Shown here: piece after piece, positions 1 through 54,366 of the stretch
Layout of the letters: every line of letters starts with the position of its first letter
How positions within the stretch are numbered: position 1 is the stretch's first letter
Assembly (NCBI GenBank): GCA_009602725.1
Contig: WELB01000195.1
Span: 6,460 to 60,825, forward strand
DNA: 54,366 nt
From: Spirogloea muscicola
Lineage: Eukaryota > Streptophyta > Zygnematophyceae > Spirogloeales > Spirogloeaceae
Direction of reading: 5' to 3'
Notes under the pieces: model-generated
The model's input: the letters and a program-made list of their open reading frames with translations, nothing else
Told to the model about the DNA's origin: nothing
Database searches by the model: none
Program-made: the position numbers and the translations under genes

Positions 1-43
1 AAGAATGAACAGAGTACGAGAAGGGGGCCAGGGGAAGCGCTAA
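1..43 (+). repeat. Partial copy of the hairpin module (SINE-like repeat)
   Basis: The first 43 bases are identical to positions 19937-19979. This is the half of the ~95-100 bp module that follows its hairpin, and it ends in GGGGAAGCGCTAA. The rest of the copy lies outside the window. Exact identity over 43 bases at a distance of 20 kb suggests recent spread. Confidence 0.85.
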
Positions 44-165
44 GTAACAGAAACAAAGCTGCTACGAGACACTCAGTAACCCCTGCTAAGCAGCCGCAGA
101 TCAGAGATGCGAGGCAGAGCTCCTTCTCCACTCTCAGCTCCATCTCCTCCTCCAGAGCGGCAGCC

Positions 166-2381
166 ATGGCGCCCGCCGCCGCCGCCGCCGCTGCCGCCGC
201 CGCCGCCGCCGCGCCCGCGCTCCAGGTCCACCTCCTCCCCCCGCGCCTCGACTTACGGCTAAGGGCTTACGGTCTAGGATTTAGGGGCGGCCTGCTCGTG
301 GCTCGCGTGCGATGCATCGCTCGCCGTCGCCGGCGGCAGCCGCAGCGCCGGCCATCGCCGCCGGCTGGCGGCGGCGGCGGCGGCGGCAGCGTGAGCTCAG
401 TGGCAGCCCCTCTCACGGCTGCCTCTCGCTTGCCGTCGTGCGCAGCTGCGCGCGGCCCAGCGGCCGTCAGCCGCCGCCACCACTGCCGGAGCATCCGCCG
501 ACTATGCCAGGGTGAGGCCGCGAGGCGCCGGGATAGGCCTCCGCCGCCGCCGTTGCACGCCGCCGCGGCCACCGCGAGCTCCCGCGCCAATTTCCGCTTC
601 CGGATCTGACGGCAGGCCCCGCGCTGCTCCGCCATTGCCGCCAGGCCTCCACGAGCGCCGCCAGCCTCGGCGATGGACGGCTCCTCCTGGCGGGCGGCCG
701 CCGGCTCCGGGTCGCCGGCCTCAGAGCCGACCCCGGCGCGGCCGTCGCCCGCCGCCGCGTCGGCGCATTCGCGCAGCGCGTGGCAACGCGGCCGCCGGAC
801 CTGGACACCAAGACCGAGGCCGGGCCGCCGCTGAACCTGTACAAGAACAAGGAGCCGTACATTGCGACGATCAAGTCCGTGGAGCGCATCGTGGGGCCCA
901 ACGCCACCGGCGAGACCAAGCACATCGTCATCGACCACGGCGGCAACATGCCCTACTGGGAGGGCCAGAGCTACGGCATCATCCCCCCCGTGGGCGCTCC
1001 CTCCCCCTCCCCTCCCTCCTCCCGCTTCCGTCTAGCCTCTCTTACAGTCTGAATGTCAGTAATTAATCTACATAGCAGCAAGAAGACTCTGTCTTTCAAT
1101 GGAGATTAGTTTGCCCCTTTTATTTGACCGGGAAAGGCGGCAATTTGGGCATTGACATGCATGTGGGAGATGAGGTTTGTCATAGCTCTTGTCCTCTGAG
1201 CTTGCGGACTGGCGGCGGCGGCGGCACTTGTGGCGCAGGGGGAGAACCCGAAGAAACCAGGGACGCCGAATATGGTGCGCCTCTACTCCATTGCGTCAAC
1301 CAGGTATGGCGACGACTTCGACGGGCGCACGGCGTCACTCTGTGTGCGGCGCGCCGTGTACGTCGACCCCGAGACTGGCAAGGAGGATCCGTCCAAGGCC
1401 GGCATCTGCAGCAACTTCCTGTGCGACTCTAAGGCCGGTGACAAGATCAGCGTCACCGGTGAGTGCTGTGCCCCACTGCTCGCCGGTGGAGGCTATAACA
1501 CTGTCGTCTTTGGCAACTTGCCTCTTGTCCAGCTTGACATGGTCGTCGACTTCACACCTGACCGGCTCAGCGATTGTCGCTTCCTCTTGAGGCGTTGTCT
1601 GCAGGGCCGTCAGGGAAGGTGATGCTGCTGCCAGAGGACGACCCAGCCGCGACGCACATCATGGTGGCGACCGGCACGGGCATTGCACCGTACCGCGGCT
1701 ACCTGCGGCGCATGTTCATGGAGGACGTCCCGACGTTCCAGTTCACCGGCCTCGCGTGGCTCTTCCTGGGCGTTGCCAACACTGATTCGCTCCTGTATCA
1801 CGACGAGTTCTCCAAGTACCTCGAGGAGCACCCTGAAAACTTCCGTTACGACCTGGCCCTCTCGCGCGAGCAGCAGAACCAGCGCGGCGGAAAGATGTAC
1901 ATTCAGGTGCGGCCCTTGCATGCACGAGCGCAGGGCAACAGTTAACAACCTGTACTTTGCTGCGGGAGTGGTTGGCAGTGAGTGCCGCAGACAGTGCATG
2001 CTTGCCTTGTTGAGCCGCTGGGGAGCTGCTTGGTCAAGATGCTGCGGCACGCCAAGCAGCATGCTGTGTCGACTCAGCAATCCCTGAAAAGCACCGTCTA
2101 GCAACTTGTTTGCGGCAAGCAGCTGCTGATTTGTGCCAAAACGCAGGGGAGAGCTTAATGCGTTGTCGCCATTTGGGTTGCAGGACAAGATTGAGGAATA
2201 CAGTGAGGAGGTCTTTGGGCTACTGGAGAAAGGCGCCCACATCTACTTCTGTGGCCTCAAGGGCATGATGCCAGGCATCCAGGACATGCTCAAGCGCGTC
2301 GCAGAGTCACGCGGCTCATCATACGAGGAGTTTCTGAGCAAGCTCAAGAAGAACAAGCAGTGGCACGTCGAAGTGTACTGA
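166..2381 (+). CDS. FNR: Ferredoxin-NADP(+) reductase, root-type-like, plastid
   Basis: This FAD enzyme moves electrons between ferredoxin and NADP(H) in the plastid. Clear exons are about 612-989, 1239-1458, 1605-1906 and 2184-2381, joined by GT-AG introns with consistent phase. Visible landmarks are the FAD-binding RLYSIAS stretch in exon 2, [17 protein letters not shown], the NADP-binding [12 protein letters not shown] in exon 3, and the last exon with [16 protein letters not shown] and the invariant C-terminus QWHVEVY. The YRGYLRRMF and [18 protein letters not shown] stretches resemble root (heterotrophic) FNRs of plants more than leaf FNRs. A basic, Ala/Arg/Ser-rich stretch before residue TKTEAGPP fits a transit peptide. 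The start is uncertain: the ATG at 166 has a good context (GCAGCCATGGCG) but would need an intron before ~610, because the main frame has a stop at 513-515 and no ATG afterwards. Identity is certain; the 5' end is not. Confidence 0.93.
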
Positions 2382-2464
2382 TGCCCTTGGGCGTCGCCGC
2401 TTCATCTGATGCTCACATTGGCGGCACCAAGGGCGGCGCAAATAGGACTCGCGTTGTTTGGAAC

Positions 2465-2878
2465 GCATAAGAGTGTGCGTGCTCTACTTATGTGTAGCCA
2501 TCTAGTATTTTTTGTCCGAGCAATATCAACAAAAGGGGGGCGATCCTGTGGGAAGGAGAGTGAGGTGGGGGGTGGAGGGGAGGTGGGAGGGGGAGAGGGA
2601 GCAGGGCTTACGAAATGCGGAGGTGCTGCTGGCATACTCAGGCGGCGTCCAGGCCCCGTGCAGCGAGCTCCGCAAAAGAGCGTGCGTGCTCTACTTATGT
2701 GTAGCCATCTAGTATTTATGGTCCGAGCAATATCAACAAAAGGGGGGCGATCCTGTGGGAAGGAGAGTGAGGTGGGGGATGGAGGAGAGGTGGGAGGGGG
2801 AGAAGGAGCAGGGCTTGCGAAATGCGGAGGTGCTGCTGGCAGACTTAGTCAGCGTCCAGGCCCCGTGCAGCGAGCTCC
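2465..2878. repeat. Tandem duplication, 2 x ~207 bp, covering a gene's 3' end
   Basis: Two head-to-tail copies (about 2465-2671 and 2672-2878) share the start GTGCGTGCTCTACTTATG and run through a G-rich tract to CCGTGCAGCGAGCTCC. The right-hand copy carries the last ~11 codons of the minus-strand gene at 2845-3387. The left-hand copy repeats those codons, with its own stop, outside any gene. Confidence 0.9.
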
Positions 2879-3387
2879 TGGGCAGCCTCGCGGCGCATGC
2901 GGAGCCAGAGCTTGGCAGCCTCGCGCTCCACCTTGTCACGGTGCGCCTGCGCGCGGTGGTCGTTGCTCATGGCCCTTGGCTGCGGCCGGGCGCCAAGGCG
3001 CTGGCCGTTCGCCAGCCACTCCTCGACTGCCTCAGCATCGCCTGGATATGGCGGCACCCGCCGCTCATACAGGCCCGCCATTGCTATCTCGTCCTGCACA
3101 GACATTTTCATGGCGGTGTGAGCAAAGACACTCGGGCAGCTCTAGGTCAAGCTAGCACCATGGCGCCATCGTTTGGCACAAAGCCGTACTGCGGCAGCCA
3201 GCAATGGCTGCAGTGGCACTGGACACACTGCCGGAGGTCTCGCCTGTGTGCGGGGCTTGAGCGTCCACCAGCCGAGCGGCGACCTCTCATTCCACCACCA
3301 TGCGGCGCCTATGAGGCCGTAAGTAAAGAGGTTGGCCTTGATGAAGGCCGCCAGCGTTGACGTGGAGGAGCTCCCAGCGCTGCTCAT
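2845..3387 (-). CDS. Small W-rich protein with one membrane segment, unrecognised
   Basis: There are two exons, 3387-3244 and 3093-2845, giving about 130 residues. The intron appears to use a GC donor (ACACAG|GCGAGA) and a normal acceptor (CTGTGCAG|GACG), and the phase fits. The N-terminal part is Ser/Thr-rich, followed by a hydrophobic stretch (ANLFTYGLIGAAWWWNE), then SPLGWWTLKPRT, YERRVPPYPGD and a highly charged helical C-terminus ending AARGLDAD. The size and the single N-terminal membrane helix would suit a small accessory subunit of an organelle membrane complex, but this is only an impression and I recognise no family. The ATG at 3387 is the only in-frame start near the membrane segment. 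The gene is convergent with FNR, and its 3' end is duplicated in tandem. Confidence 0.6.
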
Positions 3388-3981
3388 GTCCTGGGCTGTG
3401 GTGCTGGCCGAGCCGAGCACCTTCGTTGTAGCAAGCTTGCTGCGGCAGCGGCCGTTGGAGTGGACACAGTTGCTGGGCTAAGCAAAGGTCTGTGTTGCCC
3501 ACCGAGCAGTGCTCATGTGCACTACAGCCTTGTGCTCGTACGAGGGACCCTTGACTGGCAGATTGGCGGAGTGTCCCTGCTGCAGCGGCGGCCTTGTCGC
3601 CCTTAAGTGGCCATTCCAATGTGCCCGGTCGTATGGCAGGTCGGCAGCGTACCTTGATGGCGAGCTGCACAGGCGACCCTGAGGAGAGCAGGCAATTGAC
3701 TCTGAGGGGGGCGGAATGGGCTTGTATAAGAGGGAGACGAAAGGGAGGAAGAGACGTGAGACAGAGGGGGAGGCAGAACAGAGGGAGGGAGAGGGAGGGA
3801 GGACGAGGGAGAAGGGAGGGGGGCCACTGCAGGGCCCTTTGTCGTTGACGCGGCTGGAAGGATTGGACGCTGGAAAGTGCGAAATAGTCAGTTTATACGG
3901 CAAGGTGCTTGAAGAAAGCAGAGCTTAAGACCTGCTGCCTGCGGATAGGGCCTTCTTGGAGCTGCTTTGGTGTAGTTCGCC
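3388..3981. other. Divergent spacer with a purine-rich tract
   Basis: This is the spacer between the small minus-strand gene and the P450. About 3716-3835 is almost pure A/G on the plus strand (repeated GGGAGG and GAGGGAG blocks), which makes the open frames over it low-complexity artefacts. I see no coding exon or clear TATA element. Confidence 0.6.
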
Positions 3982-5623
3982 ATGGCGATCGTGGCGAACG
4001 AGAGCACCTGGCAGCACATAGTGCAGTTCCACAGGGTTGCCGCCAGCAGCGTGTCAGACCACGTCCAGGACCTTCAAGGCGCCCTGGTCGCGACTCCCAT
4101 GGCAATCATCGGTGCTCAGATTTGTGGTGTTGGTAAGCTTGGACTTCTACCACACAGTCGCATGCATGATGCGTGCAGCTAGTCGGACTTAGTGAGCTGG
4201 GAGAATCTTGGCTGCTTGCACGTGTCTGCTGTTATGAAGTTTGTCATTGCTGTGTGGAACTGAGGCAGATCTCTGGCAGAGGACAAAGCTTGTGACTGCC
4301 TGCTAGTTTGCCATCGCTGCCCTTTAGTCGAGTAATCTAGAGGCCCTTGACTGCTGTGTGAATAAGATAGCAAGAGACCTTAGCTCCGCGGGCTTTACCG
4401 ATGAGCTTACCGCTCTTGCGAAGCTGGCATGATGGGCAACACAAGTCATACTTGACACTCCATGATTGTGTGTCAGACTTGCATAAAGTTCCGCTCCAGA
4501 TTCTCGACTACTGAGCTTGCAGAGAGTATACTAAGCACCCAAACTGCAACTTCATAAATAGGAACGCGTGCTCACCAATTGTGGTCCTGTTATTGCAGCT
4601 ATTGCGTATTTGCTCTACAAGTTCTTCTTTGCTTCCAAAGCAGAGAAGCTTGATAACCCAGCCAAGAAACTGAAAGGGCCTCCTGCTCAGTGGCTGCTGG
4701 GAAACTTGATGGAGTTACGAGCGAAGGGCTATCCTGATTGTCACCTCCGATGGCTATTGAAGTACGGAGATTACTTCAAGGTTTGTAGTTCTTGACCGTC
4801 TGCCTACTCAACCTTGACATTGGCAGCATGTAAGCAGCCGTGCATGCCGTCACCATCAAGGCTGGTCAGTCCTTGTTGTCTCTTGCTTCTACAAGTAAGC
4901 AGCACAGGTAGGTCTGCATTCTCTGAATTGACTTCTTCTTGAAGCACGGGGTTGCCGTTTTACATGCATTGAGTACCATAAGAATGCTGAAGGGCAGCCT
5001 CTTCGCTTCTATGCAGTACAAGATGGGAAATACGGAGCTTATTGTAGTAGCAGATCCTGATGCAGTTAAGGATGTCTGTGTCAAGAACTTCCGTGCCTTT
5101 CATGATAGACCCACCCCTCCTTTTGTCATGCGGAATGCGCAATCAGGAATGGTATTCAGCAAGTACGTGACGTAGTTGCCCAGGTTTCCTCTAATTTTCT
5201 TGTATCTTGACATTGTCCATACCCTCAATGTTTTTATTGGAATCAATGTCTGACATGACATTGTCGTGCTCATTGCTCTGCACTTGTTGCGTTATGTTTT
5301 CAACCACATTGTTCTCATTGGCCTTGAATGGTCTGTTATGCTGCCACTTCTTCTCCAACTTATCAAGTCTGCGCGTCAACTTTTGCAGGGGAGCTTACTG
5401 GACGAGTGTGCGTGGCACAGTTCTACCTCTCTTTCACACACACAGGCTCCGGAACTACAGCGAAATTATGCACAAGGCGGCTTCTACTTTGTGTGATCGT
5501 CTTGCAAGCACTCCAGAGGGCAAGCATGTGGATATGCTGACGCTCGTACAGGCCATGACCTTGGATGTCATCGGCACTGCCGCATTTGGCATTCACTTTG
5601 GCATGCAGGAAGAGGGAACAGAT
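3982..5623 (+). CDS. Cytochrome P450, N-terminal half only (cut by assembly gap)
   Basis: Four exons are visible: 3982-4132, 4599-4780, 5017-5162 and 5389-5623, with matching phases. The protein begins with a short hydrophilic leader, then a membrane anchor (AIAYLLYKFFF) and the typical P450 entry KGPPAQWLLGNLMEL. It continues with NTELIVVADPDAVKDV, FHDRPTPPF, the C-helix region AYWTSVRGTVLPLFHTHRL (W and R that contact haem propionates) and LDVIGTAAFGIHFG. The I-helix, ExxR and haem-cysteine regions are absent because the sequence reaches an N at 5644 after the fourth donor site. The order and spacing resemble CYP3/CYP711-like monooxygenases of the ER membrane, but the class cannot be fixed from half a protein. 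The substrate is unknown. Confidence 0.85.
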
Positions 5624-5643
5624 GTAAGCACCTTGTCAACACA

Positions 5644-5644
5644 N
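5644..5644. other. Single N: probable assembly gap
   Basis: One N separates a P450 that lacks its C-terminal half from a BuGZ homologue that lacks its N-terminal zinc fingers. Both genes being broken at the same base indicates missing sequence or a misjoin, not gene fusion. Confidence 0.75.
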
Positions 5645-5747
5645 TTCTAAGTGATTGGGGATCAGGAGGTCAGCAGGGCTGATTGGTCAGTCTTGAGTTG
5701 TGCTTGTTGCAATGTGCGTCTCGATGGTCGGCGCTGCCGCCATGCAG

Positions 5748-7827
5748 AGGAGGACGGCCCCCCCGGCAAGGCTGCCAAGGCCGACGATGAGTCGCCGCCG
5801 CCGCCTCCACCACCGCCTGCTGGGCTGGCGCATGCGGCGCCGCTGCCGCCGTCGCAGCAGCCCTACCCGAATGCCGCCGCCATGGGGTCGATGGCACCCG
5901 GTATGGCCTCTCAGCCGATGTATGCAGGCGCGCCCGTGCCGCCCCCTCAGCAGTAAGTCTCTGATCCTCGCCGCCACCCTGCCGTGCCATGCCCAGGTCC
6001 GTGTCGGATGATGAATGGGGTCTTGCTCTCGCTCAAGGTGCGCCGCCCGCAGGCTGACTTCTCTCCGCGCAGCTCTGCTTCCCACTCCCCCTCTCTTGGT
6101 AGCCCTCGTACTGTAGCCTCTGGAGCGTAGCCTCTGGAGTACCCCTCGTCGCTTCCCTTCTCACGTACGTTGTTGTCTATTCTTGAAGTAGTGGCTCTAA
6201 GCTTCTAGAGTCAGCCAGCTCCATTGTCACTGAGGCTTCTCGTGCTTGTGCCGGTCGCAGGTACCCGCCCCCCCACCAGCAGTATGGGCGGCCCATGATG
6301 GGCCCACCTCCATACGGGACGCCGTACTATGGAGCGCCGCCGCCGCGCTACGGCATGCCGCCTCCGCCGCACATGCAGCCGCGGCAGATGCCGCCGGGGC
6401 ATCCGTCCCAGCCCCTGTTCCCTATCCAGGGCATGCGGCCGCCGCCGCATGGAGGCATGCTGCCGCGCCCGCCGCTCTTTCCCGTCTCTGTTCCCCCGCC
6501 GCAGCAGCAGGCGAGCAACGGCCCGCCCACCCGGACGCCGCTCTTTCCCATCCAGACACCGTCACCAATCACTGGCCCGTCAGCACAGCAGCAGCCGGGC
6601 GGTACACCAGCCGCTGCTGCCACGCAGCCAGCGGATGGTGCGCAGCCCCAAGGGCCTGCGGTACTGCCACAGCAGGCTAGCCTCAGCGGCCTTGCTGCTG
6701 TCGGTGGCGCTCCCCCACTCCACCCTTCAACGCCCCCCAGCTCTGCAGCTCCAGGTTTGCGTCGTGAACCCTGACCCAAGATCTTCATTTAAGCTCCTAC
6801 ACATTTGAGTTGCAAGTGAACGTCCCAGGAGAAGAGGGCTGCGATTGCATCTGCAGCGTCAAGCCAGGTTGCGAATAGGGAGCCTCTCGTCTGCAGTCTT
6901 CAGCTTGGGTGAAGGCGTCAAGCTCCCATGTGGATGCTCCTGCCAGTGCCTGGGCGCAGCTCTGTCTAGCATATCAGTCGCTGCACACAATCAGGGCTCA
7001 GGACCTGGAATTAGCATCTGTACGTACTTATTAGGTGATGGAGGGGAGGGTCAGATGGTTGTGGTCAGTGGTCTATGGCTGGCTTGTATGGTCCGAAGTA
7101 GATACGAGTCTTCGAGGGTGCTGTGTTGGGCTTAAAATAAAGCCCAACACAGATGCGGGGTTCCGCATTCTTGACGAAACACGACTGACTGTCAGCGTGA
7201 CGCGCTTGCCCTGCTTCAGCACCGAGTCACTCGTATGCGGCTGGCCCCAACACGGGCGGGCCGTCGATTGGGCCACCGCCGGTGTTCAACAGCATGCCTG
7301 CACCAGCCGTAGCACCGCTGGTGATTGAGACCAAACCGGCTGCAGCGGCAGCTGTCCACCTCGTTTCGAGTGATGAGAATCAGTCCATGGTAAGATACCC
7401 CTTGCTCGGCCTTGCAGCGCTTATGCTAGCACGCTGGACATGCTAAACCTTTTCGTGGTTGGCAATACATCTCTTACCAGTGCCCTTTGGCTAGCATCCA
7501 CTAAAATGCAGAGACTTCCTCTGCACTCCTTCACTGGAGAGTCTGTTTTGAAGCACGTGGTCTGCTTTTGCGCTCACAGGAGGAGCTGCGGGCAAACCTT
7601 CCACGATATGCAGTCAGCCGTGACGCCCCACAGGCAAGCACAGCACACCTTGACGTATCAATTGCCGCCCATATCTGGCAAGCGTGGTGACATGGTTTAT
7701 GCCACCATCAGCCCCTTCCACTTTCATAGTTCTAGTGCTTTTGAAGTCATTTACTTGCTCCTGTATTGGGGCACTTGCCCTTCACTTCTCACGCACTATT
7801 GTAATCGGTGTGCAGGCACAAGGGTAG
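5748..7827 (+). CDS. BuGZ/ZNF207/SUF4 homologue, C-terminal part with GLEBS motif
   Basis: Exons are about 5748-5957, 6261-6752, 7220-7389, 7580-7633 and a tiny last exon 7816-7827. The protein is a Pro/Met/Gln/Gly-rich low-complexity chain with repeated LFPI motifs (QPLFPIQ, TPLFPIQ), as in animal ZNF207/BuGZ and plant SUF4. Near the end two exons join to give SSDENQSM followed by EELRANLPRY, which matches the GLEBS (Bub3-binding) motif of BuGZ (E-E-R-R-A-x-L-P-x-Y). In animals BuGZ loads Bub3 on kinetochores and binds microtubules; plant SUF4 acts in transcription. The intron after 7633 seems to start with GC (CACAG|GCAAGC). The N-terminal C2H2 fingers should lie upstream and are lost at the N at 5644. 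The last exon is the least certain part. Confidence 0.85.
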
Positions 7828-8182
7828 AAAGCCGCCACACACGCTGGAGCTTCAGTGTTGGAGTTGAGTGACCTGATGCACTTGATTGACCAAGTACAAG
7901 GCTTGAGCGATTAGTCTGATAGTTTCTGCTTCCAGTCCACCTACAGAGCCGCGCTCTGGAGCTACACCTTGCCACAGGCAGCTTCGCAAGAAGCTCAAGC
8001 CTTTCTCCTGACAGCGTGCATACTGTGCATGTGAAAAAGTTGCTTGGACAAGGAGCCCTGTCCATTAGTGGACCCTAAGCATCAACTTTTGTCAGTCATA
8101 AGTGTGCTGTCTTTGCTCCTCCGTTCCCGGTTACGAGCAAACAGCGAATAATAGAAGGAAGCTGAGCAGATCTATGAACAGG
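7828..8182. other. Convergent spacer
   Basis: This lies between the 3' ends of the BuGZ homologue and xylulokinase. No coding exon, RNA gene or repeat is evident; it should hold the two 3' UTRs. Confidence 0.5.
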
Positions 8183-12314
<4,132 letters not shown>

Positions 12315-12933
12315 GGCCACGGGAAGCCGAGGCCGCCGGAGGCGCCAGCCCTGGCGGCGAGGGAGGCGGCGCTGCGGGCGGCGGAGCGGCCGCCGCGACG
12401 GCCGGGCAGCGGAACCGAGGACCAGTCGACGGAGGGGAAAACGGCGTGGCGGCCAAGTGGAGTCCCTGCGGGGACCGCATTCGGCGACGAAATGGATGCG
12501 GGCGCGGGGGCCGCACGGCGTAGTCACTGAATGAGCTGCACCGTCGGGGCGATTTAAATCGGAAGGCGCCGGGCTCCGGCGGGGGGGGGCCAGATCAGGC
12601 CGATCCCACGTGGACGAATCACGGGGGCGCGGCGCCGGCCTCTCCTGCGGGGGGGGTTGGAGAGGCGCCGCCAGTGGCAGCGGGGGCCCCGCCAGATCTG
12701 GCGGAGCCGCCATCCTGGCGGCCCGGGCCGCACCGCCCCCGGCGGCACACCGGAGGCTGGCCCGCCCGCCAGCGTCGCCGCCAAACCGGCGGCGCCGCGG
12801 GCGCGGGCACCCGATTGGCGGAGCCGCCACATTTGGCGGCGCTTGCTCCCCCCCACTCCCCCCGGCCAGGCAGCCGCCGAGCTGTCTGGCTGGCCATTCG
12901 CCATTGGCCGCGCCTCNCTGCCGCGCAACGGCC
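12315..12933. other. GC-rich divergent promoter region with an assembly gap
   Basis: This ~620 bp region lies between the starts of xylulokinase (-) and CAS (+). It is very GC-rich and has an N at 12917. TGGCGGAGCCGCCA (6-bp arms) occurs twice, at 12699-12712 and 12816-12829, and a TTTGGCGG E2F-like octamer lies near 12832. Long open frames here on both strands are GC-driven and overlap one another, so I reject them as genes. Confidence 0.55.
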
Positions 12934-15900
12934 ATGGCGGGCTGCGCATCCGCCGCGGCGGCGTGTGCCCCGGCGGCGCGGTACGCCCTCGGGCCGCGAC
13001 CGGCAGTCGTCGCAGTGGTCGCAGTGGCTGGCCAGCTCAGGGGCGAGGTAAATTGACAGGCTCTATCCAGCCGCTTACCCGAGCTTTCTCTGCGCTCCTT
13101 GACGAGTCCCACAGTGAAGCTGAGCGCAGTTGTCCACTTGCTCAACCTCCTGCCTTAGAAAGACACTCTGACTTGTTGCATGTCGTTTTTGATTCAATCT
13201 GGTCACTCCTGATTGCAGTCTTTTAGTCAGGATGGCAGCAGACGACCTGTTTCATGTCAGAGCTGTGCGACTACATCTTCTCTGTAGCGAATCTCTGAGT
13301 GACAATGTCTGACAAGGCAGCTGGTCTTGTGCTGTCTTTGCCAGGCTGTATGCAGCTTGGACAAACAAAGGCTCTGCTTAGGCAAGGAAACTCGCCATCA
13401 CTCTAGGTTGCAGAGGAGCACCAAGAGAACCTCAACCGCCAGAACCCACCGGCTTACTGAAGCAGGCCTTCACAGAGCCTCTGAACGCTGGTTTGCTCAA
13501 GTAGCAGTCACAGGACGGGATGTTGCAGATACTTTTCCAGCGAATGCAGCAGTGGCTCCAGCAGACACCACTGCGGATGAGACTGCCGAGATCTACACAG
13601 ATATCAGTGCTATGATTAGAGAAGCTGCGAAGACACCCGGGTCAGGGCCTGCCGCCAGTCCATCAACAGGTGGTGCCGCCTCTGGTGCAGCAGATGCTGC
13701 TGCTGGAGCAGCCTCTGATGCTTTATCGTCGCTGAAGAGGGCAGCATCCAGCATCACTCAGGCGCCTCACTCCTCACCACCAGCAAACATGGATGTACGC
13801 TCTACGTCAAACGCAATGCAGGCCCTCAAGGACGCAGCTTCCACTGTTACGCAAGCGCCCAAGCTGGCAGTCCCAGATGTGAAGTTGCCAAGTGTGTCAC
13901 CACCAGTGAGCGTGGACGTACCGTCCGCATCAGATGCAGTGCAGTCCTTGAAAGACGCAGCCTCCGCTTTCAAAGAAGGCCCCAAGAAGCTGGCACTTCC
14001 AGATTTGAAGTTACCATCTGTTCCGGATGCCATACAGTCACTTAAGGGCGCTGCATCTAGCATCATACGACCAACCCAGCCTGCACTACCAGAACTGGAC
14101 AAATCTTCAGCTGGTGGTAAAGGGCAGTCACTTATGGATGCTGCATCTAGCATCACCCAGCCATCCCAGTCCACGACTCCAGAAGTTGGCAAATCCTCAG
14201 CTGCTGGTGCTGTGCAGTCACTGAAGGATGCGGCTTCCAATGTTTTTCAGTCGAAGAAGCCGCCAGTGCCTGATGTGACCGCGCCTCCCCAAATCTCAGC
14301 CCCGTCTAGCACCACCGACTTGTCAGGAGCCTTGGAGAAGTCACAGCAAGCAGCTGCAGATGCAGTTAGCAATGTTGAGGGTATATATGACAGCGCAACT
14401 CTCTCTGTGAACAACTTTCTCAAGACCTGGGTCAGCACCATCGAGAATGCTCAACAGTCAGTCAAGACCGGACTGGACAATGCCACCACCACTGTAAAGG
14501 ATGGCATTGTGGTATATGCAAACCCTTTTCAGACTGGCTCACCTCTTAACAACGGCCTCCAGGTCCTGGTTGATGGAGTGAAGACTGGGGCAAAAGTAGC
14601 TGCTGGGGCGGCTGGTGGGGCTACGGGACAGCTGTATGGAATTGTAAGAGAGAACTTGCCTTCCGAAGCACAGGTCACCCTTGACACTGCTCAGGAAAAG
14701 CTGGCCAGCCTTGGTGGACCTTTGACCTACGCGATTGACAAGGTACTTGAGATTGGAGCTGCTGCATCCATATGCATGTCTAAGTCTGGCACTGGATCAT
14801 GCTGTTACTTCTCTGCATCGAAGAAGAATCTGTTTGATGCTTGAAATCAGTGTTTATCCACTATTAGTGATACCAACTGTGGGTAAAGACATCGTAATGT
14901 ATCTCCTTTTACCTTACAGTGGAAGTCATAGTAGTCCTTGTTGCTAGCTGCCTTGGACAGGCCGGAGCAGCAATCGAAGGTGCAGAAAGGGCTGTGGGCT
15001 TGGACCCAAACAATCCTGCCATCTCTGTGCTACTTGTAGCAGGATCGTCAACTTTTCTTGGGTATTTCACTTCTGTAACCATTGATAATATATGGTGCAG
15101 TTGGGTTTGCTTTGTTTGTCCGTCAATGCCACCAATTTTCCTAAACACGTCCTGCACGTTCTCAATCATTCTTTTCTAGATAAGGACACTATCTGCTTTC
15201 CTCTTGGTTGTGCAGACTGTCTTTATGGCGTGCTCGGTATGGAGGCTACTCAGGAGATCTGCTTCCTGATGTCGCATACAAGCTTTTGAAGGATGAGGGG
15301 AATGTGTTGCTTGTTGACATCAGAGGCCAGGTGAGGTTGCGACGTGCAGACCTTCGCTCTTGTCAAGCAAGCTTGTCAAGATGCTCTACAACTCGTGCAA
15401 GTACATAAATTGTGCTCTTAAGTTGTACAGGTAATCAGCTACTACACGATTGTTGCTTCTGTGGCCTAGTATTGTACCTACTTGGTGTTGCTCAGGTTAT
15501 GTTGCTTACTTAAGGAGCGGACATGAGGTGACCCCTGATTTTAGCTCCTCTCCCCGAATTACAAGTGCCATGTCTAGTCCATATTATGCCCAGGATAAAC
15601 AGGAGAAAGCCTAGGACAAAAGTGGGAAGTGTCTTGTGCGGCCGGCTTCATATCGATCAGGTGCCTCATCCATGTATAGTTTGTGGACAGGATGCACGCG
15701 ATAGAGATGGTGTACCTGATTTGAGGAGGGGCCTTCGATTCAAGGCTGCAAGTGTGGAGCTGGAACAGGTCGACAAGATAACTTCAGACATCTGGAAACA
15801 ATTCTTTTGGAATACTAAGCACACCTAGGGCGCTGGAAAACATCATGATCTTCAAGTTTTGTCCACTAATGCTTTACAAGCTTGAGAAACTTGTTGTATT

Positions 15901-18321
15901 TGCTGGGGTTCATGGAGTTGTCACCTTAATTTAGGTTACTCATGGGTTGTACTGTTCAGCTAGATGGTCCCCTGCGAAGTCAGCTGCGGAAGGCTGATGA
16001 AACTGATGTACTGATGACAGCTGCTAAGATCAAAGGACTGAAAGGTGTCAAGGTGATACAACGGACTTGCCTACAGTTTCTCATGTAGATCCAAAAAATC
16101 CCCCTCCATACGTCCAATTGTTGTTGAGCACCTGTTCTGGCCTACAGGTCAAAAGAGATGTCAGTCATTCCCTATTGCTGCTGGACTTGGTTATAGCTTA
16201 AATTACATTGCAGGTCACTTTGTGTGGCTTTCCTTGTTCTGCCATACTTACTTGTGGGCTGCCGAATTGGCGGTGGGCACTGTTGGCAGAGTAATACGAA
16301 GGTTGTAATCTTGGATGAGAATGGGAGCAGGTCAAAAGATATTGCCAGAGCATTGAAGCGCATTGGTGTCAAGGTGCTGTCTTCTCTCCTTGTGGCTCGC
16401 TCAGCAACAAAACTTGCTGGGCCTCTTGATGTGTTTTGTTTCTTGGACATCTGGAGCAGTAGGGTGCTGTTATTTGATACAAGCCTCTGATTGCAGAGAA
16501 TGGGCAGGTATACATACTCAGATGACATAAGTAGACCTTGTCCAGTCATGCAAGCGCATGTTGATGTACGCGGGTGAAGCATTTTTCAAAAATTCACTTT
16601 ATTTCCTTGCTGGACAATGCAGAGGCCTTATCGAGTTGATGGCGGCTTCAAGGCTTGGTCCAGTGCACTACGGACTAAAGAGGATGTTGCAGAGACACCC
16701 TTGCAGATTTTGAAGAAGGTGATTGTACATGAGAAGCAAATACAAGCATGAGCAGAAATTTGACGATCTGCAGATTAGAACACGCTTTTCTTGTGAAATT
16801 GCTCAAATTCATGAACGCAAAGTAACCAATCATGTAGGCACTTACTGCTGGTACTCCCACCATGGGTCACTGGTATCTGATTTTGGCCGCTGAAGAGACA
16901 CTGCAACCCAACCCTATCCTATTAATCAACAATTGAAGCATGCGCTCCTGTGGTTGTAGGAAGCGGAGGCGATAATTGAGGACGTTAAGCCCACTCCTCT
17001 AGGTGTTGCAGGTGTTACCGGGGTAAGCTTGAAGCTGGTTTCGGGACAATGTCCTTGACATCACTCTCTTGACACGACGAATGTGTATTAGAATTCTGCG
17101 TACAAGTTGCTACCAAATTCCTATCAGTCTTGTCTTGTCTGTATGGAAGGGCTTCGCTAACCACCTTCAGATGTTCAGCAATGTTTCAGCACATTCGTGT
17201 CATTTTACTCACATTTTCTACACCGCTTGAGCAGGCTTCTGGACTTGGCATCTGGGGCTTATTGAGTAAGTAATTTGTAGCTCCAAGAATACAGAGGTCA
17301 AGTTAGTCCACAATGACTACAATGTCTTGTCTAGTATGCATTGGGAGTCAGGTCACAATCGTCTCTAGACAGGATCTGGACACTTGAAGAACTGCATAGA
17401 AAAGAAGGAAGCAAGGAAGCAAAATGAGGAAGCTGGTCTGATATAATGATGACCTTTGGAGCAGATTGGGAGACATCTCTTGAGGTCATTGGCCTCCTTG
17501 TAGTTGGCCAGGTAGCACGCACTTCTCATGTGTTTTCAAGCTAGCAAATGTAGCCCGTGACTTGAGCACTCTTTGCGAGGAATGGATCGTGCTGTCAATA
17601 TGCATTGAGGTCTACACTGAAGCAGGACTGAGAAGTTTGTCGTGTATAGAGAGCCAGACTTAAGCGTGGAGTGATGCACGACAAGTAATGCACTCATCTA
17701 TCATTGTCTGCACGTTTGTACTGAAAGTTGGCCCTTGCTTTCAGGCACTTCTTCGTCGAGTATCTAGCTATGAGAGTGTAGATGATGTTACGCAAGATCT
17801 CAGGTACACATTATCTTTTTTGTTCGTCGTAGCCCCTCTTGGACTGTATTGGGACCTGGGTCATCATCTTGGACATATCTGCTCTAAGCAAGCTTGTGCT
17901 GTCTACGATTTAGTTTGTCAGAGGTGTCAGCACCTTTTTGCAGATGTCTGCAGGGGGACTTGACCTGTTCTTGCTGCATATTTTTGATAAGGTTGCCAAT
18001 CGGATGATAATACTTGGTTAGTCTGGATCTGACCTTTTTTCAATCCTTTCCTGCTCATGATTTTCTTTCAGACGCTTGACGAAGCCCTGGAGTTGGGCAG
18101 TGCAAGCATTTGGTGCTATTTCTGGAGCTGTCACAAGCTCAGCATCCCGTCTTCAACTTGCCACCAACTCAGCCAGCAGCAGTTCCTCCTTGAGCTCGTC
18201 CAAATTTAGACCGAGCTCCATTAATGAGGGAGGGGACGATACCATTGAATACTCAGACGACTCAGCCAAGGCCACCACATCAGTTGTTGATCCAGTCAAC
18301 CGGCCGGTGCCTAAACCATAA
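12934..18321 (+). CDS. CAS: Calcium-sensing receptor CAS, thylakoid, with long N-terminal extension
   Basis: CAS is a thylakoid membrane protein that links calcium to stress and carbon/light acclimation responses in plants and Chlamydomonas. Recognisable exons are 12934-13047, 13345-~14742, a membrane exon ~14920-15059, then 15216-15330, 15691-15768, 15960-16052, 16290-16373, 16623-16718, 16960-17022, 17236-17266, 17465-17511, 17745-17803 and 18072-18321. The C-terminal half follows plant CAS closely: a hydrophobic helix, YGGYSGDLLPDVAY, a rhodanese-like domain with DGVPDLRRGLRF, VVILDENGSRSKDIARAL and YRVDGGFKAW, then EAEAIIEDVKPTPLGV and a second membrane region. A rhodanese active-site Cys is not seen, as in plant CAS. 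The product would be about 850 residues, roughly twice the length of plant or Chlamydomonas CAS. The excess is an Ala/Ser/Pro-rich repeat region in exon 2. The join near 14742/14920 does not keep phase with the sites I chose, so that boundary is unsure. The first exon (MAGCASAAAAC...) suits a transit peptide. Confidence 0.92.
13708..14290 (+). repeat. Six degenerate ~30-40-residue repeats inside CAS
   Basis: The repeated core is SLKDAAS followed by T/S-rich residues, a Pro-rich stretch with PDV/PDL/PEL, and a Ser-rich linker. Cores seen are SLKRAASSI, ALKDAASTV, SLKDAASAF, SLKGAASSI, SLMDAASSI and SLKDAASNV. Spacing and composition suggest short amphipathic helices separated by Pro-rich linkers. 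Confidence 0.85.
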
Positions 18322-18860
18322 ATCCTACTTATCAAGAGTAGTAGATGAGTAGGTGAAGCAGGTCTCGTGTAACACTACCATTTTTTTGTTTCCGAGTTGC
18401 CAGAGTGTGTGCTGCGCTTCCGTGAGCGGAACCGGCCCTCAGCAAGCCTGGGCGAGCAGAGCCCGATTGTCAATCCTTGGACCTGTTCAAGGGCTGGGGT
18501 TGGGAGGATGTAGCGTGTGTGATGGGCGGCCAGGCTCCGTCAACCAGAAGCCTAGAGTCACACCTATTGCCAACAGATTACACAGTGGGCTTGCATGTAG
18601 CAGCAGAGACGACTATTAAAACTGTTGATGACTGCGCCAATCAACAAACCACGAACGTCGAAGTAGTTCGAGCTGCCCTGCTTCCATGTGAGGTTCGAGC
18701 TGCCCGGCTTCGAGCTGCCCAGCTTTGGTTGCTACTTCTGGGTCTTGTCGTGGTGGCCCTTTTCCAGCTGCAATTTCTTCCAGACTGCGGCTGCTGACTC
18801 GGGATTACGAAGCTCCCAGTCACTATATTTCCTTGCATAGCTGTGCGGTTTTGGCGCTTT
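18322..18860. other. Spacer after CAS
   Basis: This holds the CAS 3' UTR and a short run of imperfect TTCGAGCTGCCC repeats (about 18667-18723). No exon is recognised. Confidence 0.5.
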
Positions 18861-18864
18861 TCGC

Positions 18865-19690
18865 ATTGGACCTTGTTCATTCTTTTTGGGCTGGCTTCTA
18901 TACAGCCCTTGACCCCATTGGAAGAGCCACTTTCTTCTATTCTTACACAGAAGAATTTCGTATATTTGAACCAAACGTAGGCCAAATGGCCAAGTACAAA
19001 GGCAAGCACATTTAAAGATCTACATGAAGTACAGCAGATTGACCCGCTCAGTAACCACGGGTCAAAATTAAAAGGTCACTAGTCGATGCATGAATACTAG
19101 ATACTAGAAACGAAGCCCTTCTGCCACCAACTAGAGCTCGCCCAGCTTTCTGGTGCAAGGAACTAGCCTGAGCACGCTGCAAACAGGCTGAAACTCGTCG
19201 TCGCAAGAGCAACAGATATGCAGCTGGCAAGCCCATCTCAGCCGGAAATACATTTGCACGTCGAATGTAGCCTAGATTGGCAATGTTTTGAAGGAGAGTG
19301 TGGAAACGAGGACCCAGACAGCCAAAGATGTCGATTGCCGCTGGCAGGAGCTGATTGCATTGGGGGTAATCAGAGTAGTGCTGCAGTTTTCTTTGTTCTG
19401 CACCGCCCACTGCGTGACCAGCGATGTGTGAGGTCGATGCTGGACCTTTATATGCCTCCATAACAACAACTTCGACCAGGGCCCGTGGTCCTCCACCAGG
19501 TTGCACGCCCACAATGTCAAGTGTGCGGCGATGATGACATCCCTGGGCGTCCGTGGTGATAGGCATGATAATGTTGACTTCCACAACTGCACGGTAGCCG
19601 GCGTCGCGCATCAAGCCCGCCAGGGCATTGCGAAGGAGGTTGTGAATGCCCACCACTTTTGGTCCAGTGGGGCATCTCAGCTTGTGAGTA
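18865..19690 (-). mobile_element. Non-LTR-like retroelement 3' end, copy 1
   Basis: A 202-residue frame (19656-19048, minus) codes for the shared C-terminal domain. It opens with an HNLLRNALAGLMRDAGY segment, continues with LDIVGV...RALVEVVV (a possible PD-(D/E)XK-like nuclease core), HYSDYP, IDIFGCLGPRF and an Arg-rich helix, and ends in LTRGY-stop. The 3' tail runs to about 18945 and includes GGCCAAGTACAAAGGCAAGC in inverse complement. An 8-bp hairpin surrounds the stop codon (19039-19065). A hairpin module lies at the tail (about 18865-18945). No reverse transcriptase remains, so the copy is strongly 5'-truncated. The C-terminal pattern resembles that seen downstream of RT in some algal and protist retroelements, but the clade is unknown. 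Confidence 0.75.
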
Positions 19691-19884
19691 GCGATCCTAC
19701 ACAGTCCCCCGCCCCATTGGAAGAGCTCACGTCTCCGTCATCAAATCTTCCACAATTTTGAAAGTACCTTACCACAGGCGTCGCCTCTGCAGAACGAAGA
19801 AAGCGCGGCCAGAGTGACTGGTGGCTGGGAAAGGCCAGCCCAAGGAATGGACAATGTCTGAAGGAGCCGGAGTGCGAAAGGACT

Positions 19885-20102
19885 AGGAGAAAGTGCTCGC
19901 CCATTGAGGATAGGGGCTGGAAAAGCCAGCCCAAAAAAGAATGAACAGAGTACGAGAAGGGGGCCAGGGGAAGCGCTAAAAACAAGCACGCAAAGAAGCA
20001 CACTAGGAGAAAGAAGGAAGTGCTCGCCCATTGAGAATAGGGGCTGGAAAAGCCAGCCCAAAAAAGAATCAACAAAGGACGAGAAGGGGGCCAGGGAAAA
20101 CT
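19885..20102 (+). repeat. Two head-to-tail hairpin modules (SINE-like)
   Basis: Copies at about 19885-19979 and 20002-20100 have a spacing of 127 bases. Each contains GTGCTCGCCCATTGAG, then the perfect hairpin GGGCTGGAAAAGCCAGCCC (7-bp stem, 5-base loop), a run of A, and GACGAGAAGGGGGCCAGGG or close to it. A CTAGGAGAAAG sequence precedes both copies. Confidence 0.85.
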
Positions 20103-20242
20103 CTCCATCCCCAGCGTTCCTTTCGCGCCGGCCACGTGGCGGCCATAGGAGCTGCTCTCTCTGCGTCCAGATTTTACGCCTCGGCCGACGGCGCCCACTG
20201 CAACCGCCGCGCCGCCGCCGCCGCCGCCGCCGCCGTCGCCTC

Positions 20243-23200
20243 ATGGCCGCGGAGGAGCGCGACGGCCACGCGGGGGCGGGGCAAGCTCGAGCTGCCGCCG
20301 CCGCGCCCGCGGGCCCGCTGGCCCCCGCCAGCTCGCGGCAGCCGCGCGGCTGCTTGCAGCAGTCACAGGAGGCCCTTCGCGACCGCGCCAAGGCTCTGCA
20401 AGTGCTGGCTGCAGGACAGTGTGAGGCCGGGCGTCCGCACCATGTGCATAATTCATGCAGATAGGCCCGGAGATGCTTGTGGCCATCATATTGATGTGTC
20501 CACAGGATCCTTGAACCCCTTGATCTTCCTCAACTTGGCAACTTTCACAATACAACGCATTCATAACTGTCGCGAAAGTACAGCAAGATCATGCAGCAGT
20601 CACTATTAGAGGCCGTTTCTATGTCGTCAAGACGTCAGATCTGAAGCGCTGTAAGTCCCGGTTTGCGTCTTGGCACTTATTCAAGCTACTTGCTGTGCAG
20701 CAATAGCTGATAAACTGCCTGTGCCCAGTGTCAGATCCGCAAATTTGCAGGTTAGTCCCTACAAAGTTCAGCTTGTCCACTCAGAATTACCAAGTGACCA
20801 TGTGCACTTAATATTCAACTGTGCACCTCACCAATACCAACACCTGCAGCAACGGCCTGGCCCGCAGGCCCGTCTGCTGGCAACCCAGCTGTGTCCACCG
20901 CCTGACTATTGACACTGGTATCAGCAAAATCTGGAGAATTGAGATATTTAGAAGAGCAGGCTGGTAGTGACCGACAACAATATGCATTTTGAAAGCGACC
21001 TGCAGAGAAGCTTGCAAGGTCATCTTAGGCGCAAGCCGGGGCAGCTGACAGTAGGACGCCCGCATCTGAGCGAGACTGCAGGGTAATACCTCTATAAATT
21101 TGTGAGCGCCGCTTGCCTTGCTGCAAACATCTCACTTATCTTACTGCAAACTGTCAGCCTTAAGCATGAAATTCTTTCACTGCTGCTAATATTGGCTGCA
21201 AGACAGGCCTCACTGCTATATGAGTGCACCTCTCAAGGATACCAAAGAATTGGTCGCCATCACTGACAGTGGCTTCAGGTTATGTGACTTGTGATTGAAG
21301 CTGGCAAAGAAAGAAAAGAGTTGGCGCTTGCTTCTCCTCCAGAGATTCATACGGTGATGTGGACATGTGCTCCTTCTTTGAAGCTATCGCAATGCAGGAT
21401 TTCCAAGTCAGACTTGTCACATGGCTTTGATTGATTACAGTCCTTATCGCTTCCATATTGATGACATACGGAAGTCTTTGACACCATTGTGAGTAGTTTG
21501 TCTGGTTCCAGCAGCTGAGGGCCACCCTTATGAGGCGAAGACAAGGGAGTTTGACTTCTTCCAACACAGGCAAAAAGATACTGCACTCAGTTCTCTTGAC
21601 AAAGATGGGGGTTCGTTGCGCTTCTCAAGACCTAAGATTGCTTGTCATTCTTCACTGGAGACAGTGTTTGGTACTTTAATCCGTCTCCAAAATGCAGGAG
21701 TCTATCATGGGCCGGCAGCTCAGCCAAGCTGTGATAACACAGGAATTAATTGCCGCTTTCACTCAATTCACACAGCTGCTGACAGGCGACACCCTGAGCC
21801 CGAGACTCATTCTGAGCAGCTTGGGGCTTCATCTGCATCCCTTTGTCCGGCTCATACACCTAAGGGGGGCTGCACAGGACTGGCTACGAAAGCAGCCAGT
21901 GCAAGCACCAGTGATGACTTGGAGCATGTTGACCTGCCAACTTTCGGCCCCCTCGGTAGTACAGTGTGTCAAATGCCTCTGAAGGTCTTCAATAGAATAA
22001 AGCCATCTGATTACATCAAATCAGGCGTCTACAACTATGGATACTATGAAAGGCAAGCTGACTTCAAAACTTATAATGATCAGGCCTTGTATACATGTCA
22101 ATCAGGGCAAGCAGGTCACGATGGACAAGCAGATACTGCTGGTGGATACTTCTCCAATTTGAGACGACAATGCCAGCTACTTGCGACCAAAGCTCTGAAG
22201 CTGCACTCAACAGAGGAACTGCATCGTATGGGGTATGTCAAGGCAAGCCACCACTGTGTACCAATGCTATCAAAACATAATGAACTGAGCATATGTTGCC
22301 CTCTCACTGTAGGCTGGCAGCAGTCGATGAACTGCTGAAGAAGCTTGATGAGAGAAACTCAAGCTCGGAAACCTCAAGTGAGGGTCAAAGAAAATTTTGC
22401 CTCAAGGTTTGTGACAAGCTTAAACCTGCTCAAATTCTCAGGAGTAGCACATACTATGCAGAAGCTGCTATTTGCCGTTGATCAATACATCACTTGTGTG
22501 AATAGAATATTTACAGCTCTCATGCAAATCGTTGCACGTAACCAAACCCATGCTCCAGCGCAACTATGGACCTGCAGGATGAGCAGGAGTGGGACAGGCT
22601 GCCAGATAGTCAGGAAGGGCAGCAATATGCTGGAAGCAGCGGCCCCATGAAATGGGCCAGCAACAGCTTTGAGAGGCCTGAATGCGATGCTTTTGCTAGT
22701 ATCACCCCCCCTGGAGTTTACGCTCCTGTATACGAAGCAGGCAAGCTGGAGGACACTGAAGAGCCTTCACAAGACGCTCTTACCATAGTGGACATGCTCC
22801 TCATGGACACACAGGCTCCAGCATCCGGATGCTCCGCCAAGTCCAGCTGGTGTTCATTCTCCCCAGCATTTTCTGACACGGATTTGCAGGATCTGGATCG
22901 TCCAGCTAGTGACCTTTTCACTGAGACCGGCTCTGGAAGTCAAGTGGACTGGCCATTATCTACATCGGATAATGCCTTGGAATTTGAGCAAGACGGGCAG
23001 ATGGCCACGTTTTACAATGACCTGGAAAGTGGAACAGATGAAATTCAAAGGCACGTACTGCAGGTATGCAGCACTACAGCGGGCTGCAAGCATGTGTAGT
23101 CATGTGGCAAGGATTGTATTTAGATCACAGATGCGCTATAAGGAGAAACTTCATGTGCACTTTGATCACAGGCTGAAGGCGCGCTTCCAGCAGGCTACCA

Positions 23201-23538
23201 GTGTTGACGTGCTAAGCATGCGATCAATGCTCTGCCAGATTTACGAGGACATGTGTCCTGCCCTGGAGGATGACTCTGGATGCCTCACCTCGACCTTCCA
23301 GCCAAATCATCACTGCAAAACTGCGTCATTTGCAGAAAAGGAGACGTTATACGAGGCTCCTGTGGACGGACTTTTGTCAAGTGACAGCGAAGGCGCCTCG
23401 ACTGAGTGGCCACCCAACGGGGACCCCTGGATCGTGGAAGTTGGCAGCCGAAAGGACATTAATTGCTCCAAGGTCCACCTCGTTGAGGAGGATTTCACTC
23501 AAGTGCATCCTTTCAAGAATAAATCATTAGTGTCATAG
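20243..23538 (+). CDS. Unrecognised multi-exon gene
   Basis: The 3' part is well supported: an exon from about 21505 to ~22230, then 22315-22408, 22580-23063 and 23131-23538 keep phase across GT-AG introns and use a uniform frame. The product is hydrophilic and Ser/Asp/Glu-rich, with LAAVDELLKKLDERNSSSE, LTIVDMLLMDTQAPASG, DLESGTDEIQRHVLQ, EKLHVHFDHRLKARFQQ and a tail ending HPFKNKSLVS. The 5' part is less sure: a possible first exon 20243-20420 (MAAEERDGHAG..., including LRDRAKALQVLAAGQ), an exon near 20583-20652 (DHAAVTIRGRFYVVKTSDL) and 20705-20755 (ADKLPVPSVRSANLQ). I could not link 20755 to 21505, so two genes are possible. No domain, signal peptide or membrane helix is recognised and no function is proposed. 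Confidence 0.55.
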
Positions 23539-23735
23539 TCCCCAGGAGGCGATGGTCTTGAACGACATGGTCATGAGTAATGTTAGTGTTTCCGGTACAT
23601 CTGACAAGCTTCTAAATGAGGGTACCCCCTGACCATCTGGTCAGTTCGCCCGCCTGTGCTCGTCTGTGTGCTTTTGGGGCGGGCGCAGACCTAGGGTCGA
23701 GTTCACATGGTCGTGCAAGTCAAGGGGGGGGTGAN
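23539..23735. other. Short spacer ending in an assembly gap
   Basis: This is the 3' flank of the preceding gene, followed by a G-run and an N at 23735 directly before the GA tract. Nothing else is seen. Confidence 0.5.
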
Positions 23736-23991
<256 letters not shown>

Positions 23992-23999
23992 AATAAGAG

Positions 24000-24060
24000 G
24001 GGGCAATGGCTGTGTACAGCCAGCCCAGAAAGAATCAAACGAGAAGCAAAGAACTCAGAG
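24000..24060 (+). repeat. Divergent hairpin module
   Basis: GGCTG-TGTA-CAGCC is followed by AGCCCAGAAAGAATCAAACG. This keeps the order hairpin, AGCCCA, A-run seen in the main module but with a different loop. A similar variant is at 44648-44735. Confidence 0.55.
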
Positions 24061-24324
24061 CAGCGCTCATCACACCCGGATAGCAAGTTCACTCCTAAGG
24101 ATGGCTGCTCATTATCCCTCTTTAGGAGCCGCAAATCAGTATGTGTAGCAGCCGAGAAGGAGTTGCCCTGCCTATACAAGAACAGCGCTGCCAAATGGCC
24201 TGAACCGGCAGCAAGGGTACGGCCAGCATGCAGATGCCTGCACATACTTAAGGAACCGGCGGCAGATAGACGCATGCGGTATGGAAGGGCTAAAGAGCCC
24301 GTGGCAAGAAGAGATCGTGTATTA

Positions 24325-24610
24325 GAAAGAAATGTAGGCCAAATGGCCAGGTACAAAGGCAAGCACATCTAAAAATCTACATAACCTACAGCAGATTGAC
24401 CCGCTCAATAACCACGGGTCAAAACATAAAGGTCACTACTCGATGCATGAATACTAGATGCCAGGAACGGAGCCCTTCTGCCACCTACTAGAGCTCGCCC
24501 AGCTTTCTGGTGCAAGGCACTAGCCTGAGCACGCTGCAAATAGGCCGAAACTCGTCGTCGCAAGAGCGACAGATATGCAGCTGGCAAGCCCATCTCAGCC
24601 GGAAACATAT
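24325..24610 (-). mobile_element. Retroelement 3' end, copy 2 (short)
   Basis: This codes for the last ~67 residues of the shared domain (AEMGLPAAYLSLLRRRVSAY ... YVLTRGY-stop). It keeps the stop-codon hairpin (24396-24422) and the tail with GGCCAAATGGCCAGGTAC. It is strongly 5'-truncated and lies head-to-head with copy 3, so the two form an inverted pair. Confidence 0.8.
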
Positions 24611-24957
24611 CAAGGGCAAGGGATGCTGGCTGCTACCTTTGCATGACTAGCAAAAACAAGATCGGCTTGGCCTCCATTCATCTCAAGCGCACAGCTCGCC
24701 CAACCCTAGTGCTCCAGTAGGACACGCACGTCGTGCATCGTTGTTGCGCGAGCCACCCCAGAAGAAGGCGCATTGTGCGCATAAATCAGAAGGGAGGCAG
24801 ATTAAGCCAATGCATCGTTCAGGCAAAGCTAGTGCAGAAAGTGCGCCATCCGGCCCCTTCAGACTTTGGGTTGACCTCTCACCGCGTCGTCTAGTGTCTA
24901 GCGGTGTAGATTCTCTTTCCGGCACCTTTTTGGCTCTTTGGATTTCGTCCATTCCTT
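24611..24957. other. Spacer between inverted retroelement ends
   Basis: This separates the 5' ends of copies 2 and 3. The open frames on both strands here show no recognisable similarity. Confidence 0.45.
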
Positions 24958-25515
24958 TTGGGCTGCCTTAGAACTGGTGAGGACCACGGGCCTTGGTCGA
25001 TGTCGTGCTTACGGAGGCGTATAGAGGTCCAGCATCGACACACATCGCTGGTTACGCAGTGGGCAGTGCAGAACAAAGAAAGCTGCAGCACTACTCCGAT
25101 TATCCCCAATGTGATCAGCTCCTGCCAGCGGCAGTCGACATCTTTGGCTGCTTAGGTCCTCGTATTATTACTCTCCTTCAAAACATAGCTAATCTAGGCT
25201 ACACACGACATGCAAATGTGTTCCCGGCTGAGATGGGCTTGCCAGCTGCATGTCTGTTGTTCTTGCAATGACGAAGTTTCGGCCTGTTTGCAGCTTGCTC
25301 AGGCTAATGCTTTGCACCAGAAAGCTGGGCGAGCTTCTAGTTGGTGGCAGAAGGGCTTCGTATCTGCCATCTTGTAATCAGGCATCGATTAGCGACCTTT
25401 ACGTATTGACCCGTGGTTACTGAGCGGGTCAATCTGCTGTAGGTTTATGTAGGTCTTTAGATGTGCTTGCCTTTGTACTTGGCCATTTGGCCTTCGTTTG
25501 TTTCAATACACGAGA
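24958..25515 (+). mobile_element. Retroelement 3' end, copy 3
   Basis: The coding remnant starts near the RALVDVVLTEAY segment and runs through YAVGSAEQRKLQHYSDYP and VDIFGCLGPR to DLYVLTRGY-stop at about 25424. It is degenerate in the last third. The 3' tail matches copies 1 and 2, and the hairpin at the stop codon (25405-25433) has nine perfect pairs. Confidence 0.8.
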
Positions 25516-25621
25516 TTTCCTTTCTTCTCCGTGGGCGAGCAATTTCTTTCACAACCACCAGTCAAACTGGAAGCGCTGTTCCTTCCAGAAAATGGAGTCT
25601 ACATGAATCGAAGCCCTATGC

Positions 25622-25820
25622 AAAGAAGAAGTGCTCGCCCATAGAGGAAAGGGGCTGGGAACGGCCAGCCCAAAAAGGATGAACAAATTTCGAAGGGGCT
25701 GGGGGATGCGCTATGCAAAGGAAGAAGAAGATAGTGCTCGCCCATTGAGAACAGGGGCTGGAAAAGCCAGCCCAAAACAAAATCAACCAAGGACGAGAAG
25801 GGGGCCAGGGGAAGCGCTAA
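25622..25820 (+). repeat. Two head-to-tail hairpin modules (SINE-like)
   Basis: Copies at about 25622-25716 and 25721-25820 have a spacing of 103 bases. The left hairpin keeps both GGGCTGG and CCAGCCC arms around a changed loop; the right one is the standard form. The right copy ends in GGGGCCAGGGGAAGCGCTAA. Confidence 0.85.
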
Positions 25821-25975
25821 GAAAGGGTGTTAAAGTGACAGTGTGATAATCGAAGCTCGCATCGAAAGAAACAGCTCTTTCAGTGTAGTAAGGCAACGGC
25901 CGTGAGAAAAATGAGCTCGTCCATAGAAGTGAGAGGCCAGCCCAACGTACAAGGTCGGACAGGACTCGGACCACC

Positions 25976-26085
25976 CAGTGGGAGACGAGTTTGTTCCACT
26001 GGCAGTCGACGTGCACGGAGCCTTCGGCACAAAATGGCTTGACTTGCTTCACCGCCTTGCGCGGCGTGCAGCGGCCCGCCGCCTC
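25976..26085 (+). mobile_element. Retroelement domain fragment, copy 4
   Basis: The short piece FVPLAVDVHGAFGTKWLDLL followed by HRLARRAAARR matches the middle of the domain in copy 5 (ALAIDVHGAFGSGWLDLL). It ends where copy 5 begins, so two copies are joined. Confidence 0.75.
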
Positions 26086-26090
26086 GGGCC

Positions 26091-26882
26091 GCCTTACATG
26101 CTCCGCTGTGCACACGGGGCGAGCGGACAGGTTCGCACGACCTCCTGCGAGACGCCATGCAGGGTGTGTTCCTGGAGGCCGGCTACAAGGTGGCAGTGGA
26201 GAACTCCACGATAACGCCCATCCTGCGGGGCGCCGATGGACAGCTTCACACCGGCCGCGCGGACCTCGTTGCCATCCCGCCCGGAGGAGGTCCGCGCATC
26301 ATCGCTGATGTGGTAACTGCCGATTGCGTTGATTCGGCCAACCCCGCGAAGTCCGCGACGCTCGTCGGGCACGCGGTCGCTCTGGCGGCTCGGAGTAAGG
26401 AGCGCAAGTACTCTGACCACCCTCCAGGCGATGCCTTCGCGGCACTGGCCATTGACGTACACGGGGCCTTTGGCAGTGGCTGGTTGGATCTCCTCCAGCG
26501 GCTTGCCCGGGAGGCCATCGAGCGGCGGCAGGGTTCGCCAGGCTTCAATGCTGCCGGCTCCCTCTCGCAGGTCTTTCGGATGAGGCTGGCGGTCTTGCTG
26601 CAGCGCTCTTTGGCTCATGCGGTCCACGCGCGGGCTGGCCGTGCTATGGCTGCTGCTTCCGGGTCTCGGCAAAGTGCCGCTTCTCCTGCTCCGAGTTACT
26701 CTGATCTGCTGTTGCACACACGTGGATACTGAGCAGCCATCTGCATCTCCCTCTGCACCGTCTTGCACTTTGTAGTGTAGTCCTTTTTCAGCACCTCTTT
26801 CTTTGGCTTTGAACATTGTCCATTCTTTTTGGGTTGGCTTTGCCAGCCCCTCTTCTCAAGGGGCGAGCACCTTCTTTCTAGC
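26091..26882 (+). mobile_element. Retroelement 3' end, copy 5 (longest open copy of the GC-rich subfamily)
   Basis: An open frame extends from before 26133 to 26732. It holds GSHDLLRDAMQGVFLEAGYK, RADLVAIPPGGGPRIIADVV, KYSDHP, IDVHGAFGSGWLDLLQRLAR, and an Ala/Arg-rich C-terminus ending LLHTRGY-stop. The D...(D/E)xV spacing with a downstream K-Y would fit a restriction-like nuclease fold, but that is inference. The tail (ACCGTCTTGCACTTTGTAG...) ends in a hairpin-module relative (about 26795-26882) with GGGTTGGCTTTGCCAGCCC. It differs from the LTRGY copies at 19, 25 and 47 kb in tail and GC content. Confidence 0.8.
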
Positions 26883-27185
26883 AGGGCGAGCAGCCCGGCT
26901 TCACCGTCGCCGGGTCCCTCGCTCAAGTCTTCCGAATTCGTTTGGCCATCTCGATGCAGCGGTCCCTTGCCTTCGCGGTTCACTTGCGCGCAGGCCGAGC
27001 TTTGGCGGCGGCCTCCGGCTTCCGTCAGGGCGACGTCTTTCCGCCAGCTAGCTACTCAGACTTGCATCTCCTGACTAAAGGTTACTGAGCGTTTCCCTGG
27101 CTGACGTCTTAGTCCTAGTCCTTCGTACTCCCGGCTCCTTCAGACCTTGTCCATTCCTTTGGGCTGGCCTTTCCCAGCCACCAGG
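26883..27185 (+). mobile_element. Retroelement 3' end, copy 6
   Basis: This codes for GFTVAGSLAQVFRIRLAISM and on to YSDLHLLTKGY-stop (27088), then a tail with CTGGCTGACGTCTTAG and a short hairpin-module end (GGCTGGCCTTTCCCAGCC). It begins exactly after the module at the end of copy 5, so elements are stacked. Confidence 0.75.
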
Positions 27186-27679
27186 CAATCTGGCCGCGCT
27201 TCCTGCTTTCGGTCGCAACGGTGGGGGCTCTCCAAACACCAACCCAACGCCACCAAACTCAACCGCCCGGACGACGACTGGAGTCCTGGCCACGGCGGTG
27301 CTGCAGGTCGCAAGTCCCGACGCCATCCGCGGGGGCGCCTCCCCGGGTCGCCGCTTGGCAACTGCTGGTCCCGCGACTCGCGCGCCCGGCGATGGCGATG
27401 ATGCCGGTGCCCGCCAGCGAGCTGTGCCAGGGGCGACTGGCGTGGCTGGCGGCCAGGACCGTTGTCGCGGCAAAGCGAAGCTCGGTGTAGTCACTGCTTG
27501 CAGGCGGGGCCCGCTCAATCGACTGCGATGGAGCGCGCGCCGACGCCTGCCTGGAAAGGCAGTCCGGCCGGCCCAACGATCATGCCGCAATTTTGACATG
27601 CAGGGCCTGCATTTGCGGCACATATCCCAGCCTGCGCTGCTGAGGGAGTTTTGCTACTGCGATGTGGCAAGTGCACCTC
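27186..27679. other. GC-rich region upstream of SABRE
   Basis: This is probably the promoter and 5' leader of the SABRE gene. Open frames are present on both strands but match nothing I recognise. Confidence 0.5.
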
Positions 27680-30600
27680 ATGGCGTCAAGCCCTGTCCAC
27701 CTTCTACTTCTCTTTCTGCTGCTGGCCATCGGCAGCTGGACGGCTGTGCGGTGAGCATGCTTCCACCCTCAAATCTTTGATGTCCACGCTGTGGAAAGCT
27801 GGAGTCAAGGAAGGCTGACAAGCCCGCATCTCCGCTTGGCAGTGCTTAATCACCTGCCGGCCGCTCAGAAGTAGCTGCCTGCCACCTTCGAGCGTTCCAG
27901 AGCCTCTGATAGCTGCTCCTTTTCTGCAATCAAGCTGATTATACACAAGTGACTGGCAGATTCATAGGGAAGGGGCTGGCTCTCCTGATCAGTGCGCTGA
28001 CAGGGAACAGCATACGCTGCCGATTTATAGGCCTTTTCCGCGTGAAGGACGTGACTGTTGTATTCAAGAAGGTAATACAGTTGCCATAATATTGTCACGC
28101 ATCTGATGGTGCTAAGGAGTGGCAAGTCCGCTGGATATGCCCCTCAGCTGAAAGCTATGTTGCTCCTTTTCTTTTGCAGGGCGCTATTGCTTCATTGTCG
28201 GTCAAGGAAGTGCGATTCAGCTTTGGTCATGACGTAAAGCCAATCTCTGGCAGCTGGACTCGTCCATCTAAGCTGTGCATGCATCTCCTGGAGGTTGACA
28301 TTGTTCTACAAGGCCCACGACCAACATCAACCAAGCAAAAGCATCAACAGATGAAGATCAGAACGCAGAACAAATCAGGTCGAGGAATATGGAGGCTTGT
28401 CAACTCTGTGGCACGAATATTCACCCTCAATGTGGCTGACATCACTCTGAGGAGCTTGCAGGTACAGCCTTTGCAAGCCTTTCCGTGCACTTGCAAGCCA
28501 TTCCTGTGGTGCTAAGAGTACATGGCTGTCCCTTATCCATGCGTATGCTGTTCATTTTAAAGAAGCTGGATGACAAGCTAATGTAGAAGATCTTCAAATA
28601 TAAAGCAATCACTTTGGATGCTGCTTTTGAGATTGTTATGGATCTTGCATAATATTGCAGACAGACACTCAATGACAATATTTGGTAGCAGGTGCCAGAC
28701 CTCTCATTGAGCTTACGGTCTCTATTCATTAGCGGCTACATAGAGGGAGGTGCCTCATACCTTGGTGTGCGAGCAGAGCTTGGGCGCTTCCGAGTGTCTG
28801 TCACAGAGAGCATAGAGAGCCGGTCTTCGCCTTTGCAGAGGACTCTTGGTCTGCTTTGGCGACCACCATCGCAAGCGGACTTTCATGTTATCAATGTTGT
28901 GCACTTGTTGACGGATTTCCGCTTCTTCCATCACAAGTACGTTCAAATTTACGTTGGTCCTGTTGCAGAAATTGCTTGGTGTAATGCAGAGCACCTCTAA
29001 TTTGCACTTGTCAAACAGATAAGAGACTTTTAGCTTGGAATCAAAATCTCAGTGGAAGTTCAGAATTCATGAGTGTGGTCCCTCCATGGGCTCACATGCT
29101 CTGCATCAAGTAGCTATACAAATTGAGTTTTCCAATTTCAGATTTCACCAATTGAGAATTTGCATCCTCTAGGGATGCAGGCATCCTCCTGCAGACGGTT
29201 GATGTTGAGTGCGGAGCCATTATTGTTCAAGCAACTGACAGACTCCTTGACATAGCTGTTAAAAGAGCTCCTAAGCCACCCATCCCTGAGTCGTCTATCA
29301 ATGACAGTCAACCCACTGAAGCTGGTCAGAGCAGAGCTAGACATCCGTTTCACTTGCCTGATCAGGTGGGCTTTAGTTCCACAACCCTAAGTATCTGACA
29401 CACAGACATGGACATGCCCTGATAAATATCACAAGCTTCATGCTTCATGCTTTGTGCTTCATGCTTGTGTGTAGTGCCAAGGTTGTTCTCTTAAACAGGA
29501 AGGATGACTTTTACCCTTTACCCTGCATTCATATCTGGTGCTTCAGCTCATTGGCTGAGTACATCCCTGAACTACTGACTGCTCAATGTGCAGGTCAAAG
29601 TCAAACTCCCAACAATCAAAATGCAATGTGAGCACAGACAAGCGGGTTTGTCAGCAACCTGCCTCTTGCTCATGGTTGAAATGCAGATGTGCTTAAGAAG
29701 CAGGCTAGGAGAAGATACTGTGGGCAATTTACAGTGGCCTGTACAGCTCAGCTGCAGCAGTTTCCAGGTCAAGAAGTGGTCCACCCAATCTTTATCCCGA
29801 ACTTTCGCTCCTTTGATGCTGCTTGCTGCTTGCGCTTGCCAATTGTTGTCTTCTAAGGTACTGGTTGTGTCTGAGGCTCGCGAAGCATGACTAATACCTG
29901 CTTTAAAGTTCCTGCAAATGATTCTTTGAGCAGATAACACATTCTGGGGTGGACAGTCCCCTCTGTAGTGCAAAGCTCACTCTGGAAGCTCTGATAAGCA
30001 ACTCAATAGAGGTAGTCTTTGCTCATCTCATACGGACATACTGCTGATAAGAATTACTATCAAAATTTTATCTCTTGTCATGTCTGCCACTAGGTGCAGT
30101 ATGAAGGCTATCTGTGCAGTATGAAGGCTATCACACCTAGTAGAGAAGTGCTGCCCACCCCTTTTAAGTGCTGCCCACCCCTTTTAAAAGAGCCAAATGT
30201 GACAATATTAGTATGTTCTGTCCAGAAAGGATTGCACCTCACAGCTCATCGTTATGCTACCGTCCTGCAAGATCGGACAACCAGGCATTTTTGCAGTGTC
30301 TGACGCAGATGTGGTACATCTGCAGGATGACATGATGAAGCTGCAAGTAGAAGCTAGCATTGAAGGACTGGGTGTTTGTGCACAAGTTGCTCACTTGGAG
30401 CCCTGGCTGAAGGTGATTGTGGATGAGTTGAGGGCAAGGCGAGCCACTATCACTGTCAAGGAGAATAGGACGCCAAAGTCAAGACAAACAATCGCAAGGA
30501 AACCATTCCTGTGGGACTGCACTCTGGTCTTACCTGGTGCAGTTGGTCAGGTGGTTGGCTGGAATGGTGGCTGTTTGTATATGGTGAGATCATGGATAGC

Positions 30601-33600
30601 CTCAACTGTAGTGTGCATGCAAGCTAGCCACATGGGTGCATATCGAGTGGCTTTATCCTTGCACATCGCAGAGAGTCCTCATAACAGGATGTCAGGCAGC
30701 ATAAGTGATAGATCATCTCTGTGCAGTCATTATGATGCTGAAAAGTTGATGACAATCGATTCAACAGTTTCCTGGAAGTGAATATCTGCTCACAACTTTA
30801 CAATCTGTCCCTTCACAGGCTACCTGGCAGAATACTCACCTCTATTTTGACTCACATGAAGCTGATGGAGCTACTTCATTCCAGCTCAACACTAGTGAAC
30901 TCACTCTGAAGACAGCTTGTTGCACGTGTAATCGGGAGTTGGGATCTGACGGATGTAGCTTGAAGCACGACAGACAGGGACTTGTAGAAGTGCTCAACTT
31001 GAAAAATCTGATCCTGCAGAAAGGGGCAAACAATGCTGAAGGCTTGGAGCTGGATGAGGGGCTCTCCCATGGGCAAACTACAGAGCTTAAAGTGGACAGT
31101 GCCGGACTATCTATATATGTAGACTTTGCAATTGTGAAATCCGTTGTGGAGTTGGTGACCTCATTGCACGTCTATCAGAAGAGCCATCTTCGGGGTCTAC
31201 ATAAAAAGGGGAGAGGGGTTTTGAAGACAGGTACCCATGGGCCAACTAAGAGCACCTCAAGTGCAGGCCTCCTCACAGTCCATATGAAGGTGATTGCTGT
31301 CCATGTCACTTGGCCTATAGAGAGGCCAGAAGCCCGCATACCAGATCCCAAGAAGGTCAATTTTGGAAGTATGGGCGGCGAGGTCCTCTTCACACACACC
31401 CCGGATGGCAAACCCCGAGTTGCTGTGATCAGCCTTGCCAATAAGAAGGGAATTGAGATGCCAAGCCTGAAGACCAAGCTCCTCATGCAGTGTGCAGAAA
31501 TCAAATATGAGCAAGGCCAAGGCGATGGTAGCAAGAGTTGCTGCATGCAATGCCTTCACACTTCCTATCAAGAATTTGATGTCAAGGAGCAGTTGCTGGA
31601 GGATGTATCCCTGCTGACTGTACAGAAGGCTGATATCGCATTCCACAAGCTGCATGAAGGGCAACAACCACCTGTAAACATCCTCATTGGTACAATTGGA
31701 CTTCAAGGTCGGTGGGAGCCTGATATGCACATTTTTTTCTACCAACTTCATCTTGACATCAAAGCTCTTCTGCAATACAGGAGGGCAAGGCTGGCTGAAA
31801 GTACCACAATGGCGCCCTATGCAGATATAGCAGCAGGAGACAGTGCCAGGGCATCAAGCAAGACAGGAACAGGTCAGATTGATGAAAACCTCCTTGGTGA
31901 ACATCTGGACATGCCTGCGACTGCAGCCTCACATAGCATTGACACAGAAGGTCATAGCCAAGCAAAGAAGGCCTTAGTAGTAGCAGTGGATCTGGAAGAG
32001 ACAGTCATTCAGGTTGCTGCAGGCGATGGAGTAGAGGTGGTGGTGACCATGCAGTCTACTTTCTCTGAGGATGCAAGAGTGGGACTTCTCTTGGAGGGGC
32101 TGCAGGTGTCCATCAATCGAGCAACACTCCTCTCCAGCAAAGTGCTGCAGATTTCCAAATTGCCTGCTACTCCGTCAAGTTGGTCTGGCTCTCCCTTGCC
32201 CCCTGGTTATCCATGTACAGGTGAAGGTCAAGGCTTTGCTGGAGAACATGCAGGACTTGAGCATGGAATGGCTGTATCAGATTACATCTTGCAAACCACA
32301 GGCTTGCGCTTTGTGATGCCGTGGCGATTGGAGTTGCGAGCAGTTGAGGACTCTGTGGAGGACATGTGGAGATGCCTCAAGATAGCAATGGCAGCGCAAA
32401 GACTAGCCAGGCCTTTGCCTGCTAAGAAGGCCAAAGATGCAGTGCATATTCTCAGTAGACAGCCAGTCAGGAAAGGCTCTTGGCGCATCAAGCTTCGGGA
32501 CCTTTCAATGGAGATTGAGGAGGAGCCAATTCAGGTGAGGAGCACCAGCATCATGGTTACTGTGCAATAGATAAGTGCAGTCGGGATCCAGCACCATCAG
32601 GCCTTTTACTTCTTGTCCGGCCTGACCTTAATCCAATGCCGCTGGTGACAGCTGCATTCACTGCTGTATAGATCCAGCACATATAGGTGTAATTCATGAT
32701 TAGTCATAACATTCATGGCAAATAAGATGTAGTTCTCACCTGCAGGGCTGGTTGGACCAACACAATCGACTCCTGAAGAAGGAGGTGCAGCAGCTGGTTG
32801 TGAGGGAAGCGCTCCTTGATGAGAGGACAAAAGAGTCTGGAAGTGGGCCACATGCAGGCAGCAGCAGCCCTGCAATTCTTGAGGTTGATGGGGTCAATAC
32901 GGACATCAAGCAGGATACATCTTATGCGCCTCACCTTCCTGTTAGCAGCAATGAGAGTGCATACAGAAACAGTGCTGCTGCAGTTGCCCAGGATATTGAT
33001 GCTCTACGCTACGTGACACCTGATGTACTAGATGAGCAGCAGCCGGATGTCCTGGGCAGCAAGTCATTGAGAGACGGCAATCACGAAAGCTCCAAGCTTT
33101 GGAAATCAGCATGGGAGACCCTTCATAAGCAGACTGCAGAAGCCTACAAGGCCCAGTGCGAGAAGCTGGTGACAGAAGCCTGCACTGGCGCCTGCACAGA
33201 TGGGTTCCAAGGTGGCTTCACCCCCAGCCATGACCGCCGAGCTTTGATGTGCCTAAGAGTAGCTGATTTGGATCTGGTCCTATCTCCTGTGAATGGGGGA
33301 AAGGATGAAATGATTGCGCGAGCTCTTGACTTAGACGAAGTGAAGGGGGGCCCACCAGTTCCGTTCTCGAGATTGATGGGTCGTCACGTTGATGGACACT
33401 TCGTGGGAGCTATGGTAAAACTCCGAGATTACACACTACCCATGTTCAGGGCTGAGAAAGGCTCAGTAAGAGGAACCTGCATTTTTGCTCAACAGGTGCG
33501 GTGTGCTTGCTGGCGGTTTCATGTCACTTTCATAATGTCTATTTGCTTGAGACTGCACACCTCGTGTCTACTCTGTCCCATATATCCTGGCTGTAGTGGC

Positions 33601-36600
33601 TGGTCAAGCGGGATATGTACCTTCTTGGCGATCTTCAAGTCTAATAAAGTAGGATGTCTATTTAGACTCAAGACCAAAACCTTTGATCCTCAGTTCTGTT
33701 CTGCCAGACCTGCTTACCTCATTCTCACATTGAGGTCCTTGGCCCTGCAATTCGACAGGCCACCATATACCAGCCACAAATTTTCCAGAATATTTTTCTA
33801 GGAAGGTGGTGGAGCATGCAGGTGCTCCGATCCATGAGCGGCACGACGCCTCCTCTTAAGTTCTACTCAGATTCCGCCTGGGATGTCAGCCATGGTGATA
33901 TTGCCTACAGCGTGGGATGGGAGCCTGCAATATACGGGGATGTGAGCTACGCCTTCACAGTAGCACTGAGGAAGGCGGATCTCAGTATGGCAACATCGGC
34001 CAGAGGACCTGAGGCAACAGGTGCAGATTCTTCTCAGCAGACGTTTCCTGCAAATAAGGAGCGCAGCTTGCCCTGGTGGGACTTAATGCGATACTACAGT
34101 CATACCAGGTGCTGGATATCAATTACCAACTTTGTATTTTACATGCCCTCTACTGCTGATCCATATGACGACGAAAATCACACATACATGTCGGCCTCGA
34201 ATTTTACCTTCTTTCAGCAGAAGGGGAGGATAGTGATGGATGCGGAGGATTATCACCTCTTGATATCACGTTCTGAAGGATTTGAAGACATTGCGCAGAA
34301 AAGTTGCAGAGAACCCTTCATATCATCGCCATTTATCCGTGTTGATATAACACTTGACTGGGATTGTGAACAGCCAGATGCTGGCATGCACTATTTGCAC
34401 GCACTTCCGACAGATGGGAAGATGAGGGACATGCTTTATGACCCTTTTAGATCTATTGGACTCGACTTAGGGTGGATATTTACGCTAAGGAAGGATGCCC
34501 TTCCTCCCATAGGAGGATATGCAGGGGCTTATTGGTCGCGCAGTGTGTCAGAGGTCGAAGATATGCAGACAGCTGACCTTCACAGTGCAGCTGGAGAAAG
34601 GTCGCCAACGCTTTATCTCAATGGGGCCAATTTGAAGTGGATGGTTGCTTGGTATAACCTCTTCTACTACTCCACAGGCAAGCTGCGCGGCTTTGCTCGC
34701 TGGCCAAAATTTGGAGTGCCAAGAAGGCCTAGGTCTGGCAATCTTGCGCTTAGTCAGACATTGTCAGAAATGCTTACCAGAATGGATATGGCTCCCTGTC
34801 AAATCTGCCAAGTACCCCAGGTTTGCTCCCGCTGCCCGATGTGCGCCTGCTACTCTGCCAGGCTTGATGGCTAGGCATTCTGCTCCAATTTGAATGTTGC
34901 TAGGTACATTGTGGCTGTCGACATAGATGACATTGAGGCTTGTCACTGAAACCTGTAGATCAGATCCTACAACTGCATGACATCAGGAGAATTGAGCTTT
35001 TTCTGTCTCTGTTTGATGTGCTAGAGCATGGGCGTGTGTGTGTGATTGGACCTAGCCTCTACTTTTAGTAAGTGTCTATGATGATTAAAAACTTGATGGG
35101 GTATTGGTGCCTGGTCATCTCTTGCAGGAGGAGGAAAATACAGAGGGCTTGTTATGGCATATGGAGTCTCTCAAGTACGACATTGTGTATAGTAGAAACC
35201 TCAGAAGAGACTGGGATGGGATTAGCAAGCGGCCTTCATTTGTTACAGTTCATCAAGGGTTGGACATCTGCAGGGTCAGAGTCAAAGTTGCTAAAGAGGT
35301 GCAGGCTGTGAGTGAGTATGCTGAAGATGGGGAGGGGTCAGTGAGTAGCAGCAGCTACCCCAACCTGAGTGAGCTGCAAATGCTCTTGGACCTACCAAGC
35401 GACTTTGATCTTGGTCCTGCGCCTAACCAGCATGGGGGTTTACAACCTTCAGATGGGTTCTTTTTAGCAACAGCAGACGACATAACTATAAAGAAACAGG
35501 CAATAAGTGCAGACCAGCAGCGGCTTCTCGCTCTCTGGGGGATAGGTCCAAAGCCCAGTGAAAAATGGACAGGCAAAGGGCAAGTCAGCAAGGAGCAAAC
35601 GCCTTCCATCCTCGGCCATCAAAGAGCAGCCAGCTTAGACACAAGTGACGAAGTTGTTGACAATGATGGCTTCCTGTCTGATGCAAGCGATGATGACGGC
35701 TTGACACTGCACCTTGCGGATAATTGTTGGCGGACACATCTGGTCGGTTTGAAGATTATCTGGACCGTCCCAAATCGAAATGCACTGTGGATCTGGTTGG
35801 GGGACATCAGCAAGGTCACCCCACACTCTTCTTTCAGCTCAATTTGTAGCAACTTGTCCACTTTGTCCACATCAAGGATGTAGCCAAGAGGAACTTGGCA
35901 CCATGCTCCATGCTTTGATCTGCAAGTTTGGCAAGTAGCTGTATGCCCTCTTTGACCAGATTTTGTGAGGTATGCAAAGTGAGAGCGAAATCTTGGAACA
36001 AGGTCGTTGGCTATGTTGAGAACGGGCCTTCTGTAGCCAGCTACCTTCTTTCACCTAATCAGGAGTGACTACGCATTTATACAGGCCTTTTCGAGAAAGA
36101 AGCCCTCTCCTTCACGACAATACACAGCTCGAAAGAAGAGGGAAGAGCAGCAACAGCTCGTCGAAGGGGGGATGGAAGCTCCTCCAAACGTGCCTGCTCT
36201 CACTGCAGGCACCAGTGTGCCACAGCGACCTGTCATTGATGGTCTGGCCGTTATTACTTGACTCCCATTCATTGGTTGCAAGCCCCATTATGCCAATCGT
36301 TCTTAGATTTAGAAGGTGTAGCACCAGCACGAGTCAATTCTGCTCAATAGGCAGTTGGGCAGTTGTGATGCCACTGTTATGCCGTGAGATTAATTGTACG
36401 TACTTACATCAGGCAACTCATCTGTATTTGTGTACTGCTGTATAGATGTTGAGAAAGCTGAAGATGATGAGGGGGTCATGAAGTTTATGATCAACATTGT
36501 TCAGCCGCAATTCAATCTCCAGTCGCCCAATGTCTATGTATTTCTCTATCCTGTGTACAAGATGTGCATGAGATGCATCACCAAGAAGTATCAAATGACA

Positions 36601-39600
36601 TTGCTAAGGTCCTCAAATGCTATGGTCTCACTGTCTGTACTGGGTGATACAGGGGCGTTTCCTGCTAGCCGCTGCCAGCGGGAGGGTTCTTGCAAGGTCA
36701 TTTGAATCCCTCCTATTCGTTGGAGATGACATATTGGCCGCTGAAACCCCGGCAGACAGTACTCCTAGCGATGCACCAATCATTTCTTGGACACGCCGAG
36801 AACTCTCAGTGCTGCTGGAGCATGTGCAGGTCCGCAGCTATTGCCCTATCTGTGGCCCTTGTCCATTGGCCAGTTGCACCACGATCCGCATGGGCCTTCT
36901 ATGTGTTTGATGATGTCAGATACTCTTGCTCGTCTTCCAATGGAGCAGGCTCATGTCGCACCGACAGATGTGGACCCAGCTGCAGGAGTTCAGTGGTTGC
37001 CACGAGTAAGGAGTAATGGAGGTGGGAGTCACACTCTGAGGCAGGCCCTGCTTCAGCAGGTTTTCCAGCCGTGCACCATGTACCTTCAGTTCAACCGGCA
37101 TAAGGGGGGAATGATGGGAGGCAAGGTGAAGTGCCAGATCCTCACTTGTTTTCCGGACTGTCAATGAAGAAGTCAGGCAACAGCCGTGCCTGTTGTGATT
37201 CTCCTGTAGGCAGAATGTTCCTGGGAGCACAAGGGCGTTCCTGCATGCCCACTCCACATTGTATCTAGTCCAGAAGAACCGTAGTATACACAACCACCAT
37301 ATGAAGTCTCTGCATTACATCTTACATCTAGACATGAGCATCGTGACAGTTAGCAGTTTGTCACGCTTTTCTGCAGGTGATGCCCCTCAAGGATTTATCA
37401 TTCAATGCGCCAGCCATTACTGCTACTATGACTTCTCGCCACTTTGCAATCATGCTCGATGTCATCTCCAACTTACTGCTTGCTCGTATGCCTAAGTAAG
37501 TCCTTGATTAAATATTGAGCAGCTCCCTGTGAATTTTGGTGAACAGTAGCACCTCTTGGAGCTTACTACCTTGAACTTGTCATTGCTTGCCATATGACTT
37601 GCTACTGTACTCCTTACCATTGTACTGCCATTGTTGGCACCTGAGTCTCTAGGCTCATGCCTGTTTGGTTATAGGTCAAAGAAACAGGGACCCTACAGTG
37701 ACCTGCACCTGGAAGATGAAGAAGAGGAGAGGCATGAGGTAGTACCAGATGGCATTGAATCGGTTGAGTTGGCCAAGATCAAGTTAGAAGTAGCGGAACG
37801 AGAGTGCCAACAATGCGCTGCAGATCTACGAGCAATGAAGCGAGCGCAATTTGTGAATGGATCTTTCAGGAGTTTAGAGAGTGTCAATACAGCAAGCAAG
37901 CTGTGGATGGTGTCAGCAGATTCGCGTGCTTTGGTGAGGCCATACCATGCTTATGCTGAGATCTAGGAAGTTTTACGAAGGTCATCCCGCTTCTCATAAG
38001 CTTCTGCATATCTCTTCTCGCGTTTCCAATTCTCTGGTCTTCTCCATGCATGCAGTTCCTCACTGTATACCTGACCTAAGCGCATCGAGTAGCAGTCAAT
38101 CATTAAGTATCAAGTGCAGTGTATGAACTGAACAATAGCCATGCTTTCACACTGCTCCCGCTTGTGTGGATGTGGATGCTTTTGGTAATAAATGCTTTGA
38201 GGTGAAGATGACCATGCTCTTCAAGCTAAGGCACTGACATGCTATTGTTGGAGATACATCTATACCTGCATATTGAGCTGGAGAGATATCTCACACCTGC
38301 AGTCAGACAACTGTTCAGGTACAAAGGCTGGAGATTGAGCTCAAAGCTAGATTTCAAGGCAGGAAGGCAGCCAGGATTGAGGTAATGTCAACTTTGCAGC
38401 AGGCTGCTCAAGCGCAGCAAGAGCAAGCCAAGCAGGCAAGCCCTGCCATGAGCATCTCACTGGCTCTCAACCGGGCGTGCTGGACTCTGATTGCGGATGG
38501 AGAAGCCTTTGCTGAAGCTCAAATCAATGGCCTCGTAAGCCTTTCATATAGTGCCTGACTCCATCTTCAGAGCTGTCAGTCGCCTGAATGGTTAATAGGC
38601 CAGTTGCTGTTCAGCACCAATTTGTCACCTTGCTAACCCAAAGAGGTGCACGAACACGGATTTGGATGACTAATATGGTACTGACAAGAAACATTTAAGC
38701 ACCTCTTATCATTCTTGATAGACCTCCCTGTGGCAAGATAAGAGCTCCCTGATTCATGTTGGACGCAGATGTTACACCTAGATCGGGACTTCAACGAGCT
38801 AGGAGTGGCTCGATTTGAAATCAAGCAATTTTTTGTGAGAAACAATCTCAAAACCGCTAAATATGAGATGCTCCTATCTGCCTGGAATCCTCCGCAGGAG
38901 TGGACAAGGTGAATTCCTGAGTCTGAGTGTCCGACATGTCAGACAATTGTAGGACTGCCTGTTTCACGTCAGAGTCAGAGAGTGGAGAGTGTCGCTCATT
39001 CTGTTTAAGCAGGATTGTGGCATGGGCCAAGATCTTGACATACCAGGAGTGGTTCTCACCTGCAGCATACTTGTGTCTACCAGTTCATAAGTAGACTATA
39101 TCTGCCATTTCAACCTCAGTATGGATCATAGATCTTTGCCTTGTAAGAATTTCAGTTGTGCAGGTAACAGAGCATCTGATATGCCTGTTGGTAGTGTATA
39201 TATATTTTTGTACACACTCACTCCAGAAAAGTGACTGTCATGATATAGGCAGTCCATGCTCAAGGTGGTGGGAAAGCATGGTGCTCCAGTTGATGGTGTG
39301 TCCCCAATTCTCACATTTGAGGTCAGTCGCCAAGCACTTTTGTTTAGATGTAACATACACAGCTTGTTCAAGTGTGTCCTCCATTGGTGTCATTGCAGCT
39401 GGTCTGGCAGTAGTACTGATATTTGAGGAGCGATTTTATGTGTGATTGTAATCATCAAAGACTACCAATGGGCGTACTTCTGAACAATCTCCCACTACAT
39501 ACAGGTGGAGATCCACCCTCTTCGCATCCACCTTATCGAGTCTATGTACAAGACCATGTGGGAGTATTTCTTCCCAAAAGAATTGGAAGACATTGATCAC

Positions 39601-42426
39601 AAATGGGTACCTTCGTAATTCTGAGCTGCACAAGAATGCCTATGATGGACTGATTTTGTATATGATCAAAGAGTGCATATGTCTGAAGTGCTTGTCAACT
39701 GCCAAAAATGCTGTCGTAGCATGGTAGCATGGTAGTTGACAAGTTCGGAAGCTAGCAGGCATTGTTGCATCATTGCACAGTGCGTGGTCAGGCTTTTGAA
39801 GGATCACGATAGATTGACAAGCTGGTTTCATATGTCAGGAGGCCTGGAGAGCTCCTACAGAAAGCACTGCACTGACTTCCCGGACAAGAAGAGGACGTGC
39901 AAGAAGCCGAAATGACGCGCTGCTTGCCACCTCCCTGCCTGAGAACCTGCCATCAGGCCAACTGCTACCTCCCCTCTACCCTCATGTCGATGCTGTAGCA
40001 GCTGATGTTGGGCAGCTCCAGCCTCATGTCAATGCTGAGGTAATCAGTATGTGCTGATCAAGTCAGCTGTTGACTTCCCTTCATTGGGAGCAACCCAGCT
40101 GGCCTCTCACATGAGCAATGACCCTTTGATCTATCCTGCATGACATCAAGCTGGCCACACCTGCCACAGGTGTCAATTTACAGTGGCAGACAGCACTTCT
40201 GTGCGTTGGTTCTTGTGTATTACTGACTCAACATAAATGCATCAAGCTGCAGAACATGAGATATAGCGGCATGTCCAGTGGCACAAGCAGCACTCAAAGG
40301 AGCCCGTCCAGGAGGTCGTACGACGCTTCCTCCAAGCTTCCAACTACGGAGCTCTACGACATGTATTCAACCAGAAGCGCACCTCTTGACCGAATGCTGG
40401 TAGCCACCTCGTTGACATCCGTATCTGTCCCAGCCTCCCCACTTGCGGAAGTCGAAAGGCGTCTGTCTAGCATGCCACTGACAGCAGATGGAACACCTTT
40501 AGAAAGGGACCATCTGTCGGCTGCTGGTGTGGTTAGCTTGGAGAGCTCGCCTTTGCGGGGGAGCCCTTTGAGCATGCCAGAGCAGAAATCTAAAGCTGGA
40601 CCATCGAAGGGGAAGGAGAAGAAGACTAAGAAGGAAGAGGCTAGACGGCCACCTCCAGGGCCTGTTATCAAGAAGAGGAAAGTCGTGCATATTCACCACA
40701 TCAAGATCAGCCAGGTTCGGAGCTATGCAATTCATTTGGCGGCCTTGCTCAGCAGAAATGAGTTTGCTGTATCAATGACTGACCTTTGGTAATTGCATTA
40801 TGACGACCAGTTCGACCTGACAAGAACAGGCAGTACTTTCCCGAGTCTCATCTCAATACTGATAGTGGCACTCAGGTCAAGTTTGCCCATGCATCTCAGC
40901 TTTGTCTAGTCACTTTATGTGATACGAAGAGCTGTTTGCATGGATTGACGATGTTTCCCCATCTATATGTTGGAGCAGGTGGAGCTGCTGGTGACGTATG
41001 AAGGCTCACGATTCCACGTCAGCAACGTCCGCCTTCTGATGGATACATTCACCAGGCTAGACTATCAAGGCACTTGGAAAGGTCTATTCTCAAAGATCAA
41101 GAAGCACATCATCTGGGGCGTCCTCAAGTCGGTGGCAGGCATGCAGGTCTGCTGACCACTACCTTTCTGGATCTTGAGCTGGCGCGTGACTGTCATCCAT
41201 TGCCTATTGCAGCTCACATGAAGCTGTGCTCGTGGTGGAAGATCTTGCACCTTCGTCTTTGTTGAGGACTTGAGAATGTAATGATCAGACCATCTTCACT
41301 TTATGATGTGTTGCCCTTATAGTGGACATAATAGTGGACAGTGTGGTCCTTCTACACAGTACTGAGGTTGCAGTGTTTTTGTCAGGGCAAAAAGTTCAAG
41401 GACCAGCTACCAGCTCTGCAGGACGACACTGCAGATGACAGTATCTCTGGCGAATCTGATGTTGGTTCCCACATGGGGAGCAATGCGTCACCCCAGCTGA
41501 GGTACTCCACATCTGGGCTCGGGGAATCTTTCCTCCTAGGCAGACTGCGGCGGCAGGGGGACAGAGCTGGCGAGAAGTTCGTCTCGTCGGTGAAAGCCAT
41601 CTTCCATAGCCAGCGGCGGAAGGCCAGAGCCATCCTGCGGCGGACAAGGGGCGGAGAGGCAGAGGGCTCTCCTTCATCCCTCAGGCTGTCTATGGCAGAA
41701 ATGTGAGCATCACATTCTATTGAAGACAAGCTTGATGTCTTTCAACCTGTTTATTGGCATCGGCTATACACTTATTGACCAGTTATACAGCTCAAAGCCT
41801 CAAGCCTAGTCTTGTGATTCAATGTGCAGCTCCCCTCAGCAGGTAGAGGATAGTACTGGACGAAGCTGGGATGCAACACTCGACCTCCAAAGGCTCCCCG
41901 CTGGCAATCAGGACAATGAGCACGAGGATATTGGCAGCTCAATGAGCAGCAAGGCTAAGTCACTGTTCCGGCGCCACTCGCTCAAGAAGCCAAGGCCTGC
42001 TCCATCGCGCTTGAGGAAAGGTAGAGCTAACGAAGCCCTGGTAACGCGACTTCCTGAAGCCTGACTTCCAAGTTGCACTGCGTGCAGTGACCTATACGAA
42101 TATTTGGGTTGTCTATAAGAGCCTTCTGTTTCCTCAATTGCAAGCTTTTTGCTTTTTGCATCAGCTTGCCGGGATGCCCACTGATGTTGCTGCAAGTGTT
42201 ATTGGAGAACTTGAGGTTCTGACTGTACCGGCATAACCCAGCTCTGTGTCGGTGTTTCCATCATTCTCAACTTGCACAGTAATCTGCTGTCTAAGATGCA
42301 TGTCTGGGGCTTTTCAGATGCAGGGCAATCCCAGCCAGTCGGACACACGCTCTCAGCCCCAACCCCTGATGTCAATGACGGATCGGACTGTTCCCAGCAC
42401 TGAAGTTTACACCATGTCAGCTTAGT
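27680..42426 (+). CDS. SABRE: SABRE/KIP (BLTP2, FMP27/Hobbit family) bridge-like lipid-transfer protein
   Basis: These giant proteins form a hydrophobic groove that carries lipids between the ER and other membranes; plant members control cell expansion and tip growth. Early exons are 27680-27750 (MASSPVHLLLLFLLLAIGSW, an ER anchor), 28011-28071 (RVKDVTVVFKK), 28180-28461, 28692-28936, 29173-29365, 29594-29767 and 29934-30011. A long exon ends at 32534 (DLSMEIEEEPIQ), and the next starts at 32746 with GWLDQHNRLLKKE. Later landmarks are the FMP27 GFWDV-type block (PLKFYSDSAWDVSHGDI, GYSVGW-like SVGWEPAIYGDVSYAFTVAL), LPWWDLMRYYSH, FMINIVQPQFNLQSPN, GRFLLAAASGRVLARSF, AHVAPTDVDPAAGVQWLP, LSFNAPAITATMTSRHF, EVVPDGIESVELAKIKLE, HPLRIHLIESMYKTMWEYFF and, near the end, KISQVELLVTYEGSRFHVS and HIIWGVLKSVAGMQGKKFKD. 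The order matches plant SABRE throughout. The final exon is probably 42318-42426 (MQGNPSQ...TMSA). Some internal exon edges were not resolved. No break is evident. Confidence 0.93.
30094..30192. repeat. Two adjacent micro-duplications in a SABRE intron
   Basis: GTGCAGTATGAAGGCTATC occurs twice in tandem, and ~35 bases on, AAGTGCTGCCCACCCCTTTT occurs twice in tandem. Both are perfect direct repeats of about 20 bases. Confidence 0.9.
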
Positions 42427-43537
42427 GTTTGCTGATCGAGCTGAAAACTAGCTGGTATTTTGCACACTAAAGGGCTGTAGATCTAGGTACCAGGTGAATA
42501 GTCAGGTGAGGGCGTTACTTACTTAGCAAGTAAGTAAATTTTGCCAATCAAAGACAGTGGCCACTTTGTGGATACTCGGTCCTAGGATGTCACTAGCGTG
42601 AGATCGACATTGATGTTTACAATGTACATGCATAGGAGGTTTGCTGTTGACAAGTGGTGGAGCATACAATAGGTCACACCTCTCTGGCTGAGGTGCTTTG
42701 TGGCAGTTGTGACGAAAATTGCAAACCTCTGCTTAGAATCAGTCACTTCGGGGCACAGATTGTGGCCACCTTTAAAAATGTTGTGTCTCAGTAGATCCAG
42801 CTACCTACGGTAGCTCTCATGAGGACTATCAAATACGGGGTACAAGTAGCTGCCGGAATATTTGTAGCCAGCAAAGCAGCCAAGGAAACTACTGAGTGAC
42901 CTTATTGACCTGCTCCATTTATTGTAACAGTGAGAGGCCATTATTGCCGAGGCGCAAAACTGCCAATCGACACCACTAACGGCAAGCTGGGCTTCGAGCT
43001 ACAAACCTCGACTGGTTGAGCCCAAGAGCCAGGTAAGCACTGCAATGTGCAACCAATCGCTAAAGGCGACCTCTGAGAAGGAGGGGCCCAAGGAAGGTAA
43101 GGACATAGTCAACAATCAACTAGTGTATAAGCTGAACACTCAACGCTCCTCGCAGGAGCAGAGAGCTGGCAGCAGGTGCGTCAGGGAGCCAAGCCCTTTA
43201 TACGGACAACCGCCACTCAGTACATCCACTCCAAGGGCAACTCCAGGCTCGGCATTCGCACAATGGCTGGCGAATAGGAAAAAGAATCACCGACAGCCGG
43301 CCTTGGCGTCATTGGCATTGGCATACCCGAGTCTGGCCTGCAAGTGTACATGCTCGTCCTCTCTGCAGGGGCAGGGTATGCATCACCGCAAATCAGAACC
43401 TTTATGGTGAAGCCCCAGACTAGAAGTGTGAAGCCCCGTTGTTAGGCCATGCTGAGGTCAGACCAGCAAGGTAATGGTGCAGTGTTTGTCAAAAATCATG
43501 GAGAGACCATCACCACTACATTTGCAATAAAAGTAAA
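42427..43537. other. Spacer with a doubtful small gene
   Basis: Two possible plus-strand exons are seen: ~42930-43032 (EAIIAEAQNCQSTPLTASW..., followed by a GTAAGC donor) and ~43157-43410 (EQRAGSRCVREPSPLYGQ..., after a CTCGCAG acceptor). All three frames of the second are partly open and no family is recognised, so I do not call a gene. Confidence 0.3.
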
Positions 43538-44631
43538 TCAGGAGTTTTGAAGCGCACCACTGTGCCGTGGCTTTGAGGGATGTCGGACCACAGGCGTTGC
43601 CGGCACCGCAGGTTGCGTGACCTGGTTGTTCTTGATGTCAAGGTTGAGGGCCTCCAGAACGCGTGCGGGCACGAGCACGGTGGAGCAAGCTGGTGCAGTA
43701 GGCAGCGGTGCAATGGTCAGCAACCTTTGCCTTTACAATAGTGATAGGCTAGCTTCCACAAGCAGCAATCCTGTCAATCGATGTCAGTGCCACCAGCCAC
43801 TCGTCCGGGCTTGATGGTCGACATAACCCAGCAGGTGCACTGCCAGGCAACTCACAGGGCTTGCGTGCTGCGGTTGCAACTGCGCCGCCCGGGATAAAGA
43901 CGCCGGTGCCGGAACTGATGCCGTCTTGACCCGCCCGTGGGGGGCCCAGAAAGACCGCGGTCATGACGTTGCCGCCGCCAGGAAGCAGGCCGGTGGCGAG
44001 ACCCCCATCGCTGCCGCCCACACCGCCTGGCCGGAGCCGCTGCGGAGGGGCGCCGCGCTCATAAAGAGCGCCAGCAGGTATCGTCTGCGGCAAGAGCGGC
44101 TGCTGCTTCCTCCCTCCTCCGGCATGGGCGCCGCTGCGACCCCGCCGCGAGCCACGCCTGCCAGGGGCGGTCCCCAGAAGGGGCGGCAGCGCCTCCTCCG
44201 CGAGCCACACTCCAGGCGCGCCCGTTGCTGGCGGCCAGTCCCGGCCGAGGCTTCGGACTTGGCCAGCAGCGGCGTGCAGGAGCTCCCAGGGGTCCGCGTG
44301 CTCGCGGGCGAGCACCGACGTCGGCGACGAGGAGCAGCTGCTGGAGCAGGACGGAGACGGCGACGGCGTGGGAGGCGGCCGCGGCGCCGGCAACTGCGAC
44401 GGCAGCAGAGCCGGCAGCTGCAGCGGCCAGCCGGCAGGAGGCAGTGGCTGGCGGCGGCCGCCGCCGGCCAAGAGCAGCGGGCCGCCAGCAGAGGCGGCGG
44501 GGACGGCGGCGGTGGCGGGGGCTGCTGACGGGAATGTCGCCCAGATGCTCGGAGCGGCAATGGCGGCGGCGGTGTACGGTGCCTGCCACGAGAAGGCGGT
44601 TGCAGATTTTGGGGTGCCAGTCAGGAGCTAG
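43538..44631 (-). CDS. Plant-type GTGVFLP-motif protein, function unknown
   Basis: One long exon (about 44631-43776) and a C-terminal exon (to 43538) are seen. Near the C-terminus are VMTAVFLGPP, SGTGVFIPGG, SSPDEW and then ACSTVLVPARVLEALNLDI. From memory, a land-plant family of uncharacterised proteins shares the same order: x-M-x-A-V-F-L-G, GTGVFLPR, P-x-E-W and STVLLPARVVQALNL. The rest is Pro/Gly/Ala-rich low complexity with IWATFPSAAP near the exon start and SWQAPYTAA before it. The upstream edge is a probable acceptor (TTGCTAG), so a first exon with the start codon is missing or unrecognised; a repeat lies just upstream at 44648. The exact intron between the two exons is uncertain. Confidence 0.6.
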
Positions 44632-44647
44632 CAAGAGACTCTTCCAG

Positions 44648-44735
44648 TAGAGGGCGATGGCTGTGATCAGCCAGCCCAGGGAAAAAATCTACGAACGGAT
44701 AGAGTTCCAAGGGGCCTGAAAAGCGCTGAAGCAGA
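44648..44735 (+). repeat. Divergent hairpin module
   Basis: GGCTG-TGAT-CAGCC is followed by AGCCCAGGGAAAAAATC and then AGGGGCCTGAAAAGCGCTGAAG. The order matches the main module (hairpin, A-run, GGGGCC, GCGCT) with many substitutions. Confidence 0.6.
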
Positions 44736-45834
44736 GAGAGCCAGCACCCAAGTGGGGGAGGGAAACGGACGCCAGTCGGGGGCCTGGAGTCAGACCTGCC
44801 TCACGGGGCCGCAGAGGAGCTCGGGCGTGCAGCAGCGGGAAGCGGGAGGGCCCGCCACGGAGACGGAGCCGCAGCCGCAGCTGCTGCCGGCGCAAGGTGC
44901 TGCTCGCCAGGCCGCCTCCCCGTCCCACCTCCAGTTGCTCTCACCGTCGGCGCTGCCGCCGCCGACGCCGGCGGCGTCGTCGTCGTCCAGGGCCACGGCA
45001 GCGGCGCGNCAGGTCTGCGCCATGGCGCGGCAACGGTGGCGGCGGCGGCGGCGGCAGCGGGGCGGTGGGGGGGGTCCCCGTGGCTATGGCGGCGGCGAGG
45101 GCGGCGGCGGATGGCGGATGGAGCTCCCGGGCCGCCGCCACGCTTTTGGTGGGTGCCCAGCTCGCCCGCCGCCTGACCTACCCTCCCTCTTCCCCGGGGG
45201 GGGCCAGGTGGAAGGGCGGGACAGGCGTACGGCCAGAGCCCCGCCCAGTCATTGATGTCCGTACTGTTCCGTACGGGCCGCCGCATCTTGGGGCGGGTGG
45301 GGCCGCGCAGCCGGCCGCGCCCCGCCGAACGTCGGGCGAGCGCTGCGCCGACACGTGGCCAGCATTCAATCTCCAGAGGTTGGGGGCCCGCCTGACAAAG
45401 CCCCACCCGACGACCTACCGTCGGGCGCAGTCCGGGGGAGGAGGGGGGGTGGATTCGTCGGGCGCGAAAAGGGCCCGCACTGTTAGGGGGGATCGTCGGG
45501 CGGCGGCGGCCCGACGTGGCGCGGCCTCGCCAGCGCGGCGGCCCAGTGGGCCCCGCCCCCCGGCCCAACGTGCGGCGGCGTAACGGCGGGCGTTGTGCGC
45601 CGTCGGATGGACCCCGCTTTCGTCGTTGGCTGCGCCGCAGCTGGGGGACCCTGGCCCTGCGGCCGGGCCCCGGGGCGACGTGGCGGCCCCGACGGCGGCG
45701 GCGGCAACCCCCTGTCAGCCGTCACACGTCAGGGGACTGGCTGTGGCCGCCGAGAACGCGGGTGGGCCCAGCCTGCCCTGGGTCCTGGGAGCATGCTTCT
45801 GCTTCGCTTGGCCCCGCTTCAATTTCGTGCGCAC
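44736..45834. other. Very GC-rich spacer with an assembly gap and a repeated 9-mer
   Basis: An N lies at 45009. CGTCGGGCG occurs four times between about 45329 and 45503, with CCCGACG in inverse orientation nearby. One copy overlaps TTTTCGCGCC (inverse strand), an E2F-like site. Long open frames exist on both strands but are low-complexity, overlapping and unlike any family I know. Confidence 0.5.
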
Positions 45835-46440
45835 CGCGCGCCTTCGCTCTGGCCATTGATGTACACGGGGCCTTCGGCGGTGGCTGGTTGCATCCTCCAG
45901 CAGCTTGCCCAGGAGGCCATCGAGCGGCGGCAGGGTTCGCCAGGCTTCAATGCTGCCGGCTCCCTCGCGCAGGTCTTTCGGTGGTTGTTCCAGCCCCTAT
46001 TCTCAATGGGCGAGCACTTTCTTCTTTCGGATGAGGCTGGCGGTGTCGCTACAGCGCTCTTTGGCTTAGCGCTTCCCCTGGCCCCCTTCTCGTATTCTGT
46101 TCATTCTTTCTTTGGGCTGGCTCTTCCAGCCCCTATTCTCAATGGGCGAGCACTTTCTTCTTTTGTTTCATGCGGCCACGCGCGCGCTGGCCGTGCTATA
46201 TGGCTCCTGCTTCCAGGTTTCGGCAGAGTGCCGCTTTTCCTGCTCCGAGTTACTCTAATCTGCTGTTGCTCACACGTGGATACTGAGCATCCATCGGCAT
46301 CTCCCTCTGCACCGTCTTGCACTTTGTAGTGTAGTCCTTTTCGGCATTTCTTTCTTTGGCTTTGAATATTGTCCATTCTTTTTGGGTTGGCTTTAACAGC
46401 CCCTCTTCTCTCTATGGGCGGGCACTTTCTTCTCTCTTCC
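45835..46440 (+). mobile_element. Retroelement 3' end, copy 7, with two nested hairpin modules
   Basis: The coding segment matches copy 5 (ALAIDVHGAFGGGW, EAIERRQGSPGFNAAGSLAQ) and ends LLLTRGY-stop near 46287. The tail is that of copy 5. Two hairpin modules interrupt it: one at about 45982-46030 and one at about 46072-46178 (both inverse relative to the copies at 20 and 25.7 kb). Comparison with copy 5 gives exact insertion points. Another module relative ends the tail (about 46345-46435). Confidence 0.8.
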
Positions 46441-47190
46441 CTTGCCCCCAATTGGGAGTGCCACTTCTTCTGCAGGCTGGCCCCTGACAGCCATGGCTTG
46501 ATTCTGATTTGTACTTGCTCATTCGAGGTTGTTGAGGCGCCTCTTGCTGACGTCTTGGAGACCACTATCCTACTTCTTACGCCATCCGGCCCGTTCAGGC
46601 TTCCGTCAGGACGACGCCAACTAGTCATTCTGACTTGCACTTACTAGAGGTTATTGAGAGCCCAACTACTGACGTCTTAAAGACCAGTGTCCTGCTTTTT
46701 GCGCCGGCCCTTTTAGACCTTGTTCATTCCTTTGGGCTTCGTAGCTGCTAAGCGTTTTTGGCCCCCTCGAACCTGGAGAGCCACTTCTCTCACAGCCACT
46801 GCGGTCATTTTGAAAATTTAAACCTAAACCCCCTTAGCCAACTCATTACCACGTTACCAGAACATTTGTAGGCTAGAAGTGGCCTTTCCTTCAATTTCAT
46901 GCGCACCGCACGCCTTCTCTCACCTTTGAGCTGGCCTCTCACAGCCATTGCCGTACATTAGAAGAGCCGTCTTCTTTAGATTCAGATTTCTATTTAGATG
47001 GGACTCTCCGTTCGCCTGCAGGCTACATGGCTACGATTTCCGGCTTCTTTTGGGGTTACTGAGCTACCATCGCCTTGGCCTCCAATTGTGCCTGCACGGT
47101 CAGCGGATGCGATAATGTGCACTTCCTGTGAGAAATGCACATTGGATGCCTATTGAGCTGTCCATTCATGTCCTGTAAGCAGGTGCCTTC
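46441..47190. mobile_element. Degenerate retroelement tail fragments
   Basis: About 46590-46740 matches the end of copy 6 (CTTCCGTCAGG...GACGACGCCAAC, then SDLHLL-like codons, GACGTCTTAAAG and CCTTGTTCATTCCTTTGGGC). Weaker hairpin-like pieces (GGCTGGCCCCTGACAGCC near 46482; GCTGGCCTCTCACAGCC near 46930) occur on both sides. The rest shows nothing recognisable. Confidence 0.5.
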
Positions 47191-47890
47191 TCGGCATTGG
47201 GAGGAGCTTCTGCATCAAGTTGGCAGGTTGTCAGTGACGACAGATATGTAGCAATTTGCAGAACTTTTGGTGCAGGATGTCACAGCCACATTACGGATGC
47301 CAATACTTCTGAGATGGCGAGTCACCCTGTACTACCTGGCGGAGGCCGACGAGCCTTGGTTGACGTGGTGGTGACGGAGGCATACAAGAGTTCGGCTTCG
47401 ACGCACATTGGCCACGCAGTGGGAGGTGCTGAGCAGAGAAACAGCAGGAAGCTCCGACATTACTCTGACTACCCCCGCAGCGACCACCTCCTACCGGCGG
47501 CAATCGACACTTTCGGCTGCATCGGCCCTTGCTTCCACACCTTACTGGAGAATATTGCAAGTTCGGTATATGCTCGACGTGAGCATATGCTTCCAGCACA
47601 GATGGGCATGCCGGCAGCCTACTTGTCATTCTTGCGTCGCCGAGTGTCAGCTTGTCTGCAGCGAGCTCAGGCTCATGCATTGCATCAGAAAGCTGGTCGG
47701 GCCTTAGCTGGTAGTTCAAGAGCTTGTCGATTGCCGTCCAGTATTCGAGCATCAGTTTGCGACCTCTATGTGCTGACTCGTGGTTACTGAGCGGGTCAGC
47801 TTAGCAGCAGGTGACGTACATTTGTCAATGTGCTTGCCTATGTACTTGGCCACATATGGCCTCCCCATCTCTTAATACACACGCATTTCT
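47190..47890 (+). mobile_element. Retroelement 3' end, copy 8 (open frame)
   Basis: A 197-residue frame (47197-47790) holds RRALVDVVVTEAY, GHAVGGAEQR, LRHYSDYP, IDTFGCIGPCFHTLL, LPAQMGMPAAYLSFLRRR and the end YVLTRGY-stop. The tail (GTGCTTGCCTATGTACTTGG, then CCACATATGGCC) matches copies 1-3. The stop-codon hairpin (47772-47800) differs from copy 3 in both arms yet still pairs. Confidence 0.8.
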
Positions 47891-49560
47891 CTTCAAGTCC
47901 TTGGCCTTCGCTAGCCATCCCACAGCCAGCCGTCAAACCACATGTGTGGGGTGAAACCTCGCAGTGCCGTCCTTACAACCCACTGGACCATGATAGCTGT
48001 AAGCTGGAGTAAAGGATCGCACGTCTGTGTCGGACGGGCAGGGGAAGGGCGAAGAAAACGGTGCTGTATTGTGGTGCTTGGCAAGAGCGTCACTGTCATT
48101 CGAGCAATATGCATGGTACCCGCAGCTCCTTGGTAGACGTCGTCAAAAGACAGCCATGACGCCGGGGCACTCAGCCGCTTCCGCCCTTCGCTCCTTCGGC
48201 TATGGTCAGGCGGCCTTACAGACGACGCCAGGCTAGGTAGACGGTGGACCTCTCCTTCGGACTGGGAATTGACTATGTGGAGCCGCATCAAGCACTGGCG
48301 AAGCTGCTCGACCCCTTACACAGAGCGCCACCGCCACGCAACAGGCTCTGTACTGAAAACCACCTGGCTTTTCCACGTCCAGCTCGCACCTGTCATTGGA
48401 TTCCGAACTCGGGCTTGTAATGATCAATTTCGGCCAATGTTGCCCTTGACCACCCACATAGAGCAAGGCAGCTGACTGCTCACGACAGTATGGAGATGCT
48501 AATGCATCTTTGGACCTCTTGCAGAATTACAGCACCATAAGCCAATATCTGCATCCATCGAGTCCGACTGCTCAAGCTTGCAGAATAAGTAAGTCTGCCT
48601 GGTCGCTTTCTCACCAGCTGTAGCCCAGTGGCATTGTTCCGCCCAGCATAGCTCGTCCGTTGAGCAGTATATGGACTTGCCATGCCCACCGGAAATTCAC
48701 CATTCATATGAACACCCCTGCTTGACATAGAGAGCGGACAATGGGGATGAAGCACCAGATGATGGCGCGCACTTGATACTCAAGATCACATCTCTAAGAC
48801 GTAATGCTTGCTCAACCTTCCTACGTATTTACCTTGCACCTTGAGTTGCTGTTTAAGAGGTCATGTACTCATCCATGCTTGTATGTCTGATTGGCTGCTT
48901 GCAAAGACGACTTGGAAAGATGAGGCTATACCGTTTTCATATGCCACTCGTTGGGATTTACTGCACCTAGGAGAACGGTGTCGGTGGCTTCTTCGTGTTG
49001 AGCAACATCGATGTCAGCAGTATGTGCTTGCATCGGTCATCAGTTCAAAAAGCTCATCAGACTGTTGCAGCCAGAGCACCCCACAGCCGTCACTCTTCCT
49101 TCAAGTGAGAGACTCAATAAACGGTGGCCTCCACTGGAGCCACCTGTGGTACTAACTCGTAAGCCAAGAGTAAACTACCCCTGATCTTTGCAGACCCACT
49201 TATTACTGTCCTTCACAGCAATTCCACCATCAGGATTTCCACCAATAGAAGTGAGAAGCGCAGATGCAGACAACCACCACGCAAAAGTAAGATGATGAAC
49301 TTTGAAATTCCCGGCTATGCACGCACTCAGGTCAGTGTTTGATGTTGACTTTGCCATGACAGCAAACAAAGACCTGTGGACTGGCTCTGCTGGGAATTTA
49401 GGTATACAACGGGCACATGGCCACTGGACGTTGACCTTGCTTATGATAAGCATAGACCACGACTGCATTGCCATTGCAATGTCATTACCAAAGACTTGTT
49501 ATGTAGTCGTCGGTCGTTAAGGGCTTTGACACACCGCAAAAATGGGAAGCAATGAATATG
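47891..49560. other. Long spacer without recognisable genes
   Basis: Several open frames of 60-130 codons occur on both strands (for example 47911-48291 and 48480-48755, minus), but they have no start context, no splice partners and no family I recognise. They may be worn repeats. Confidence 0.5.
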
Positions 49561-52500
49561 TTAAAGAAGGCCACTCTTGGGCACGTTGGAGACATGACTC
49601 CGCCGGCCCATCTCATGGCCAAGCCTGCCGGGCACGGCTGCGTTGGTCCTTGGGACTCCCAGAAATCCACTTCTTGGTGGGATCTGATTGAGCGGGCCTG
49701 AGTTGGGCACTCTCTGGACCTGCGGCAACCGGCTGCTATAAAACATTGCGACCGGGGTTTCAGCAGCCATATTGTGGGCGTTGCTGTCGCTGTTATCACC
49801 CTCACTCTCACTGCTGCTGTTGTACAAGAAGGCCGGCTCTAGTGGCCTCCTCTGCGCGGCATCTACATCGTCGCGCAACGCATCCACTACTCTCTTCTTC
49901 CGCCATGTCCGCATTGTGGACTTCGCAAACATGGCAATGTGAGCTGCAGCCGCGACACCCGGCTCGTTCATCGGGCGCTCTCCGGCTGCGGCGCTGGCCG
50001 CTGCCTCCAAAACAGCCGCTTGTAGAGCAGCCTGCTCCTCTTCCCTCCTGATCTTATCGACTTGCCGCTGCTTATATCGATGCCACCTTGTCTGAATGAC
50101 GCCGGCTGCCCAATGCCGCCACTGCAAGTCACAAGGTTTTTGCTCAAGGAAGTCAAGTGTCAGGACATGTGTGGAGGCTCCAATCTGCAGTTGAGTACTG
50201 TAATGAAGGTGTGCAGGTATCAGGCAGTTACAGATGCTCACCAGCCGAATCAGTAATACTGACTTCACCGAGAAGGAGAAAGGGTATAAGGGTCACAGTT
50301 GTGCAAGTTAGACCTTGGCACTAAGGACTAAGAGTGCAGAGCAGCCCAAGCCAACCAGAACGTACCTGGTGTGAGTAGTAGCGGTACATGTGGCGCAGCC
50401 GACGAGTATGAATGCGGCCCATGTGGTTGGTGACATACAGGAGGTCGTCGACGCCAAGCGAGAAGGCCTCGCACTCCTTGAGCACAATGACGGTGCGCGT
50501 GGACGAGGGCAGCTGCGTGCTCTGATTTGGGTCCAACGCCCAAGTAAGGAGCTCCTCGCCACAGAAGTCACCGGGACCCAAGATACCCTGTGTATGGAAG
50601 CCTGCAATAGTGATCTCGCCACACAATGGTAAGGATCAGCAGAGTGTAGTCCAAGTAGAGACTCAGCAGTCACTATCGAGGCTCACATACAGCTACTTGA
50701 TAACAGTGCTAATCCACCCAACTTGACCAATCTGGAAGATGCCGAAGCTGATCAGAGCTAAAATAAAGCTCCACTTGATTGATCATTTGGGCCGCTCAAG
50801 CATGTCAAGGAGACCTCCATAAGCGTACATCCATGGGCGTTAGACTAGGTGCTCAGAGGATTACCTGACCTTCCGCCATTGGTTGTCACTGACTCGACCT
50901 TGCCTGAGACGAAGAAGAACATGCAGGGCAGTGGGTCGCCCTCGCGCAGGAGAGTTGTGCCCTCCACGAAGACGGCCGCTTTGAGGCGCTCGCAGATGGC
51001 ATCTAGCACAGAGCCTTCAATCTCGCTGAATAATGGGACCTGCCAGACAAGTAGCTCAGCAGCGTCAGCCTGCCATGGACTGCCTGTGTGTACAATGCTG
51101 TCATATGCATCTCACAGGCAAAGCGAGGAGAATTTTAGCATTGCCAACACCACAATGCAATACATGACTGGTACTGCGTAAGAGTAGATGCCCATGCTAC
51201 TGACCACATCACGCATCCGGCATCAGTACAATTTTTGCGATTCTTCATTAATTTCAGGATCACAGTTGAAACCATGGTTCCAAGGAACGTGCTAATGCGA
51301 GTGGGATTGCTTCCTCCCACCTGAAGCACAAGATCAAGTGCTAAGTGGCGCTTTACATCACGGCGGATGTCCGGGGGCAGGTTCATGACAAGCTGCTCCT
51401 CGTCAGCACCACGCGTGGCCATGAACTTGTACTCCTCAAATCTATTGATGCGCTCACGGAACATTCTAGGCAGTTGCCTGTGCTGCATCCAGCTTTTCAC
51501 GTCCCGCCGCTTCACGCGCGCCTCCTCTAGCCGGAGGGTCGTAGATGCCAAGTACGTCTGATGGCAGAAGATAGTCAAGCAAGGACATGTATCAAAAAAA
51601 GTGTGATCACAAAGATGTTGGTTCAAGATGTATTCGCTACCATGGCCATTCACATAGCTGCAGAACGATCAGCTACTTCTAAGAGGCTTGCAGTGTGCAG
51701 ACAAAGGAATTCAACGCTGGCGTATGACCGTCAAGCAATTCATGACTGGCTGCGGTATCTGAAGGCCGAAGGACCTGCATGCCACCGATGAGGTGGGAGA
51801 AGAGCAAGAGGCCGAGGATGACGAGCCCGATGCATGCAAGGCCTTGTGCCACCGACGGCGTGGGGAACAGGCCCTGCCCAAGCGTACTGCGCCAGAAAGT
51901 CCAAGGGTGTCACAGTTGCTGGTGTCGAAGGAATTCCATTAATTGTGCAACTTTCTCAAACCTTGAGACCTTATGCTAGAGTCTTGCACAATCGTGTAAG
52001 CATGACTAAGTGGCACAAGTTAGTGGTGAGGGCGAGAGGAACCTGAGGTTGACCAGGCCCCAGCGAAGCGAGTAGAAGAAGCGGTTGCAGAAGGTCGCAT
52101 CCTGGACGATGTGGCTGGCCACGGCTGGCGTGTAGATGCCGTAGTCGAACAGGTCCGGCCTGTTCCCGTCTTCGCAGCTGGCAGCGATCATTGCCCAGCT
52201 GTCTGAGCCGAGCCAGCTGCTACGGGCGGGGCTGCCAGCCTCCCCGCAGTCAAAGAAGGCCGTTCTGCAGCTCCCCGTCCCGCTGCCCTGCAGCCGGTGG
52301 CAGTAGCGCCGCCAGCAGTAGTCAATGCGCTGCACCGAGAACGCATACCAGATCGCACCAATCACCTGAAGAGGTTGCGAGGCAAAAGGGCTATTGAGAA
52401 ATGAAGGTGCTCCACCGCGGCAGATATTACTACATCTACTCAGATGAATCACAGGATTGACATCTTAGATAGGGATGTTAATCTTGACTGTGGATTTGCA

Positions 52501-54029
52501 ACCTTGATTGCTCCAAAAGTGACAGCCATCTAGTTGCTAGAGGCAGTGCCGAAGTCGAGGCAACTGGCGGGGCTCACGTGACTGGCGAGGATGTAGAAGA
52601 GGAGGTTGTAGGCCGCGCCAGCCCACGAGTTCTTGACGATGACTCCGAGGAGGTCGCGCATCTTGGCCAGCGAGGGTAGGAGGCGCGCGACCCGAGGCCC
52701 GAGCTGCAGCAACGAGGAGAGCCGCACGGCCGTGCGGACGCCCTCGCTTGCACCGCCAAGCTGCGGAATGACGGCATTCATGTACACCTGCAGAGCGCAC
52801 TTTTAGGGCTTGCATTAGCGTCGCAGGTCCACATTAGGGCTTACATTAGCGTCTAAGAGTCCACTGCAGGGCTTACATTAGCGTCTAAGAGTCCATTGCA
52901 GGGCTTACATTAGCATCTAAGAGTCCAGCACATGGGGTAAGGCTTCAAAGTGCCATGTGTGATGCAATCCGGCGAGCAGTGGCGATGTCTCCGGAGACAT
53001 GGCCGCTGCCCTGGCAGCTGCAAGCAGGAGCGGTGCACTGCAGCACCTGAGGCAGCGGCAGAGCTGCTAGAACGTCCAGCCAAAAGGGACCGCAGAGATA
53101 GTGCCGCACGACCACCCGAAAATTCGACACCAGCACGCGCTGGTCGTACGGCCGGCCGAACTGCGCGGGTAGCGTCACCTCGACGGGCAGCCAGAACTGG
53201 CAAGCCGGCAGGACTGAGTCGGTCAGCTCTTCCAAAGAGAAAGACGAGGATTCACAAACTGAAAACCCATTCCAGTTCGGGGGAGGTCAATGATCAGGCA
53301 TGGCTGTGGCTGCCAAGAGTCTGACTGCGGCAGAGGCCCGACCTGGAGAGCAATGTGCACGAGCCAGAAAGCGTCGAGCACGGAACGCAGCGCGGTGAGC
53401 GGCGGCCGCAGCGCTGCGGGCACGTAGATGCACAGCGAGCCCGACACCACTGGCGCGTACAAGAAGAGCGGGTCTACAAAGACTGCAGCGAGCACGGCCG
53501 CAGCCGTCGAGGTGGCACCCACGCGCACCACAGTGAGTGCCAAGACTTTGCCAACGGCGCCGTAGCCAAATTGCTGGGCTGTCAACCTTAAGCAAAATCT
53601 TAAGCAACAGCTTACTCCGATGCTGAGCCCCAGGCTCGCGACCCATCCGTTCTGCTTACCGGCGAGGACGTTGACGACGACAAAGACGCGGTCCCACAGA
53701 AGGATGCGGCGGCCGCGGGGGTCCAGGACCCGGTGCGCCGCCGTCGCCACCGAGGCCAACGGCCCCCGCGGCGCACTCTCCGCCTGCTGGCCCTTGCCGG
53801 CGGCACTCTCGTCGCCGAGGCCTCCTCCTACGTGGGTCTCCTTCTCGGCAGCAGCAGCGAAGCTCTCAGGCGGCACCTCTCGCTGCTGCGGCGCGCTGCC
53901 CATCGAGCGCTGCACCAGCCCGAAGAAGCTCCCAAGCGTCTTGGCGCGGGCGGCGACCCCGACGACGGAGCCTCTGCCGCCGCGCCGCCGGCGCTGCGCT
54001 CCCGGCCGGCCTTCTGCGCCGTAGGACAT
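49561..54029 (-). CDS. Plant-type cyclic-nucleotide-gated cation channel (CNGC)
   Basis: This is a six-helix membrane channel with a cyclic-nucleotide and calmodulin-binding C-terminus that conducts cations such as Ca2+ and K+. Exons on the minus strand are 54029-53660, 53482-53343, about 53220-53047, 52787-52578, 52365-52043, 51886-51775, 51557-51321, 51039-50868, 50601-50366 and 50121-49561, about 840 residues. In order: RVLDPRGRRILLWDRVF, VFVDPLFLYAPV (S1), S2-S3 exons, an Arg-containing S4 exon (LLQLGPRVARLLPSL), a Cys-rich S5-pore loop, the pore/filter region WGLVNLR-STLGQGL followed by S6, the C-linker (VKRRDVKSWMQHRQLP), and the binding domain with the plant CNGC signature GDFCGEELLTWAL. 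An IQ-like AAGVIQTRWHRYKQR follows. The ATG at 54029 (MSYGAEGRPG) is the likely start. The third exon's 5' edge is approximate. Confidence 0.92.
52806..52929. repeat. ~32-bp minisatellite, about four copies, in a CNGC intron
   Basis: The unit is GGGCTTACATTAGCGTCTAA followed by GAGTCCACTGCA. The first copy is degenerate and the next three are nearly identical. It lies within the intron between the third and fourth CNGC exons. Confidence 0.9.
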
Positions 54030-54084
54030 GCCGTCCACCGCATCCTGGGCCCTGCAGCGACGGCAGAAGGATGGAGTCTGCATT

Positions 54085-54210
54085 GAGTTATGGAGGGCCT
54101 GAGTGGCCAAGTACACCGGCAAGCACATTGACAGGTGTACATCGCCTGCTGCTGTCTAAGCTGACCCGCTCAGTGACCACGAGTAAGCACAGAGCGCGGC
54201 TCGGTCAGCC
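54085..54210 (-). mobile_element. Retroelement 3' tail, copy 9
   Basis: The last codons (VLTRGH-stop) and the tail with GTGCTTGCCGGTGTACTTGG match copies 1-3 and 8. The stop-codon hairpin (54160-54188) has one mismatch. It lies ~55 bases upstream of the CNGC start in the same orientation. Confidence 0.75.
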
Positions 54211-54366
54211 TTTGAGCTAACCCGGAGGAGCTGCACAAGGGACCGGGAGAGCGCCGCGCCAAGAGCCGGCATTGCCGGCAGAGGGAGCGGGGTTGAAGTC
54301 GGAGGGAGGACGGCAAAGGGAGGGAGGGGGGGAGGGAGGGAGGGAGGGAGAGCGGGCGGGCACCAC
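54211..54366. other. GC-rich window end with a GGGA run
   Basis: About 54300-54355 is made of repeated GGGAGG blocks, a potential G-quadruplex tract. No gene is seen. Confidence 0.6.

Follow-up and report, generated by a model that had tools for sequence, protein, structure and literature searches.

A hairpin enclosing the stop codon of a poly(A)-less LINE in Spirogloea muscicola

Template choice by LINEs devoid of a poly(A) tail has been worked out in a few animal elements, according to the available passages of the corresponding reports (PMC4176376, PMC10499050, PMC12180492). Binding of the ZfL2 protein to the stem-loop in the 3′ tail of its own element is described in passages of PMC4176376. 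The R2 protein recognises the fold of its own 3′UTR for template choice, and stem or pseudoknot mutants regain activity upon compensatory changes (passages of PMC10499050 and PMC12180492). A 3′ stem-loop of L1 and Alu is also proposed to act in template choice, in passages of PMC5135761. We describe here a LINE whose hairpin encloses the stop codon; a literature search, mostly outside subscription papers, yielded no earlier description of a LINE hairpin of this kind.

Like the stringent LINEs UnaL2, ZfL2-1 and ZfL2-2, as presented in passages of PMC4176376, this element carries a short stem-loop near its 3′ end. Two marks of the stringent type are indeed found: the 3′ end lacks poly(A), and the 3′ stem-loop is conserved, with covariation that is not significant. 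However, the stem-loops of stringent LINEs are described, in the same passages, within the 3′ tail or 3′UTR, whereas here the 5′ arm is made of the last codons and the stop codon lies in the loop. Stringent LINEs frequently, though not obligatorily, have a partner SINE with the same tail; no such tail-sharing short element was detected among 17 short copies of the present LINE, which have 17 different 5′ flanks. With R2Bm and vertebrate R2, the element shares a zinc-finger-like motif, a reverse transcriptase (RT), a putative CCHC-like motif and a putative C-terminal nuclease-like domain in one frame. It differs from R2 by its dispersal in thousands of copies and by a 3′UTR of about 100 nt instead of the 248 nt given in the R2 passages. 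An R2 element proper, with a single insertion site in 28S rDNA, was ruled out, the copies being found by thousands on many contigs. In R2Bm the core fold lies within the 3′UTR, whose numbering starts just past the stop codon, whereas half of the present stem is coding. L1 and Alu are poly(A)-tailed, and their stem-loop does not overlap the stop codon in the passages of PMC5135761; here the overlap is present and poly(A) is not.

The window, i.e. the whole stretch of 54,366 nt that was analysed, contains five matches to the 25-base core of the hairpin with up to 3 mismatches, at 19040-19064 (−), 24397-24421 (−), 25407-25431 (+), 47774-47798 (+) and 54162-54186 (−), compared with none in 100 dinucleotide shuffles. 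In the 153-Mb assembly (471 contigs), the same search gave 4,410 matches, versus 0 for the reversed control. A search of the whole window against Rfam at gathering scores gave no match. Elsewhere in the window, a long (AG)n run beside an N (23735-23972) could correspond to an assembly gap or a collapsed repeat, and a 207-nt tandem pair with 94% identity is located at 2464-2877.

An open frame of 1,267 amino acids characterises the best copies, nine of the 150 matches listed genome-wide. This identical frame length in nine of 150 listed places suggests recent activity of this abundant family. The frame contains a reverse transcriptase domain (Pfam PF00078, E 1e-18) and a C2HC-like finger scoring under the Pfam cut-off. 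At the C-terminus, the alignment shows a CxC...HxxxC motif and, after it, a conserved R..D...DVV...K block, tentatively read as a CCHC motif plus a PD-(D/E)XK-like nuclease. Neither Pfam nor PDB profiles matched this C-terminal part, and the sole NCBIfam match was a sub-cutoff group II RT. The element is laid out like the single-ORF, restriction-like-endonuclease LINEs (R2/NeSL/CRE group), with a putative nuclease assigned from motifs and from general features of that group. The three full-length copies compared all share the 3′ end ...TTAATATACACGCATTT, without poly(A), and the 3′UTR of about 100 nt begins with the stop-codon hairpin.

The stop-codon hairpin of this LINE is real. In copy 3, a 5′-truncated copy of the A lineage (24980..25517, +; extent taken from its alignment to copy 1), it occupies positions 25405..25433 (+) with the arms ATTGACCCG and CGGGTCAAT, as found by sequence inspection, 25-mer search and RNAfold. 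The TGA stop of the retroelement frame (...YVLTRGY-stop) is located in the loop, at 25421..25423 (+), in frame with the conserved C-terminus. Arms, loop and position had been described in the same way by a sequence-only reading of this DNA. From the final codons of the ORF, the hairpin runs through the TGA into about the first 12 nt of the 3′UTR, which extends over 25424..25517 (+) and in which no poly(A) tail is seen by sequence or alignment. In copy 8, of the G lineage, the remaining 3′ part of the ORF (47197..47790, +) encodes the nuclease-like C-terminus and ends in the loop of a hairpin at 47772..47800 (+), with the arms GCTGACTCG and CGGGTCAGC (25-mer search, RNAfold); the stretch alignable with copy 3 is 47343..47880 (+). 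Each of these two copies folds into a stem of ten pairs, a U-G among them, closed by a 9-nt loop whose 3′ edge carries the TGA (copy 3, −14.2 kcal/mol, z −4.1; copy 8, −15.2 kcal/mol, z −3.8). The tenth pair, T(−7).G(+3), is added by RNAfold and shortens the loop to the nine-base GGTTACTGA. Copy 1 (18954..19492, −; hairpin at 19039-19065) and copy 2 (24315..24610, −; hairpin at 24396-24422), both analysed by alignment and folding, keep the stem as had been noted, at −13.9 kcal/mol (z −2.6 and −3.2). Only the 3′ end of copy 9 is present (54104..54188, −), with homology stopping near the hairpin base; its hairpin region (54160-54188) has the one mismatch already reported, and its predicted fold does not contain the stop-codon stem (z −0.25).

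Pairing was evaluated in copies picked by anchors outside the hairpin: 100 of 1,540 anchored copies were taken and six rows with indels set aside, leaving 94. Of these 94 copies, 88 to 93 have a standard pair at each of the seven inner positions, 82 at −15/+11 and 57 at the outermost −16/+12. In both lineages, the inner stem can thus pair in almost every copy sampled; a failure of most copies to pair, which the sequence-only reading had named as evidence against itself, was not seen.

The 5′ arm corresponds to the codons for LTR within a conserved C-terminal motif, SDLxxL(T/S)R(G/N)Y-stop, common to five LINE families (A-E) of this genome. In families B to E most copies end in this motif, some being mutated or having lost the stop. 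The conserved protein end would by itself predict conservation of the 5′ arm, so that independent evidence can only come from the 3′ arm, past the stop codon. We therefore used a null model in which amino acids were fixed, synonymous codons were drawn anew according to codon usage in the element, and the 3′UTR was shuffled. Under this null, the strength of the stem gave P = 0.002 in the G lineage and P = 0.007 in the A lineage, two values that are not mutually independent. The minimum free energy of a 51-nt window gave a weaker signal (P = 0.03 and 0.09, respectively). On internal branches of the copy tree, the core of the 3′ arm (+4..+10) accumulated 4 substitutions over 7 sites (0.57 per site), versus 58 over 30 sites (1.93 per site) in the adjoining 3′UTR (+13..+42; Mann-Whitney P = 0.008). 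The stop codon and the next G showed no internal-branch change. On terminal branches, where changes in transposon copies mostly track decay after insertion, rates in the two regions do not differ (P = 0.35). Comparing internal with terminal changes in the 3′ arm and the rest was not significant (Fisher P = 0.08), nor was the comparison of lineage consensus differences (0/7 in the 3′ arm versus 11/29 at nearby 3′UTR positions, P = 0.06).

By eye, stems in other registers can be drawn at the stop codons of families B, C, D and E, and we considered stop hairpins as a rule for the whole clade; the codon-constrained null rejects it. In families C1, C2, D and E1, where the C-terminus is retained, no hairpin at the stop codon is significant under this null. 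Family B has a stem TCACTC/GAGTGA at the stop (P 0.03), and family E2 (L120, L123, L128 and others) has GGGGATA-TTAG-TGTCCCC with TAG in the loop (P 0.04), each being one of eight sequences tested. Both are borderline and fail across eight tests, so family A stands alone.

The sequence-only reading had pointed to changes on both sides of the stem between copies 3 and 8 as covariation indicative of selection on the RNA fold, and had proposed a covariation test over aligned genomic 3′ ends. These two-sided changes are present; however, copy 3 is atypical of the A lineage at the outermost pair. We aligned 138 distinct copies, from 145 nt before the stop codon to 43-100 nt after it; the hairpin columns were left out when the tree was built. 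APC-corrected G-statistics were compared with 20 null alignments in which substitutions were re-placed randomly on the tree, a home-made version of the R-scape idea and not R-scape itself. No pair was significant, an outcome that the sequence-only reading had itself listed as a refutation: among the nine pairs tested in the 138 copies, the best was −15/+11 (E = 0.14, rank 36 of 3,828 column pairs), followed by −16/+12 (E = 0.16, rank 43 of 3,828), and the seven inner pairs had E values of 0.55 to 7.5. Covariation was accordingly dropped as a proof of the RNA stem.

Diagnostic columns divide the 138 copies into 80 of the G lineage, 48 of the A lineage and 10 of neither; the marker of a third lineage was matched 276 times. 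Which bases make up the outer pairs depends on the lineage. Copies of the A lineage have T-A at −15/+11 in 43 of 48 cases, and at −16/+12 they have T.T in 36 and A-T in 7 of 48. The two lineages also differ elsewhere, at 11 of 29 comparable sites of the 3′UTR and, upstream, at 14 of 34 third codon positions. By parsimony, fully compensatory changes at −16/+12 fall on one branch, while single changes break the pair 6 times, restore it 3 times and keep it twice; at −15/+11 they fall on two branches, and single changes break 8 times, restore twice and never keep. Each compensatory branch leads to just one or three tips, with lineages mixed in one case, so that tree error or mixed copies may underlie them. 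Apparent compensatory changes between two transposon subfamilies thus need a tree-based test before they are counted as covariation.

By analogy with stringent LINEs and R2, the hairpin is probably the first stem of a 3′ RNA module of about 100 nt in a poly(A)-less LINE with the layout of the restriction-like-endonuclease type, serving in recognition by the RT. The element's own RT would bind this module to choose its RNA, as in those elements, and would thereby bring the 3′ end of that RNA into place for target-primed reverse transcription. With the stop codon inside the loop, the stem would form only when the end of the ORF is free of ribosome. A role as RT recognition site had been put forward by the sequence-only reading; the conserved RNA hairpin holds and the RT role is possible by analogy, whereas covariation, the reason then given, does not. 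As the candidate signal lies half inside the coding sequence and is present in thousands of copies, synonymous changes offer a way to test the claim.

The stem could instead be a by-product of protein conservation, with a 5′ arm fixed by LTRGY-stop and a 3′ arm that is its chance complement in two source lineages not yet diverged there. This would fit with the five families keeping their C-terminus next to other 3′ flanks, and with a sample made up mostly of two main lineages in which covariation is not significant. We nevertheless regard it as doubtful, given the stem strength under the codon-constrained null (P = 0.002 and 0.007) and the slower evolution of the 3′ arm relative to the adjoining 3′UTR on internal branches (P = 0.008).

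Two further explanations invoke the hairpin for other functions. A translational signal, delaying termination or favouring read-through of the TGA, would account for the position of the TGA in the loop; the absence of internal-branch changes in the stop codon and the next G is what any functional stop would show. Read-through would predict a common extension, but after the TGA the frame of copy 8 reads AGQLSSR-stop and that of copy 3 is open through all 32 codons translated, the two having in common only AGQ, that is, the 3′ arm. Furthermore, related families also end in TAA or TAG, and a ribosome terminating there would open a stem that straddles the stop, whereas known read-through structures are located downstream of it. 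An effect on termination, also suggested by the sequence-only reading, is thus very improbable. A DNA-level palindrome, acting as a cruciform, a nuclease site or a transcript-end signal and not as an RNA stem, has the least to commend it: the hairpin sequence is an inverted repeat in DNA as well, but the common variants C→T at −10 and A→G at +10 give U.G on the sense RNA and A.C on the other strand, which is suggestive of pairing in RNA.

Returning to RT recognition, half of the stem is coding sequence and the stop codon sits within the hairpin; ribosome and RT would therefore compete for the same RNA site. It is conceivable, though quite unlikely, that this overlap acts as a switch from translation to template, the terminating ribosome and the RT being mutually exclusive at this site and finished translation licensing the same RNA as template. 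Such a switch, if true, would provide cis-preference without poly(A), and could leave a cluster of copy 5′ ends just upstream of the stem.

In each lineage (33 and 37 copies), RNAalifold predicted three stems: one at the stop codon, one in the middle and one that pairs GGCC with GGCC. The 3′-proximal hairpin is GGCC-ATTT-GGCC in copy 3 (25481..25492, +; sequence, fold and RNAalifold) and GGCCA-CATA-TGGCC in copy 8 (47848..47861, +; fold and RNAalifold). For the whole module, retention of the structure of one lineage in the other was not clearly above chance (P = 0.08 and 0.30), whereas the stop-codon stem alone kept 9 of 10 and 9 of 9 pairs. We therefore confine our claim to the first stem, and consider the GGCC stem likely and the middle stem possible.

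Some copies begin close to the hairpin. The core matches listed on contigs 1-3 number 88, and in 11 of them the copy starts 0-12 nt upstream of the TGAC hairpin core (L176, L181, L183, L185, L196, L202, L211, L212, L005 and two copies in L063), each with a different upstream flank. The upstream part was measured for 48 of the 88 places: besides these 11, one copy ends at about 18 nt (L213) and five at 19-60 nt. At 39 further places the anchor is present just upstream. In a sample of 70 copies chosen by their 3′UTR alone, five end in the same 0-12 nt stretch (L047, L061, L062, L063 and L255); L063 belongs to both samples, and L058, interrupted by other DNA, was excluded from the count. None of the 39 G-lineage copies chosen by 3′UTR ends there. 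This cluster of independent copies at the hairpin base is suggestive of a 5′-truncation hot spot, and it falls roughly at the 5′ edge of a terminating ribosome.

All 15 distinct 3′ flanks of G-lineage copies have a pyrimidine as their first base, and the next three bases are pyrimidines in 13, 13 and 11 of the 15. Such pyrimidine-rich flanks may reflect a target preference of the LINE. Finally, a GGGCGAGC repeat tail lies within 40 nt upstream of three of the 17 short copies (L196, L047 and L055), where 0.9% per flank is expected (P 4e-4), and the LINE may insert near the tails of other elements.
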